Source: Streptomyces umbrinus | GTDB taxonomy: Bacteria; Actinomycetota; Actinomycetes; Streptomycetales; Streptomycetaceae | Assembly: GCF_030817415.1 (NCBI RefSeq) | Contig: NZ_JAUSZI010000002.1 | Coordinates: 10,391,501 to 10,455,500, forward strand | Length of the DNA stretch: 64,000 bases | Direction: 5' to 3' | In this document: piece after piece, positions 1-64,000 of the stretch | Position numbering within the stretch: position 1 is the stretch's first letter | How the letters are laid out: each line of letters starts with the position of its first letter | Notes under the pieces: model-generated | What the model saw: the letters and a program-made list of their open reading frames with translations, nothing else | Databases searched by the model: none | Told to the model about the DNA's origin: nothing | Program-made: the position numbers and the translations under genes

Positions 1-768
1 GCCGGCCTTCGGCGGCAGCGGGCGGGCCCGCAGCCGGTCGGCCAGCGTCTCGAAGTCGCCGCCCTCGCCGGTGGAGAACGTCCAGGAGAAGTAGACCGGC
101 AGCTCGCAGCGGGCCCCCGGAGTCCAGGCGGGCGCGAGATTCCCGCCGGCGACGTCCTTGCCGAGCCCGGCCAGCCGCCCCACCTCGAAGGAGGGGACCA
201 GACAGGCGGTGTAGGCGGTGTGCGCCAGCAGCCGGCGAGGAGCGAGCAGCCGGGAGACCGACCGGCGGGGGTCGGTCTCGTGCCCCGGGAGGGTCTGTGC
301 GTGGGCCCACAGGTGCAGTAAGGCCGGATCGGGCAGTTCGGTCCCGTCGACCCGCAGCACGGGCAGTTGGATGCCTGGCTCCCGCTGCGGCCGGCCCGCC
401 GCGAACGGAACGCAGACCAGCGCGAGCCAGGGCCGCAGGGCGCCCGTCGGACCCGGCGCCAACGGGGTGAACAGCCAGGGAAGTTCGGCCCGTTCGAACT
501 CCACCATCGGGAACTTGGTGGTCTCCGCGTCCGGTGTGCCGGGCAGCGGGAAGAGCCGCACGATCTCCTTGGGGTCGAGCGCCCGCACGTCGCCCGGCCC
601 GTACAGCTGCAGTGCGGGGACCGGAACAGGCTGCGCGGGGCGGTCGTTCACCGAGGCGGTGGCCGCCAGCGAGCCCCGTACGGGCAGGGTGTTGACCAGG
701 GTGTCGGGGTCGGCGAGCGAAGCGGCGGCCCCGACCCGCTGCCAGGACGCGAAGGTGTACGTGGTCAT
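1..768 (-). CDS. Large hypothetical protein, C-terminus beyond window edge
   Basis: The frame is open from an ATG at 768 to the window edge, giving 256 residues with no stop, so this is the N-terminal part of a longer protein. It begins MTTYTFASWQRVGAAASL and contains the hydrophobic stretch ELPWLFTPLAPG followed by LRPWLALVCV. No signal peptide or membrane helix is evident. The start codon overlaps the stop of the upstream DUF6603-like gene (ATGA, 765-768), which implies translational coupling and joint function. I do not recognise an enzymatic family. From memory only, proteins with an ELPWLFTP-type segment accompany DUF6603 proteins in actinobacteria; I could not test this. It is unlikely to be a shadow, because the opposite strand carries no better gene. 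Confidence 0.8.
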   Translation of the reverse strand, partial: MTTYTFASWQRVGAAASLADPDTLVNTLPVRGSLAATASVNDRPAQPVPVPALQLYGPGDVRALDPKEIVRLFPLPGTPDAETTKFPMVEFERAELPWLFTPLAPGPTGALRPWLALVCVPFAAGRPQREPGIQLPVLRVDGTELPDPALLHLWAHAQTLPGHETDPRRSVSRLLAPRRLLAHTAYTACLVPSFEVGRLAGLGKDVAGGNLAPAWTPGARCELPVYFSWTFSTGEGGDFETLADRLRARPLPPKAG

Positions 769-3437
769 GGCCTCACCTCGTGTGCGGACACGACCTGGTA
801 CAGCGCGGACCGGCCCGACACGGTCCTCAGCTGGGCGGTGGCCTCGGTGAACGTGGCCGTCCGGACGAACCCGCCGGCCTCCTTGAGCGTGCCGGTCCCC
901 ACGATCGCGTACGTCCGCTCCTTCAGGACCGACGTGATCGGCGCAGTGGAGTACCGGCTGCGCAGTTCGTGCACGAGACTGCGGCCGACGGCCCCGAGGG
1001 GCAGTGCGGCCGTCAGCGCGGCGTCGGAGAGCACCCAGTGCGCGCCCGGGGTGATGACCGTGCCGCCGAGCCATTTGGTCTCGTACTCGACCGGCACCGA
1101 GTAACGGGGGGCAGCCGCCGAGGACGCGGGCGGGGTCAGCTCGCTGCCCGAGCGCAACCGCTCGAAGGCCGGCTGGGTGAGCTTCTCGTCGTCGGTCAGA
1201 TCGAAGAAGTCGGCCCGTGCGAAGTCCTCCTCGACGGGCTTCACGTCGCCCGCCCCGGCGGAGAACGCGACCTTCACACCGAACTTCGCCGGCGTCGGCA
1301 GCCGGCCCGGTCCGAACCGGACCACCTCGGTGTCCAGGGGAACCGTGCGCTGGCTGAAGCGGAGCCGCCCGAGAGGGTGCAGCAGACGCCCCCCTGCGGC
1401 GGCGTCGTCGGAACGCAGCGACACCATTGTGCGTGCCCCCTCCGGGAGGACCGGTTCCCAGCTCCGGGGGTCCTTCAGGGCCTGTTCGAGGAGTCGGCCG
1501 ACGTCCGGGGGCGGCGGGGCCTTGGCCTCGCCGGTGCAGTTCCAGCGTTCGTCGAAGGGGAAACTGACGTCGAAGAAGAGGATGGACACGCTGGCGCGGC
1601 CGGCGACGTGCCAGCAGGGCGTCGGCCCCTCCACGTCGACGCGCAGCCCGACCGAACACAGGGTTTCCCCGGCGAAGCGCAGCGCGAAGGAGCCGGCGAG
1701 GTCGAGCATGACGCCGAAGCTGGGCTCCCAGCGCACCAGGGCGTCGAAGGAGAGCCGCCCGGACACCCCGGTGCGGCTGGAACCGATGACCGCGGAGAGC
1801 TCGGCGCCCGCCTGGACGGTGCCGGGGGTGAGGGCGAAGTAGCCGCTGAAGACGATCCGCAGCAGCGGGCTGTCCGCGATCGGGATCGTGAGGCGCTTGG
1901 GCGTCGGAAAGCCCGCGGGCGGGGTGAACCGGGGGTGGAAGCCGCCGGCGCTCAGGATGAACGTAGCGTCCTGCCCGCTCTTGGCCCGCAGCGCGAGACC
2001 GCCCTCAATCGAGGCGGTCAGCAGCCGGGAACCCGCCAGGTTGGCGTTGATCTCGACCAGCCCGTTCGCCGCGTCCACGACCCCCGCGACCGAGGCGCGC
2101 AGATCGAGGATCGGAGCCTGCGGGGCGGGCAGCGCGACCCTGAGCCGGCCGAGGATCCCCACCACACCGCTGGGCAGCTCGAGGACCACCCCGACATCCG
2201 CGGTGAGGAAGGAGACCGGACGGCCCCAGCCGACCCGGAACATCGGGCCCACGACGGTGCTTCCCGAGCGGGCCGGGAACACCGCGCCCAGCGAGGCCAG
2301 GATGCGAGGCGCCGCGGCAGCCGCGTCCGCGGGGAAGAGCAGGTCGTCCAGGTGACCGGACTGGACGACCTCAGCGAGGCCCGCCCGGTCGAGCGCGCGG
2401 CCGATGCCGAGAAGACCACCGACGGCGTTCAGCGTGAAGGCGAGGCCCAGTTCGATGGCCGGAGTGAACTCGGCGCTCATCGCGACCAGGACCGACACCG
2501 GCCGGGTGTCCAGGATCCCGAAGGCCTGCACCTCGACGACGCCGAGGCTGAGCGACAGCGCCCCCCGGTACTGACCGTCGTGCTCGGCGAGGAACCCGCC
2601 GCCCTTGGCGGGGCCGACGGCGAGGGTCAGCCCGAGGCCCTTCGGCGGAACCAGAGCCGCCGTGTACCCCGTGCCCGCCGGGCGGACCTCAAGACCCGCG
2701 CCGTCCACCGCCGCGTCCGCGAGACCGAGCAGCGACGCCCGGAAGGACGCGTCGAGCCGCAGTCCGCCGTTCTGGGCGGACACGTACAGCGAGGGCGCGC
2801 GCACCCCGGAGGGCGCCCCGCTCAGGGGGACCGCGATACCCCTGCCGCTGCCGCCGCCGTCCAGGCGCAGTCCCCCCTTGCCGAGCGTGGCGCCCAGTCG
2901 GCCCTTGAGGACGAGGCCGCCGGGGACGAGGAGCTTCAGCAGCGCGTGGTCGGTGAGCGCGAAGTCGACACCGTCGGCCCGGAAGGTCAGCGAGGAGGTG
3001 TCGGGCGCGGCGGACGGCAGGGAGAGCACGAGACTGACCCCGTCGCGTACGGCCAGGCCGGGTACGAGAGGGAGCGCGCCGGTGAGGACGAGGGAAAGGT
3101 CGATCTTAGGGGGCAGGGCCCCGACAAGGGGGTTTTCCACGCCACCCGGCCCAGCTGTGAGGACCTGGTCGATAGCCAGCGCCCATCCCGGCGGGGACTG
3201 TCTGACGGCCGTCCGCAGCAGGTCGACGAGGACCGGCCACACGTCGCCCGGGGCCGCCACGTGCGGCAGGGCGAACCGTACGAGCAGCGCGTCCGCCGTC
3301 AGCGCGTCACTGGGCAGCCCGAGCGCCTGCGCGAGCCGCTTCCTGCGGTCGGCCGGGGACAGACCGGAGAGGAGCGGGAGCACCGGGTCGAGTCCCGCGC
3401 GGAGTTCGGCCGCCAACTGCGGCAATGGGCTTGCCAT
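765..3437 (-). CDS. DUF6603-like giant beta-rich protein
   Basis: The protein is about 890 residues. It consists of repeated alternating hydrophobic/glycine segments (for example VVLELPSGVVGILGRLRV and GGLALRAKSGQDATFILSAG) that predict a long array of beta strands. A characteristic final hairpin, VSILFFDVSFPFDERW, lies about 650 residues in, followed by a less regular 240-residue tail. This pattern matches my recollection of DUF6603 proteins, whose function is unknown. There is no signal peptide or catalytic motif. The start is uncertain: the ATG at 3437 (MASPLPQLAAELRAG) gives the most natural N-terminus, but an in-frame GTG at 3494 is possible and neither has a strong ribosome-binding site. 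The gene is coupled to the downstream gene by an ATGA overlap. Confidence 0.82.
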   Translation of the reverse strand: MASPLPQLAAELRAGLDPVLPLLSGLSPADRRKRLAQALGLPSDALTADALLVRFALPHVAAPGDVWPVLVDLLRTAVRQSPPGWALAIDQVLTAGPGGVENPLVGALPPKIDLSLVLTGALPLVPGLAVRDGVSLVLSLPSAAPDTSSLTFRADGVDFALTDHALLKLLVPGGLVLKGRLGATLGKGGLRLDGGGSGRGIAVPLSGAPSGVRAPSLYVSAQNGGLRLDASFRASLLGLADAAVDGAGLEVRPAGTGYTAALVPPKGLGLTLAVGPAKGGGFLAEHDGQYRGALSLSLGVVEVQAFGILDTRPVSVLVAMSAEFTPAIELGLAFTLNAVGGLLGIGRALDRAGLAEVVQSGHLDDLLFPADAAAAAPRILASLGAVFPARSGSTVVGPMFRVGWGRPVSFLTADVGVVLELPSGVVGILGRLRVALPAPQAPILDLRASVAGVVDAANGLVEINANLAGSRLLTASIEGGLALRAKSGQDATFILSAGGFHPRFTPPAGFPTPKRLTIPIADSPLLRIVFSGYFALTPGTVQAGAELSAVIGSSRTGVSGRLSFDALVRWEPSFGVMLDLAGSFALRFAGETLCSVGLRVDVEGPTPCWHVAGRASVSILFFDVSFPFDERWNCTGEAKAPPPPDVGRLLEQALKDPRSWEPVLPEGARTMVSLRSDDAAAGGRLLHPLGRLRFSQRTVPLDTEVVRFGPGRLPTPAKFGVKVAFSAGAGDVKPVEEDFARADFFDLTDDEKLTQPAFERLRSGSELTPPASSAAAPRYSVPVEYETKWLGGTVITPGAHWVLSDAALTAALPLGAVGRSLVHELRSRYSTAPITSVLKERTYAIVGTGTLKEAGGFVRTATFTEATAQLRTVSGRSALYQVVSAHEVRP

Positions 3438-3765
3438 CAGCGGGCCGTGGGGAGATGGGGGACGTTCATCTGATCGGCACCGTTCTCCGCCCACGGGTCA
3501 CCGGGTGACTCTGGAACCGAGGCGGATGGGGATCGGGAACACCCCCGACGCTATCCCCGCCCGAGGACCGGCGCGCGGCCACGAATCGCGGGACGCCCCC
3601 GGTCCGGTGCGGAATTCACCCGACCAGCAGAGGCCTGCCCCGGACCGTCGTCGGCGCGACGCCGTTCTCGCGGGGTTGGCCGGCGGCAACGCCGGAACAG
3701 GCGCTCCTGGTCGCCGAGGTGGCCCGGGAACGGTCCGGATCTTGCGGGGGACCGCGAAGGCCAGA

Positions 3766-5679
3766 TCAGACCCAGATGCTTGGCCACTGCCGGGACCAGG
3801 ACTCGGCGCGATGGGAAGCGGCTACTGAAGACGGTGCCGCCAGGCCGATCGCGAGATCCCCTTCAGTCCAGAGCAGGCGACGGTGAAGCAGCTCTGCCAG
3901 CGCTCCCTCGGCATCCTCCTCGCACAGGGCACCGGCCTCGACCAGTCCATGAGTGATACGCCCGATGTTGAGCGGCCGCTCATCGAGTTCTTGGTAGAGC
4001 AACGAGGCGGCTTGCGACAGTGTGTAGGTGTGCGGGTCCGTGTCGAAGCGGCTGTCGTTGATCACCAAGGCGGCGCCCACCTGCGTCCACGAGAGTTCGA
4101 CGAACCGCTCGCGGTGCTGCTTCTTCCAGTGGTCGATCTGCGTTCGGAGCTGGCCGTAGGCAAGATCGAGATCAGGTGCGTACTCGAAGTTCCGCTGGAA
4201 ATAGTAGGCGTACTCGTCCAAGGAGAATCCCGTTTTGTCCAGGAATGCCCTGGAGAGGAGTACGTCGTAGCACTCGTGATGGACTGCGCGCTGCGTGAGG
4301 CCGAATCGAGCGGGGTCCGTCTGAAGTGGAGCGAATCGCGTCACCACGGTCTCAGAACGTGCCACCGGCGGGGCCAGATGGTACAGCGTGGGCAGCCTTC
4401 TGAGCATCTCCTGATAGACCTCCAGTGAGTCGTCGGGGAGGCCGTAGAGAATGTTGTAGTGGATCGCCAGACGGTGGACGTATCCCGCCTTCAGCAGAGA
4501 GACGTTGTCGATGCCGCGCACACCTTTGCGCATGGATCGCAGGACGGGTGACGCGAACGACTCGATGCCGGGCTGGACCGCCACGTAGCCGGCATCGACG
4601 AGGGCGCGAACCCGCTCCGGTGGGTGGTTCGCCTTGATCTCGCTGTGGAGCGAGAACTTCGGCTGCTGCTCGCTGAGTTTGGGCAGCAAGTCCGTGTAGT
4701 AGTCCTTCGGCATGATGTAGTCGGAGAAGCGGTACGTGGTCTCCCCGTGCCGTTCGCGGAGTGTCGTGAGCATGCGCAGCGTGTCAGCCGCTGATCGGTG
4801 CCGGTACTTCAGCGTGTCGTCGTCGATACCGCAGAACACGCAGTGCTGGCTCTGTCCCCACCAGCAGCCGCGTGACGCCTCCACGGGCAGCACTGTGGTG
4901 GGGATACGAAGGCGGTGTTCCGCGGCGAGTGCGTCGAGGTCGTGGAACCAGTCGCTGTAGTCGGGCAGTGGCGTACGGGTGAGGTCGAACCTGGGCGGGC
5001 GAATGATCCGGTCGGCGAGGTGACCTGGCCACGAGGCCCGGTCACCACCCCCGAGAACGGCGAGGGCGAGGTCGACGATGACCTGCTCTCCGTCGCCTTG
5101 CACCACGGTGTCGACGACATCGAAGGCCTGGGCGACGGTGCGTCCGGGCTCCCCTTCCAGGGCGTAGCCGCCGAACACGACCGTAAGTCCCGGATCGCGG
5201 GCCTTGAGCCGGGTGGCGAGCGCCAGAGAAGCCATGGTCTGGTCGAACAGGCAGGTGAACCCCACCAGTCGGGGAGACATGGCCAGGATGCGCTCGGCGA
5301 CGTCGTCAAGAAGCTGCGGGACGACCTCATGACGTACGCGTAGGAACAGCTCGAGCACCGCCGCGGCGTCCGCGTATCCCTCGGGCGGCGGATTGCCCTG
5401 GGTGTACTTCAGGATCCGGTCGACGACGGCCTTCTCCTGCTGTTCGTCGAGTAGCGGATCGAGTTCTCCGGTGAAGACGAACTCGTTGAGTCCCCAGGCG
5501 TTTGCCAGATACTGGTAGGTGCCAGGCTTGAGCCATCTCAGCAAGTGCGGAGCAACGTGGACCACTCGTGAACGGATTCCGGCCTCGCTGAGGCAGCCGG
5601 AAAGGATCCCGAGTCCCAAAGTCGGCTCGGCGGGCGGTGCCCAGGGCATGCTCACCAGGACGACGTCGTACTGCGTCAC
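3766..5679 (-). CDS. B12-binding radical SAM RiPP maturase (TIGR03975-like)
   Basis: This 637-aa protein has an N-terminal Rossmann-like cobalamin-binding region at about residues 1-210 (LGLGILSGCLSEAGI, VVFGGYALEGEPG). A radical SAM domain follows, with the cluster motif at C272, C280 and C283 in EASRGCWWGQSQHCVFCG. The CWWG context is typical of the 'ribosomal peptide maturation radical SAM protein 1' family, which includes peptide C-methyltransferases and related enzymes. It would bind a 4Fe-4S cluster and SAM, probably with B12, and modify the product of the gene immediately upstream (43-bp gap, same strand). The GTG start at 5679 has a GGAGG about 13 nt upstream. Base composition looks less GC-rich than the flanking genes, which suggests acquisition. 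The exact modification cannot be told from sequence. Confidence 0.9.
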   Translation of the reverse strand: MTQYDVVLVSMPWAPPAEPTLGLGILSGCLSEAGIRSRVVHVAPHLLRWLKPGTYQYLANAWGLNEFVFTGELDPLLDEQQEKAVVDRILKYTQGNPPPEGYADAAAVLELFLRVRHEVVPQLLDDVAERILAMSPRLVGFTCLFDQTMASLALATRLKARDPGLTVVFGGYALEGEPGRTVAQAFDVVDTVVQGDGEQVIVDLALAVLGGGDRASWPGHLADRIIRPPRFDLTRTPLPDYSDWFHDLDALAAEHRLRIPTTVLPVEASRGCWWGQSQHCVFCGIDDDTLKYRHRSAADTLRMLTTLRERHGETTYRFSDYIMPKDYYTDLLPKLSEQQPKFSLHSEIKANHPPERVRALVDAGYVAVQPGIESFASPVLRSMRKGVRGIDNVSLLKAGYVHRLAIHYNILYGLPDDSLEVYQEMLRRLPTLYHLAPPVARSETVVTRFAPLQTDPARFGLTQRAVHHECYDVLLSRAFLDKTGFSLDEYAYYFQRNFEYAPDLDLAYGQLRTQIDHWKKQHRERFVELSWTQVGAALVINDSRFDTDPHTYTLSQAASLLYQELDERPLNIGRITHGLVEAGALCEEDAEGALAELLHRRLLWTEGDLAIGLAAPSSVAASHRAESWSRQWPSIWV

Positions 5680-5722
5680 GAATGCGTTCCCTCCACGTTC
5701 AGCGAGACTGCGCGGGCCGGTG

Positions 5723-6199
5723 CTACAGCTTGACCTGGCCGCTCTCGTCGACGATCACCTCTGTGTCGGGCGTGGGAGCTTCGAGCAGAATGATGATCAC
5801 GATGACGGCCACGGCGATGAGTTCGGTGTCGCTACGGGCCATACCGGTGCCATCCGCTCCCTGCATCAGGCTCAGCGTCGTCGCCTCCTGCAGCAGGGCC
5901 GCGGCGCCTGGTGAAAGAGACACGTCGAGCTGCTCCGCCACGCGCACGGGGTCGGTGGAGAGTTCCTTGATGTACCGCCCATCCCGGACGGCCTTGTTGT
6001 ACAGGTCCAGCGCCTCGCGGCCCTCCTCCGGAGTCGCGCTGAGGTTGCGGGCCTGTGCTTCCGCCGACCCGGAACGGTAGGCGGCCTCCAGGACCGTGGT
6101 GGACGTGATGGACCGACGCATCTTCTCCACGCTCCCAGCCAGTGCTTCGCTCTGGAACAGCGGGTGCTTGAAGTAGATGCTCGGAAGCTGGTCGGCCAT
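5723..6199 (-). CDS. Candidate RiPP precursor with V/I-rich core
   Basis: This 158-aa protein is encoded directly upstream of the B12-radical SAM enzyme on the same strand. Residues 1-120 are soluble and helix-forming (EALAGSVEKMRRSITSTTVL), as expected for a long leader peptide. The C-terminus switches abruptly to a very hydrophobic block, IAVAVIVIIILLEA, followed by a polar tail ending DESGQVKL. Long leaders with Val/Ile-rich cores recall proteusin-type substrates of C-methylating radical SAM enzymes. I see no clear nitrile-hydratase-like or Nif11 signature, so the leader class may be new. Alternatively it is a small single-pass membrane protein and not a substrate. ATG at 6199 is preceded by GAGGGATCCTCC. 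Confidence 0.7.
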   Translation of the reverse strand: MADQLPSIYFKHPLFQSEALAGSVEKMRRSITSTTVLEAAYRSGSAEAQARNLSATPEEGREALDLYNKAVRDGRYIKELSTDPVRVAEQLDVSLSPGAAALLQEATTLSLMQGADGTGMARSDTELIAVAVIVIIILLEAPTPDTEVIVDESGQVKL

Positions 6200-6483
6200 G
6201 GAGGATCCCTCTGTGTCGAGTGCGGTCTTCGCTCTTCTGTGAAGGTTCGCGAGATGACGAACCCCGGTTCAGTCACTGCCAGCTTCGGCATTGACCGGAC
6301 GCGCACCCACACCTATTGCGCCAAGCGGCTCAAAAAGATCAACTCTTCGTGACTCCTGAGCGACATCACGCCGAAGCACGGTCGGCCACATCGCTCCACC
6401 CGCTTCGGGGGTGTAGCGGTCGGCAACCTTCTCCCGGGCCACCGGCCTGCTCTTCATCGGTCCATGACGCCGAATGCGTACCA

Positions 6484-7566
6484 TCATGCGGTTGGTTGGA
6501 AGCCGCTGATGGTGGCCTCGACCATGCGGGAGACCCGCTCGAGTTCGGCTCTGGTCGGATCGGCGGGGACCTTGAGGTTCTGCCACACGACCACGAAATC
6601 GAGGTTCCGGTTGTTGTCGTGGACCTTCAGTGCCTCCGAGACCACCTTCTCGACGACACCGGCGCTGTTGGGCTTGAGCGGGCCGATGCCGATCTTCGCG
6701 TGGGTGGCGGAAAGCCCGCCGTTCGGCCACAGGAGTTCGCGGTGGAACCAGCTGCGGCCGCCACCCAGGAGCATCTGGACGAGATCCGTCGGGCTGCCAC
6801 TCTCCAGGCTGCCGTCGAACATCCGGGTGACGAGTCTCGCCATGTCCACGGCTGTGGTCGCCTGGGCGACCTGCCCGTCGTTCGTGGACGCGATCCGCAC
6901 CGGGGTCCATTGCCCCAGGTAGTCACCGGCGAGCCAGATGCCCTGCTGGGTCGGCTTCCGGAAGAAGCCGTCGTCTCCGGCCTTGGCGTTCATGAAGCCG
7001 AACGCGACGCCATGGATGCTGGCCGCAGCGCCCGGGTTCTGCTGCTGGAGGAGCATCCCCCTGAGCTGGGTGCGGTAGTCGAAGGTGAACTCGACGTCGA
7101 TCGGCCGCCCCGTCGCGTCGAGTTGCGGGTCGAGAACCGTCCGGTAGGCCGGCACGATCTTGGTGGCGTCGCTCCCGTGCTGGGCGGTGATGGTGCTCGG
7201 GGTCGCGGTCGTGATCTGGTGGTCGAAGTCGGACGAGAGGGCGAGGAAGAACGCGTCCGACGACGACGGCTGCTGTTCCAGGAGCAGTTGACGGGAGAAG
7301 AAACGGAGTGTGTGTGCCGCGTACATGGCGAGGAGTTTGACCAGGCTGCCCGAGAAGTGGACCTCGTTCTGCCGGTGGCCCGCCCACGCTCGCTCGTCAG
7401 TGCCTTCCAGAGCCACCACGGTGAGGGCGACCCGTTCGAGTGCGGTGCGGTCGGCTCCGGACAGCCCGTTCATGAAACCGTTGAGCGCGTTCTGCATGCT
7501 CCGGTTACGGTCGGCTGCCCCCTCGGCTTGGAGATTGTCGCCGTACGCTCCAGTGAACAACTCCAT
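6484..7566 (-). CDS. Beta-lactamase/PBP-fold serine hydrolase
   Basis: The 360-aa protein contains FSGSLVKLLAMYAAHTLR. Its Ser74-Leu-Val-Lys77 matches the SxxK nucleophile/base motif of class A beta-lactamases and DD-peptidases. A KIG triad (THAKIGIGPL) near residue 300 resembles the KTG motif of the same fold, and a VVVWQN strand follows. No signal peptide is visible, so it is either cytoplasmic or exported with a partner. It lies on the same strand between the peptidoglycan-binding gene and the RiPP-like cassette, which fits a role on cell-wall peptide or a related amide substrate. An antibiotic-resistance role is not implied. The ATG at 7566 gives a sensible N-terminus. Confidence 0.75.
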   Translation of the reverse strand: MELFTGAYGDNLQAEGAADRNRSMQNALNGFMNGLSGADRTALERVALTVVALEGTDERAWAGHRQNEVHFSGSLVKLLAMYAAHTLRFFSRQLLLEQQPSSSDAFFLALSSDFDHQITTATPSTITAQHGSDATKIVPAYRTVLDPQLDATGRPIDVEFTFDYRTQLRGMLLQQQNPGAAASIHGVAFGFMNAKAGDDGFFRKPTQQGIWLAGDYLGQWTPVRIASTNDGQVAQATTAVDMARLVTRMFDGSLESGSPTDLVQMLLGGGRSWFHRELLWPNGGLSATHAKIGIGPLKPNSAGVVEKVVSEALKVHDNNRNLDFVVVWQNLKVPADPTRAELERVSRMVEATISGFQPTA

Positions 7567-8285
7567 GTCGATCGACCCTCCTTGCGTACGAAGGAGATGG
7601 GCGCCGCGAGGACTGCGGCGCTACCGATGAGCATGTACCTCCCTCCATTCTCGTACGTCACTCCGCCGACTTCAACTTCCACGACGCCCCACCGCACGCG
7701 GCCGGTAGGCGCTACTTGTAGTACCGCATCAGCTCTCCGTTGCCGCAGGTGGTACAGCTGGGTGCTCGAACTGGCGATCGCGACCGGGATGGGCAGACCC
7801 GGCAGCCGGAGGTGGCACATCTGCTCCACCCCGCCGCTCGGCGGATACCGGAAGATCTCTCCCGTGTCGAGGAGCTGGTACACGTCCCCGGCGCCGACAC
7901 TGATCTCCAAGGTCCGGAGGTCGGTGTCGATCGTGTCCCAGGACGTGCCTCCCAAGTGCCGCAGGATCTGTCCGTTGGCCAGCCTGGGTTCTCCGGACGC
8001 GCGGAGGACAGGGGTACGCATCAACCCGCAGCGGGACTTCAGCATCTCGGCACGCGTGCTGTGGTCGAAGACACCTGTCGGTGTGAGCGCGCTGTGCTCC
8101 TGGAACCAGGCCAGGGCCAGTGCGGTGATGTCGTCGAGGCGCCCCGCTTCGTAGGAGCGCGCGGGGATGTACCCGAGCTCAACCAGGAATAGCTGGACGT
8201 ACTCGAAGCCGTCCTGTCTCTGACCGGGTCTGGTGGTGCCGACGCCGGCAACGGTGCGTCTCGAGTCGGTCTTGTGCGGTCCCAT
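7470..8285 (-). CDS. Peptidoglycan-binding domain plus beta-repeat protein, probably frameshifted
   Basis: ATG at 8285 has an excellent GGAGGAG ribosome-binding site. Residues about 25-85 form a PG_binding_1-like domain (VQLFLVELGYIPARSY, ALAWFQEHSALTPTGVFD). About 90 residues of repeated short strands follow (LANGQILRHLGG, YQLLDTGEIFRYPP), resembling a partial beta-propeller. Near 7743 the repeat pattern ends, and the open frame runs on into the next gene. In the adjacent frame the pattern continues as NGELMRYYK and stops at 7712. Removing one C near 7743 restores a 190-residue protein that ends cleanly before the serine hydrolase gene. The true 3' end is therefore probably 7712. The cause is either a sequencing error or a real frameshift. 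Confidence 0.7.
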   Translation of the reverse strand: MGPHKTDSRRTVAGVGTTRPGQRQDGFEYVQLFLVELGYIPARSYEAGRLDDITALALAWFQEHSALTPTGVFDHSTRAEMLKSRCGLMRTPVLRASGEPRLANGQILRHLGGTSWDTIDTDLRTLEISVGAGDVYQLLDTGEIFRYPPSGGVEQMCHLRLPGLPIPVAIASSSTQLYHLRQRRADAVLQVAPTGRVRWGVVEVEVGGVTYENGGRYMLIGSAAVLAAPISFVRKEGRSTWSCSLERTATISKPRGQPTVTGACRTRSTVS

Positions 8286-8623
8286 GGCGGACTCCTCCGA
8301 TGTCGAGGGGAATCGAACCGAGTCCTGCAGGAACGGGGTACACCTTCAGTCTCCTGCGGGACAACACCCCTTGCAATCGGCTGTCTGCGCGCGGGAGGGC
8401 AACCCCCGCGCGGACCCGGGGAAATGCGCGTACGGTGAAGAAGGGGCACAAGTGAGACTCCGCCGCTGACGGCCGACCTCCCCGTACCGATTCCTCTCCG
8501 CCGCACCGAACCCATGCCGGTGCTCTGTCCCAGGGCCACCGCTCCCGTGCGTCGCATTCGTCCGCGGAGGCGTACGGCCGCCGGCCTTCGGCCGCCAAGG
8601 CCTCGGCCACGAAGGAGAGCACG
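8286..8623. other. Divergent intergenic region
   Basis: These 338 bp separate the minus-strand peptidoglycan-binding gene from the plus-strand neprosin gene and must hold both promoters. I see the neprosin ribosome-binding site (AAGGAGAG just before 8624) but no convincing ORF and no perfect long palindrome. Confidence 0.5.
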
Positions 8624-9844
8624 ATGGAATCGGGCAGGATTGAGCGGAACCCCGACATGCCGGAGACGCCACCACTACACCCCCGATCGGGCCGTGAGCT
8701 GGAACACGACGCGGCCGAGCGACTGGACGAGATCCGGCAGTACTTCAAGGACCAGTACGCGGAGCGCAACGTCGTCGCCCGCACGACGACCGAGTCCGGC
8801 GACGCGCTCGACTGGGTCCCCGTCGAGTCCCAGGGCGAACCGCCCTACATCGAAGCGGCGGACCGCCCCTACGACCCCGACCGCCCGTCCTCGCCCCAGC
8901 CCTTCGAAGCGGGCCAGTCGCGCGAAGAGACCGGTCCCCCCGGCACCGTCCCGATGCTGCGCAAGCCGCTGGACCGCATCACCCCGGTCGGAACCCTGCA
9001 GGACTACCTGTCGAAGGGGATCTACGCGAAGCGGTCCACGCCGCCCGACGACCCCGGCCTCGCCCTGCCCCGCGCCGCCACCGCCGTGCACAAATACGCC
9101 CACGCCGCCCAGGGCGTGACCAACTACGGCACCGAAGGCTTCATCAACACGTGGCGGCCTTACGTCCAGTGGTCCAACGAGTTCTCCCTGGGGCAGCTGT
9201 GGGAGGTAAGGGGATCGGGGGCCGGGACCGATCTGCAGACCGTCGAAGTGGGCGTGCAGACCTACTACGACCTCTACGGCGACTGGTATCCGCACCTGTT
9301 CATCTTCTACACCACCAACAACTACACGCAGATGGGCAACTACCTAGGCGGCTACAACCGGGACGTGAAGGGCTGGGAGCAGCTGTCGAGCACGGTCTAC
9401 CCCGGTATCCGCGTGGCGGAGAGCGTCTACGCGGGAGACCAGTACGACCTCGCCATCAAGGTCATGCTGTACCTGAACAAGTGGTGGATCCGGATCGGCA
9501 ACGAATGGATGGGCGGCTACCCCACCAGCCTGTTCAACGCCACGGGACTGCGCGACCAAGCGGCTTCCATCGACTGGGGCGGCGAGATCGTCGACGACGT
9601 CGCCAACCACCCCGAGGCCACGTACACCTGGATGGGCAGCGGGCGCTTCCCGTCCGAGGGCTGGAGCCGCGCGGCCTACATGCGCAACCTGACCTACCAG
9701 TCCGACGCGGCCGGCACGATGAAGCCGGTGGTGGGCTACCCCTATGTGACGAACCCGAACGCCTACCAGATCTCCACCGACTTCACCGGCACGTCGACCT
9801 GGGGATCGCACTTCTACTGGGGAGGCCCGGGTGGAGTCGAGTGA
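8624..9844 (+). CDS. Neprosin-family glutamic endopeptidase
   Basis: The protein is 406 aa. Residues about 1-165 form a polar, proline-rich pro-region. From about 175 it matches the neprosin (DUF239) catalytic domain: FSLGQLWEV, TVEVGVQTYYDLYGD, NKWWIRIGNEWMGGYPTSLF, SIDWGGEI and a terminal HFYWGGPGG. Glu208 (TVEVGVQ) and Glu321 (WGGEI) align with the two catalytic glutamates of plant neprosin, a prolyl-specific glutamic peptidase active at acid pH. No classical signal peptide is seen, which is odd for this usually secreted family. ATG follows AAGGAGAGCACG. The gene is divergent from the peptidoglycan-related run. Its substrate is unknown. Confidence 0.88.
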   Translation: MESGRIERNPDMPETPPLHPRSGRELEHDAAERLDEIRQYFKDQYAERNVVARTTTESGDALDWVPVESQGEPPYIEAADRPYDPDRPSSPQPFEAGQSREETGPPGTVPMLRKPLDRITPVGTLQDYLSKGIYAKRSTPPDDPGLALPRAATAVHKYAHAAQGVTNYGTEGFINTWRPYVQWSNEFSLGQLWEVRGSGAGTDLQTVEVGVQTYYDLYGDWYPHLFIFYTTNNYTQMGNYLGGYNRDVKGWEQLSSTVYPGIRVAESVYAGDQYDLAIKVMLYLNKWWIRIGNEWMGGYPTSLFNATGLRDQAASIDWGGEIVDDVANHPEATYTWMGSGRFPSEGWSRAAYMRNLTYQSDAAGTMKPVVGYPYVTNPNAYQISTDFTGTSTWGSHFYWGGPGGVE

Positions 9845-10142
9845 CGTCCCGGCGCGGGACGACCACCCGGAGGTCATCCCGTCCGAGGTCGATCCGGACG
9901 TCGAGTGCGTCCGGATCGACCGAACGGACGACCGCGCCGGACCGCCACCGTCCCCCGATCTCCCGGAAGAAGGGTCAGGGCCCCCGTCGGCGCCGGCCGT
10001 GGAGGGCAGAAGGCTCTGCCCCGAGGGCTATCTACCGCGGCGACGGCACCGCGACTACACCCTGGACGGCAAACGAGTCGTCAGCGACTCCCCGCCGATC
10101 CCCAACCCTGACGACCCGCCCGTTCGGCGGCCAAGGCCATAG
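9831..10142 (+). CDS. Small Cys-containing companion of neprosin
   Basis: The 103-aa ORF overlaps the neprosin 3' end by 14 bp and is very rich in Asp, Glu, Pro and Arg. It contains RRLCPEGYLPRRR in its C-terminal half. This resembles the CPxGTVPIRR segment I recall at the end of the activation peptide of plant neprosins, which here would be encoded separately and downstream. That would make it a trans-acting pro-segment or inhibitor, but the inference rests on one short motif. It could instead be an unrelated hypothetical protein. The start at 9831 is the only ATG giving the whole reading frame. Confidence 0.5.
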   Translation: MESSDVPARDDHPEVIPSEVDPDVECVRIDRTDDRAGPPPSPDLPEEGSGPPSAPAVEGRRLCPEGYLPRRRHRDYTLDGKRVVSDSPPIPNPDDPPVRRPRP

Positions 10143-10450
10143 TGATGGATCAGGCGATCGAGCCGGGCGGCCGGGTCGGCATAGAGTTCCTGTCCCGGTC
10201 GATCGGTGTGTCCGCCACTCCCGTGTGCGAGGCGCTTGCCTGCCTCGAGACGGACGGCCTGGTCGTCAAGCGTCGCTCTCGGGCCACCGCAACACCGAAC
10301 TGCTGGAGCGGCGAGGGGTGGAGAAGCTCTTCGATATGCGGCTCTTTCTGGAGCCGCGGGCCGAGCTCCGGCCGTTGAGCAGGTCGACGATGCGGCGGCC
10401 GTCGCTATCACGTGGGGGCGTGCCGTTGAGACCGACTCGATCAGGCGAGG
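10142..10450 (+). pseudogene. Remnant of a GntR-family (FCD) regulator
   Basis: The first 45 residues (IEPGGRVGIEFLSRSIGVSA, ALACLETDGLVV) match the winged-helix DNA-binding domain of GntR regulators but lack its first helix. After 10,275 the frame is lost. The adjacent frame resumes with VEKLFDMRLFLEPRAE, typical of the FCD ligand-binding domain, and a third frame carries a further short piece. With two frameshifts and a missing C-terminal half, this is a decayed gene. It has no recognisable target here. Confidence 0.6.
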
Positions 10451-10733
10451 CCCTCGCGGTCCTGTCCGCCTGTGGCGCGCCGCAGGCACGTCAGGACGGA
10501 GCCACCCGGGCCGGCCGGGTCAGGCGCAGCTCTCTGCTTCTTAGAAGAATTTGCTCCCGAGCGTGTCGGCGCCTCGCGGCGGCGGCGGCGATGGGTGCGG
10601 CGGTTGTTTGGTCCCCCGCCACCAGCGGCGCGCCGCTGGTCGCCCCGATCGTGCGGGATGACCGCGACCGCCCCGTCCGTGCGGGGTGGCCGGTCGGTTG
10701 AACGTGACCGGTCACCTCGGCCGTGACTGTCGG

Positions 10734-11552
10734 TCAGGCCCGCGGGGCGCGTGGCTCCAGCCGGAACTCGAAGCCGAGGGTGCCCGGGTCGAGTGCGGTC
10801 GCGCCGCCGTCGACGGTGAGCACCGCACCGTTCACGAACGAGGTGGCGGGCGACATCAGCCAGGCGATGGCCTCCGCGACCTCGTGCGGCTCGCCGGGCC
10901 GCCCGGCGGGCAGGACCCGGGTCACCTCCTCGTACGCCGCTTCCAGGCCGTTCCCGTCCAGGCCCGCCTCGTCGGCGAACCGGTTCATTCGGCGGTCCGC
11001 CATGTCGGTGCGCACCCAGCTCGGGCACACGGTGTTGGCGCGCAACCCCGCGCCCCCGTAGTCGACCGCGAGCGAGCGGCACAGCTGGAGCAGTGCCGCT
11101 TTGGAGGTGGCGTAGGCGGTGTTCCCGACGCCGTTGCGCAGGGCGGACACCGAGGCCACCGCGACCACCGCGCCGCGGGCGTCGAGCAGGTGCGGGAGCG
11201 CGGCGCGCAGCAGCAGGAACGGACCGGTGAGGTTGGTCCGCATGACCTCGTCCCAGTCCTCCAGGGTCACCTCGCCCACCCCGCCGCCCCGCCCGATGCC
11301 GGCGTTGAGCACCAGACCGTCGAGCCGCCCGTACGTGCCGACCACCGTCTCGACCAGCGAAACCACCGCGGCGGGGTCACCGATGTCCGACGGTACGGGC
11401 AGGGCGCCGGTCTCCTCGGCGACCAGCCGCAGCGGCTCGGGGCGGCGCCCGGACACCGCCACCTTGTGTCCCGCCCAGGCCAATGACTGCGCGGTCGCCG
11501 CCCCGATCCCCGTTCCGCCCCCGGTCACCAGGTACACGCGCTCCTCCGCCAT
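10734..11552 (-). CDS. SDR-family oxidoreductase
   Basis: This is a classical short-chain dehydrogenase of about 272 aa. Its features are the NAD(P)-binding TGGGTGIGAATA near the N-terminus, the NAG motif (LVLNAGIG), the catalytic Ser (VASVSAL) and the YATSK Tyr/Lys pair, with a C-terminal LTVDGG. I chose ATG 11552 (MAEERVYLVTGG) because it gives the canonical N-terminus with GGGAGAGG upstream; ATG 11570 and longer in-frame starts exist. It is probably cytosolic with an unknown substrate. It sits between decayed genes, so no pathway can be assigned. Confidence 0.85.
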   Translation of the reverse strand: MAEERVYLVTGGGTGIGAATAQSLAWAGHKVAVSGRRPEPLRLVAEETGALPVPSDIGDPAAVVSLVETVVGTYGRLDGLVLNAGIGRGGGVGEVTLEDWDEVMRTNLTGPFLLLRAALPHLLDARGAVVAVASVSALRNGVGNTAYATSKAALLQLCRSLAVDYGGAGLRANTVCPSWVRTDMADRRMNRFADEAGLDGNGLEAAYEEVTRVLPAGRPGEPHEVAEAIAWLMSPATSFVNGAVLTVDGGATALDPGTLGFEFRLEPRAPRA

Positions 11553-11759
11553 GTCTGCCGCCTCTCCCATGTCTCGTCCGCCGTCCCCCGTCCCGGTGAT
11601 CTTAGGCGCGCGCCGCTCCGGGGCCGGGCCGACCGACGAACCATCGCCGAGCGGCTTGGCCCCTGGTGCGTCCTGGGTCGCTTTGGCCGCCTCGTTGCTG
11701 AACCCGAGATGGCGACGTGGAGGACTTTGGACCGCGAATGGTCCGGGAGACGGGCCTGG

Positions 11760-12043
11760 AGCATCACCCGCGCGAAGGCGGAGAGCAGCCGCCACGGATC
11801 CACCTCGTCCTCGGCGGTGATCCCCGTCCGTCGGTACGCGGGGACGGCGCTGACGGCGTGCCGGAGCACCGACGCCAGCCGCTCGCCCTGCAACTCCCTG
11901 ATCGCGCCGGGCCGGTCCGCGAGCTCGGCGTACCGCTCGTACTCCTCGTACACCCGTGGCAAGAGCAATCCCTCATGGATCAACTGCGCCCGCCAGTGCC
12001 GTTCGTCCTCCGGCTCCACCAGCGGATCGAATCGCCGCCGCAC
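11760..12043 (-). pseudogene. N-terminal fragment resembling phenylacetate-CoA ligase family
   Basis: About 95 residues read like the N-terminus of an adenylate-forming phenylacetate-CoA-ligase-type protein (LASVLRHAVSAVPAYRRTGI). The similarity stops near DPWRLLSAFA, and the rest of the about 430-aa enzyme is absent. The downstream sequence is unrelated, so this is a truncated remnant at a rearrangement junction. The assignment rests on one conserved segment only. Confidence 0.4.
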
Positions 12044-12096
12044 CGCCGCACCGCCGCACCGCCCCAGCGCCCCAGCGCCCCAGCGCCCCAGCGCCT
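12031..12096. repeat. 8-bp tandem repeats, two types
   Basis: About three copies of an ACCGCCGC unit are followed directly by about four copies of CCCCAGCG. They lie at the 5' edge of the CoA-ligase-like fragment, at the junction with the esterase remnant. They look like slippage products at a rearrangement point. Confidence 0.7.
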
Positions 12097-12375
12097 CCGC
12101 TCCGCGCCCGGCGCCCCGGCGCCGTGCCCGACGCGGACCGGTCTCACGGCCGCAACTTACGTCGAGTCAGTGTTTCGCTCACGCGTCGCTGCTGGTCAGA
12201 AGGTGGAATGCGGATGGGGGAGAGGTCGTCGGGGGTCTTCAGATCGGTGGGAACGGCCCAGGAGTGGACCGGCGTGGCGGTGGCGGTGACGCGGGCCAGC
12301 CCGGGTCGCCGTCCGTCGCGAAATCGGCCCAGGCGCGGAGCATATGGCGGGACAGTGCGCGGTCCTCGTCGTCTA

Positions 12376-13547
12376 GTGTCTCGTGATTCCGTCGGCGTTA
12401 CGTGATCTTGCGTGTCTCGTTGGTGCTGGCATGGAGCTTTCCGTGGAACAGGCCGCCGAGTTGCGGGAGTTGGCGAACAGCCGGGATGTTCCTGCGGATT
12501 TGGCCACGCGAGCCCGGATCGTGCTGTGGTCGGGCGAGGGGCGGCGACGCAAGGACATTGCCGAGTTGCTCGGGGTGTCGCTGCCGACCGTGGACCGCTG
12601 GAAGACCCGATATTCCCAGCGCGGGCTGGCCGGGCTGGAAGGTGATCGCCCCGGTGGGGCCCGGGACCAGGTACCGGCACGGGTACGGGCACGGGTGATT
12701 GCTCTGACGCGTATGACGCCGCCGGCCTGCACCGGACTGTCGCACTGGTCGACGCGCGAGTTGGCGAAGTACCTGAAGCGGACCGAGAACGTCAGCGTGT
12801 CCTGGCACTACATCGCGCGGATCTGGCGTGAGGAGCAACTCAAGCCGCACCGTAACGGAACCTTCAAGATTTCCAAGGACCCCGCGTTCGCGGAGAAAGT
12901 CGCGGACGTGGTCGGCCTCTACCTCGCCCCGCCCGGTGGCGCAGTCGTGCTCTCGATCGACGAGAAGACGCAGATCCAGGCGCTGGACCGAACCCAGCCG
13001 GTGCTGCCGGTCACCTTCGCGGCCACCGAGAAGCGCACCCACGACTACGTCCGGCACGGCACCACGAACCTGTTCGCCGCCCTCAACGTCGGCACCGGTG
13101 AAGTCATCGGCGAGTGCAAGCCGAGCCGGAACGGAAAGAACTTCCTGGCCTTTCTGAAGAAGGCGGTAAAGCCACATGCAGGGAAGGAGATCCACGTCGT
13201 CCTGGACAACCTCTCCACCCACACCACACCGGACGTGAAGGAATGGCTGGCCAAGAACTCCCACGTCCACTTTCACTTCACCCCCGTCGGGTCTTCCTGG
13301 ATCAATCAGATCGAGACCTGGTTCGGAATCCTGACCCGGCAGTCGATCCGCCGCGGCACCTTCGCCAGCGTCAACGTCCTGATCTCGCAGATCCGCAACT
13401 ACATCGACTCCTGGAACGCCGAGGCCAGGCCCTTCACTTGGACTGCAACCGCCGACGAGATCCTGGCGAAGGTCCGCCTCGTCCAGACCAACATCAAGAA
13501 GCTCGTCGCAAACAACTCAAAGTGATGCAAACAGGATCACGAGACAC
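12376..13547 (+). mobile_element. IS630-family insertion sequence
   Basis: The element is 1,172 bp. Its perfect 12-bp terminal inverted repeats are GTGTCTCGTGAT at the left end and its complement at the right end. It is flanked by TA on both sides (12374-12375 and 13548-13549), the target duplication expected for IS630/Tc1-type elements. It carries a single intact transposase gene and interrupts a carboxylesterase. The intact ends and gene suggest a recent insertion. Confidence 0.93.
12431..13525 (+). CDS. IS630-family transposase
   Basis: This is a 364-aa DDE transposase. The N-terminal helix-turn-helix region (RRRKDIAELLGVSLPTVDRW) binds the terminal repeats. The catalytic acids are visible as the Asp in SIDEKTQIQAL, the Asp in VVLDNLSTHT and the Glu in WINQIETWFG. 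The start is ATG 12431 (MELSVEQAAELREL); an in-frame upstream extension lies in the terminal-repeat region and is unlikely. The reading frame is complete, so the element may be active. Confidence 0.93.
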   Translation: MELSVEQAAELRELANSRDVPADLATRARIVLWSGEGRRRKDIAELLGVSLPTVDRWKTRYSQRGLAGLEGDRPGGARDQVPARVRARVIALTRMTPPACTGLSHWSTRELAKYLKRTENVSVSWHYIARIWREEQLKPHRNGTFKISKDPAFAEKVADVVGLYLAPPGGAVVLSIDEKTQIQALDRTQPVLPVTFAATEKRTHDYVRHGTTNLFAALNVGTGEVIGECKPSRNGKNFLAFLKKAVKPHAGKEIHVVLDNLSTHTTPDVKEWLAKNSHVHFHFTPVGSSWINQIETWFGILTRQSIRRGTFASVNVLISQIRNYIDSWNAEARPFTWTATADEILAKVRLVQTNIKKLVANNSK

Positions 13548-15034
13548 TAGGTGCCTCTGATGAGGAAGTCCGCGCCCGGCGCGACGAGTTGCCGAAGGCG
13601 AAGGGAACGTCGGCGGTGTGCCACGGCCGGGCGGCACCGCGCCAGCGGGTGAAGCGGGCCAGGTGGGCCCGACCGTCGCGCGCGCGTGCTGTTCGGCGAG
13701 CCGGGTGGTGTACTCGCCGAACTGCGCGTCGCCGAAGGGTGCCAGGTGCCGGTCGAGGACCGGGGTGTCCGGCATCGTCCCGGCGTAGCCGTCGACCAGG
13801 CGGGCGGGGAGCCGCAGCGCCTGCGCGAACTCCGCGAGCGCCGCCTCTGGGGCGCCCTCCCGTACGGCTCCGACCGTGTGGAGGAACCACTGTTCCTCCG
13901 TCGCGTGGCACACCGGCAGCTCGACGTCCTGCGCCGCTCCCGAGGTGAGCGCGGTCAGCGGATCAGCCGGCAGCGCCTCATCGTCCACGACGGGCTGGAA
14001 GATCGCCGGCGCGTAGGCGTGGATCGGGGCCACCGGATCGTCGGTGCAGCGGGCGGCGGTTTTGTTGGAGGCGGCCACCAACTCCTCGCGCGCAACGGAC
14101 AGCAGCCCTTCCGCCGTGGGGGCGACCCCGGCCTCCTCCGCGATCCGCCCGGTCACCTCCGCCGCGAGCCCGGCCGAGTGGAGGAATTGCGGCACGCTGT
14201 GCGCGACGGCCCGACGGAACAGCCCCCGCGTCCGCTCCATGGCCAGCGGGCAGACCACCGCGCTGCCGCCGGAGGAGTACCCGGCGAGGGTGACGTTCGT
14301 GGGGTCGCCGCCGCATGCCGCGATGTTCTCCTGGACCCGGGACAGCGCGGCCGCCTTGTCGAGCAGCCCGCGGTTGTCGGGGACGGCGCCGAGCACGTGC
14401 CCGTAACCCTCGCACCCCACACGGCAGTTGCAGCCGACGACGACGAGTGCGGCACGGGCCGGCGCGGCGCCGTCGTCGTCGGGCTGCGCGGCGGACCCGA
14501 AGGTGTTGGCCCCATCGTGGATCCGGAAGAAGACCGGCAGTTCGTCACACTCCGTACACCTGGGGGCCATGCGTTAACGCTGAGTATTTCCTCGTCCGCG
14601 GGGCGCCACACGGGCGCCCCGGGAAGCTCCGCCGACTGCGGGGCTACGGGCCCGAACGCCGTACCGCCCAGGCCCGCGAGGGCTGCGGCTCGACGAAGCG
14701 CCGGACGCCGAACGGCAGGGCGGCGTAAGGGATTCCGGGAACGGCGACGACACCGTCGGCGTCGGCTTCCCTGCCGCGCACCAGGCCGGCGGCCGTCCGG
14801 AACACCGTCCCGTACTCACCGGATCGTTCGCTCATGCGGTGCGGTCTCGTCCCCCGCGCGCTCGCTCACGGCTCCCCGGTTGAGCGGTTGCTGAATGCGT
14901 ACGAGTATGGAAGGAGACAGTTCAGTGCGGACCGGAATCGTCTGTCACGGCTGAGAAGTTGTCACATCAACGATCGTTCTCCTCCCCTGTGTGGAGGGCA
15001 TCTCCCTGAGCCGGATCAGTCTCCGGAGAGCGAT

Positions 15035-15762
15035 ATGACCATCAAGAACATGCAGTTCACCTGCCCGAATTGCGGCGAGGTGTCGACGTACGCCGTGCAG
15101 ACGGACGGCGAGGCGCCCGAGCAATCGGGTCTGGCCTTCCATCAGGACCTGGGCAACCTGCGGAGCCTCGGTATTCCGTACACGAACAGTCCGAACCGTG
15201 ACGCGTACGGTCCGCTGGTCCCGCAGGGCATCGTCGTCCACTACACCCAGGGCAAGTACGAGGGAGCCATCGGCCACTTCCAGAACTCCGCGTCCAAGGT
15301 CTCGGCGCACTTCATCGTCGCCAGGGACGGCCGGCGCATCCAGATGGTCCCGCTGCCCGACCCCGACACCAACGGCCCACGGGACGGGCGGTACACGGCC
15401 TGGCACTGCAAGGGAGGAAACACCCGCTACATCGGCATCGAGCACGAGACTGGACCACAGAGATGATGGAGTCCTCGGCGGAGCTGTCGGCGTACTTGTG
15501 CCACACGTACGCCATCCCGATCGAGGTGCCGCTCGCCCCGAACGAGCGCGACTGGTTCACGGGCTTCGGCGGACACTACAACGTGCCCAACAACAGCCAC
15601 ACCGACCCGGGTCCGTACTTCCCGTGGGACTACTACATCGACCTCGTGCAGTGGTTCTACGGCCGCATGGCCGCCGACTCCCCGCCCGGCGCCGCGCCGG
15701 CGTCCGCCAAACCGATCCGGGAGGTACAGGGGTCCGGGAAGCCCGCCTACCAGACGCTGTGA
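15035..15762 (+). pseudogene. N-acetylmuramoyl-L-alanine amidase (Amidase_2), frameshifted
   Basis: ATG 15035 follows CCGGAGAG. The N-terminus carries CPNCG, half of a zinc-ribbon-like motif. The Amidase_2 domain follows: VPQGIVVHYTQG with the first zinc His, SASKVSAHFIVARDGR, and IGIEHE. A stop comes at 15,466. In the next frame the domain continues (SSAELSAYLCHTYAIPIE) to the zinc-ligand segment NNSHTDPGPYFPW and ends at 15,762. Adding one G near 15,448 restores a 243-aa enzyme. It would cleave the MurNAc-L-Ala bond of peptidoglycan. The domain closely parallels the intact amidase at 37,791. It is followed after 22 bp by a giant-protein gene on the same strand. Confidence 0.85.
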
Positions 15763-15784
15763 CCGCCGTATGAGGTGACGTCCC

Positions 15785-18700
15785 ATGCTGGGCTCCACGG
15801 TGACCGCGCTCACCGCCTGTTCGGCCGCCCCCGGCCGCCTTGACCTGTTCGTCGGCGACGGTGGCGGCGGCGTATGGCACAGGACGCGCACGACGCCCCC
15901 CGACGCGCTCCGAGGCCGCTGGGGCGCGTGGCACTCGCTCGGCCGGCCGTGGCCTTCGCCCGGAGCGCCGGAGCACACCGGCTGGCTGACCGCCGTGCGT
16001 TCCGGCCCCGGCCGGATCGAACTCCTCGCCCTGGACAGCGGTCGCGGGACGAAGCACAGGCTCTTCGCGGCGGCCCGTGACGGCGCCCTCGACACGCTCC
16101 TCGAAGAGGCCGGTGCCGAGGCCGGGGACGCCGCCGGCGCCGAGGCGGGCGGCGGAGCCGGTGATGTCGTCGGCGATGCCGTCGACGATGTCCTCGGTGA
16201 CGCGGCCGGCCACGGCTGGACCCCGTGGACGTCGCCCGACCCGCTCGCCGCGCGGCCCGCGGCGGCCGACCCGCTCCCGACGGAAGAGCAGTTGACGCTC
16301 CTCCGCAGGCAGCTCTCCGAGGGCCGACGTTCCGACGTCGACCCTCGCTCTACCGCCTTCGCCACGACGGAACGTGACCTCTTCGCCGTCGCCGGTCACA
16401 GACTGTGGCACCGCATGTGGACGGAGAGCACCGCATGGGAGGACCTCGGCGGCGACCTCACCACCGACGACACGACCGGCCCCCCACATCGCCGCCGTCC
16501 ACGACGAGGCCGGGTCCACCCACGTGTTCGCCGTCTGGGCCGGTACGGCCCTGATGCACCGGCAGCTCGACCGCACCTGGTCCGACTGGCGGCTCGTCGA
16601 CATCTGGGCCGACGTGCGGACCTACCAGGCGCTGCGCCCCGACGACCTCGTCGCACTGACCGTCCGCGGGAGCGGACTGCGCGAACGAGTCCGCGCCGAC
16701 GGCGTGGTGGAATTCGTCGCCGCCCGGTCCGACGCCCGGCTCATCGTGGAGTTCCCACCGCAGCACATCGCCGAGACCGTCTCCGAGACGGGCACGACCA
16801 GCCAGGCGCGGATCGCGGGACCCTCACGGCTGGCCTTCGCCATCGGCCAGGAGGCCGTACCGCTCACCGTCGACGGCGTACTGACCGCCATGCGCAAACT
16901 GCCCCTGGTCGCGACGCCCGAGACCGCGGGAGCGGACAGCGCCCGCCTCGAACTGCCCTGGCGCCTGCTCCTGCAGCTGCCGAACGGCGCCCGCTGCACG
17001 CACCACGCCCTGCCCGCCGTCGGCCACAACGGCACCACCGAGCTGTGGCACAGCCGGATCACGCGCCCCGACGGGGCCGACGCGCTGCGGGTGAGGCCCG
17101 TCAAGGCCCTCCCGGACGAGCCGGCCCTCGCCACCCCGCTCGGCCACTACACGGCGACGATCGCCGCCCTCGGAGTGCAGTCCGCCGATCCGCCCGTGAC
17201 GGTCGACCGGCTCATCCTCAGCGCGTTCGGCGCCTGGTTCGGCGCCTCCGCCTCATGGCCCACACTCGACTGGACCCACCAGACCGCGATGGGCCGCGAC
17301 TACTACGTCCGCGTCCTCACCCGCGGCGCGCTCTTCCCCTTCGGACACCGGGCCGCCTTCGTCGAGGTCACCGAGCGCCGGTTCGACCGGCAGCCCCCGG
17401 CCGTGGCGGCGCTCCGCACGACGCGCACGCTGATCGTCACCGAGCCGACACGGCATTACGGGATCGGCGACGGCGCCGGAAAGGCGTACGAGCGTGCCTT
17501 CCCCTTCCAGGAGGTGTCCGTCGATCCGCGGCAGCTGACGGACCTGGACGCGGCGGTGTGGCTGCCCGGCAAGGCGTTCTGGCCCACGCAGTCGGGAGCC
17601 ACCGTCGAGTTCACCGTACGTGCGGGGGCGGACCGGGAGGTCGTCGACTTCCGGCTGCCGATGCTGTTCGTCGACGACGCGGCCGTCGGCACCTCCCACG
17701 CCGCCTCTCACGACGCCGAGTACGCCCGCGGACCGCGCTCGGGCGTCCAGCGCGCCACGGGACACCCCACGCGAGAGATCGGCCGCAGGATCGCGCTCGC
17801 CATGAAGACCGCCACCCAGCCGCTCGAAGGCGCGGTCCAGGAAGTGCGGTCGATGTCCTTCGGCGGCACCGGCGCCGCCCTCGCCGCGAACGGCGTCGGA
17901 TTCCACCCCCGCGTCACCCGCATGGAGGTCGCGCTGCCGGCGGTGCGCCAGCTGATCGGATCGTCGCCGACGGTGCCGGCCGAGTTCTCGAAGGCGTTCC
18001 TGACGGCCACGGGCGGCCAGCGGCCCGAGGTCCTGCTCGCCCTCCTGGAGCCGAAGGTCATCGACTTCGCCGCGTCCGGGGCGCGTACGGGCATGGTGGC
18101 CGCGCCGAACATGGCCGTCACCGAGATCTCCCGGCTGGCCGGACCGATCGCCGGCGGCCCCTTCCCGCCGAGACCGCAGGACATGTTCGCCGAGGACGCC
18201 AGACTCTTCGGCGTCATCTCGCTCCGCCGCATCGTGTCCGTCATCACCTCGCGCCCGCAGATCACGTGGTCCGATGTGGTCGGCGCGCCGTCCGCGAAGC
18301 TGACGTGGAGCGAGAAGCTGACGACGGAGGTCGAACCCTTCCACCCCAAGACGCCCACCTCCAAGGTCTTCCTGGAGGTCCTCTCCGAGGTCGTCGCCGG
18401 TCGGCCCCGGCTGCGCACGACCGGTGAGGTCACGGACTTCACGCTGGAGATCCCGACCCGCGCCTGCGCCCTCGTCGTCCTCACCTTCAAGAAGGTCCGC
18501 TTCACCGGCAACTCCGGAGAGAACCCCTCCTTGACCTTCGAGCTCGCGGACGCACGGCTCGCCGGGAAGCTGAACTTCGTCAAGACGCTGGCGGAGAAGA
18601 TCCCACAGGCGGGCCGCGGCGGACCGCGCGTCGAGACCTCGGCGGTCCAGATCAGGGCCACCTACACGATCGCCGTGCCCACCCTCGCCATGGGCGTCTT

Positions 18701-19361
18701 CACCGTGCAGAACCTGGCCATCCGCACCGGCCTCACTCTCTCCCTCGAACAGCGGCCCATCGAGATCGACTTCGCCTTCGCCACCCGAGAACGGCCGTTC
18801 CTCGTCACCGTCAGCGGCTTCGGAGGCGGCGGCTATCTGGAGCTCGGAGTGAGCGCCGGAGAACCCGACGGGGGACTGCAGCGGTTCGTCGGCGGCATCG
18901 AGTTCGGCGCCAGCGTCGCCATGAACTTCGGCATCGCGGCCGGCGAGGTCCACGTCTTCGGCGGTGTCGTCTTCGTCAAGAAGGGCAGGACGATCGAGAT
19001 CACGGGCTATCTGCGGATCGGCGGCAGCGTCTCCGTCCTGGGCCTGATCCGGGTCTCCGTGGAGCTGACGCTCAGCCTCGCCTACGACGTGGAGCGCAAC
19101 GAGCTGCACGGCTCCGCCCGGCTCGTGATCACCGTCGACCTCACCTTCTGGTCCACCTCCGTCACCCTCGAATGCCACAAGAGCTTCAAGGGCCCCAGCC
19201 TCGCCGCCGACCCCCGGGACGCCCTGACGTCCGTGGAGGCACGGCAGCCCTCCGAGGACGCGGCGCTGTCGGCCTCGACCGTCGAGGCCGCGCTCGGCCC
19301 CCAGGGCTCCTCGTTCCCGTGGCAGACGTACTGCCGGGCCTTCGCGAAGGAGTCTCAATGA
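15785..19361 (+). pseudogene. Giant beta-rich protein (about 1,190 aa), one frameshift in a C run
   Basis: The frame opens at ATG 15785 (MLGSTVTALTACSAAPG; FVGDGGGGVWHRTR). It includes an Ala/Gly/Asp-rich linker and breaks at a run of six C (16480-16485). The adjacent frame continues with PHIAAVHDEAGSTHVFAVWA to a stop at 19,361. Reading five C restores one protein. The C-terminal 350 residues are arrays of amphipathic beta strands (GVFTVQNLAIRTGLTLSL, YLRIGGSVSVLGLIRVSV) ending VDLTFWSTSVTLECHKSF. That architecture parallels the DUF6603-like protein at 765-3437. There is no signal peptide or catalytic motif. It is the first gene of an apparent operon running to 27,295. The cause may be a sequencing error, a real mutation or slippage control. 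Confidence 0.7.
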
Positions 19362-20740
19362 CGAAGTCAAGCCGCCTGCGTGACCGGCGGAGCGGAGGTG
19401 AACACCCGTCCGTCACGCAGCAGAGCCCACAACACACTCGCTCGTCGGCGGGCCAGGGCGATGACGGCCTGGACGTGTTTGCAGCCCTCGCCCCGCTTCT
19501 TGAGGTAGAAGTCCCGGTTCGGTCCCTCGCGGATGATGCTGGTCTGCGCGGACATGTAGAACACCCGTCGCAGGCGGCGGCTGTAGCGTTTGGGCCGGTG
19601 AAGGTTGCCGGTGCGCCGGCCGGAGTCACGCGGGACGGGCACCAGCCCGGCCGCCGACGCCAGGTGGCCGGCGTCGGCGTAGGCCGACAAGTCGCCGGCG
19701 GACACGACGAACTCGGCCCCGAGTATCGGGCCCATCCCGGGCAGGGATTCGATGATCTCCGCCTGCGGGTGACCGCGGAACGTGTCGCGGATCTGCTTGT
19801 CGATCCGCTTGAGCCGGTCGTCCAGGGCCAGGATCTGCCCGGCCAGGTCGGCCACGATCTGCGCGGCGACGTCCTCGCCGGGCAGCGCGGTCTGCTGGGC
19901 TTGTGCCGCCTCCAGTGCGGTCGCGGCGACCTCGTCGGCGCTGCGCACGCTGCGGTTGGCCAGCCAGGCTGTCAGCCTCGCCCGGCCGCGGCGGCGGATG
20001 GCGGCCGGGGTCTGGTAACCCGTCAGCAGGACCAGCGCGCCTTTGTGCGAGCTGTAGTCGAAGGCCCGCTCCAGCGCGGGGAAGACGCCGGTCAGCACAT
20101 CGCGCAGGCGGTTGATCATCCGCACGCGGTCGGCCACCAGGTCGGAGCGGTGGGCGGTCAGCAGCGCGAGGTCGGCGGCCAGCTGGGCGGGCACGTCGAT
20201 GGCGGTGAAGTCGTTGCGGTGGCGGGCGGTCTCGGCGATGACGTAGGCGTCGCGGGCGTCGGTCTTCGCCTCACCCCGGTAGGCACCCGACATGCGGTTG
20301 ACCGTGCGGCCAGGCACGTAGACGGCCCGCTGGCCGTGGGCCGCGAGCAGGGCCAACAGCAGAGCCGAGGACGTGCCGGAGATGTCCACCGCCCAGTGAA
20401 CCTCGTCCGCCAGATCGAGGATCTCGCCGAGCGCGGCCAGGATCGCCGACTCGTCGTTGTCGATCTTCTTCGACCACAACGTGGCGCCGGTCTCATCGAC
20501 CACAGCCGCCCAGTGGTGGCCCTTGCCCGCGTCGACACCGGCCCAGAGCTGGGCCCTCCGCTTGCTCACTCGCCCTCCTCGCGCCGTTCGGCATGCCGTC
20601 GGCCCGAGGAACACCCCGCTGTCATCTCCGTAATCAGCGACCGCACGAAGCGCGCACATCTCAATCAGCAGCCAGGGCGCCCCGGAGAGCCGGGCGGCCA
20701 CTCCTTCGAAGCCACTGAAGGCAAGAACCCATAAGCCACA
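19362..20740 (-). mobile_element. IS110-family insertion between two giant genes
   Basis: The element carries one IS110-type transposase. It lies immediately after the stop of the 1,190-aa gene and ends shortly before the ribosome-binding site of the 1,260-aa gene. The exact ends cannot be fixed, because this family lacks clear terminal repeats. It sits in opposite orientation to the surrounding run and may reduce readthrough into the downstream genes. Confidence 0.75.
19367..20569 (-). CDS. IS110-family DEDD transposase
   Basis: About 400 aa from GTG 20569 (VSKRRAQLWAGVDAGKGHH), with a strong GGAGGG upstream; the frame stays open further upstream, but that stretch is not typical. The N-terminal RuvC-like DEDD nuclease is seen in GVDAGKGHHWAAVVDETG and GEAKTDARDAYVIAET. 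The C-terminal Transposase_20 domain has SLPGMGPILGAEFV with its serine context and AGLVPVPRDSGRRTG. It is full length, so the element may be functional. Confidence 0.9.
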   Translation of the reverse strand: MSKRRAQLWAGVDAGKGHHWAAVVDETGATLWSKKIDNDESAILAALGEILDLADEVHWAVDISGTSSALLLALLAAHGQRAVYVPGRTVNRMSGAYRGEAKTDARDAYVIAETARHRNDFTAIDVPAQLAADLALLTAHRSDLVADRVRMINRLRDVLTGVFPALERAFDYSSHKGALVLLTGYQTPAAIRRRGRARLTAWLANRSVRSADEVAATALEAAQAQQTALPGEDVAAQIVADLAGQILALDDRLKRIDKQIRDTFRGHPQAEIIESLPGMGPILGAEFVVSAGDLSAYADAGHLASAAGLVPVPRDSGRRTGNLHRPKRYSRRLRRVFYMSAQTSIIREGPNRDFYLKKRGEGCKHVQAVIALARRRASVLWALLRDGRVFTSAPPVTQAA

Positions 20741-20781
20741 CCCGGCCCTCCCGGGCCGCCTAACAACTTACGGAGTGACCC

Positions 20782-23700
20782 ATGCTGGTCTCCGACCTGC
20801 GGCGACAGTTCGTCTGGACCCCGATCCCGGCCGGGCGGGTCGCCCTCGTCCCGGGACACTCCACCCCGATGGCCCTGCTGTCCGTCCTCCTCACCCCCCC
20901 CGGCTGCTGGGACCCCCGGGAGACCGGAAGCTGTCGGACTTCGGCATGCAGACCTGGCCCGAACGGCTCGCCGCCCTCCGGTTCGACGTCTTCCGAGGAA
21001 CGCAGCCCGTCGTCTCCCACCAGGTCCCGCACCTCACCATCGAGCAGAAAGAGGTCCGCTTCACCACCGCCCGCCAACTCTCCGCATGGAAAGCCCTGTT
21101 CACCGGCGACTCGCCGGTGACCCCGTACCGGACGACCTCCTACGACGAACGTGACGTCCGCGAGTTCCCGGCCGCCGAGGCAGCCACCGAGGTACGCGAG
21201 GCGTACACGGCCACGGCCCGCGTCCACCTCGACCACGACGGCGGGGTCCCCGAGACCGATCCAGAGCTGCGGGCCGCGCTGAGCCGGGTGACCGCGATGT
21301 GGCAGGCGCGACTCGCGCCTCTGGACGGCACCGCGGAGGACGACCCGTCCGCACCCCGGTCGGCGCTCGCCCAGGCGTACACCTTCTACCAGCGCGACTC
21401 CGACGCGTTCACGGCGCTGCCGCCGCCCACCGTCGCGCCCGTGCACGAGTTCCACGAGACCGTCTCCCGCCTCGCCGACCATCCGCTGCTCCTCCGCGCG
21501 CTCGGACTGCTGATCGACCTGGCAGTGGAGCCGGCTCCGCTGACCGAAGCCGGCGGCGCGAAGGAGCTGCGCGTCGTCCCGCGCTGGCCGAATCCCGACG
21601 GCTCCGTGCCGTCCGGCTGGTCCCACGCCACCCAGGACGACCTGTCCCCGAAGACCGCCTACCTCCTGGAGGGGAAGCGCTTCGTCACCGCGTCACTGCC
21701 GGGACCGGCGGCCACCGAACTCAAGCGCGGCATGCTGCCCCTGGCCGGAGCCGGCGTGGCGTCGCCCACCGGTTCCGACACCGCCGCGCGGTACGAGGTG
21801 ATGCCGTTCGACGTCGACGGGTCCGCCCTGCGCATGGTCGGCGTCGCCGAGTCGGACCGCGCCCGGACGGCTTCGCAGGACCGGGCCGACGTCGGCGCGC
21901 TGCCCGCCCTGCGGTCGATGGGCTTCGCCCTCGTCGAGCGGGACCGCGTACAGGAACACGGCAGGCAGCTCCGGCGGGCCGCCCAGCGAGCCACGGCCGC
22001 CGGCCTCACCTCCCAGCCGGTGACGGCGGATTCACTGCTCGGCGGCTACCGGGTGGACGTCTTCGACGTGGCCAGGAGGCAGTGGTTCCCCCTCTGCCGC
22101 AGGCGCGTCCGCTACAAGATCGGCGACGTGACGATCGGGCACGACGCGTCCGGCGGCAGCGGCCCCGCCGGCCTCCTCGAGGAGGGATTCGTACGCCCCG
22201 AGGCGTCGACGACCGGAGCCGACGCGCAGGACGCCCTGTACCTCCACCAGATCGTGATGCGCTTCGACGGCTGGAGCCCGGTCGTGGAGCGACCCGAGCG
22301 GATCGTCGACACGGGGGACGAGATGCCGGTGGCGGCCGACCCGCCCCCCTTCGACGCGGTCGTCGAAACCGACCCGGGATCGCTGCCCCGCCTGCGGTTC
22401 GGCCGCGACTACCGCCTCCGCGTCCGGATCGCCGACCTCGCCGGGGGCGGACTGCGCCCCGACGAGACCGGACCCGAAGAGGAACGGACGAATGTCTTCC
22501 GGCACCACCGCTTCGAGCCCCTCCCGCCCCCGGAACTCGTCCCCACCCGCGAACTGGCCGACGGCGAGACCCTGGACCTGATGGTCATCCGCAGCGACCG
22601 CGACACGACGGTGGAGGCGTACGCCGCGGCCCACGGCCACCGTGCCTTCGACCTCCGCCACCTCCTCGCCCCCGCGTGCTCCCTCGAACTGGCCCTCCAG
22701 CACGAGCGCACCTTCGACGCCGCCCTCGGCCCCGACGTACCGACCGCGAAGGTGAAGGAGTTCTTCGAGGTCGCCAAGCGAGCCGACCGTTCCGTCGCCG
22801 ACATCGCCGGCGCGAAGGTCGTGGGGACGGAGACCGGCTCCACCGTGCCCGCCCCGTACGTCTTCCTCCCCGAGACGGGTGTCTCCCTGCCCTGGCTCCC
22901 CGACCCGGCCACCTCGCACCTCGCCCTGAACCCACGCCGCAGGCCCGTCGACCCCGAATCCGGAAAGTGCGGAACGGTCGTGGGAGACAAGAGAACCGGC
23001 GCGTGGCAGGGCACCTGGCCGGCGTACGCGCCGATCTCGCTCCGCCTCGTCGGCGGCCCCGGCGGCTGCACCCTCACCCGCTCCCCGGACCAGCGCACCT
23101 TCACAGTCGCGCTCGGCCCCGCCGAAGAGGTCACCTTCGACATCCCCTCCTGCCCCGGCACCCGCAGCGTCCAGCTGTTCGGCATGGTCACCTGGCTGGG
23201 CATCGACCCCACCGACCCCTCCGCGTTCGCGCCCATCGTCGAGGGCCGCAACCGCCTCGTCACACCGCCGCGCACCGTCACGCTCGTCCACGCCGTGCAG
23301 CGCCCCCTGGCGATCCCCTCCGGCCTGCTCGCCGCCCGCCGGACCACCGGAGACACCAGCGCCGTCCTGCGCACCGACGGCCTGCGCATCCACATCGCCA
23401 GCACCGGCCGCCTCGACCTGCGCGCCGAGTGGAACGACCACGAGGACCTCCCGCCGCAGAAGCCGGCCGAGCGCCGGCAGACCGCGTTCCTCGGCCCGTA
23501 CGACATCCAGCGCGCCCGCCAGCACGAGGCGTTCCCCACGATCCGCCAGGAGTTCGGCGACACCCGCCGCCGACACGTCACGTACCGCGCCACCGCCGTC
23601 TCCCGCTTCCAGTCCTGCTTCCCTCGCGCCACCGCCGCAGACTCCCAGGCCTGCCTGAGCGAGGGTGTCCTGGAGGTCACGGACGTGCCGAGCTCCGCCC

Positions 23701-24563
23701 GCCCGCCCGCGCCCAAGGTCCTCCACGCCGTGCCGACGTTCCGCTGGTCCCGTTCGCACGACGGCCAGAAGTCGCTCACCCGGTGGCGGTACGGAGGCGG
23801 CCTGCGGGTCCTGCTCGAACGTCCCTGGTACGTCTCCGGCGACGACGAACGCCTCGCCGTCCTCACCTGGCCCGGCCCGTCCGCCCCCGCCGACGTGCTG
23901 CGGTACGTCAGCGTCGCGGGCCGCGACCCGATCTGGACCACCGGCGCCCCGCCCCCGGTCCTCAGCCAGAGCGACGTCGTCGCACCGCGCGGCGACCGGG
24001 CGGACCTGCCGGAGCTGGAACGCGCGCTCGACGTGATCGCGTACCCCGTCCGCTTCGACGAGGACGCCGACCGCTGGTACGCCGACATCGACCTGTCCCC
24101 GCTCGTCACCGCCTCCTACTTCCCCTTCGTCCGGCTGGCCCTGTCCCGCTACCAGGCCCACACCGTCGACGGGGTGCCCACCCTGTCCCCCTCGGTGCGG
24201 ACGGAGCCCGTCCAGCTCCCGCCCCACCGACGCCTCGTCGTCACCCGCACGACGGGACGGGCCACCGTGCTCGTCGACGGCCTCGGCCCGGCCGGCCCCC
24301 GGTCGAACCTCGTCCGTACCGAACTCCAGGTGGGCTCCGACCCGACCGCAGGCGGCGGCGCGGGCTGGAGCACCGTCTTCCGGACCTCCGGGCCCCTCGG
24401 TCAGGCCCGCGACCTCGACCTCCCCGCCACCGGGGACCGCCCCCAGCGCATCGTCGTCCAGGAGTACGAGACGCATCCGCCCGCCACGAACGAGACGGGA
24501 TCCGCCGTGGACGGCCCGGGGCGGCTTGTCTACGCCGACATCGTCTCCCTAGGAGTGTGGTGA
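20782..24563 (+). CDS. Giant hypothetical protein (about 1,260 aa), frameshift in a C run near N-terminus
   Basis: The best start is ATG 20782 after CGGAGTGACCC (MLVSDLRRQFVWTPIPAGRV). This frame gives way at a run of eight C (20894-20901) to the frame that continues RLLGPPGDRKLSDFGMQTWP to 24,563; an unbroken alternative starts at GTG 20775. The body is soluble, with segments such as ALRFDVFRG, EVTFDIPSCPG and ADIDLSPLVTASYFPFVRL suggesting several beta-sandwich modules. No catalytic motif, signal peptide or membrane helix was recognised. The stop overlaps the next start (GTGA), so expression is coupled to the K/E-rich protein. The function is unknown. Confidence 0.78.
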
Positions 24564-25555
24564 CCGTGGTCGACCCGGTCTTCCAGATGTTCCCCGAGGA
24601 AGGGCCGCTGCGACTCGCCGCGGGATCGCCTCCCAGTGCTCCGGTCGCCTTCAAGGTGGGCGCCGCGAAGACGGGCGTGTTCCTTTGCGTCATCGCCCTG
24701 GGGTCGGAGTGCGCGCCAGCCGGGGAAGCGGCCCCGGCCATCGAACTGCGCGCGGGACTAGGCAAGTTCGCTCTGGTGCCGCGCGAACCGGACACCGTGG
24801 TGATCCGCGACGACTCCCTGATGCGGGTCGCCAAGGCCTCCTGGATCCGCGAGCCCCGGGACGTGTTCCTGGTCAGGCTGGACATCAGCAAACCGTCCGG
24901 CCGGCTCTGGCACATGCGCGTCACGAACAAGGCGTCGACGGAACTCCTCTTCGTCTGGGTCGTGTCGGACCTCGAGAAGGACACCCGTCAACCGCGGCTC
25001 TTGATGGAACGGTCCCACGGCCGGCTCGCCCTCCCGGGAGCCCCCGTCGACGACATCGTGGTGAACATGGCCAACGTCGGTACGAGAGACCTGTTCATCG
25101 ACACCGCGGCGGGCGCCGACCTGGGCGACGGCTTCCTCCTGCACGAGGTGACACGGACCCTCGCGCCCCACGATTGCGGGCACCTCACCATCAAGGTTCC
25201 TCCCGTCGAGTCCATCCCCTTCGGCGCCGGACAAATGCATCACTTCACCGACTTCACCCTGGAGGCCAACACCCGCGACGAGGAGGAGCGAACGCTCCAC
25301 CTCAGAGTCTCCCGGAAGCTCGGCAAGGAGAAGGAGAAGGAGAACAAGGAAAAGGAGGGCAAGGAGGGCGGCAAGGACAAGGAGCAGAAGGACCAGCCGG
25401 ACGAGCTGATGATGGCCGGCGACCTCTTCCCCACACCCCTCGCACCGCTCGTCGCCTGGACCGGTGCCGCCTCCCCGCACGTGCACTTCATCCCCCCGGA
25501 GCTGCGCCCCGACCTGTCGACGAGCGCACTCGTCCACGAGGACCCGACGCCGTAG
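24560..25555 (+). CDS. Hypothetical protein with K/E-rich charged segment
   Basis: The protein is 331 aa from GTG 24560, overlapping the upstream stop by four bases, with AGGAG about five bases before. Residues about 1-245 look like beta-sandwich folds (FALVPREPDTVVIRDD, LHEVTRTLAPHDCGHLTIKV). A run of about 30 residues composed almost only of K, E, G and D follows (KLGKEKEKENKEKEG), a likely flexible charged helix. After it comes a conserved-looking C-terminal tail (PHVHFIPPELRPDLSTSAL). No family was recognised. Tight coupling to the 1,260-aa protein suggests a physical complex. Confidence 0.8.
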   Translation: MTVVDPVFQMFPEEGPLRLAAGSPPSAPVAFKVGAAKTGVFLCVIALGSECAPAGEAAPAIELRAGLGKFALVPREPDTVVIRDDSLMRVAKASWIREPRDVFLVRLDISKPSGRLWHMRVTNKASTELLFVWVVSDLEKDTRQPRLLMERSHGRLALPGAPVDDIVVNMANVGTRDLFIDTAAGADLGDGFLLHEVTRTLAPHDCGHLTIKVPPVESIPFGAGQMHHFTDFTLEANTRDEEERTLHLRVSRKLGKEKEKENKEKEGKEGGKDKEQKDQPDELMMAGDLFPTPLAPLVAWTGAASPHVHFIPPELRPDLSTSALVHEDPTP

Positions 25556-25571
25556 CGCGGCGGCGGTCGCC

Positions 25572-26384
25572 ATGTGGCTGGTGCTGTGCGACGCCGGGGA
25601 CCGGGCGGCCCACTGGGCCGCCGCCGGGCTGCGCGAACGGGGGCTCGACCCGGTGGAGGTCGTCGAGGCTGCGACGCTGACCCGCACCGCACGGTCCACG
25701 CACCGGATCGAGGAGGAACGGGGCGAGGGGCAGGACCGAATCGAGTCGGACCGGACCGGCGACGGTGCTGCCGATGGCGATCGGGCGCGCTTCGAGCTCA
25801 CCCTGCCCGACGGGCGCAACCTCGCGAGCGACGCCGTCCACGGCGTGGTCAACCGGCTCACCCACGCACCCGTGGACCATCTGCGCTTCGCCTCCCTGGC
25901 CGACACCGCCTACGCGATGGCGGAATGGGACGCGCTGGTCCTCAGCTGGCTCCAGTGCCTCGCCCCTGTGACGGTCAACCGCCCCAGCCCCCTCGGCCTG
26001 TCCGGCATCCTCCGCTCGCCCGCCGAGTGGACCGTGCTCGCCGCCGCGGCGGGACTGGCGGTGCCGCCGCTGAGGCTGACCGACGACACCACGCACGAAC
26101 GGTCCACGGACCGGCCGCCCACCCGTACCCTGCTCGTCCTCGGTGACGACGTCTACGGCGTCCACGGCGGCGAAGCGCTCGACGGCCTCTCCCCGGCCTG
26201 CCTCAGCCTCGCCCGCAGCGCGGGAGCCGACCTCCTGGGCATCCACCTGGAGCCCGACGCGCACGCCCGGCACGGCGCGCGATTCGCGGGGGCGACGCTC
26301 CTGCCCGACCTGCGGATCGCGGGCGCCTCGATGCTCGACGGCCTTCACGCGTACCTGACCCGGCTGCCTGCGAGGCCCCGGTGA
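25572..26384 (+). CDS. Partner of ATP-grasp ligase, possibly degenerate ATP-grasp
   Basis: The protein is 270 aa from ATG 25572 (MWLVLCDAGDRAAHWAAAGL). Its N-terminal half resembles the pre-ATP-grasp part of ligases of this type: VVNRLTHAPVDHLRF, then AEWDALVLSWLQCLAPVTVN and SPAEWTVLAAAAGLAVPP. The metal-binding EVNPS-type motif and ATP lid are missing. Its stop overlaps the GTG of the ATP-grasp gene (GTGA), so the two are coupled. I infer a regulatory or substrate-binding subunit of a heteromeric ligase. The family cannot be named with certainty. Confidence 0.72.
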   Translation: MWLVLCDAGDRAAHWAAAGLRERGLDPVEVVEAATLTRTARSTHRIEEERGEGQDRIESDRTGDGAADGDRARFELTLPDGRNLASDAVHGVVNRLTHAPVDHLRFASLADTAYAMAEWDALVLSWLQCLAPVTVNRPSPLGLSGILRSPAEWTVLAAAAGLAVPPLRLTDDTTHERSTDRPPTRTLLVLGDDVYGVHGGEALDGLSPACLSLARSAGADLLGIHLEPDAHARHGARFAGATLLPDLRIAGASMLDGLHAYLTRLPARPR

Positions 26385-27295
26385 TCGTCGTCTGCGGCAT
26401 CGCCAGCGAGCGCCCGATCGCCCTCGTCACCGACGCGCTGCGACGCCGGGGCCTGCCGCACGCCGTGCTGCACCAGCGCCGCTTCACGGACACCCCGATC
26501 GACATCCGCGTCGACGGCACGGACGTGCGCGGGCACCTGCGATGCGACGGCCGGACCGTCCCGTGTTCCGACGTCACCGGCATCTACACCCGACTCATGG
26601 ACTGGCGGCTGCTGCCGGAGGCGCGGGGCGCGGGCGAGGAGACGCTGAGGCACTGCCAGGCCTGGCACGAGGCCCTCGGCACCTGGATCGAGATCGCGCC
26701 GGGACGCGTGATGAACCGCGCCTCCGCGACGGCGACCAACCGCTCCAAGCCCTACCAGGCCCAGCTGATCCGCAGTGCCGGGTTCCGCGTCCCCGAGACC
26801 CTCGTCACCGACGACCCCGACCTTGCACTGGCCTTCCGAGACCGGCACGGCCGGGTCGTCTACAAGTCGATCAGCGCAGTGCGCTCGATCGTACGGCTGC
26901 TCGACAACGAGGCCGCCGCCCGGCTCCCGCAGATCCGCTCGTGCCCCGTCCAGTTCCAGCGCTACGTCCCCGGCGTGAACGTCCGCGTGCACGTAGTCGC
27001 GGGCGAGGTCTTCGCCACCCGCATCGAGACCGACCAAGTGGACTACCGCTACGCCGGCCGGTACGGCGGCCGCGCCGACCTCACGCCGTGGACCCCACCC
27101 CGAGAACTGGCGCTGCGCTGCGCGGACCTCGCCACCGGGCTGGGCCTCGCCCTCGCCGGCATCGACCTCGTCCTCACGGACGAGGGCGAGTTCTTCTGCT
27201 TCGAGGTCAACCCCAGCCCCGCGTACAGCTTCTACGAGGACCACACGGCCCAGCCGATCTCCGACGCGATCGCCCGGGCCCTGCTCGGACGATGA
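26381..27295 (+). CDS. ATP-grasp (RimK-like) ligase
   Basis: The 304-aa protein has GTG 26381 overlapping the upstream stop. An N-terminal pre-ATP-grasp domain precedes ATP-binding segments (GRVVYKSISAVRSI, CPVQFQRYVPGVNVRVHVV). The Mg-binding terminal motif is FFCFEVNPSPAYSFYE, with the Glu and Asn typical of RimK-type carboxylate-amine ligases. Such enzymes activate a carboxylate as acyl phosphate and couple it to an amine, as in peptide tailing or graspetide cyclisation. No short precursor peptide was found next to it. It is the last gene of the run of large unknown proteins. Confidence 0.85.
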   Translation: MIVVCGIASERPIALVTDALRRRGLPHAVLHQRRFTDTPIDIRVDGTDVRGHLRCDGRTVPCSDVTGIYTRLMDWRLLPEARGAGEETLRHCQAWHEALGTWIEIAPGRVMNRASATATNRSKPYQAQLIRSAGFRVPETLVTDDPDLALAFRDRHGRVVYKSISAVRSIVRLLDNEAAARLPQIRSCPVQFQRYVPGVNVRVHVVAGEVFATRIETDQVDYRYAGRYGGRADLTPWTPPRELALRCADLATGLGLALAGIDLVLTDEGEFFCFEVNPSPAYSFYEDHTAQPISDAIARALLGR

Positions 27296-27430
27296 CGAAC
27301 GGCGGGGGCGGCCGGCCGACGGTGACGTGGTGGGCGTGACGGCATGGATCCCCAGGCCCCCTTGCAGGGCAGCGTCGAGACGCCCCCTGCCTGACGGCTC
27401 GGTCGAGGCGGTGGTGGCCGGCAACGCCAT

Positions 27431-27775
27431 GTGTCGACCGGGAACCACGGTCCCGCGCCCCCTGACGTGGGCGAACCGCGAACGGACGAGCAGCCGGTCC
27501 CAGCGGAACGTCTGCCCGTACGTGTCCACTGCGACGATCCACGGGGGAGGATCCTGGACGCACTCGTTCCTCACGTGGTGAATCCCCATGGCTGTCGAAT
27601 GCGCAACACCGCCCGGGAATACAGAGCGGATCGCGCTGACAGGGTTTCGTGGGACTTGCCGGTCACCGGCTCGCGGTACCTGGTCGTGGCCGATGAAGGG
27701 GCCGTGGCGAGCAGCGAAGTTTCCGTCGGCACGGACAAGAGCCCCTTGCTGGAGCAGATCAACATGGGACCGTAC
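27431..27775 (+). other. Possible coding remnant opposite the EF-hand gene
   Basis: A plus-strand frame contains protein-like text (LPVTGSRYLVVADEGAVAS, SEVSVGTDKSPLLEQINMG) that ends exactly where the EF-hand protein on the other strand loses its expected sequence. This suggests a junction between two gene fragments. I cannot name the family. Confidence 0.25.
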
Positions 27776-28158
27776 GTGCGGTCGACCGCGTCGACCTGGA
27801 GCGGGGTGAGCTGGCCGTCGCCCTCCTCGTCGGCCGCGCGGAAGGTGACCTCCGAGACCTTGACCATCTTGTCGACGTAGGCGGGGTCCTTCTCCAGGCC
27901 CCGTGCGGAGGCGGTGACGAACTCCTCGCGGGTGATCTGTCCGTCGCCGTCCGCGTCAGCGGCGTCGCGGATCGTCTCCCACCACGCCGTGAAGGTCTCC
28001 TCGATCTCGGCGAGCACCTGCGGGTCGATGTTGGGGCGGAGGGAACGCATGCGCTGGGCCGTGATCTGGAAGTCGTCGGCGCCGACGACGCCGTCGCGGG
28101 TGACGTCGAGGGTGTCGAAGACCCGGTCCATGTTGGTCTTCTGTACCTGTCCGAGCAT
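27571..28158 (-). CDS. EF-hand calcium-binding protein with replaced C-terminus
   Basis: ATG 28158 opens a calerythrin-like protein. EF-hand loops are visible as DVTRDGVVGADDF, DADGDGQITREEF and DEEGDGQLTPLQV. Family members are about 175-180 aa, with a fourth hand at the C-terminus. Here, after VDAVDRTYGP (about residue 130), the sequence becomes unrelated low-complexity text to the stop at 27,571. The fourth hand has therefore been lost, probably by rearrangement. Calcium buffering or signalling is likely for intact relatives; activity here is doubtful. Confidence 0.75.
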   Translation of the reverse strand: MLGQVQKTNMDRVFDTLDVTRDGVVGADDFQITAQRMRSLRPNIDPQVLAEIEETFTAWWETIRDAADADGDGQITREEFVTASARGLEKDPAYVDKMVKVSEVTFRAADEEGDGQLTPLQVDAVDRTYGPMLICSSKGLLSVPTETSLLATAPSSATTRYREPVTGKSHETLSARSALYSRAVLRIRQPWGFTT

Positions 28159-28266
28159 GGTGTCGTCCTTCTTTCGCTATTCCATGGATGAATCCGCTGC
28201 GCGGATTCCTGTGGTGTCAGGCAGTCCGGGGGCGGATCACGCCGGTCGGCGGGCGCGCCTTCGGGG

Positions 28267-28614
28267 GTGATGACCAGGCGGTCCGGGGAGAGGGCCGCAC
28301 CGGCCACCTCGCGGGGTGCGCGGGAGGAGGTGGGTGCGAGGTGCCACCGGAGCGCGATGGTCGCGACGGTGGTGGCTCGGGGCTTGCTCGACGGCTCCGG
28401 CCGGTTCCTCCCCCGTGCCGAACTCGCCGCCCGCGTCGGCGCCGTGCTCACCGCCGATGAATCGCCCGTCGTTGTCTACTGCGGCGGTGGCATCTCGGCG
28501 GCGGGAACGGCCCTCGCGCTCACACTGCTGGGCCGCGAGGACATCGCGCTCTACGACGGCTCGCTGGAGGAGTGGTCCAAGGACCCCGCGCGACCGCTCG
28601 TGCTCGGCCGCTGA
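28267..28614 (+). pseudogene. C-terminal fragment of a rhodanese sulfurtransferase
   Basis: From about 28,396 the frame reads as the second half of a rhodanese domain: the active-site loop VVVYCGGGISAAGTALAL with the persulfide-carrying Cys, then IALYDGSLEEWSKDPARP. The N-terminal two thirds are absent, and the preceding about 40 residues are unrelated. It is a truncated remnant at a junction with the EF-hand gene. Confidence 0.65.
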
Positions 28615-28789
28615 CCGCTCAGGACTGTGGTCGTCTCGGATGGTGGGTGTCCGTCGGCTCCTCCGAATTGCACATTCTTGCAGCACGCCAGAGCACTCCG
28701 CAGCCGCCGAGGCGGCCTGGCCCGCGCGACAGCCCACCTCGCTGGTGGCAGGCCGCCCCGCGCACCAACGCCATCTCTCGTGAACAGCC

Positions 28790-29086
28790 TTGAGACCGTA
28801 AGGGCCAGGTGCCGGTGGCGTTGCGCCAGAGGGTGGCGGCGAGGGTATAGGCCTCGGCAGCCGGGGCGACTCTGACCGGCCGGCGGCCGGATTCGATCGC
28901 GGTGGCCGGCTCGGGGCCAGGAGGTGGGGGAAGCCCACCACGGAAGATGAGGGAGGGGGCGAGGGCTCGGGCTGGAGGTCGCCGTGGACCCAGCCCTGTC
29001 GGTGGAAGGCGGCGACGGCGAGACACAGCTCGAAGGCCGCGTCCCGGGCCTTGGGGTGCCCGGGGGGTGCCTCTATGTCTTTCGTC
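28790..29086 (-). pseudogene. C-terminal part of kinase-like gene, split by IS110 insertion
   Basis: The fragment starts directly beyond the IS110 end with KARDAAFELCLAVAAFHRQG and WVHGDLQPE, which matches a protein-kinase-like catalytic loop. After a frameshift it resumes with PAAEAYTLAATLWRNATGTW, a typical C-lobe segment. The N-lobe half is on the far side of the insertion (32,117-32,378). It is decayed by frameshift and truncation. Confidence 0.6.
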
Positions 29087-29456
29087 AAGTGAGGCGTGGG
29101 GTTCTGGGTTCGTAGAAGGTGCCGTCGCGGAGCATCGCGAACAGCACGTTGATCCGTTGCCGGGCGAGGCGGAGGAGGGCCTGGGTGTGGGTTTTTCCGC
29201 GGGTCCGGCAGTGGTCGTAGTAGGTGTGGGAGGCGGGATCGTGCAGGGCGGCGAACGCGGACAGGAACATCGCGCGTTTGAGCTGGCGGTTGCCGCCGCG
29301 TGGGGCGTGTTCACCGTGGATCGAGGTCCCCGACGACTTTGTGGTCGGGGCGAGGCCGGCGTAGGAGGCCAGGTGGGCGGCGGTGGGGAAGCTGGTGCCG
29401 TCGCCGACGGTGACCAGCAGGACGGCGGCGGTCCTGACCGCGATTCCGGGCATCGA
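29085..29456 (-). pseudogene. C-terminal half of IS110-A transposase
   Basis: The fragment reads SMPGIAVRTAAVLLVTVGDG, then YAGLAPTTKSSGTSI and the usual C-terminus ending RDGTFYEP. This is the Transposase_20 domain of an IS110 element. Its first codon (TCG ATG CCC) continues precisely from the last codon of the N-terminal half at 31,035 (GTC CTG ACC). The two halves are thus one gene split by IS110-B. Confidence 0.85.
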
Positions 29457-31034
29457 GACATCCGATCGGTCTATGGCGTCAAGCCGGAACCGGTAGTGGG
29501 GTGGGAAAGGCCGTGTTCTCGTCGTAGTTCTGGCGTGTGATGAGACAGTGGTGGAGCTGGCCGAGGAGCCGGTTGAAGAGATTGCGCAGGGCGGCTGTGT
29601 GCCGGTCCCCGATACGTCGGCGGCGGTCGTAGTGGCCGCGAGCTCCGCGAGATCCGGACAGAGCAGCGAAGGACCAGACGTAGCCGACTGCGGCAAGTCG
29701 CTGGTTCTTCACCTTGCGGTGGTGGACGATCAAACTCTTGCCGGAGGCTCTGGTGATGGGGGCCGAGCCTGCGTACGCCTTGAGCGCCCGGCCGTCGGTG
29801 AACCGCGACCGGTCATCGCCGATCTCGGCCAGGATGCGCGCGCCGGTGAGTTCACCCAGGCCGGGGAAGCTAGTGATGATCTCCGCGTCGTCGTGCTCGG
29901 TGAACCTCTCGGCGCATGCGGCGGCGAGGTCGTCGGCTGCCTGGGCGGCGGCATCGAGTTGCAGGACAAGTGCCCTGACCTGCTGACCGAGGGCTTCCTC
30001 GACGCGCGGGAGCTGACGCATGTGCGGCTCGCGCAGGACCCCGGCGAGGTGCTCGGCCCGGGTCTCGATGCGGCGCTGGCGGCCGGCCTTGCGCAGGAGC
30101 GACCGCAGCCGTGCCTTGCTCAGCGCGGCAGCCGCGGCGGGAGTGGGAGCTGCGGCCAGGACAGCGCGGGCCTCCGGGTGGGCCAGGCCCACGTTCTTGA
30201 CCTGGAAGGCGGCCAGTGCGGACGGGAAGAACTCGCGCAGCAGGGACCGGAGTTGGTTGGCCAGCTGCTGGCGGTTCCAGACCGCATCCTGCTGGGCCCG
30301 GGCCAGGACGGCGATCGCCTGGATGAGTTCGGAGTCGGCGGGCAGCGGACGGTGGTGGTCCGCGTCCGTGCGCAGGACGTTGGCCAGAGCGAGAGCGTCC
30401 GCATGGTCCGACTTGGCCCGCGCGACCGAGCGTCGCTCACGATAACGAGCGACCGCCATGGGGTTGATGGCATAGACAGGGCGGCCGGTGGCTCGCAAGC
30501 AGGCCACCAGTAGACCGCGGGAGGTCTCAATCGCGACGGGGATCGGATCCTCGGGCCCGTCCCCGGCCTCGGCGAGAAGTTGCTGCAGGGTCTCCAGTCC
30601 GGCGAGGTCGTCGGTGATCCGTTGCTTGGCGACCAGGTCGCCCCGCTCGTTGACCAGGGCGACGTCGTGGTGGTCCTCCGCCCAGTCGATGCCGCAGAAG
30701 ATCTTCAAGTAGGCCCTCCTCGAACACAGATGGTGCAGGAGCCAGTGCAGGGACACGCCGCGCCCTAATGGGAGGACTCGCAGGTCCGGCATCCGATTGG
30801 CAGTTCGCATCCCCAGCGGTCGGCAAGGGCCTCGCTCTGTATGCGGAGCAGGTCGCTCTGGTGTCGATGAGAGGTCTCCTTGCCGGCGGCTCGGAAGACG
30901 CACTACCCAGCGGATGATCACGACGTGCCGGGAACGGAGGGCCGGTTGCGCACAGCCTCAATGAAGTAGGAGTCGAGCTCCGGGTCAGGACCAGACGTCC
31001 TCCGGCCCTCCGTCACCGTCGTGCACCGCCATTA
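29457..31034 (-). mobile_element. IS110-B inserted inside IS110-A
   Basis: This segment of about 1,578 bp lies exactly between the two halves of the IS110-A transposase and carries its own complete transposase gene (29,479-30,708). Boundaries were deduced from where the host reading frame stops and resumes (KVLT then SMPG); they could shift by a few bases if a short duplication exists. About 320 bp upstream of the transposase are non-coding, which is usual for this family (bridge-RNA-bearing end). Confidence 0.83.
29479..30708 (-). CDS. IS110-B transposase
   Basis: About 409 aa from TTG 30708 (LKIFCGIDWAEDHHDVALV), with GAGGAGGG upstream; longer in-frame starts exist but are atypical. The N-terminal DEDD nuclease is seen in GIDWAEDHHDVALVNERG and RAKSDHADALALANVLRT. 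The C-terminal Transposase_20 domain is SFPGLGELTGARILAEIGDD plus AGSAPITRASGKS. It is full length and so possibly active. Confidence 0.88.
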   Translation of the reverse strand: MKIFCGIDWAEDHHDVALVNERGDLVAKQRITDDLAGLETLQQLLAEAGDGPEDPIPVAIETSRGLLVACLRATGRPVYAINPMAVARYRERRSVARAKSDHADALALANVLRTDADHHRPLPADSELIQAIAVLARAQQDAVWNRQQLANQLRSLLREFFPSALAAFQVKNVGLAHPEARAVLAAAPTPAAAAALSKARLRSLLRKAGRQRRIETRAEHLAGVLREPHMRQLPRVEEALGQQVRALVLQLDAAAQAADDLAAACAERFTEHDDAEIITSFPGLGELTGARILAEIGDDRSRFTDGRALKAYAGSAPITRASGKSLIVHHRKVKNQRLAAVGYVWSFAALSGSRGARGHYDRRRRIGDRHTAALRNLFNRLLGQLHHCLITRQNYDENTAFPTPLPVPA

Positions 31035-31864
31035 GGTCAGGACCTTGGCAAGAGGGTGGTCCTCCAGCAGGGTGTTGATCTGGGCTTCTGTCGCCCGGCG
31101 TTGCTCGTGGACGGCGCCGAGCGAGCGGGCCAGCGACGGGATCACGAGGTCGAGCGTGCCGGTTCCCGGGACGACGACGGTCTGCTCGTCGAGCGCGTCG
31201 AAGACGTCGTCGATCAGCCGCTGAGCCATGCGCGGGGCCCTGGGCCGGATGACTTCGACGAGCTTGCGGCGTCCGGCCTTTCGCAGTGCGGACGGGGATC
31301 CGTAGCGTTCCAGCAGCCAGGTCACGGCCTGGTGGTCGAGCCGGGGTCCCAGGACGCGTTCCAGGGATGGGTGGAACTGGGTGAGCAGGCCACGGATCCG
31401 GTTGCTGGTGCGGGTTGCCTCGGCCGCCAGGTCCTGGTCGAAGCCGACGAGCACGGTCAGCTCGGCGGTGATCTCGTCGGTCAGCTCCAGCGAGCGCAGG
31501 GTGTGGGCATGGTGCGGGCCGCGTCCGCGATCACCGCGGCGTCCTTCGCGTCGGTTTTCGCCTCGCCGGGGTAGAGGTCGGCGATCCGCCGCATCGCCAG
31601 GCCGGGCAGGTAGGCGACCTTGCAGCCCGCGTCCCGGGCGACGGTCAGAGGCAGAGCGCCGATCGAGGCCGGCTGGTCCACGATCACCAGGACGGTGCCG
31701 AACTTGGTCTTCAGCTTGTCGAAGACGTCCCGCAGTTTCGGTTCGGTGTTGGGCAGTTGCTTGTCGAAGACCTTCTTGCCGGCCGGGGTGAGGCCGTGGC
31801 CGTGGTGGGCGCTTTTGCCGACGTCCAGGCCGAGGAAGACGCCTATCTCGTCGCTGTCGTTCAA
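31035..31864 (-). pseudogene. N-terminal half of IS110-A transposase, frameshifted
   Basis: TTG 31864 (LNDSDEIGVFLGLDVGKSAH) starts a DEDD domain with YPGEAKTDAKDAAVIADAAR. A missing base near 31,507 (MPTPCARW instead of the family's MPHTLRSL) breaks the frame. The adjacent frame continues from VGFDQDLAAEATRTSNRIRG to LLEDHPLAKVLT at 31,035, where IS110-B begins. The element is dead as read. Confidence 0.85.
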
Positions 31865-32116
31865 GCCGTCCTCCCGAACGGGTTCGTGCGGTGCTGGCCG
31901 GGGCGTTGGCGTCGTGCGCGCATCCACGTTATGCAGACCTGCCGCCCGTACACGGCCGGGCGTTGCGCTCGGCCGGGCGGTAGTCGGACCTCTCATCAGC
32001 GTCTCCAACGACGCCTCTCGGGCCCGGTGACACCACCCCCCAGGTCATGCCTTCGACAGGGGGGAACAGTCATGCCGGGCCCGGAGGCCAGCGGTCCCAT
32101 TGCGGGACCGCGAAGA
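31865..32116. other. Non-coding end of IS110-A
   Basis: About 250 bp lie upstream of the IS110-A transposase and run up to the point where the kinase-like N-lobe text resumes. No gene was seen. It presumably contains the element's left end and bridge-RNA region. Confidence 0.5.
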
Positions 32117-32378
32117 AGATAACGGGGGTACGGACGGTGTGGAGGACGTCCCATGTGGACGGGCCGTCGTGCCACGGAGTGATCAGCCAGGAGGTGGTCT
32201 CGGTTCGGCCGGAAGCGATGAGCGGGCTGTGGCCCGGCATGCGTTCAGCGACCGCGATCTCGCGGGAAGTGATCGGGTCGCCTTCGCCCTGGCCTGCCTT
32301 GAGGGCGATCGAGGTGGCGGGCCCGACACCCTTCCAGGCGGCTGAGCCTCGGCGGCTGCTGATGAGCTTCCATCGCAC
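32117..32378 (-). pseudogene. N-lobe part of kinase-like gene, split by IS110-A
   Basis: From GTG 32378 the frame reads KLISSRRGSAAWKGVGP, SIALKAGQGEG, TSREIAVAERMPGHSPLIAS and TSWLITPWHDGPSTWDVL. This looks like the N-lobe and hinge of a protein-kinase-like phosphotransferase, with the Lys in IALKAG as the presumed ATP-binding residue. It ends near DVLHTVR at the IS110-A boundary and is complemented by 28,790-29,086. In-frame text upstream of 32,378 looks protein-like, so the N-terminus is also truncated. Confidence 0.58.
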
Positions 32379-32973
32379 CGGCCGTCCGCAGTGGGATTCG
32401 GCGGAGGTCGCGGCCTCTCGGTTGCCGTCCTGGTGCCACGGGACTTCGAAGGGCCAGCGGGGCCACTTGACCCCCAGGAGTGCGGGCCACCCGACTCATC
32501 ATGACGAATAGCCGATTTCACGGACGCATGGCATGCGCTCAGAGGCAGGTAGCGCGGCATCGCGCACACCGTGTGGTCCCCAACTGGTCCCCAGATCGGT
32601 ACCTGTGCCGCGCCCCACCGGTGGAGACGCCGGCCATCGTCTCCGACGCCCTGGAAAGGTGGGAGCGCCACCGCGACAGCGCGTTGGCCGCCGTACGGCG
32701 GCTGCGGCTCGGCGGGGCCACGGCCTCCCGCACCCGTTTCGTCCGCTCCCGACCCGCCGTGCCCGCGCCGCCGCGGGTGGTGGCGGGCTGGTACCCGTCG
32801 GGGGCCACCCGTCGGTCCACGTGGGGCTGACCGCCGAAGCCCGTCCCGGCCGGCCCGGTGGTGCCGTCGGTGTCCGCGTCGGCGCAGCAGCCGTGAGCAC
32901 GGGCACCGCGAAGGGGGGGTGATGGCGGTGATCCGGCCAGCCCGGGCAGCGCGCCCGGATGACAAGCTCGGTG
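32379..32973. other. No convincing gene
   Basis: About 595 bp of high-GC sequence with several overlapping open frames on both strands. None shows a recognisable domain, a ribosome-binding site or consistent coding pattern. The part next to 32,378 may hold eroded N-terminal codons of the kinase-like gene. Confidence 0.4.
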
Positions 32974-33579
32974 TCATCGGAGGCGACGAGCAGGTCCCAT
33001 ACCAAACGGAGGTACTTTTACCATCCCGCCGATCTGGAAGTGCACGCCGTCGTGTCCTTCGCCGCCCCTGAACCTCGGATTCAGAGTGAACGCAATAGAG
33101 CGGAAGAGGCCTTGGAGGCGCACGCTGCCGTCGGAATCCGTGGGCTCGGTCGACCCTGGGGGTGGTTGGTACGCCTCGCCCATGACCTTGTTGCCGTCGA
33201 CGATGAAGTCGGTGTCGCCGCTGAGCTTGATGACCTGCGTACCCACCGGGAGATCCAGAAACTCCATGGTCGAGGCGAACGATCCCAGATGAAGGACGGG
33301 ATCCTTCACCTCGGCGTCGAAAGCGACTTTGAACGAACTCCCGCCCTTGAGACCCACGATTTCCACCAGGTCCGAGGCGGGGAGCGGCGGGGTGAACGCC
33401 GCCGTTTGAAAGCCCGGGAACGTCCCGTCGAGGAAAGCGGCGCCCAAGGGGGGCCGGTCCGTCGTCACGTTGCCCTGCCCGGTGAGCGTCACCATATGCC
33501 CACCCAGGGTTCCGACGGCCTGGGTCTTCTCATGGTTACAGAACGTCCAGTCGACGAACGCAAGCCGACGTGTCGCCAT
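32974..33579 (-). CDS. Hypothetical beta-sandwich protein
   Basis: This 201-aa protein from ATG 33579 (MATRRLAFVDWTFCNHEKTQ) has regularly spaced amphipathic strands (TMEFLDLPVGTQVIKLSG, SIAFTLNPRFRGGEGHDGVH). It lacks a signal peptide or membrane helix and resembles uncharacterised beta-sandwich proteins. It stands alone between a decayed region and a metallo-beta-lactamase-fold fragment. The less extreme base composition of parts (VKVPPFG end) hints at recent acquisition. The function is unknown. Confidence 0.65.
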   Translation of the reverse strand: MATRRLAFVDWTFCNHEKTQAVGTLGGHMVTLTGQGNVTTDRPPLGAAFLDGTFPGFQTAAFTPPLPASDLVEIVGLKGGSSFKVAFDAEVKDPVLHLGSFASTMEFLDLPVGTQVIKLSGDTDFIVDGNKVMGEAYQPPPGSTEPTDSDGSVRLQGLFRSIAFTLNPRFRGGEGHDGVHFQIGGMVKVPPFGMGPARRLR

Positions 33580-33744
33580 GTGTCTCGGCCTTCCTGACGA
33601 TCTGGCTCATGTGCGCCACTTGGTTCGCTCGGAAGCTCCCGTTACGCGCCCCAAGGCCGGCTCCACAGGGGCACTTGTGGCCTTGTCAATGGCAGCCTCG
33701 CGGCGCTGAACCTCTCAGGAAGGACGGCCTTGCCACATAGCCGG

Positions 33745-33920
33745 GGGCTCGCTGGTGGGGACGTGTCTACCAGCACGGCGTCACGCTCACCGAAGATCAA
33801 CGTCGCAGTGTTGACCACCCACTGGAGCTCTTTCGGAGTGCCAGGCGGCAGGTCGCGGGTCAGACCTGACCGGCGCATGCACAAGGTTTCGTAGTGCAGC
33901 GCTGATGTGGCTTCCGGCAT
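33745..33920 (-). pseudogene. N-terminal fragment of an MBL-fold hydrolase
   Basis: From ATG 33920 the text MPEATSALHYETLCMRRSG, DLPPGTPKELQW and NTATLIFGERDAVLVDTSPP matches the first strands of metallo-beta-lactamase-fold proteins. The HxHxDH zinc motif that should follow is absent, and the sequence turns unrelated. It is a truncated remnant. Confidence 0.55.
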
Positions 33921-34149
33921 GTCGTGGTTCCCTTCCACACTCGTTGAGCTCCAGGCCGACCCACTGGGCTTGGTCGGTCGCAAGGTTGGCCTCGGAGCCC
34001 AAGAGACTAGGGACTCGACGAGCCGCCGCCGACCACGAGTAATCCTGCTCGCCCACATCCGATCCGCAACACGACGACGGGCCCGCCGTCACGCACCCAT
34101 CCCCCGCTGCCCAGCCGCCCCACCGCATGGCCAGAAAGAAACCGGCCCC

Positions 34150-34290
34150 TGGGGCTGCACGCCGAATGGGGTCCTCTTCCGGCGCTACGCCAAGTTCCTG
34201 GACGGCGTGCGGGAGCAGGCCAACCGCCTCATCGAGCAGTCCATGGAGGAGTGGGACCGCGTCAGCCGAGGTGAGGCCCCTGCGGACTGA
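34150..34290 (+). pseudogene. C-terminal remnant of a tyrosine integrase
   Basis: The frame ends with GVLFRRYAKFLDGVREQANR, LIEQSMEEWDRVS and a stop at 34,290. This resembles the end of Streptomyces phage/ICE integrases, which typically finish a few dozen residues after the catalytic Tyr. The catalytic RHRY portion is absent. It lies just before a strong terminator and the first core-like gene, consistent with the border of an integrated element. Confidence 0.5.
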
Positions 34291-34403
34291 GCCGGAGTTT
34301 TGGTCCGTGACTGGTCCGGATGTGCTGGTCAGAAGTGGGATACCGATGGGATGAACTGGGAGTTTCGGGGTAGACACGACCCCTCCCTACGCTTGGCGAG
34401 CGA

Positions 34404-34446
34404 GAGGCGCCTGACGGGTAAAAGCCCAGGTCAGCCGCCTCTTTTT
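34404..34446 (+). terminator. Rho-independent terminator
   Basis: Stem arms GAGGCGCCTGAC (34404-34415) and GTCAGCCGCCTC (34430-34441) pair with one C-C mismatch around a 14-base loop and are followed by TTTTT. It would end plus-strand transcription from the integrase side just before the 3' end of the convergent aldehyde dehydrogenase gene. Confidence 0.85.
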
Positions 34447-34452
34447 GTGCCC

Positions 34453-35976
<1,524 letters not shown>

Positions 35977-36269
35977 GTGCTCTGCCTCCCGTGGAAGGAC
36001 CGCCCGCCGTTGGACGGCTCTCGGCGCGAGGCTAGGCGCGCGGAGGTTGCAGGTACGTTGCGCCGACGACCTGGCTGCGATGTCGGGGGTGGAGGTTGAG
36101 GGTTGAGGCTCGTGGGCGGCTTATGGGCTAAGTCTTGCGGGGTGTGGGGTGCGGGGTGCGGGTCGGCATGTGGCGTGAGGCGTGCGGAAATTCGGGTGGG
36201 GCTAGGCCGGGAACTCCCCGTTGTTGCCGTCGGCGTGAGTGAGCCTCGAAGCCGTCAGCGTGGTGGCCC
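35977..36269. promoter_or_regulatory. Upstream region of the aldehyde dehydrogenase
   Basis: The 293 bp are G-rich, with short near-repeats of GGGGTG(C/T)G around 36,138-36,165. It should contain the promoter and activator site of the dehydrogenase gene. No clear -35/-10 pair could be fixed. Confidence 0.4.
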
Positions 36270-37574
36270 TCAGCGCGGAGCGCGTCCACGGCTCGCGGAC
36301 TGCTCGGCCTCCAGTTCCTCCAGGCGTGCCCGTACCGGAGGCGTCGGACGTATCGCCGCCAGTGCCCGCCACGCGTCGAGGTCGTCCTCGCCCCACGGCG
36401 CGTGCGCCCAGTCCGCCAGCAGATCCGGGTCGCGGCCGGAGACGAGCGCCGCGCGCAACCCGTCGGCGAGCCGGCGGCGCAGCCGCACCACCGCCGGAGC
36501 CTGCGAACCGGGCAGCAAGGGCCCGGTATACGCCGCCACCGCCGCCATGACCGCACCGACGCCGAGCTTGCGCTCCACCACCTCGACGTCGGACTCGACC
36601 GGAACCGTGAGCCGATACGGCCGCGAACCGAGCGCCCCCGCCCCGAGAAGGCGCCGCAGGCGGGCCAGCTCCGCGCGCAACGTCACCGGCGTCACCGACT
36701 CGTCCTCGTACAGCGCGCACAGCAACTCGTCGCCGGTCAGCCCCTCGGGGTGTCGGGACAGCAGCACCAGGATCTCGCTGTGTCTGCGGCTCAGGCGCAC
36801 CTTGCTGCCGCCCGCGACGAGCAGCGCCTCGTCCCGGCCCAGAGCGGTCAGTTCGAGCACGTCGGTCGTGGCCTGGGCCGGAGTGAGCAGCGCCAGCTGG
36901 GACTCCGCGGCACGGGCCACGGCCTGCACGAAACCCAGACTGTGCGGATGGGCCAGCCCGTCTCCGCCGGTGATGTCCACCGCTCCGAGCAGCCGTCCGG
37001 TACGCGGATCGTGAACCGGAGCCGCCGCGCACGTCCACGGCTGGACGCTCCGGATGAAGTGCTCCGCCGCGAACACCTGCACCGGCCGGTCGAGCGCGAC
37101 CGCCGTACCGGGAGCGTTCGTGCCCACCGCCGACTCCGCCCACCGCGCACCCGGCACGAAGTTCATCCCGTCCGCCTTCTGCCGTGTCCCGGGATGACCC
37201 TCGACCCACAGCAGCCTGCCCTGCGCGTCGCACACCGCGAGGAGGTGTTCGCCGTCCGCCGCGAACGTCCCCATGAGTTCACGGAACAGTGGCATCACCC
37301 GTGCCAGCGGGTGCTCCGCCCGATACGACCCGAGGTCCCCGTCCGTGAGCTCCACACACGCGGAACCGTCCGGACCCACCCCGGCCCGTGCCGAACGCCG
37401 CCACGAGTCGGCGACCACGGACCGCACCGGCCGCGGGACCGTGCCCGCCTCCGTGAACGTCTCGTGGGCGCGGCGCAGGACGCGCACCCGCTCGACGGGA
37501 TCGGCGCCCGGTTCCAGGGCCACCCATGGATCGGTCAACTCGGCCTCCCCGGAAGGCTGTGCGGCTGGGGACAT
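36270..37574 (-). CDS. GAF-domain transcriptional regulator (AcoR-like)
   Basis: The 434-aa protein is read from ATG 37574 (MSPAAQPSGEAEL), chosen for the GGAG six bases upstream; a longer in-frame start exists. The region around residues 95-250 matches the GAF sensory module of acetoin/aldehyde regulators (NFVPGARWAESAVGTNAPGT, VFAAEHFIRSVQPWTC, GRLLGAVDITGGD). The C-terminal part has a helix-turn-helix-like stretch (LSRRHSEILVLLSRHPEGLT, VTLRAELARLRRLLG) and no sigma-54 AAA domain. It probably senses a small carbonyl or alcohol and regulates the neighbouring aldehyde dehydrogenase. Confidence 0.85.
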   Translation of the reverse strand: MSPAAQPSGEAELTDPWVALEPGADPVERVRVLRRAHETFTEAGTVPRPVRSVVADSWRRSARAGVGPDGSACVELTDGDLGSYRAEHPLARVMPLFRELMGTFAADGEHLLAVCDAQGRLLWVEGHPGTRQKADGMNFVPGARWAESAVGTNAPGTAVALDRPVQVFAAEHFIRSVQPWTCAAAPVHDPRTGRLLGAVDITGGDGLAHPHSLGFVQAVARAAESQLALLTPAQATTDVLELTALGRDEALLVAGGSKVRLSRRHSEILVLLSRHPEGLTGDELLCALYEDESVTPVTLRAELARLRRLLGAGALGSRPYRLTVPVESDVEVVERKLGVGAVMAAVAAYTGPLLPGSQAPAVVRLRRRLADGLRAALVSGRDPDLLADWAHAPWGEDDLDAWRALAAIRPTPPVRARLEELEAEQSASRGRAPR

Positions 37575-37689
37575 CGTCACTCCGGTGGCGGATGCGGACA
37601 AGTGCCGCGGCCACTCCGGGTCCGGCTCCACCACAAGCCGTGGTGGCTACCGATGCTCCCCTTTTCGACCCTCCTTCGGCTCTGTTTCG

Positions 37690-37766
37690 ACTTTCCTCCG
37701 ACTTTCCTCCGGCTTTCCTCCGGCTTTCCTCCGGCTTCTCTACGGCTTTCCCTCCGACTCTCTTCG
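37690..37766. repeat. 11-bp tandem repeat array
   Basis: Four near-perfect copies of (A/G)CTTTCCTCCG are followed by three degraded copies. On the minus strand each copy reads CGGAGGAAAG(C/T), that is, a repeated Shine-Dalgarno-like GGAGGAAA. The array lies between the amidase stop (37,791) and the regulator start (37,574), both on the minus strand. Confidence 0.85.
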
Positions 37767-37790
37767 AGCTTCTTTTCGGCGGGCCGCTGG

Positions 37791-38402
37791 TCAGGCGAAG
37801 TTGACCAGTCTGATGTAGCGCGTCCAGTCCCAGTGGGGGCCGGGATCCGTGTGGTCGCTGCCCGGCACCTCGTAGTGCGCGAGGATGTGCGAACGGTCCT
37901 TGGGGATCCGGTACTTGGTGCAGATCGCCGCGGTGAGCTTCGCCGACTCCTCGTACATCGCGTTGGTGAAGTAGGCGGGCTTGTCCACCCAGCCCTCGTG
38001 CTCGATGCCGATGCTGCGGGTGTTGTAGTCCCAGTTGCCCGCGTGCCAGGCGACGTCGCGCTCGCGCACCATCTGTGCGACGTGGCCGTCGGCCGATCGG
38101 ACGACGTAGTGTGCGGACACCTTCTTCTTGGGGTTCTGGAAGATGGCCAGGGTGTCCGAGTAGGTCGCCTGCGTCACGTGGATGATCACGAAGTCGACCG
38201 GATGGCTCGTCGGGCGGTTGGCGACCGTGTAGTTGGACGTGCTGGCCGGCGACCACTCGGACGGCGGGTAGTCGATCCCCTGAGGCTTCGCGCCTGCCCG
38301 GGTGGTGGGCAGTAACGCCGTGGAGAGCGTGGCGAGGGCCGCACTCTGCAGCAGACGCCGGCGGCTGGGAAGGGACGTGGGCAGGAACTTGGCTCGGTCC
38401 AT
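37791..38402 (-). CDS. Tat-exported N-acetylmuramoyl-L-alanine amidase
   Basis: This 203-aa protein has a twin-arginine signal: SRRRLLQSAALATLSTALLP with an Ala-rich cleavage region near residue 38. The Amidase_2 domain shows zinc ligands in VDFVIIHVTQ and GSDHTDPGPHWDW, and the SIGIEHEGW motif. It would hydrolyse the MurNAc-L-alanine bond outside the membrane in wall turnover. The catalytic domain parallels the frameshifted amidase at 15,035. The stop is followed by the 11-bp repeat array. Confidence 0.92.
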   Translation of the reverse strand: MDRAKFLPTSLPSRRRLLQSAALATLSTALLPTTRAGAKPQGIDYPPSEWSPASTSNYTVANRPTSHPVDFVIIHVTQATYSDTLAIFQNPKKKVSAHYVVRSADGHVAQMVRERDVAWHAGNWDYNTRSIGIEHEGWVDKPAYFTNAMYEESAKLTAAICTKYRIPKDRSHILAHYEVPGSDHTDPGPHWDWTRYIRLVNFA

Positions 38403-38498
38403 GAGAGTGCCTCTCTGCGAGAAGGGAAGTGGGGTGGGAGCGGTGAGGGCGCCTTTGCCAAGTCGCGGTGGTGTCGGTGTCGGTGGCGGTGGGGCGAC

Positions 38499-39512
38499 TC
38501 AACGTCCCAGCGCGGCGGCGGCTTCGCGCAGCCGGGCGTGCAGGCCCCGGTGGGTCTCCCGTGCGGGCAGCCATTCCTTGCGGAGCTTGGCGACGCACGT
38601 GTAGTTGGTGTCGCAGACGTTGGCCAGCGGCGACTCGACGGTCTGGGTCGCGAACTGGTAGGCGTCCAGCTCGCTGAACCCGTAGTCCCGCACCAGCCAC
38701 TGCACCAGGTCGAGCTGCGATATGCGGAACGCGTCCTCCAAGGGGCGCGCCGAACCGGTCGAGATGATGTGGGTGTCGGACTCGATGCGGGGCCACGGGG
38801 TGGCGACCCCCTTGAGCAACTCGACGATCACCACGGAGTTCATCGCACACTCGACGGCGACCCCACAGGTCTCGCCCTCACCCTGCCGCGCGTGCCCGTC
38901 ACCGAGGCTCAGCAGTGCCCCTTCGACGTTCACTCCGAGATAGCACGTGACACCGGCCCGCATCTCGGGTGTGTCCATGTTCCCGCCGTGCGCGTCCGGT
39001 ACGAGGGCGGAACGCACCTCGAGGTTGGCGGGCGCCACACCGACGGTGCCGTGCATCGGGTCCATGGGCAGCTCGATCCGGATGTCGCTGTCGCGAGCGC
39101 TGAACAGCGCGGTGCGGCGCGTCCGGTCGAGCTGCCAGATCCATACGGTCTCCGGCAGGGGCGGCTGCAGTGTGGCCGTGGTGTGCGTGGACGTGAGCGC
39201 TCCGAACAGGGGGACCGTCGTCGACGCGGCCCAGTCCCGCGCCGGCTCGATCGACACGAAGTGCACGGCGACCGTGTCGCCCGGCTCCGCGCCTTCCACA
39301 TGGAACGGCCCCGTCTGCGGATTGAGGAACGGGAACTCGCACACCTCGGACACGAGGTCCTTCTCCGACCGCACGCGGCCGGCGAAGCAGTCCTCCGTAT
39401 AGAGGTCGAGGACCGTGCCCGGCGCGATGCGCGCCACTGGCGGCGCACCGCCGAACGTCCAGGCGTACTCGCCGGGTTCGGGACGCACGGTCAGGATTCG
39501 CGGGTCGCTCAT
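38499..39512 (-). CDS. Acetamidase/formamidase family protein
   Basis: The 337-aa protein starts at ATG 39512 (MSDPRILTVRPEPGEY). Segments VAVHFVSIEPARDW, ELPMDPMHGTVGVAP, HGGNMDTPEMRAGVTCYLGV and LSLGDGHARQGEGETCG are diagnostic of the FmdA/AmdA family, which hydrolyses short amides to ammonia and acid in the cytosol. A longer upstream frame encodes a spurious hydrophobic stretch and was rejected. No amide transporter is adjacent. Confidence 0.92.
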   Translation of the reverse strand: MSDPRILTVRPEPGEYAWTFGGAPPVARIAPGTVLDLYTEDCFAGRVRSEKDLVSEVCEFPFLNPQTGPFHVEGAEPGDTVAVHFVSIEPARDWAASTTVPLFGALTSTHTTATLQPPLPETVWIWQLDRTRRTALFSARDSDIRIELPMDPMHGTVGVAPANLEVRSALVPDAHGGNMDTPEMRAGVTCYLGVNVEGALLSLGDGHARQGEGETCGVAVECAMNSVVIVELLKGVATPWPRIESDTHIISTGSARPLEDAFRISQLDLVQWLVRDYGFSELDAYQFATQTVESPLANVCDTNYTCVAKLRKEWLPARETHRGLHARLREAAAALGR

Positions 39513-39919
39513 GGTGCACAGCTCCGTTCTGCCGAAGGGCGGCGGACGACGTCGCAGCGGCACCACGAGCACCACCACTGCGGCCATCATCCAGGCAGCG
39601 GCGACCGAATCCCCGTACGACACCGGCGCCGTCAGCCTGGACACGCCTCCGTCCGGTTCGTCCGACGGTGGCGTCTCGCGTGAATCACGGTACGGCTCTC
39701 GCCGGTTGGGGAGGAAGAACGCTCTCAGGTCCGTGGACAACGCTGTGACTGTGGATAACTCCGCCACCCACAAGGGGGATTGAGGAGCCGGGTCGCAGCG
39801 AAGGGAGCGCTGTGACGGGGGCTGAAGACCAGGCCGAGAACCGCCTGAGCCCGAGCCCGAGCCCGAGTCGTCCAGCAGGTCCAGCAGGTCCAGCAGGCCC
39901 AGGACGTCCTCGCCGTGCC
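39513..39919. other. Intergenic region with DnaA-box-like pair
   Basis: These 407 bp lie upstream of the acetamidase gene. They contain CGTGGACAA (39732-39740) and TGTGGATAA (39750-39758), both close to complements of DnaA boxes and 18 bp apart. Short tandem hexamers (GAGCCC) occur near 39,850 and a 9-bp tandem (CAGGTCCAG) near 39,880. No gene was identified. Confidence 0.5.
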
Positions 39920-41128
39920 CTACGCCCCGCCCCCCACCGCCGCCGGATCATCCATCACGGCCCGCACAACCGAGTGCGCGGCACCCAGCAGCGGGCCCTC
40001 GGGGCCGAGCCGCGAGACGGACACCGCGCAGACGGGACCGGCGGTCCTGCGGGCCAACTCGCGCTCCAGCGACGGCAGCAGCCAGGGCGCGAGCCCGGAC
40101 AGAGCCCCGCCCAGTACAACGGCTTCGGGGTCGAGCAGATTGACGGCGCCGGTCAGCGCGATGCCCAGCGCGGTCCCGGCGTCACGCAATGCTCGGCGCA
40201 CGTTCTTGTCGCCCTGCGCCGCACGCTCGGCCAGCAGGCCGACACGGTCCTCGCCCGGTTCCAGGCCGGCCGCGCGCAGAACGGCCTCCTCGCCGGCGTA
40301 CTGCTCCAGACAGCCGCGCCCGCCGCACGCACACGCGGGCCCCTCGGGGCGTACCGGGATGTGCCCCAACTCGCCCGCGAAGCCATGAGTTCCGCGCAGC
40401 AGCCGCCCGTCCACGACAACCGCCCCGCCGATGCCGATCTCGGCGGACACGTGCACGAAGTCGCGCGGCGCGGTCTCGTTGAGCCAGAGTTCGGCCAGTC
40501 CGCCGAAGTTCGCCTCGTTGTCGACGGTCAGCGGGACCTCGTCCGGCAGCAGAGCGCCGAGGTCCGTGTCGTGCCAGTCGAGGTTGGGGGCGCGCACCAC
40601 GGTCCGGGCGTCGCGCGCCACCAGGCCGGGCACGGCGACGGCGAGTCCCGCGGGCCGCAGGCCTTCCTTGGCTGCCTCGGCGACGACCTGCCGTATCAGC
40701 CGGGTCAGTTCCCGCAGCACCGGTTCGGGCGACCGCCCGCGGTTGGTGCCGTGCCGCACCGCCCGGGCCCGTACCTCGCCGCGCAGATCGACCGCGCACA
40801 CGGCGAGATGGTCGACGCCCACCTCCGCACCGATACCGGCCGGACCGCGCCCGCTGAGGGCGAGCGCCGAGCCGGGCCGCCCCACCCGCCCGGGCCGCTC
40901 GGGGCCCAGTTCATCGAGGAGCCCTGAGCGGATCAGCTCGTCGACGAGCGTGGAGACCGCCGCGCGGGTGAGCCCGATGCGTGAGGCGACGGCGGCACGG
41001 GACAGCTGCCCCTCGGCGTTCACGGCGTGCAGCACCCGTGAGAGGTTGCGGCGCCGCATGCCCTGTTGTGTGTCGGGCAGCCGACGGCCGGGACTGCTGG
41101 GATGGGCCTCGTGCAGCGGTGCGGTCAT
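39920..41128 (-). CDS. ROK-family transcriptional repressor (XylR-like)
   Basis: The 402-aa protein has an N-terminal winged helix (LSRAAVASRIGLTRAAVSTL). The ROK sugar-kinase-like domain follows: HGFAGELGHIPV and the zinc-binding CACGGRGCLEQY. It lies just upstream of xylB on the same strand and near divergent xylA, so it most likely represses the xylose genes and is released by sugar. No evidence was seen for kinase activity. Intact and full length. Confidence 0.9.
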   Translation of the reverse strand: MTAPLHEAHPSSPGRRLPDTQQGMRRRNLSRVLHAVNAEGQLSRAAVASRIGLTRAAVSTLVDELIRSGLLDELGPERPGRVGRPGSALALSGRGPAGIGAEVGVDHLAVCAVDLRGEVRARAVRHGTNRGRSPEPVLRELTRLIRQVVAEAAKEGLRPAGLAVAVPGLVARDARTVVRAPNLDWHDTDLGALLPDEVPLTVDNEANFGGLAELWLNETAPRDFVHVSAEIGIGGAVVVDGRLLRGTHGFAGELGHIPVRPEGPACACGGRGCLEQYAGEEAVLRAAGLEPGEDRVGLLAERAAQGDKNVRRALRDAGTALGIALTGAVNLLDPEAVVLGGALSGLAPWLLPSLERELARRTAGPVCAVSVSRLGPEGPLLGAAHSVVRAVMDDPAAVGGGA

Positions 41129-41260
41129 GCCTCCGTCAGTCCTCGTCCGGCCGGTCGCCTCAGGGCGGTTCTGTCCGTGCGTGCTGATCTGTTCGTGTGT
41201 GCGCCGCCTGCGGAAGGGGGCCGCCGGTGCTGATCGGCCCCGCCTCCTCGGACGCGGGCG

Positions 41261-42707
41261 TCAGCGCTGATCAGCCTCCCGCTCCAGTAGCGGGGCCGCG
41301 TCGGAGAGTACCCCGGCGATCCGCGCCAGCGCCGCCTCGTCGCGCTCCACGGCGTCCAGCACCGGCCCGCGGGCCGTGTCCCAACGCCTGGCCACGGCCG
41401 CCGGATCCTCGCCGGTCAGCACGCCGGCGGCCTGTGCGGCGGCACCGAGCGCCACCAGCTCCTTGGCCTCGGGCACCTGAACGGGCCGCCCGGACAGTCG
41501 TCGTACGGTCTCCTGCCAGGACGTGCCCCGCGCGCCTCCTCCGATGAGCAGCAGCGGTGCCGAACGGTCCGCGTCCTCGTCGAGCACCAGGTCGAGAGCG
41601 CCGAGCAGTGAATGGACCGCCCCGTCGTACGCGGCCTGGAGCAGTTGCCCGCGTGTCGTGTCGTGCCGCAGCCCGTGCAGCAGGCCCGAGGCGTGCGGCA
41701 GGTCGGGAGTGCGCTCGCCGTCCAGGTAGGGGAGCAGTGTCACGCTCGTGCCCGGCTCGACGGCCTCGCGGTCGATGCCCAGCAGAGCGGCGACGCGGTC
41801 CACGGCGAGCGTGCAGTTGAGGGTGCAGGCCAGCGGCAGCCAGTCGCCGCGCGCGTCGGCGAAACCCGCCACGGTGCCGGTGGGGTCGGCGGGGCGGCGT
41901 GTGGATACCGCGTACACGGTTCCGGACGTCCCGAGGCTGAGCACCGCGGTACCCGGACGCAGCCCCAGCCCGAGCGCCCGCGGCGGCGTTGTCACCGGTG
42001 CCGGGTGCGACCAGCGTGCCCTTGGAGAAGGGCAGGTCGCCGCTGTCGCGCACCGTTCCGGCGACCTCGCCGGGCCGGACAACCCGGGGCAGCATGGCGG
42101 GGTCGAGCCCCACATGGCGGAGGACCTCCTCGTCGTACGCCTCTGTACCGGACGCCCACCAGCCCGTACCGGAGGCATCGCCGCGGTCGGTCGTGCCCAG
42201 CCCCGTGAGGCGCTCGGTGAGGTAGTCGTGGGGGAGTCGTACGGCCGCGGTCGCCCGGACGGAGTCGGGCTCGTGCTCGGCGAGCCACGCCCACTTGGTG
42301 ACCGTGAAGGACGGGCCCGGCACACTGCCGGAGCGCTCGGCCCAGGCCTTCGGGCCGCCCAGCTCCTCGACGAGCCGGCGGGCCTGCGGCGCCGAGCGCA
42401 CGTCGTTCCACAGGAGGGCCGGTCGGACGGGGTCGCCCTGGGTGTCGAGCGTGACAAGCCCGTGCTGCTGGCCGCCCACGGACACCGCCGCGGCCTCGCG
42501 TGCCGCGTCCCCGCACTGGTGCAGCGCCTCGCACAGCGCGTCCCACCACTGCCGCGGATCGCTCTCGCGCCCCGCCCCGGAGGAGACGGTGTGCGGCGCC
42601 TGGCCGCTCGCCACGACCTCGCCGGTGGCCGCGTCCACGACCAGGGCCTTGGTGGACTGCGTGGACGTGTCCACGCCGACGACGAGCGGACCCTCGGCTG
42701 CTGACAT
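41261..42707 (-). pseudogene. xylB: Xylulokinase, one frameshift
   Basis: ATG 42707 (MSAAEGPLVVGVDTSTQSTK) opens a FGGY kinase with VSVGGQQHGLV and NDVRSAPQARRL. Near 41,977-41,979 (a GGG run on the coding strand) the frame is lost after APGTGDNAAA. The adjacent frame continues LGLGLRPGTAVLSLGTSG to the stop at 41,261, with LLLIGGGARGTSWQ. Deleting one G restores a normal-length protein of about 481 aa. Because the gene is a conserved catabolic enzyme beside intact xylA, a sequencing error is likely. It phosphorylates D-xylulose. Confidence 0.88.
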
Positions 42708-44063
<1,356 letters not shown>

Positions 44064-44099
44064 TTCCGTACGACTTCTGTTCGGCTTTCGTTCCGTTCT

Positions 44100-44137
44100 G
44101 ACTGGTTACGGCCGATTGCGACTGGTCGTAACCAGTC
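44100..44137. terminator. Perfect 11-bp hairpin after xylA
   Basis: GACTGGTTACG (44100-44110) and CGTAACCAGTC (44127-44137) form a perfect stem with a 16-base loop 37 bp after the xylA stop. There is no T run, as is common for Streptomyces terminators. Confidence 0.6.
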
Positions 44138-44257
44138 GGCGTGCGGCCTGGAACTCCTGCGCGGAATCCTCCGGAATCATGCGATCCACGCCATGAGTCC
44201 GTATCAAGTTCCGCGCAGGGGTCGCATCGTGACCGGTTCGAGGCGACTCTTGACGGT

Positions 44258-45112
44258 ATGGCCACGCCGCCCTTACCGCCTCAGCCTCCTCGGCCGCCGG
44301 ACAACACGCCTCCTCCGGGTGGCGGTGGATTCGGCCCGCTGCCCGAAGGCTTCGGACCTCCTCCAGAGGGTTACGGCCCTCCTCCTGGAGGCAACGGTCC
44401 GCCGTGGCAGGGCGGCGGAGGAGGCTGGCAGCCCCCACCGCCACCGCCACCATCGCCGCCTCCCGGGCGACCGGGCGGTCCTGGACGGCGCCGCCGGGTG
44501 CTGTTCCTCGTGCTGGCCGTGATCGTGGTCCTCGGCGCCGGCTCCGCGGTCGCCCTGGTGGCCACCAGTGGTGACGGTTCGTCCGACAAGAAGTCGCCGT
44601 CGGAGAGCGACTCCACCACAGGGGGACTGCCGACGCCTTCGCTGAGTATCCCTTCGGAGCTGCCCAGCGAACTGCCCTCCCTGCCCACCGATGTGCCGTC
44701 AGGTCTGCCCAGCGACGTTCCGACCGACCTGGACTCGCTGCTCCCGTCCCTCGCGGGCGACGACGTGCCGTACTACATGCTGCAAACCGGTGACTGCTTC
44801 AACATCGACGACACCAAGCCGGGCCAGGCCGCGAAGCGTTCGTGCCGCGCGGCGCACGACGCCGAGGTCGTGAAGGTGGCCGAGCTGGAGGGCACCTACA
44901 CGACCGATGCCGCCCTCAAGAAGGCGGCATCGGCCCTCTGCGCGAAACCCCTGGACACCAAGGCGGCCAAGCAGCCCGCCGGCACCGTGCGGGGCACCCT
45001 CGTGCAGTATCCCGACCCCACGGGGTTCAAGCTCGGCATCGACAAGGTCGCCTGCAGTCTGGCCGCTGACGTCGGTGCCGGAAAACGCAAGCTCACCAAA
45101 CCGCTGACGTGA
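44258..45112 (+). CDS. Septum-formation-like membrane protein
   Basis: The 284-aa protein starts at ATG 44258 (MATPPLPPQPPRPPD). It has a Pro/Gly-rich cytoplasmic N-terminus (GFGPPPEGYGPPPGGN) and one membrane helix at about residues 88-110 (VLFLVLAVIVVLGAGSAVAL). A Ser/Pro/Leu linker with repeated ELPS/DVPS units follows. The extracellular domain contains LQTGDCFNIDD and RSCRAAHDAEVV, which resembles the Septum_form family. Its role is unproven. Confidence 0.78.
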   Translation: MATPPLPPQPPRPPDNTPPPGGGGFGPLPEGFGPPPEGYGPPPGGNGPPWQGGGGGWQPPPPPPPSPPPGRPGGPGRRRRVLFLVLAVIVVLGAGSAVALVATSGDGSSDKKSPSESDSTTGGLPTPSLSIPSELPSELPSLPTDVPSGLPSDVPTDLDSLLPSLAGDDVPYYMLQTGDCFNIDDTKPGQAAKRSCRAAHDAEVVKVAELEGTYTTDAALKKAASALCAKPLDTKAAKQPAGTVRGTLVQYPDPTGFKLGIDKVACSLAADVGAGKRKLTKPLT

Positions 45113-45158
45113 GGCACGTACGCGCAGAGGTGTGAAAACGCCGAGCGGGGGCGGGAAT

Positions 45159-46499
45159 TCAGATCCCGCGCGGCAGTCGTACGTACGTCACGGTGGTCTC
45201 GATGCCGCTGTCCACCAGCCGTCCCCGGGCGTCGAAAGCCTCCGGCCCGTCCGTCATCCCGAAGTCGTTGTCATTGATGAGCGCCAGCGTGTCGTGATCC
45301 ACGCGCGCGACGCCCTCGATCTTCCCGGGCACCCCCTTCACCGCGCCGAGGTCGACGACAAGACGCTTGCGCAGCACCGGAACGCCGGAGGCCGCGGGGT
45401 CGTCGAGCTGCTCCAGGGAGGGCGACGTCGTGTCGTCGTCCCACTTGTCCCCGAGGATGTCCGCACCGCGGGTCAGCTTCACGACCTGCAACCGGGCGGC
45501 CTTGTCGGTGCGCTCCTCGACGAGCAGCCGGTCGCGGCCGACGGCCACCACGGAGGAGATCTTCAGCTCGGAGGTGTCGTCCTCGCTCGGGTCGACCACG
45601 TTCACCGGGTCGAACCGGTACGCGTACTCGGCGGTGACGGCCCGCTTCTTCGTCGAGAAGCGCAGCATGCGCGTCGTGAGCGAGGCCTCGCCCGCATCCG
45701 TGTCCGGCAGGGACAGCGGGCTCTGCACGGCCATCACCAGGTCGCCGCCAGGCAGTTGGGCGAGCCCTTCGAAGCCGCGGTTGATCTTCCGGTGCAGCAG
45801 GACGGCGGGCAGTGCCTCGACCACCCGGTAGTCCGCACCGGTCAGGCTCAGTCCCTTGGGCACGTACCGGGTGAGTATCTTCCCGCGCGCGGAGACGTGG
45901 ATCAGCGAGGGCCCGTACTCGTCCACGAGCCAGAAACTGCCATCCTCGGCCCGCACGATCCCCTCGGTGTCCAGACCGTTCGGGTTGTACGAGAGCGGTG
46001 TCTTCGCGTCGTACGAGTACGGCGCCTCGTCGCGCCCCTTCTGGTTGGACAGGCCTGTGACGGGCTTCCCCGAAGAGGTGGTGATCGGGATCGCGTCCAG
46101 CACCTTCACGGTGCCGCCGGACACCCGGATCTTCACGATCGCCGGATCGAAGCCGGACACGGGGAAGGTGCGGCGCTTCGCGCCGGCCACCTTGATCTGG
46201 CCGTTGGGGCCGCGGTCGGTGACCGTCCAGAACTCGCCCTTGCGGCCCGCGGGGTAGATGTCGCTGCCGATGCCGCCGAGGTCCACGCCCCGGTCGTCGC
46301 CCACCGTGCCCGGCAGCAGCGCGTTGCTGAACGTGCCGAGCGGAATGTCGCCGAGCGTCGCGGAACCCGTGACACGCGCCTCCCCGGAGGGCGCGCCGAC
46401 CGCGGTGCCCGTCACCGCGAGAGCGGCCAGCAGGGCGAGCGGCACGCCCGCGGCGACGGAACGGTGGACGCTGCGCCGGCCTGCGGCGTACGGGGACAT
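45159..46499 (-). CDS. Secreted phytase-like esterase
   Basis: The 446-aa protein has ATG 46499 after an AGGAGGCCCC ribosome-binding site. A signal peptide is evident (SVAAGVPLALLAALAVTGTA). The mature part matches the 'esterase-like activity of phytase' beta-propeller family: GGIGSDIYPAGRKGEFWTVT, GLDTEGIVRAEDGSFWLVDE, INRGFEGLAQLPGGDLVMAV and the closing KIEGVARVDHDTLALINDND. It probably acts on phosphoester or related substrates outside the cell. It is convergent with the septum-like gene. Confidence 0.88.
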   Translation of the reverse strand: MSPYAAGRRSVHRSVAAGVPLALLAALAVTGTAVGAPSGEARVTGSATLGDIPLGTFSNALLPGTVGDDRGVDLGGIGSDIYPAGRKGEFWTVTDRGPNGQIKVAGAKRRTFPVSGFDPAIVKIRVSGGTVKVLDAIPITTSSGKPVTGLSNQKGRDEAPYSYDAKTPLSYNPNGLDTEGIVRAEDGSFWLVDEYGPSLIHVSARGKILTRYVPKGLSLTGADYRVVEALPAVLLHRKINRGFEGLAQLPGGDLVMAVQSPLSLPDTDAGEASLTTRMLRFSTKKRAVTAEYAYRFDPVNVVDPSEDDTSELKISSVVAVGRDRLLVEERTDKAARLQVVKLTRGADILGDKWDDDTTSPSLEQLDDPAASGVPVLRKRLVVDLGAVKGVPGKIEGVARVDHDTLALINDNDFGMTDGPEAFDARGRLVDSGIETTVTYVRLPRGI

Positions 46500-46691
46500 G
46501 GGGCCTCCTGAGGAACGAATTCGGTGACAGCGGCCAGAGTTCGCCCCCGCCCCGAACGCCGCACGGCCGGAGAGTGAACACCGGGCGTCCACCACTCATC
46601 CGGAGGACGGTGCCGGTTCCGGTGCTCAGTGCTCCAATTGCCGTGCGTGCCGTGCATGTCCTGCGCGCCTTGCGCGCCCGTCAGGCAGGCG

Positions 46692-47963
46692 TCACTCCTG
46701 CCCCTCCGCCAGAGCGAGCGCGGTCGCCGGATCCTGGGACGCGGGACCCGCGGGAGCCCAGCGCCCCCGTTCCTTGCGATAGGGCCACCAGCGGCCGTCC
46801 GTCCCCAGACGCAACTGTGTCCGGACGTCGGCCGCGGTCCAGCGGTTGCGGGACGCGCGCAGGGCAGGCCGCCGGTCCTCCTCCCAGGCCGACTCCAGGG
46901 CGGCACGCGCGCGTGCGAGGGTCTCCGGCTGCGCCGGCCGGTCGGCCTCCAGCACGTCGAGCGCGGCGGTGCCCCCGTGTTCCCAGGCGCGGACGGCCAG
47001 GGCCAGCCCCTCGCGGTCCCGGCCCGACCCCTCCGCGAGCCGGTCGGCCACTGAGGTGTCGGGAACACCCGACGCCAGTCGCACGGCGTCCTGTGAGAGC
47101 GTCAACTCGGCCGCTATGGAGTGTTGTTCGTGGCCCGCCCGGAGCGCCTCGGCGAGCAGTCGGTGCGCCTCGCGGGCGGCCTGCGTCGCCAGGAACTCCA
47201 GCGCGGCCGGATCGACCCCGGACGCCGGATCGGTCTCCGTGTCCAGGGAGGGCGGCAGCCCCGGCTCTGCGGGCACGGGAGGCGCGTCGGGCAGCGGGGG
47301 CAGGAGGTGCCCCTCCGCGTACGCCTCGGCCGCGTCCACGCCCTCGTACGCCTGCTCCTGCCCTGGAGCCTCGGTCTCGGTCCGGGGGACGCTGCGCACC
47401 TGCAGCTCGTCCAGCAGTTCGCGCTCGCCGCGACCGCGCAGGAGAAGCAGCACGAACGGGTCCTGATCCAGCAGCCGCGCCACCTGGTAGCACAGCGCCG
47501 CCGTGTGACCGCAGTGGTCCCACGCGCCGCAGTCGCACTGCGCCTCCAGATCGCCCAGACCCGGAAGGAGTTCGACACCGGCGGCCTCCGCGTCCTCGAC
47601 GAGGTGCGTCGGCATCTCGCGGTCCAGCAGCGCCGCGATGTGCCCGGCCCGCTCGACGGCCATGCCCAGGAAGCGGTCCCACTGCTCCTCGGACAGCTCC
47701 TGCAACAGGACGTCGGCGCGGTGGGAGGTGCGGTCGCGGTCGTGGACCACCGCGGTGATGCGCCCCGGACGCACCGACACCGCTCCCACGGCTCCAGCCC
47801 GGGCCAGCCTGCGGCCCGTCTTCACCTGCTGGGTGTCCAGCGCCGCGTCCTCCAGGGCCTTCAGCCAGGCCTGCCCCCACCAGGTCAGCGCGAAGCCCCT
47901 CCCGTGCGCGGGCGGCAGGGCGGCGAAGGTGCGCTCCGGGGTGTTGTCGTACGGGTCACTCAT
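46692..47963 (-). CDS. SWIM zinc-finger protein
   Basis: The 423-aa protein has a SWIM domain near residues 155-195, with ligands in [19 protein letters not shown] (CxC...CxH). An N-terminal [17 protein letters not shown] segment is conserved in SNF2-associated partners. The C-terminal half is helical with Arg/Trp-rich DNA-binding-like text. The start codon overlaps the stop of the SNF2 helicase gene (ATGA), implying one complex acting on DNA. The process is not established. Confidence 0.9.
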
Positions 47964-50815
47964 CGGGTGCCTCCTCGCAGTTCCACCAGGTCGGCCAGTT
48001 CGGTGTCGGTCAGCTCGGTGAGGGCCGACTCGCCGGACCCGAGCACCGAGTCCGCCAACTCCCGCTTGCGCACCAGCATGTCGGCGATGCGGTCCTCGAT
48101 CGTCCCCTCGGCGACGAGCCGGTGCACCTGCACCGGCCGCGTCTGTCCGATGCGATACGCCCGGTCGGTGGCCTGGGCTTCGACGGCCGGGTTCCACCAG
48201 CGGTCGTAGTGCACGACATGTTCCGCCCGTGTCAGGTTCAGACCCGTGCCCGCCGCCTTCAACGACAGCAGGAAGACGGGCACTTCGCCGTCCTGGAAGC
48301 GCTCCACCATGGCCTCGCGCTCGGGCACCGGCGTCCCCCCGTGCAGGAACTGCGAGGCGACGCCGCGTGCGCTCAGGTGCCGCTCGATGAGCCGCGCCAT
48401 CCGTACGTACTGCGTGAAGACCAGAACGCATGCTCCCTCGGAGAGGATCGTGTCGAGCAACTCGTCCAGCAGTTCCAGCTTTCCGGAGCGCCCGGGGATC
48501 CTCGGCCTGTCCTCCTTGAGGAACTGCGCGGGGTGGTTGCAGATCTGCTTCAGCCCGGTCAGCAGCTTCACGATCAGTCCGCGTCGCGCCATGTTGTCGG
48601 CGCCCGAGATCTCGGCGAGGGTCTCGCGGACCACCGCCTCGTACAGACCCGCCTGCTCCTTGGTGAGCGACACGGCACGGTCGGTCTCGGTCTTCGGCGG
48701 CAGCTCGGGTGCGATGCCCGGGTCGGACTTGCGGCGGCGCAGCAGGAACGGCCGCACGAGCTGGGCGAGCCGGTCCGCCGCCCCTGGATCCTGCCCGCCC
48801 TCGACCGCCTTGGCGTACCGGTTGCGAAAGGTGCCGAGCCGGCCCAGCAGGCCCGGTGTCGTCCAGTCGAGAATGGCCCACAGCTCGGAGAGGTTGTTCT
48901 CCACCGGAGTTCCGGTGAGCGCCACGCGCGCGTGGGCGCCGATCGTCCGCAGTTGCCTGGCCGTGTCCGAGTGCGGGTTCTTCACATGCTGTGCCTCGTC
49001 GGCGACGACCATGCCCCAGGACGCCTCGGCCAGCCGTGGCGCGTCGAGCCGCATCGTGCCGTACGTGGTGAGTACGAACTCGCCGGGGGCCACCCCTTCG
49101 AGGCTCCGCCGCGCACCGTGGAAGCGGCGGACAGGGGTGCCCGGGGCGAACCGCTCGATCTCGCGCTGCCAGTTGCCCATCAGGGACGTCGGACAGACCA
49201 CGAGCGTGGGGCCCGCGGCGGACTCGTCGGTCTGCCGGTGCAGATGGAGCGCGATCAGCGTGATCGTCTTGCCCAGGCCCATGTCGTCCGCGAGACAGCC
49301 GCCAAGACCCAACGAGGTCATACGGGCCAGCCAGTTGAGCCCGCGCAGCTGGTAGTCGCGCAGGGTCGCGTCCAGCGCGGCGGGCTGCCCGACGGGCTCC
49401 TGCCCCTCCGGGTCCGACAATCGGTCCCGCAGCGTCGTCAGCCATCCCGTGGGCCGTACGTCGACCCGCTGGCCGTCCACCTCCGTGGAGCCCGTCAGAA
49501 CGGCGCTCAGCGCGTCGATGGGCGTCAGCTTGTGATCCTGCTGGGCGCGGGCGCGACGGACCTCCTGGGGATCGACGAGGACCCACTGGTCATGCAGCCG
49601 CACCATGGGGCGGTTCGCCTCGGCGAGTCGGTCCAGCTCCTGACGTGTCAGTTGCTGGTCGCCCAGGGCGAACCGCCAGTCGAAGGCCAGCAGCGCGTCG
49701 GCCGACAGGAACGACGGGGTGTCCGACGACAGCCTGTCGGGGCCCCGCTCGTCGTCCGGTGGACCGATGACCGCGCGGGCCGTCAGTTTGTGAGCCAGCT
49801 CCTTGGGCCAGTGCACTTCCACACCGGCGGCCGCGAGTGATCGGGCACCCTCGCCGAGGAGTTCCGTGACCTCCTCGTCGGCGAGTTCGATCGAGTCCGG
49901 CACGCTCGCCGAGAGCAGGGGAGTGAGCGGGGCCCAGGCCCGTGCGGCGCGACGCAACGCGAGCAGGGCGTCCATCCGGGCGCGCGGGCCGAAAGCCGGA
50001 CTCGTGCCGCCCCAGACCTCGGACGCGTCCGCGAGCAGGGCCGGATCGCTCACGCTGTGCAACTGCGGCACCGCCCGGAACGGCAGCCGGGTCTCGTCCG
50101 CCACGACCGACGCGAGGCCCGGCACCTCGACGCGCAGCGAGATCCGTACGCCGGCGTCGTGCCCCGCGGCCACGTCGGCGGCCCACGCACGCTGCTCGGG
50201 CACGTGCTGCGGCTCGGGAGCGGCGAAGGCGTGGCCGCCCGCCGCGAGCGTCGCGGCGGGGGAGCGGGGCAGTGTGTCGGCGACCGCATCGAGGAAGGCA
50301 CGCAGCAGCCACTCGGGCTCGGGGAGCCGCAGCGGCTCCGCCTCGTCGATCGGCACCGCGTGTGCGTGCGGCGGCATCGCGGCGGCCAGTTCACGGATCC
50401 GCCCCAGGTCCGCCGCCCCCATGGGCCCGGTACGCCACGCGTCGTGGTCACCGGCGCTCAGACCCGGCAGCAGCAGCCCCCGCGCGGCGAGTTGGAGCGC
50501 GAGCACGGCCGCGGCACCCCAGAAGGCGGTCGCCCTGTGGGCGTGCGCCAGGGCACGCGCGCGCGTGAGCACCGGCAGAGCGGCCCGCACCGGGAGCACG
50601 ACGGCCGGCACGGTCACCAGCTCGACACCGTCCTCGCCGGGCAGCGCGACCGTCAGATCCTCGACGGCACCGGAGTCGACCGCGGGAGGCCCTTCACCGT
50701 CGGGCATCCAGAAGGCGACGGTGCCGGTACGGGCCGGATCGGCAGGCATGAAAACGGCACAGCAGCGGGCCAGTTCGGAGATCTCGGAGGGGGTTGCCGC
50801 AGGAATCCTCTGCAC
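47960..50815 (-). CDS. SNF2-family DNA helicase/translocase
   Basis: The 951-aa protein has a GTG start at 50815. The N-terminal about 450 residues form an SNF2-associated bacterial domain. The ATPase carries the Walker A motif [26 protein letters not shown] (DEAQ box), [16 protein letters not shown], and in the C-lobe [15 protein letters not shown] with [11 protein letters not shown]. It is an ATP-dependent double-stranded DNA translocase, coupled to a SWIM protein. Such pairs are common in actinobacteria; repair or chromatin roles are inferred only. Confidence 0.95.
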
Positions 50816-51106
50816 AGCGATGACGCGTTCCTCAAATTTGACTACCTGGGGTCAGGGTCGCCGAGGATACAGCACGAGTAACTCTCGGCGGCCATCGATT
50901 GGTGTGACACAGGCCACTCTCTCCAGGGGGTGTCGTCAGGTCCACCCGGCGGCCGAGGTTGTCCCCCGCCCGGACACGGGGGGTGGCGCCATGGTCGCCC
51001 AGGGTCGCTGATCCGTACGTTTCTTGAGGTCGGCGTTCCCCGCGGCCGGTCCGCCGCAAGCGCTCTTCCAGCCTGCTCCTCCAGTCTCCAGAACCGGAGT
51101 CCAGCC
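50816..51106. promoter_or_regulatory. Divergent SNF2/desaturase promoter region
   Basis: The 291 bp separate divergent genes and must contain both promoters. No perfect long palindrome and no extra gene were seen. Confidence 0.4.
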
Positions 51107-52150
51107 ATGCCCGAAAACGTCTCAGCCGTCGTGGAACGCCCTCCCAGGGTCTCCGCCGGAAGCGAGTTCACACCGCTCCTGCGCACCGTCAAGGGCCAGG
51201 GTCTCCTCGACCGCAGGCAGGGCTGGTACGCGCTGGCCATCGCCGGCAACGCGCTGGTCCTGGCCGGAATCGTCGCGGGCGTCGTCCTGATCGGCCACTC
51301 CTGGTGGGTGTTGCTCCTGGCGCCGCCGCTCGCCGTGATGTCCGCCCGTACCGCCTTCATGGGCCACGACGCGGGGCACTCCCAGATCGCGGGCAACCGC
51401 TCGGTGAACCGTCTCATCGGGCTCATCCACGGCAATCTGCTGCTCGGGATGAGCTACGGATGGTGGAACGACAAGCACAACCGCCACCACGCCAACCCCA
51501 ACCACATCCACAAGGATCCCGACGTCGTGGCCGACGTCCTGGTCTTCACCAGCGGACAGGCCGTGGACCGCAGCGGTTTCCGGCGCTGGCTCACCCGCAA
51601 CCAGGCCTGGCTCTTCTTCCCGCTCACCCTCCTCGAAGGCATCGCACTGAAGTTCCACGGCTTCCAGGACCTGCGTCGACAGCCTCCGCGGGAACGCGCG
51701 GTCGAGGGCTTCCTGCTGGTGGCACACGTCGCCGGGTACGTGACGCTGCTGCTCGGCTCGATGCCCCTCGGCGCGGCCCTCGTCTTCGCCGCGCTCCACC
51801 AGGCGCTCTTCGGGCTGCACCTGGGTCTGGCCTTCGCACCGAACCACAAGGGCATGGAGATGCCCGACCCCGATGGCGAGGGATGGGGGCATCTGCGTCG
51901 CCAGGTGCTCACGTCGCGCAATATCCGAGGGGGCGCCGTGACCGACTGGTTTCTGGGTGGCCTCAACTACCAGATCGAGCACCACCTGTTTCCGAGCATG
52001 CCCCGTCCTCATCTGAAGCTCGTCCGGCCCCTGGTGCGCGCACACTGCCGAGAGTTGGGTATCCCTTACGCGGAGACGGGACTCGTGGACTCCTACCGGC
52101 AGGCCCTGCGGCACATGTACGAGGTCGGGGAGCCGCTCAGGGTCGAGTAG
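51107..52150 (+). CDS. Membrane fatty acid desaturase
   Basis: The 347-aa integral membrane diiron enzyme is read from ATG 51107 (MPENVSAVVERPPRV). It has the three His boxes HDAGHS, HNRHH and QIEHHLFPSM, and hydrophobic helices (YALAIAGNALVLAGIVAGVV, LVAHVAGYVTLLLGSMPLG). It introduces a double bond into acyl chains, probably of membrane lipid. Upstream in-frame codons lack coding character. It is followed by a small membrane protein gene 105 bp on. Confidence 0.93.
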   Translation: MPENVSAVVERPPRVSAGSEFTPLLRTVKGQGLLDRRQGWYALAIAGNALVLAGIVAGVVLIGHSWWVLLLAPPLAVMSARTAFMGHDAGHSQIAGNRSVNRLIGLIHGNLLLGMSYGWWNDKHNRHHANPNHIHKDPDVVADVLVFTSGQAVDRSGFRRWLTRNQAWLFFPLTLLEGIALKFHGFQDLRRQPPRERAVEGFLLVAHVAGYVTLLLGSMPLGAALVFAALHQALFGLHLGLAFAPNHKGMEMPDPDGEGWGHLRRQVLTSRNIRGGAVTDWFLGGLNYQIEHHLFPSMPRPHLKLVRPLVRAHCRELGIPYAETGLVDSYRQALRHMYEVGEPLRVE

Positions 52151-52255
52151 GGGACGCGACTCAGGGTTGTATCAGGGTCGCGGCCTGGAACTGCTGGGAA
52201 CACGGACCCGTTCTCAAGACAGAGAGCGGCAGTGGCCGCGAAGGAGGCTACGCAC

Positions 52256-52438
52256 ATGTCGAAGAACGCGAAGATCGCCGTAGGGGGTGTGGCGGTCGGG
52301 CTTCTCCTGCTCATCTGGCTGCCCTGGTGGGCTGCCCTCCTGATCGTCCTGGGAGTTCCGACGGCAGCGTATCTGACGCTGGACCCCTCACAGCGGCGCA
52401 GGTTGCGCCGTGTGTCCCGCAAGGAGCTGGGCCGCTGA
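52256..52438 (+). CDS. Small two-helix membrane protein
   Basis: The 60-aa protein has ATG 52256 after AAGGAGG. A hydrophobic hairpin (IAVGGVAVGLLLLIWLPW, ALLIVLGVPTAAYLTL) is followed by a basic C-terminus (SQRRRLRRVSRKELGR). The function is unknown; it may be a membrane anchor. Confidence 0.75.
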   Translation: MSKNAKIAVGGVAVGLLLLIWLPWWAALLIVLGVPTAAYLTLDPSQRRRLRRVSRKELGR

Positions 52439-52631
52439 GGCGGCGCCGATCCGGTCGATTCCCTTCCAGAGCGCAGGAGTTGACCATGCCGCCGCTCACG
52501 GGCCCTGCCGAGGGTATGGCCCGGGAGCGGTCGCGCGCCCCTGCTCCACCCCACGCCGTGATCGCGTCTGCCGTCAGCCGGGCAGCACTTCGGACGCGGC
52601 CCCAGCTGCCCCGGAAGCTGTTCCACCGGGC

Positions 52632-53498
52632 TCAGCTGGGACGTACGGCTATCTTGTCCAGCGCGTCCAGCAGCCCGGGCAGTTCGGGCCCGCGGCCGAC
52701 CGGCAGAACCTCTCCGGGCTTCTCGTCGAGGAGCACGAAGGCGATGTCGTCGGTCCTGGCCACCATCGACCAGCCCGGCCCGTCGACCCGAAGCATCCGC
52801 GCGTCACCCGAGGCGAAGGACGACCGCACTCGGCCGAGGGGAGGTGCCGAGTCCACGTACGAGCGAGCCTCGGCCAGGACGCGCTGGACGCCGGTGAGAG
52901 GCACGCTCCCGCTGTCACCGGCCTCGCCGCCCTGGCCGGCCTCGTCGTCCTGCGTGTCCTGCGCCGGCGGTGCCTCGCCGTTCTGGCCGGCGAACTCCTT
53001 GTCGTCGATCTGCTCCCGCCACGCCGCCCACTGGAGGGCGATCTCGTCGGCGCCCAGACGCCGCTGAGCCGGGCCCCACGTGGACGTGTCCGGCGGGGAC
53101 AGGGGCGCCTGTTCCGCAATGTCGGGCGGCGGATCGTGCGGGGCGGGCACACCGGGCGCCGCCACGGCCACGGCGAGCGGCCACCCGGGCAGCGCCGCGA
53201 CCATCGAGCGCTCGTCCGGCGACAGGTCGTACTCCATGCCGCAGTCCCAGGACGCGATGGCGACAGCCACCAGCGACACGTCGTCGATGACAACCGTCCA
53301 CCGTGACCCGTCACCGTCCTGGCCGAGCACCAGGCCGTACCCGTCGGAGAGCGGCGCGAGCGCCAGAGCCGCACACGCCTCCGGGTAGTCGTCGCCCAGC
53401 ACGCTGGGGAACTGCGCAGGCGTCAAGAGCACCGCCGTCAGCACATACAGCGCGTCGTCGTCCCCGGCGGCGACGGCCTCATCGTCCGTCCCGGCCAT
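52632..53498 (-). CDS. Conserved hypothetical protein
   Basis: The 288-aa acidic soluble protein starts at ATG 53498 (MAGTDDEAVAAGDDDALYVL) with GGGGAGG upstream. There are two folded segments (about 15-110 and 190-285) joined by an Asp/Glu/Gly-rich linker (QDTQDDEAGQGGEAGDSG). No catalytic motif was recognised. Longer in-frame starts were rejected for poor N-termini. Confidence 0.72.
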   Translation of the reverse strand: MAGTDDEAVAAGDDDALYVLTAVLLTPAQFPSVLGDDYPEACAALALAPLSDGYGLVLGQDGDGSRWTVVIDDVSLVAVAIASWDCGMEYDLSPDERSMVAALPGWPLAVAVAAPGVPAPHDPPPDIAEQAPLSPPDTSTWGPAQRRLGADEIALQWAAWREQIDDKEFAGQNGEAPPAQDTQDDEAGQGGEAGDSGSVPLTGVQRVLAEARSYVDSAPPLGRVRSSFASGDARMLRVDGPGWSMVARTDDIAFVLLDEKPGEVLPVGRGPELPGLLDALDKIAVRPS

Positions 53499-53692
53499 CC
53501 CTGCCTCCCCATCGCTACGTCCGTCGGCGCACCCTAATGCGCCCCCGCGGCGCTTGTCACGGGTCCCGAATGCGTACGGAGCTGCGGTTGTCCCCCTGGA
53601 CGGGGGCGAAACGACCGCTGGTCGCCGCCCCGCCCGTCCCGCGTCCGTCCCCACCGGGGTCCGCCTCGGGATCGTCCTGGTACCCGCCGGCG

Positions 53693-54010
53693 TCAGGCGG
53701 CAGGCAGGCCCAGGAGCGTCCGGGCCACCGTCGCGGGCGACTCGTCGCGCTCCCGCGCGATCGCGATGACAGCCCGGCAGGCCAGCTCGTTGACCCCGAA
53801 CGACAGAGCCTCCGGCGACACCCAGGTCGCGGCCTCGTCGATCCCGTCCTGGTCGTCCTCGGCGCACGCCGACACGTACGCCGCGGCGGCCTCGAACAGG
53901 TTGTGGGTGCGCTTCTCCGGACGGCGCTTCGCCGGAGGCGGATGCTCCGGGGACGCGATCGGTCGCGGGCGTGAAGCGAACTTCCAGAGTCTGGCCAATA
54001 TGCCGGACAT
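53693..54010 (-). CDS. Small conserved hypothetical protein
   Basis: About 105 aa from ATG 54010 (MSGILARLWKFASRPRPIAS), chosen because GGGGGAAGG precedes it; an upstream ATG at 54055 has none. The basic N-terminus is followed by a helical domain (NLFEAAAAYVSACAEDDQDG, VIAIARERDESPATVARTLL). The function is unknown. Confidence 0.65.
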   Translation of the reverse strand: MSGILARLWKFASRPRPIASPEHPPPAKRRPEKRTHNLFEAAAAYVSACAEDDQDGIDEAATWVSPEALSFGVNELACRAVIAIARERDESPATVARTLLGLPAA

Positions 54011-54118
54011 GCGGGCCACCTTCCCCCTGTGCGGTTGCCGTAGCCGATCGCTCATGTACTGCTACTCAAAGTAGAGTTGAAGCTTCGACTTCAGAAGAGG
54101 GGCAGGGTCGTGGGGCGG

Positions 54119-54652
54119 TCACCGTCCACCCGGGTCAAGTGAGTCGATCATGGATCGCAGCCATGCCAGTTCGGCCCGGCTCGTGGCGCGCGCGATGGTG
54201 AGGATCCCGCGCCGGAACGGATCGTCCAACTCCTCGGCCCGCAGCGGTCGGTCACCTTCGTAGAAGAAGCTCGCCGGTTCCTCGAGGAAGGCGAGCCGTC
54301 GCCGCAGAACGGCGGCCTGGGCCGCGGCGTCGTCGAGGTGCCGGAGGAAGGCGAGCACCGTGAACCAGCGGTTCTCGTCGGTGATGTCGCGCTGAACGGG
54401 TTCCGTCAGCCTGCGGCGCAGTTCGCCCCTGCCGTCCTCGGTGAGCGTCAGGACGTGACGCGGGGCGGCCACCGTGCCCGGCTCCGTCGCGCGAGCCAGC
54501 AGACCGGCCGTCTCCAGTCTCTTGATCGCCGGATACAGGGTGCTCTCGGCCACGGGCCGCACATGGCCCGCGAGCGCGGTGATGCGCTTGCGCAGCTCAT
54601 AGCCGTGCAGCGGGGTGTCGTACAGGAAACCGAGGATGGCGAGTTCCAGCAT
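54119..54652 (-). CDS. PadR-family transcriptional regulator
   Basis: The 177-aa protein starts at ATG 54652 with MLELAILGFLYDTPLHGYEL, the PadR winged helix, then STLYPAIKRLETAGLL (recognition and wing). The C-terminal PadR dimerisation helices are present. It is divergent from an alpha/beta hydrolase gene across a perfect palindrome, so it probably represses itself and that hydrolase and responds to a small aromatic or similar ligand. Confidence 0.92.
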   Translation of the reverse strand: MLELAILGFLYDTPLHGYELRKRITALAGHVRPVAESTLYPAIKRLETAGLLARATEPGTVAAPRHVLTLTEDGRGELRRRLTEPVQRDITDENRWFTVLAFLRHLDDAAAQAAVLRRRLAFLEEPASFFYEGDRPLRAEELDDPFRRGILTIARATSRAELAWLRSMIDSLDPGGR

Positions 54653-54690
54653 CCCCGTATTCTGCCTCACTCTCGTGGTACATCGGAGTA

Positions 54691-54716
54691 ACAATACATC
54701 GGTTCCGATGTATTGT
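54691..54716. promoter_or_regulatory. PadR operator: 12-bp perfect inverted repeat
   Basis: ACAATACATCGG and CCGATGTATTGT are separated by TT. A further half-site-like TACATCGGAGTA lies at 54679-54690. The palindrome sits between the two divergent starts, close to where both promoters should be. Confidence 0.85.
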
Positions 54717-54751
54717 CCTGGAGAAGTATGCGACGGAACAGGGGAGTGGCG

Positions 54752-55507
54752 ATGAAGCAGGCCGAGTTCGACGGCAAGGGGAACTGGGTCCGCTGGACGG
54801 AGACGGCGGGTGACGATCCCGCGCGGGTGTACGTGCACGGCCTGGGGGCCGCATCGACCGTCTACCACGCCCACATCGCGGCGCGGCCCGAACTGGCGGG
54901 TCGGCGCTCCCTGTTCGTCGACCTGCCCGGACACGGCATCAGCGACAGGCCGGAGCACTTTGGCTACACGTTGGAGGACCACGCGGACGCGCTGGCGGCG
55001 GCGCTGGACGAGGCGGGCGCCACCGACGCGGAACTGATCGCGCACAGCATGGGCGGTTCCGTCGCCATCGTGCTCGCGCATCGGCGGCCCGATCTCGTCT
55101 CACGGCTGGTCCTCACCGAGGCCAACCTCGATCCGCGCCCTCCTGTCACCGCGGGCAGCAGCGGAATCGCCTCCTACGAAGAGGACGACTACGTCAACGA
55201 CGGCCACGCGCGCGTGCTGGAGAAGGTCGGCCCGCAGTGGGCGGCGACCATGCGGCTCGCGGACCCGCGTGCCCTCCACCGCACCGCGGCCGGACTCTTC
55301 CGCGGATCGAACCCCACGATGCGCCGCATGCTCGAAGGCCTTGCGATCGACCGGGTGTATCTGCAGGGCGCTCTCAGTGGTGAACTCAAGGGCAGGGAAG
55401 CCCTGGAGGACGCCGGAGTGCGCGTGGTGACGGTGCCCGGAGCGGGGCACAACGTCATGTTCGACGACCCGGCCGCCTTCGCCGCCGAGATTGCCGGGAC
55501 GGCCTGA
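54752..55507 (+). CDS. Alpha/beta hydrolase
   Basis: The 251-aa protein has ATG 54752 after GGGGAGTGGCG. It has VHGLGAAS (oxyanion region), a nucleophile elbow with Ser in LIAHSMGGSVAIVLAH, and a catalytic His in VTVPGAGHNVMFDDP. It is probably an esterase or C-C hydrolase. It is divergent from padR with the shared operator, so induction by a toxic or aromatic substrate is likely. Confidence 0.88.
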   Translation: MKQAEFDGKGNWVRWTETAGDDPARVYVHGLGAASTVYHAHIAARPELAGRRSLFVDLPGHGISDRPEHFGYTLEDHADALAAALDEAGATDAELIAHSMGGSVAIVLAHRRPDLVSRLVLTEANLDPRPPVTAGSSGIASYEEDDYVNDGHARVLEKVGPQWAATMRLADPRALHRTAAGLFRGSNPTMRRMLEGLAIDRVYLQGALSGELKGREALEDAGVRVVTVPGAGHNVMFDDPAAFAAEIAGTA

Positions 55508-55560
55508 GGTCGACGGAACGGTCTGAGGTCGACGGAACGGTCTGAGGCCGACGGGACGCC
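55504..55560. repeat. 19-bp direct repeat, three copies
   Basis: Two identical copies of CTGAGGTCGACGGAACGGT and one variant copy overlap the stop codon of the hydrolase gene. They lie between convergent genes. Confidence 0.8.
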
Positions 55561-55573
55561 CTGATACGCGGCC

Positions 55574-56182
55574 TCAGGGAAGGCGTACGGCCAGCGCGAG
55601 GAACCGGGAGTCCTCGTCCACGTACGAGGTCAGACGCCAGCCGGAGCCGGACAGGAGCGGGCGGAGATTGGGCTCCGCCCGCAGGTCGTCCGGTGTGATC
55701 TGCCGGCCTTGACGTGCCGCGAGGGCCGCCCGGCCGATCGGGTGGAAGAGGGCCAGTGTCCCGTCGGGTTTTACGACCCGCGCCAACTCCCGTAGGTTCT
55801 CCGAGGGGTTGGGCAGGTGGGCGATGAGGCCGGCCGCGAACACGGCGTCGAGGGACCCCGAGCGCAACGGCAGCCCCGCCACATCGGCGAGCAGCAACTG
55901 TCCGTCCCGGTCACGGCCCGCCCGTACCGCGGCCTCCAGCATGGCCGGGGTGAGGTCCGCGCCGAGGACCACTCCGGAGGGCCCCACGGCGTCCCTGAGG
56001 GGCGGCAGGGCACGACCCGTACCGCAGCCCGCGTCGAGCACCCGGTCGCCCTCCCGCAGCCCGAGTTCGGTGACGGCCGCCGCGTACACCGGACCGTCGT
56101 CGGGGAACCGGGTGTCCCAGTCGGCCGCGCGGGCCCCGAAGAACTCCTGGACATGCGTGTGGTCGTCGCTCATACACCGCAT
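55574..56182 (-). CDS. SAM-dependent methyltransferase (class I)
   Basis: The 202-aa protein has motif I VLDAGCGTGRALPPL and LPLRSGSLDAVFAAGLIAHL, typical of Methyltransf_11. The substrate is unknown. Start ATG 56182 or 56173 (MSDDHTHVQEFFGARA); the latter gives the more usual N-terminus. Confidence 0.85.
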   Translation of the reverse strand: MRCMSDDHTHVQEFFGARAADWDTRFPDDGPVYAAAVTELGLREGDRVLDAGCGTGRALPPLRDAVGPSGVVLGADLTPAMLEAAVRAGRDRDGQLLLADVAGLPLRSGSLDAVFAAGLIAHLPNPSENLRELARVVKPDGTLALFHPIGRAALAARQGRQITPDDLRAEPNLRPLLSGSGWRLTSYVDEDSRFLALAVRLP

Positions 56183-56352
56183 GATCTCGTACCGACGGGT
56201 GAGGGACGCGATCGAACGTCGACACGGAGCACGGCGCGGCGCGCATGTTCGAGCGTGACGCGATCGTTCCGGTGTACTGCTGCGCCAGATTCCACCACCT
56301 TTCGAAACGCGCCCCCTTCGTGCGCTCCCGGCAGGACTAGCGTCCCGGAGCC

Positions 56353-57126
56353 ATGGGACACCTGGACCACGCCACCTTCGGCTGGCTGACCCCCGCGCTG
56401 TCGTACGTGATGGCCTGCATAGGCGCCGCCCTCGGACTGCGCTGCACGGTCCGTGCGCTCGGTGCCTCGGGGCGGTCGCGCCGCAACTGGCTGCTCACCG
56501 CGGCCTCCGCCATCGGCACGGGCATCTGGACGATGCACTTCGTCGCGATGCTCGGCTTCAGCGTCAGCGGCACCGACATCCGCTACGACGTGCCACTGAC
56601 CATGCTCAGCCTGCTCGTCGCCATGGTCGTCGTCGGCGCGGGCGTGTTCGCCGTCGGCTACGGCCGCGACCGCGGCCGCGCGCTGGTGCTCGGCGGGCTC
56701 ACCACCGGGCTCGGCGTGGCGAGCATGCACTACCTGGGCATGGCCGCACTGCGGCTGCACGGCGACGTCAGCTACGACCCGGTGCTCGTCGGGATCTCCG
56801 TCCTGATCGCCGTGGTCGCGGCGACCGCGGCCCTGTGGGCGGCGCTCAACATCAAGTCGCCGATCGCAGTCGCAGTCGCCTCGCTCGTCATGGGCGGGGC
56901 GGTGAGCAGCATGCACTACACCGGGATGATCGCGGTCGGCGTGCGGGTCTCGCCCTCCGGCGACGTCCTGCCCGGGGCCACGGCGATGCAGTTCATCTTC
57001 CCCCTCGCCGTCGGCCTCGGGTCCTATCTCTTCCTGACATCGGCGTTCGTCGCGCTCTCCCCGACGGCGGGAGAGCGCGAGGCCTCCGCCTCGGCCCAGC
57101 GGCCCGTCGAGAGCGCCCTCCGCTAG
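56353..57126 (+). CDS. MHYT-domain membrane sensor
   Basis: The 257-aa protein has about seven membrane helices. The MHYT signatures TMHFVAML, SMHYLGMA and SMHYTGMI place conserved Met/His pairs near the outer membrane face, proposed to bind copper and sense gases. There is no GGDEF/EAL or kinase output domain, so it probably signals through a partner. It lies 62 bp upstream of the conservon, which suggests it feeds the conservon. Confidence 0.88.
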   Translation: MGHLDHATFGWLTPALSYVMACIGAALGLRCTVRALGASGRSRRNWLLTAASAIGTGIWTMHFVAMLGFSVSGTDIRYDVPLTMLSLLVAMVVVGAGVFAVGYGRDRGRALVLGGLTTGLGVASMHYLGMAALRLHGDVSYDPVLVGISVLIAVVAATAALWAALNIKSPIAVAVASLVMGGAVSSMHYTGMIAVGVRVSPSGDVLPGATAMQFIFPLAVGLGSYLFLTSAFVALSPTAGEREASASAQRPVESALR

Positions 57127-57188
57127 CGGAGGGCCCGGACCGGCGCCCCGGAGAGCGCGTCCACCGAACCACTCCGAGCGAGGAGGCC

Positions 57189-59741
57189 ATGCGTACACCC
57201 CGTAGGACCCCGACAGACGGCTCCCAGACACCGCTCAACCCGGTGCGGGGCCGCCGCGCGCACGCCGGACCGCCGGCCGACGAGGGCTCCGGCCCCGAGG
57301 AATCCGCCGACACGGAGTTCATTGACGCACCCACGCGCGCGGGAGGTTGGAGCCTGCGTCCCCGGACCGTGCGGGCGAAGATCGTCTGCCTGCTGATGGT
57401 GCCCGTCGTCTCCCTGCTCGCCCTCTGGGCGTACGCCACCGTCACGACCGCCCAGGACGTCTCCAGGCTGCGCCAGTTGCAGCGCGTGGACTCCCAGGTG
57501 CGTGCCCCGGTCGCCGCGGCCGTCGCCGCGCTCCAGGAAGAACGGGCGGCGGCCGTCGGCTACGCGACCGAACCCGCCGCCGACCGTGCGAGCGACCTCA
57601 AGAGGCTGACGGCACGCACCGACCGGGCCGTGGTGAAACTCCGGCTCGGGGACGACAGCACCGTCGCCGACAGCGAGGAGCTGCCCTCCGGGGTGGCCGA
57701 ACGCCTCGAAACCTTCGTCTCCGGAGCCGAACAGCTCCGCTCCCTGCGGACCGCCGTACTCGACCGGAGGGCCGGCTGGCACGAGACGCACGAGCGGTAC
57801 ACCAAGACCATCTCGATGGCCTTCTCGGTGGGCGGAGCGCTCACCGGCATCCAGGACGCGGAGATCGGCTCCGACGCGCGCGTGCTGCTCGAGTTCTCCC
57901 GGGCGGGTGAGGCCCTCGCGCAGGAGGACGCGGTACTCACGGGTGCCCGGCTCGCCGGAACCCTCGACGGGCAGCGGCTCCGGATGTTCACCGGCGCGGT
58001 CGACACCCGCAGGCTGCTCACCGAGTCGGCCGTCGCCGATCTGCGCGGCTCCGAACGAGTCGCCTGGCAGAACCTCGTGGAGGGCAGCGCGTACGCCGAC
58101 GTACACGCCGTCGAGAACGACGTGCTGGCGGCCGGTCCGGGCGGCAGGGCGCTCGGCGCCGCGCCCGAGGAGACCTGGAACGCGGCACACGCGCGCGTGC
58201 AGGGCGACATGCGAACGATCGAGGCGGACGCCGGCAGCGGTGTCGCGGACCGGGCCGATCCGCTCAGCCGCGGTCTGCTCGCCCCGGCCGGTGCCGCTGT
58301 TCTGCTGGGACTCGTCGCCGTGGCCGCGTCGCTCGTCATCTCCGTACGCATCGGACGCGGCCTCGTCATCGAGCTGGTGAGTCTGCGCAACACCGCACTG
58401 GAGATCGCCCGGCGCAAACTCCCGCAGGCCATACGGAAACTGCGCGCGGGGGAGGAGATCGACGTCCGTGCCGAAGCTCCGCCGGGACCACCCGCGGAGG
58501 ACGAGGCGGGACAGGTCGCGGAAGCCCTGACCACCGTGCACCGGGCCGCCCTGCGCGCCGCGGTCGAGCGCGCCGAACTCGCCAGCGGCATCTCCGGGGT
58601 CTTCGTCAACCTCGCCCGCCGCAGCCAGGTGCTCGTCCACCGCCAACTGAGCCTGCTGGACGCCATGGAACGCCGCTCCGACGACCCGAACGAGCTGAGC
58701 GACCTCTTCCGGCTCGATCACCTCACCACCCGCATGCGACGCCACGCGGAGAGCCTGATCATCCTCTCCGGAGCCGCTCCCGGCCGTGCCTGGCGCATGC
58801 CGGTCTCCCTGACGAACGTGGTCCGTGCCGCTGTCTCCGAAGTCGAGGACTACGCGCGCGTGGAGGTGCGACAGCTCCCGGAGACCTCGGTCGTCGGAGC
58901 CGCGGTGGCGGACCTCACGCACCTGCTGGCCGAAATCGTCGAGAACGCCGCCCAGTTCTCACCACCCCACACCCGGGTGCGCGTGACCGGAGAGCCGGTC
59001 GGCAACGGCTACGCCGTGGAGGTCGAGGACCGGGGGCTCGGTATGGGCAAGGAGACACTCGCCGAGGCCAACCGCCGCATCGAGCAGTCCGAGGCACTCG
59101 ACCTCTTCGACAGCGACCGGCTCGGCCTCTTCGTGGTCAGCAGGCTCGCGGCCCGCCACGGCATCAAGGTCCACCTGCGGACCTCGCCCTACGGAGGCAC
59201 CACCGCGGTCGTCCTGCTGCCCACGCCACTCCTGCAGGCCGCCGCGGAGGAACGTTCCGGTGGCCGCCGGGCGGACCCGGAGAAGGCCGCGGAACGGACG
59301 TACGCGCGCGTGCCCGGCCCCGCCCGGAAACGCGACTCCGTAGAGGCACCGTCGGTAGAGGCGCTGAACGAGCGGCCGGCCCTGGTGCCCCCCATACCGA
59401 TCGAGGCGGAAGCCTCCTCCGAAGGCGAACGCGAAAGCCGAACGCCGCCAGGCGTCACCACCCTGCGCCTGCACCGACCCGAGGACGACACCGTGGAATC
59501 CGACGAACTCCCACGGCGTGTACGACAAGCCAGCCTCGCCCCGCAACTGCGCGAAGGACGGCCCGACGAGCCCGCGGAAGCACCGCCTCGGACGGACGAC
59601 GAACGCACCCCCGAGGCGGTACGGGACCGCATGGCGGCCTATCGCGCGGGGTGGACCCGCGGCGGCGGCCGGGCACCCGGCCTCGGCGTCACCCCCGACC
59701 CCGTAGCGGGCAGCGACAGCAGCGAAGGAGACCCCGCATGA
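57189..59741 (+). CDS. cvnA: Conservon sensor histidine-kinase-like protein
   Basis: The 850-aa protein has ATG 57189 after AGGAGG. Membrane helices lie at about 63-84 (IVCLLMVPVVSLLALWAYA) and 360-387, enclosing an extracellular nitrate/methyl-accepting-type domain. A HATPase_c domain follows, with N-box AEIVENAAQFSPP (about 577-592) and VEDRGLGMG (about 611). The long disordered C-terminus is charged. CvnA works with the roadblock, DUF742 and GTPase proteins downstream, a membrane complex likened to eukaryotic GPCR systems. The stop overlaps cvnB. Confidence 0.93.
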   Translation: MRTPRRTPTDGSQTPLNPVRGRRAHAGPPADEGSGPEESADTEFIDAPTRAGGWSLRPRTVRAKIVCLLMVPVVSLLALWAYATVTTAQDVSRLRQLQRVDSQVRAPVAAAVAALQEERAAAVGYATEPAADRASDLKRLTARTDRAVVKLRLGDDSTVADSEELPSGVAERLETFVSGAEQLRSLRTAVLDRRAGWHETHERYTKTISMAFSVGGALTGIQDAEIGSDARVLLEFSRAGEALAQEDAVLTGARLAGTLDGQRLRMFTGAVDTRRLLTESAVADLRGSERVAWQNLVEGSAYADVHAVENDVLAAGPGGRALGAAPEETWNAAHARVQGDMRTIEADAGSGVADRADPLSRGLLAPAGAAVLLGLVAVAASLVISVRIGRGLVIELVSLRNTALEIARRKLPQAIRKLRAGEEIDVRAEAPPGPPAEDEAGQVAEALTTVHRAALRAAVERAELASGISGVFVNLARRSQVLVHRQLSLLDAMERRSDDPNELSDLFRLDHLTTRMRRHAESLIILSGAAPGRAWRMPVSLTNVVRAAVSEVEDYARVEVRQLPETSVVGAAVADLTHLLAEIVENAAQFSPPHTRVRVTGEPVGNGYAVEVEDRGLGMGKETLAEANRRIEQSEALDLFDSDRLGLFVVSRLAARHGIKVHLRTSPYGGTTAVVLLPTPLLQAAAEERSGGRRADPEKAAERTYARVPGPARKRDSVEAPSVEALNERPALVPPIPIEAEASSEGERESRTPPGVTTLRLHRPEDDTVESDELPRRVRQASLAPQLREGRPDEPAEAPPRTDDERTPEAVRDRMAAYRAGWTRGGGRAPGLGVTPDPVAGSDSSEGDPA

Positions 59742-60175
59742 TCCAGGAACCGGGCATGGGGACCGCCCAGCGGTCCGGCGAACTCGACTGGCTGCTGGAC
59801 GACTTGGCGCTGCGCGTCGCCGAAGTGCGGCATGCCGTCGTGCTGTCCAACGACGGCCTCGCGGTCGGCGCGTCCAGCGAACTCCGGCGCGAGGACGCGG
59901 AGCATCTCGCCGCGATCGCCTCCGGCTTCCACAGCCTGGCCAAGGGGGCAGGCCGTCACTTCGGCGCCGGTGGCGTACGCCAGACCATGGTGGAGATGGA
60001 CGACGGCTTCCTGTTCGTGGCGGCCGCCGGAGAAGGCTCCTGCCTCGCCGTCCTGAGCGCCGTAACGGCCGACATCGGCCTGGTCGCCTATGAGATGGCG
60101 CTCCTGGTCAAACGGGTGGGGGAGCACCTCTACTCGGCTCCCCGCACAGCCGCTCACCCGCCCGCGGCCAGGTGA
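59738..60175 (+). CDS. cvnB: Roadblock/LC7 protein
   Basis: The 145-aa protein overlaps cvnA by ATGA. A roadblock fold is seen in LDWLLDDLALRVAEVRHAVV, LSNDGLAVGASS and HLAAIASGFHSLAKGAGRHF. It is likely a regulator of the CvnD GTPase at the membrane. A close paralogue is encoded at 62,034. Confidence 0.93.
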   Translation: MIQEPGMGTAQRSGELDWLLDDLALRVAEVRHAVVLSNDGLAVGASSELRREDAEHLAAIASGFHSLAKGAGRHFGAGGVRQTMVEMDDGFLFVAAAGEGSCLAVLSAVTADIGLVAYEMALLVKRVGEHLYSAPRTAAHPPAAR

Positions 60176-60181
60176 GCGACG

Positions 60182-60607
60182 ATGCCGGCGCACATGGCCG
60201 AGGACCGGACAGGCCCTCCTGAACAGCCGGGCAGTCAGTGGTACGACAACGAGGCCGGGCCGCTCGTCCGCCCCTACGCGATGACGGGCGGACGGACCAA
60301 GTCCGGCCCGACCGGGGTGCGCTTCGACCTGATCGCGCTCGTCTCACTCGACACAGGGGCACCAGACGTCCGCGACGACACCGGACTCGGGCCGGAACAC
60401 AGAGCCCTCATCGAACTCTGCCGGACCGAGACCCAGTCGGTCGCCGAACTGGCCGCGGACGCCGACCTGCCCGTGGGCGTGGTGCGCGTGCTCCTCGGCG
60501 ACCTCCTGGAACTCGGCTGCGTCAAGGTCAGCCTCCCGGTGCCGCCCGCGCAACTGCCGGACGAGCGCATCCTGCGCGAGGTCATCGAAGGACTGAGGGC
60601 CCTGTAG
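60182..60607 (+). CDS. cvnC: DUF742 protein
   Basis: The 141-aa protein has LVRPYAMTGGRTKSG, then a winged-helix-like ALIELCRTETQSVAELAADA and PVGVVRVLLGDLLELGCVKV. It is the standard third conservon member. ATG 60182; ATG 60194 is also possible. Confidence 0.9.
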   Translation: MPAHMAEDRTGPPEQPGSQWYDNEAGPLVRPYAMTGGRTKSGPTGVRFDLIALVSLDTGAPDVRDDTGLGPEHRALIELCRTETQSVAELAADADLPVGVVRVLLGDLLELGCVKVSLPVPPAQLPDERILREVIEGLRAL

Positions 60608-60801
60608 ATGACGGATCACATCCTCTGCCGAACGGTCCGCACCGCGTTCCGCGCTCATCCCGACGCCGAACGGGCACGGGACCGCCAGAACGGCTAATTT
60701 GCTGTCAAACCCCTCGAAGTGGAGCCGCAGTTGTCATGATGCTGAATCCGCACACATGTACTGATGTCGACCATTGTCGGCACTCACGAGAGAAGTGATC
60801 G

Positions 60802-61404
60802 ATGGTCTCCGAACACCCCGACGCCACGAGCGGCGAGACAGCCTTGGCGTTGAAGATTCTCGTCGCCGGCGGATTTGGCGTGGGCAAGACCACCCTGGTG
60901 GGCGCGGTCAGTGAGATCAGGCCGCTGCGCACCGAGGAACTGCTGAGCGAGGCGGGCCAGTCGGTGGACGACACCGACGGGGTGGACCAGAAGGTCACGA
61001 CGACCGTGGCCATGGACTTCGGCCGCATCACCATCAGGTCGGGCCTGTCGCTCTACCTCTTCGGTACGCCTGGCCAGGACCGATTCTGGTTCCTGTGGGA
61101 CGAACTGTCGCAAGGGGCTCTCGGCGCCGTCGTCCTCGCCGACACCCGGCGGCTGGAGGACTGCTTCCCCGCGGTGGACTACTTCGAGCACCGGCACATC
61201 CCCTTCGTGGTGGCCGTCAACTGCTTCACGGGCTCGCGGACGTACGGCGCTCACGACGTGTCACGCGCTCTCGACCTCGACAAGGGCACGCCCGTGGTGC
61301 TCTGCGACGCCCGTGACCGCGACTCGGGAAAGGAGGTGCTGATACGGCTCGTCGAGTACGCCGGGCGGATGCACACCGCCCGGCTGCTCGACTCGGTCGG
61401 CTGA
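60802..61404 (+). CDS. cvnD: Conservon GTPase
   Basis: The 200-aa Ras-like protein has P-loop VAGGFGVGKTTLVGAV (residues about 20-35), a switch region with TTVAMDFGRI and LFGTPGQDRFWFL (G3), and a VAVNCF base-recognition segment. It is separated from cvnC by 194 bp, where most conservons are tightly packed, so it may have its own promoter. Confidence 0.93.
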   Translation: MVSEHPDATSGETALALKILVAGGFGVGKTTLVGAVSEIRPLRTEELLSEAGQSVDDTDGVDQKVTTTVAMDFGRITIRSGLSLYLFGTPGQDRFWFLWDELSQGALGAVVLADTRRLEDCFPAVDYFEHRHIPFVVAVNCFTGSRTYGAHDVSRALDLDKGTPVVLCDARDRDSGKEVLIRLVEYAGRMHTARLLDSVG

Positions 61405-61455
61405 CGCGAAGAACTTCGCTGGATTGATACGAAGGACTTCGCTCGGCCGGCACGA
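61405..61455. repeat. Three short GAAGnnCTTC-type palindromes
   Basis: GCGAAGAACTTCGC, CGAAGGACTTCG and CGAAGACCTTCA are spaced about 23 bp apart, directly after cvnD. They may form small hairpins that end transcription between the convergent genes. Confidence 0.6.
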
Positions 61456-61508
61456 AGACCTTCAGTGGGCCGACGCGGGTCCCTTGCTCACTCGCCCCGC
61501 AGGCCCGT

Positions 61509-61937
61509 TCAGTTCGCGACGCCGGCTTCCGCGAGGACCTTCTCGATCCTCACGCGTACGAGCAGTTCGCCGGGCACGCCGTTGCGGGCGCCGAACTCCT
61601 CGGCCCGTTCCTCGCCCATGTAGCGGGCTCCGATCCGCCCCGCCCACAGCCGGAGTTCGTCGAGGTCCTCCGAGATCCGGGCGCGCCCCTGCAGGACGAC
61701 GTACGCGAACGGCGGCCGGTCGTCGTCCACGCACAGGGCGACGCGGCCGTCGCGGGCCAGATTCCGTCCCTTGACCGTGGTCTTCGCCGTGTTGAAGACC
61801 AGGTCGTCCCCATCGAGCAGAAACCAGATCGGCGCCACGTGCGGGCTCCCATCGGCCCGGACGGTCGACAACTTGCCCGTGCGGGTGCCGTTCGAGACGA
61901 AGGCCCGCCATTCCTCATCGGTCATCTTGTGTGCCAT
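61509..61937 (-). CDS. PPOX-class F420- or flavin-dependent enzyme
   Basis: The 142-aa protein is a split-barrel fold of the pyridoxamine-5-phosphate-oxidase class (GKLSTVRADGSPHVAPIWFL, VVLQGRARI, AGRIGARYMGEERAEEFG). Close actinobacterial relatives bind F420. The substrate is unknown. It is convergent with cvnD. Confidence 0.88.
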   Translation of the reverse strand: MAHKMTDEEWRAFVSNGTRTGKLSTVRADGSPHVAPIWFLLDGDDLVFNTAKTTVKGRNLARDGRVALCVDDDRPPFAYVVLQGRARISEDLDELRLWAGRIGARYMGEERAEEFGARNGVPGELLVRVRIEKVLAEAGVAN

Positions 61938-62033
61938 GCCCCTATCCTCCTTGCCCGGACGGCGGTGGTGGGGAAGGCTGGTTGATCAGATCCTCCGGCC
62001 AGGGGGAGCCACATATCCACGGGGAGACGGATC

Positions 62034-62447
62034 ATGGCTGAGAACCAGGGACTTGGCTGGCTGCTGGACGACCTCACCCAGCGTGTGGAGCACGTACGAC
62101 ACGCGCTGGTGCTGTCGAACGACGGCCTGGTGACCGGGGCCAGCACAGGGCTCAGGCGGGAGGACGCCGAGCATCTCGCCGCCGTCTCCTCGGGCCTGCA
62201 CAGCCTCGCCAAGGGGTCGGGCCGGCACTTCGGCGCGGGCCGGGTGCGCCAGACGATGATCGAGTTCGATGACGCCGTGCTCTTCGTCACGGCGGCCGGT
62301 ACCGGCAGCTGTCTGTGCGTGCTCAGCGCGGCGGAGGCCGACATCGGCCAGGTCGCGTACGAGATGACGCTGCTCGTCAACCGCGTCGGCGAACACCTCC
62401 ACGTCGATGCTCGTCAGCCGGAACACTCCTCTTCGATCGACCTCTGA
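62034..62447 (+). CDS. Orphan roadblock/LC7 protein, CvnB-like
   Basis: The 137-aa protein starts at ATG 62034 after GGGGAG. It closely parallels CvnB (LGWLLDDLTQRVEHVRHALV, HLAAVSSGLHSLAKGSGRHF) but has no adjacent kinase, DUF742 or GTPase. It may be a partial conservon duplication able to interact with the CvnA-D complex nearby. Confidence 0.9.
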   Translation: MAENQGLGWLLDDLTQRVEHVRHALVLSNDGLVTGASTGLRREDAEHLAAVSSGLHSLAKGSGRHFGAGRVRQTMIEFDDAVLFVTAAGTGSCLCVLSAAEADIGQVAYEMTLLVNRVGEHLHVDARQPEHSSSIDL

Positions 62448-62473
62448 CCTGCGTAAACGCTCTGCCGCCAGAG

Positions 62474-62482
62474 TTATCCACA
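62474..62482. promoter_or_regulatory. Perfect DnaA box (TTATCCACA)
   Basis: A single exact consensus box lies about 90 bp upstream of the DUF6397 gene. It is isolated, so it is not an origin. It may titrate DnaA or regulate the gene, or be chance. Confidence 0.5.
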
Positions 62483-62571
62483 GGCTCTGCGGGAGTCGCG
62501 GCGAACCGGCTACGGTTTTTCTCGAAGCAAGCGCACGCGAGTGCACACCACTGCTACGGGGGAGAACCACC

Positions 62572-63708
62572 ATGTCCGGCAACACCATCACGCAGTCCGT
62601 CACGCCCAGCGCCAACACCGCTGCCACTCTTGTGAACGCCACCGTCGTCGGCGTGAATCCGGCCGTCGCCACGGTGCCCCGGCAGACGCTCGCACAGAGC
62701 CGCGCGGCACGGGAGCTGGGGCTCAAACGAGGCGAGTTCGACCTCGCCGTGCGACTCGGTTGCATCCGAACCGTCCCGGACGAAGGCGGCGGAGGCCGTC
62801 GCGTGGCCCGCGCGGAGATCGACCGGGTGATGTCCGAGGACGGGTTCCCGGACGGGTTGAGGAAACGTGTCGAGGCGGTCGGTACGTCGGAGGGCGCGGC
62901 TCTCATGGATGTGACGGCGGCCCGGTTCACGAGGTTCGCGCGCCTGGGATTCGTCGTGCCCGTCAAGTTCTACTTGAACCGCTACAGGGCCGTCGTCTGG
63001 CTGTACCTGGCAGAGGAACTGCGGCAGTTCGCCGCGGCCGAGGAGAACGCTCCGCTGTTGAACGGGCGTACCCCCGAAGGGCTGCGCGACCAACTGGACG
63101 CGGGCCTGGACCTGAGGGCCCGGAACTGGCGAGGACGCCACGTGGGCTTCCTGCTGCGGCAGACCGAGGATCCCTGGGCCCGTGCCGCGGCGGTCGCCTC
63201 ACTGCTCGATCCCGCGCAGGTCGCGGAGATCGTCGCCGATCCATACGAACGCGCCTACATGAACCGCTTCGATCCGGAACGGACCACGCACGGCGCGCCC
63301 GACTCGCCCGCCGCCCACGTCGCCGCACGGATCATGACGGCGGAGGACCCTGACGAGATCAGCTGGCTCCGGTCCGACTTGGCCAACACGCTGCAAGAGG
63401 CGCGCGCACACCGTCGGGCGCCGAGGCCGACACCGAAGCCCTCGACTTCGGTCGCGAGTCGGGAACGATCAGAACTGATCGAGGAGCGGCGGCGATTGAT
63501 CGAGGAGCGGCGACGGTCCGGTGACGTGCGGCAGCCGACCGAACCCCTCCGGCCGGCCGGCGTATGGCAGCCGACAGGACTGCAGGAACACGCCGACGTA
63601 CGGCAGTTGACAGGAGTGCGCCGGGACCAGGCCGAAGCACGACCGACGATCGACGAACCGGAACGCCCTCGACGCCTCCTCGGCTGGCTGCGCCGCAGAA
63701 ACGCCTGA
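62572..63708 (+). CDS. DUF6397 family protein
   Basis: The 378-aa protein starts at ATG 62572 after GGGGGAG. The N-terminal helix-turn-helix-like region (SRAARELGLKRGEFDLAVRL) resembles a DNA-binding winged helix. A helical middle is followed by a disordered Arg/Pro-rich tail with imperfect repeats (RRRLIEERRRSGDVRQ; near-repeats VRQPTEPLRPAGVWQPT). It is conserved in Streptomyces; the function is unknown. Confidence 0.82.
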   Translation: MSGNTITQSVTPSANTAATLVNATVVGVNPAVATVPRQTLAQSRAARELGLKRGEFDLAVRLGCIRTVPDEGGGGRRVARAEIDRVMSEDGFPDGLRKRVEAVGTSEGAALMDVTAARFTRFARLGFVVPVKFYLNRYRAVVWLYLAEELRQFAAAEENAPLLNGRTPEGLRDQLDAGLDLRARNWRGRHVGFLLRQTEDPWARAAAVASLLDPAQVAEIVADPYERAYMNRFDPERTTHGAPDSPAAHVAARIMTAEDPDEISWLRSDLANTLQEARAHRRAPRPTPKPSTSVASRERSELIEERRRLIEERRRSGDVRQPTEPLRPAGVWQPTGLQEHADVRQLTGVRRDQAEARPTIDEPERPRRLLGWLRRRNA

Positions 63709-63719
63709 CCTCGTCGGCG

Positions 63720-64000
63720 TCAGCCCTCGAGCTTGCGGAACAGTCCCTCCTGGACGACCGAGACGAGCAGACGTCCTTCCAGGTCGTAGATCCGGCCCCG
63801 GGCCAGCCCGCGGCCGCCTGTCGCGATCGGCGACTCCTGGTCGTACAGGAACCACTCGTCGGCACGGAACGGCCGGTGGAACCACATCGCGTGGTCCAGG
63901 GACGCCATGTCGAAACCGCGCTGGCCCCAGAGGGGTTCCACCGGGATGCGGACGGCGTCCAGGAGTGTCATGTCGCTCGCGTAGGTGAGCGCGCAGGTGT
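63720..64000 (-). CDS. Acyl-CoA thioesterase II (TesB-like), N-terminus beyond window
   Basis: The frame is open from the window edge to a stop at 63,720. The text RGFDMASLDHAMWFHRPF, FLYDQESPIATGGRGLARGR and DLEGRLLVSVVQEGLFR is the C-terminal hot-dog domain of TesB-type thioesterases, with the catalytic Asp in DMASLDHAMW. It hydrolyses acyl-CoA. Confidence 0.88.
   Translation of the reverse strand, partial: TCALTYASDMTLLDAVRIPVEPLWGQRGFDMASLDHAMWFHRPFRADEWFLYDQESPIATGGRGLARGRIYDLEGRLLVSVVQEGLFRKLEG

What the first reader, a model, noticed from the sequence alone, without database searches (positions are those of the whole stretch)
3766..6199. Two-gene candidate RiPP cassette: B12-radical SAM enzyme plus precursor with V/I-rich core
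Sequence shows a CWWG-type radical SAM protein (C272/C280/C283) with an N-terminal cobalamin-type domain. It lies 43 bp downstream of a 158-aa protein that ends in a sharp hydrophobic block IAVAVIVIIILLEA and a polar tail. Enzymes of this family commonly modify long-leader peptides, for example by C-methylation at Val/Ile. I could not place the leader in a known class. No protease, transporter or second maturase is adjacent, so it is a minimal cassette.
Basis: partly seen in the sequence, partly recalled or inferred. Interest (0 to 1): 0.8.

Follow-up and report, generated by a model that had tools for sequence, protein, structure and literature searches.

The report
Two-gene peptide-modifying cassette
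A small protein with a valine- and isoleucine-rich stretch sits beside a B12-using radical enzyme that probably adds methyl groups to it; the same two genes travel together through distant bacterial phyla, without other conserved partners in the loci examined, and we found no description of the small protein's family.

Summary
The enzyme (window 3766-5679, minus) is a TIGR03975 RiPP-maturation B12/radical-SAM C-methyltransferase with CX7CX2C, the motif reported for the valine methyltransferase PoyC. The 158-aa protein (5723-6199, minus) looks like an orphan alone, but proteins of the same architecture (helical leader with DGR[YF], V/I-rich block, polar tail ending in Lys/Arg-hydrophobic) are encoded upstream of 22 of 80 related enzyme genes. 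Those 22 enzymes, the window's and one contig-truncated enzyme form a single clade (SH-aLRT 99) spanning seven phyla; none of 82 tree rows outside has such a precursor. Precursor and enzyme distances correlate (Mantel r 0.74-0.90). No third gene is widely shared by the neighbourhoods; no further precursor turned up in 396 actinomycete genomes; and a close relative has lost the precursor and the enzyme's core while the flanks stay. The block is 64% V+I against 32% in ordinary hydrophobic segments. Best explanation: dedicated radical C-methylation of Val/Ile in this block. Chemistry, processing and biological role are inferred, not shown. New precursor family; new variant of a known kind.

The parts
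5723..6199 (-). 158-aa precursor/substrate protein (stop included)
   Evidence: ORF; homologues upstream of 22 related enzyme genes; purifying selection in relatives
5834..6199 (-). leader part, residues 1-122, mostly helical in the model; weak NHLP-clan (Os1348-like) similarity over residues 69-115
   Evidence: AlphaFold2 helices include 57-73 and 97-112, pLDDT about 80-92 in residues 51-110, below 50 in residues 1-31
5972..5983 (-). DGRY motif, residues 73-76
   Evidence: DGR[YF] or DGQY in 28 of 28 rows of A3; L054, not in A3, has DNRL instead
5777..5821 (-). V/I-rich block, residues 127-141 (LIAVAVIVIIILLEA), proposed site of modification
   Evidence: 28 rows: V+I 64%, L+F+W+Y+M 11%; 54 control segments 32% and 33%; difference holds in hydrophobicity-matched bins
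5726..5776 (-). conserved polar tail, residues 142-158 (PTPDTEVIVDESGQVKL), proposed follower or recognition element
   Evidence: [KR]-hydrophobic C-terminus in 28 of 28 rows; 23 of 294 ORFs of the same loci end so, precursors among them
3766..5679 (-). 637-aa B12/radical-SAM RiPP C-methyltransferase, TIGR03975 (stop included)
   Evidence: 436 bits, cut-off 281.85; fold matches to OxsB, TokK, CysS, TsrM
5068..5322 (-). B12-binding domain, residues 120-204
   Evidence: PF02310, E 1.7e-10
4402..4878 (-). radical SAM core, residues 268-426
   Evidence: PF04055, E 1.9e-8
4831..4866 (-). CX7CX2C [4Fe-4S] motif, residues 272-283 (CWWGQSQHCVFC)
   Evidence: invariant cysteines in 19 rows; CX7CX2C pattern in 106 of 106 rows of the tree set
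3844..4095 (-). C-terminal winged-helix-like domain, residues 529-612, possible leader-binding (RRE-like) domain
   Evidence: beta-beta-beta-alpha-alpha-alpha-beta-beta in the model, block pLDDT 90-97; profile hits to winged-helix regulators, best E 5e-4; PqqD only E 0.24

Best explanation
The two genes form a minimal, co-inherited substrate-and-maturase cassette. The 158-aa protein is made with a folded helical leader that the enzyme recognises. The B12/radical-SAM enzyme makes a 5'-deoxyadenosyl radical, abstracts hydrogen from Val/Ile side chains (most likely Cbeta) in the V/I-rich block, and transfers methyl from methylcobalamin, possibly several times along the block. The conserved C-terminal tail acts as a follower or docking element. 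The product is a stiff, very hydrophobic segment likely to live in a membrane. With no conserved protease or exporter, it is either released by a housekeeping protease or stays attached to the leader. Shown here: dedicated pairing, co-inheritance, composition bias, conserved leader and tail, enzyme family and motif. Inferred: substrate relationship, methylation and its site, membrane location, processing.
For: Enzyme is TIGR03975, 436 bits, over cut-off. CX7CX2C in 106 of 106 rows, inside and outside the clade; this unconventional motif is reported for PoyC and for the polytheonamide and bottromycin Cbeta-methyltransferases (PMC11285071 passages; PMC5682303 passages). Precursor upstream of the enzyme in 22 of 80 loci; precursor stop to nearest possible enzyme start at most 62 nt in 21 of 22 loci, about 780 nt in L057. 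Precursor-bearing enzymes plus contig-cut L052 are one clade of 24 (SH-aLRT 99; L054 sits on a long branch, its place unsure); 82 rows outside have none. A control that does not use precursor homology (V/I-rich block near the C-terminus of an upstream same-strand ORF) found 21 of 23 clade loci and 0 of 86 others. Distances correlate, Mantel r 0.90 (21 rows) and 0.74 (17 rows after removing near-duplicates), 0 of 2000 permutations as high. No third gene family is shared by three or more of 23 neighbourhoods, an antisense shadow ORF apart. G172 lost the precursor and the enzyme's core with flanks kept. Block V+I 64% against 32% in 54 control segments; in three hydrophobicity-matched bins 53/31, 61/34 and 73/37%, the last with only 2 controls.
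Against: No modification has been observed. No leader cleavage site is shared (GG within 20 residues upstream of the block in 7 of 28 rows). No conserved protease, exporter or immunity gene is linked. The block could also be a plain membrane anchor: AlphaFold2 makes it a helix at low confidence (residues 124-139). The leader is not a confident NHLP member. The CX7CX2C motif is common to the whole tree set and does not single out this clade. B12/radical-SAM enzymes in other RiPP pathways do other chemistry too, such as cross-linking in biphenomycin-like pathways (PMC12257519 passages), so methylation is not certain. L057 has its precursor about 780 nt away and L054 lacks the DGR motif.
Confidence: 0.68

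Rival explanations
1. The 158-aa protein is an ordinary small membrane-anchored protein (helical cytosolic domain plus one C-terminal membrane helix), and the enzyme works on something else, such as a lipid or another peptide.
For: One hydrophobic stretch of membrane-helix character, modelled as a helix at low confidence; no cleavage motif shared.
Against: Strict pairing with one enzyme clade in seven phyla, correlated distances, joint loss in G172. Composition is unlike other hydrophobic segments: V+I 64% against 32%, L+F+W+Y+M 11% against 33%, also at matched hydrophobicity.
Confidence: 0.15
2. The protein is the enzyme's substrate, but the reaction is not methylation: for example C-C or C-O bond formation, epimerisation, or cyclopropane formation on Val.
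For: A B12/radical-SAM enzyme belongs to the biphenomycin-like pathway whose title reaction is cross-linking of ortho-tyrosines (PMC12257519 passages). Another radical-SAM enzyme, TvgB, turns Val into cyclopropylglycine (PMC9062424 passages; the word cobalamin does not occur there).
Against: The window's block has no aromatic or Cys partner for a cross-link. The family name and the CX7CX2C motif go with C-methylation. Several of the best structural matches are methyltransferases (TokK, TsrM, MgmA by their titles), although the top one, OxsB, does other chemistry (recalled).
Confidence: 0.12
3. The protein is never processed: it is a membrane-embedded structural or signalling protein whose transmembrane helix is methylated in place, not a secreted peptide natural product. 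(This shares the methylation step with the best explanation; the odds overlap.)
For: No protease, exporter or immunity gene conserved; purifying selection, with the block nearly unchanged within genera; one precursor per enzyme in the genomes examined; a C-terminal tail conserved across phyla.
Against: No localisation data; housekeeping proteases and exporters could serve; the weak NHLP-clan leader signal points to RiPP ancestry.
Confidence: 0.2

Closest known systems
TIGR03975 RiPP maturation radical SAM C-methyltransferases
   Same: The window enzyme is a full-length member over the curated cut-off.
   Different: It lies in a clade defined by its own precursor family; the other Streptomyces-genus matches listed, G172 pieces apart, are 29-38% identical, and those put in the tree fall outside the clade.
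PoyB/PoyC and polytheonamide-type proteusins
   Same: CX7CX2C B12/radical-SAM enzyme; hydrophobic Val/Ile-containing target; long leader (the last recalled). PoyC is reported to methylate Ile3 and Val5, 10 and 21 (PMC11285071 and PMC5682303 passages).
   Different: No further tailoring, protease or exporter gene is conserved here; a conserved tail follows the block; the leader is not a confident nitrile-hydratase type. PoyC's sequence was not compared.
DUF5825-linked B12/radical-SAM pairs (clavusporin type)
   Same: [quoted passage not shown] primary paper not seen); the S. clavuligerus plasmid enzyme annotated with the same family name lies next to DUF5825.
   Different: Identity to that S. 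clavuligerus enzyme is 31%; no DUF5825 hit among the six window proteins scanned. That this enzyme copy makes clavusporin is assumed.
Os1348 (NHLP clan, Pseudomonas sp. Os17)
   Same: Only curated family and best PDB sequence hit for the leader part (NF038399, 6lk7, E 0.087); that 6lk7 is Os1348 is inferred from its length and name.
   Different: Os1348 is 85 aa and sits with acetyltransferase, HEXXH and SagB-type genes; 'radical SAM' does not occur in the paper (PMC7726476 passages). Scores here are below cut-off.
TMcins
   Same: A RiPP whose precursor and product carry a transmembrane helix (PMC13252029 abstract and passages).
   Different: 'Radical SAM' and 'methyltransferase' do not occur there; processing is by disulfide formation and an S2P-type protease.

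Membership tests
TIGR03975 RiPP maturation radical SAM C-methyltransferase | Full-length profile match over curated cut-off | tested here: met
   436 bits, cut-off 281.85, positions 1-605 of 606
TIGR03975 RiPP maturation radical SAM C-methyltransferase | B12-binding and radical-SAM domains with a cysteine cluster motif | tested here: met
   PF02310 and PF04055 over cut-off; CX7CX2C
TIGR03975 RiPP maturation radical SAM C-methyltransferase | Catalyses C-methylation of a precursor peptide | not testable with these tools
   needs enzymology
RiPP | Dedicated precursor gene linked to maturase gene | tested here: met
   22 of 80 loci plus the window; clade-specific; all 22 matches in 21 of 22 genomes are enzyme-linked
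RiPP | Post-translational modification of a core and (usually) leader removal | not testable with these tools
   leader/block/tail anatomy seen; modification and cleavage need experiments
Proteusin (nitrile-hydratase-like leader, NHLP) | Leader matches a curated NHLP model over cut-off | tested here: not met
   only NF038399, 18.5 bits against 40 for the window protein; 4 of 14 rows match at E 0.01 or better, best 0.00043
Polytheonamide-type proteusin | Several further tailoring genes (epimerase and others; recalled) in a shared cluster | tested here: not met
   no third gene family in 3 or more of 23 neighbourhoods other than one antisense shadow ORF; none among six window proteins scanned
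Clavusporin-type pair | DUF5825 gene beside the enzyme | tested here: not met
   no DUF5825 hit at E 10 or better in six window proteins, both gene neighbours included; no third shared gene family
Enzymes with an RRE leader-binding domain | PqqD-like RRE detectable | tested here: inconclusive
   winged-helix topology in the model and winged-helix hits, but PqqD E 0.24 and 0.059, one row each

The most novel reading that the evidence does not exclude
A family, spread over at least seven phyla, of membrane-embedded small proteins whose single beta-branched membrane helix is C-methylated in place by a dedicated B12/radical-SAM partner and never cut out: a conserved protein-modification system of the membrane, not a secreted peptide natural product, with the Lys/Arg-hydrophobic C-terminus as the enzyme's docking end.
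Probability: 0.2. Interest if true: 0.87.

Novelty: new variant of a known kind. Interest (0 to 1): 0.64.

Why it matters
TIGR03975 enzymes are numerous (973 relatives of this one at E 1e-40 among the candidates scored), and one study set aside TIGR03975-rule clusters as likely false positives on manual inspection (PMC9426513 passage). Here one clade gets a specific, testable substrate family with a clear target block, recognisable across phyla by DGR[YF], V/I block and a D...K-hydrophobic end. If right, it would supply a two-component system for radical C-methylation of Val/Ile, useful for making tert-butyl-bearing peptides, and raises the question of what a methylated membrane helix is for.

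Tried and rejected

Limits of the counts: 15 of the 22 precursor loci were picked by eye as seeds of the profile, with the window and P0002; the other seven were found by the profile at E 0.1 or better. The 28 precursor rows of A3 include near-relatives, are not independent, leave out L046 and L054, and hold seven database proteins whose gene context was not seen (P0002, P0125, P0126, P0127, P0129, P0130, P0133). The one control segment that reached the block's mean V+I content was itself from a precursor (L046). Blocks are more hydrophobic than controls (mean 3.26 against 2.67), hence the matched bins. Of 110 tree rows, four (L063, L099, L109, L112) were dropped for short aligned pieces. In one search upstream DNA length was not enforced, so some outside loci may be cut short; two clade loci missed its threshold. 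Neighbourhoods are up to 8 kb each side, shorter where contigs end; its BLAST links joined the enzyme in 21 and the precursor in 15 of 23 loci, so distant third partners could be missed.

Full report

The precursor family. Alone, the 158-aa protein found one other protein, 86% identical. The enzyme, however, has hundreds of relatives (973 at E 1e-40 or better among 7996 candidates scored). Scanning genome contigs with an alignment of 19 enzymes gave 438 relatives, of which the best 80 loci were kept. Upstream of the enzyme in 22 of these 80 lies an ORF of the same design (15 seeds chosen by eye, seven more by profile). The design is a helical leader with DGR[YF] (or DGQY; 28 of 28 rows; L054, not among the rows, has DNRL), a hydrophobic block, then 15-27 residues ending in Lys/Arg plus a hydrophobic residue (28 of 28 rows; 23 of 294 ORFs in the same loci end so, a count that includes precursors). 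Asp stands at position -8 in 23 of 28 rows. Some members carry a longer N-terminal part (284-316 aa counted from the first start codon in L045, L047, L048, L049).

The pairing is specific. In a tree of 106 enzymes, those with this precursor form one clade of 24 with SH-aLRT 99; the only member without it is L052, whose contig begins inside the gene, and L054 sits on a long branch whose place is unsure. None of the 82 rows outside has a precursor by the profile. A control that does not use precursor homology (a V/I-rich block near the C-terminus of an upstream same-strand ORF within 1 kb) finds 21 of 23 in the clade and 0 of 86 outside. In the window's genome and 21 genomes behind the loci the precursor profile gives 22 matches in 21 genomes, and by coordinates all are the enzyme-linked ORFs; G430 has two and G434 (L054) none at that threshold. 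No other match appears in 396 Actinomycetota genomes (at most 9 candidates scored in each), and in 146 genomes of the Mesorhizobium genus only the three known ones (at most 25 scored). Precursor and enzyme distances correlate: r 0.90 with 21 rows, 0.74 with 17 after removing near-duplicates; 0 of 2000 permutations as high in both. Apart from one antisense shadow ORF, the only gene families linked by BLAST in three or more of the 23 neighbourhoods are these two.

Loss together. In the genus sample 99 of 392 genomes have an enzyme match at E 1e-40; apart from the window and two pieces in G172 (78 and 86%), the listed matches are 29-38% identical. G172 aligns with the window's first 10 kb in pieces of 88-97% DNA identity, but the stretch from the precursor's start codon to about codon 35 of the enzyme, and the part coding roughly residues 250-541 with the radical-SAM core, are missing; the remaining pieces lie in different frames. 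The gene upstream (6484-7566) was found only in these two of 384 genomes, so locus history cannot be read more widely.

Composition. Over 28 rows the 15-residue block is 40% Val, 24.5% Ile and 12% Ala, with 8% Leu. Hydrophobic segments of other ORFs in the same loci (54) are 19% Val, 12.5% Ile and 22% Leu. The only control that reaches the block's mean V+I content turned out to be from a precursor, L046. Blocks are more hydrophobic than controls, but the difference stays in matched bins: V+I 53 against 31% (5 blocks, 39 controls), 61 against 34% (12, 13), 73 against 37% (11, 2). Ordinary membrane helices are not usually built this way (general knowledge); a substrate of a Val/Ile-modifying enzyme could well be. 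Precursors are under purifying selection (dN/dS 0.09-0.18 in six pairs among two trios; their enzymes 0.05-0.25; several dS values near or above 1).

How it probably works. PoyC, a B12/radical-SAM enzyme with CX7CX2C, is reported to methylate Ile and Val at Cbeta in the N-terminal 21 residues of polytheonamide, producing 5'-deoxyadenosine and SAH (PMC11285071 and PMC5682303, passages). The bottromycin Cbeta-methyltransferases are said to share the motif. A B12/radical-SAM enzyme with a DUF5825 partner is said to C-methylate clavusporins (PMC12257519, passage). By analogy the window enzyme would methylate the V/I block. The C-terminal domain of the enzyme is winged-helix-like, a fold also used by RiPP recognition elements (general knowledge), but identity with an RRE is not shown. 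The conserved tail suggests a follower, or docking by the free C-terminus; this is inference.

What differs from known systems. No conserved protease, exporter or further tailoring gene was found, a tail follows the block, and the leader fails the NHLP cut-off. So it works like a PoyC-type system but is not filed as a proteusin. Whether the product is cut free is open; staying in the membrane unprocessed is a live alternative (about 0.2).

Verdict. A real two-gene family that I did not find described in nine answered paper searches; enzyme kind known, substrate family new. Confidence in the substrate-and-methylation reading 0.68; the mended counts did not change it.

Noticed in passing
window 8624-9844 plus: Neprosin-family (PF03080) protein of 406 aa, E 5.8e-42; a putative glutamic peptidase (recalled label) 2.4 kb from the cassette, in a stretch also present in G172 where the cassette is broken.
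   Followed up: partly
window 765-3494 minus: 909-aa DUF6603 protein (PF20248, E 3e-101), directly downstream of the enzyme gene; G172 has a 907-aa ORF at the corresponding place.
   Followed up: partly
window 6484-7566 minus: 360-aa protein with sub-threshold beta-lactamase-like similarity (E 0.03), found in 2 of 384 genus genomes, next to an ORF with a peptidoglycan-binding domain (7470-8285).
   Followed up: partly
L009, L012, L013, L017, L020, L021, L027: Other TIGR03975-like loci of the genus share a 39-48 aa peptide (for example MQKDIIHNDPLAGDEENRKPSVGITVTVPFRNAEDAEED), with a hydrolase-like ORF upstream (prolyl-oligopeptidase-like, recalled) and, in most, a DUF5825-like ORF downstream (DUF5825 is annotated beside the S. 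clavuligerus enzyme).
   Followed up: no
L030 62-577: Another TIGR03975-type enzyme (G400), outside the clade, lies near a 171-aa ORF with a different C-terminal V/I-rich stretch (VTVTDDIIIVDAIFAQEE).
   Followed up: no
L045, L047, L048, L049, L050, L053, L055: Long precursors have an extra N-terminal part with a recurring GF[TVI]CG[ST]xGxPPxP segment.
   Followed up: no
L040 3398-3961, L042 2812-3378: In two Bacteroidales loci a similar 187-188 aa hydrophobic, membrane-like ORF directly follows the enzyme; a possible lineage-specific partner.
   Followed up: no
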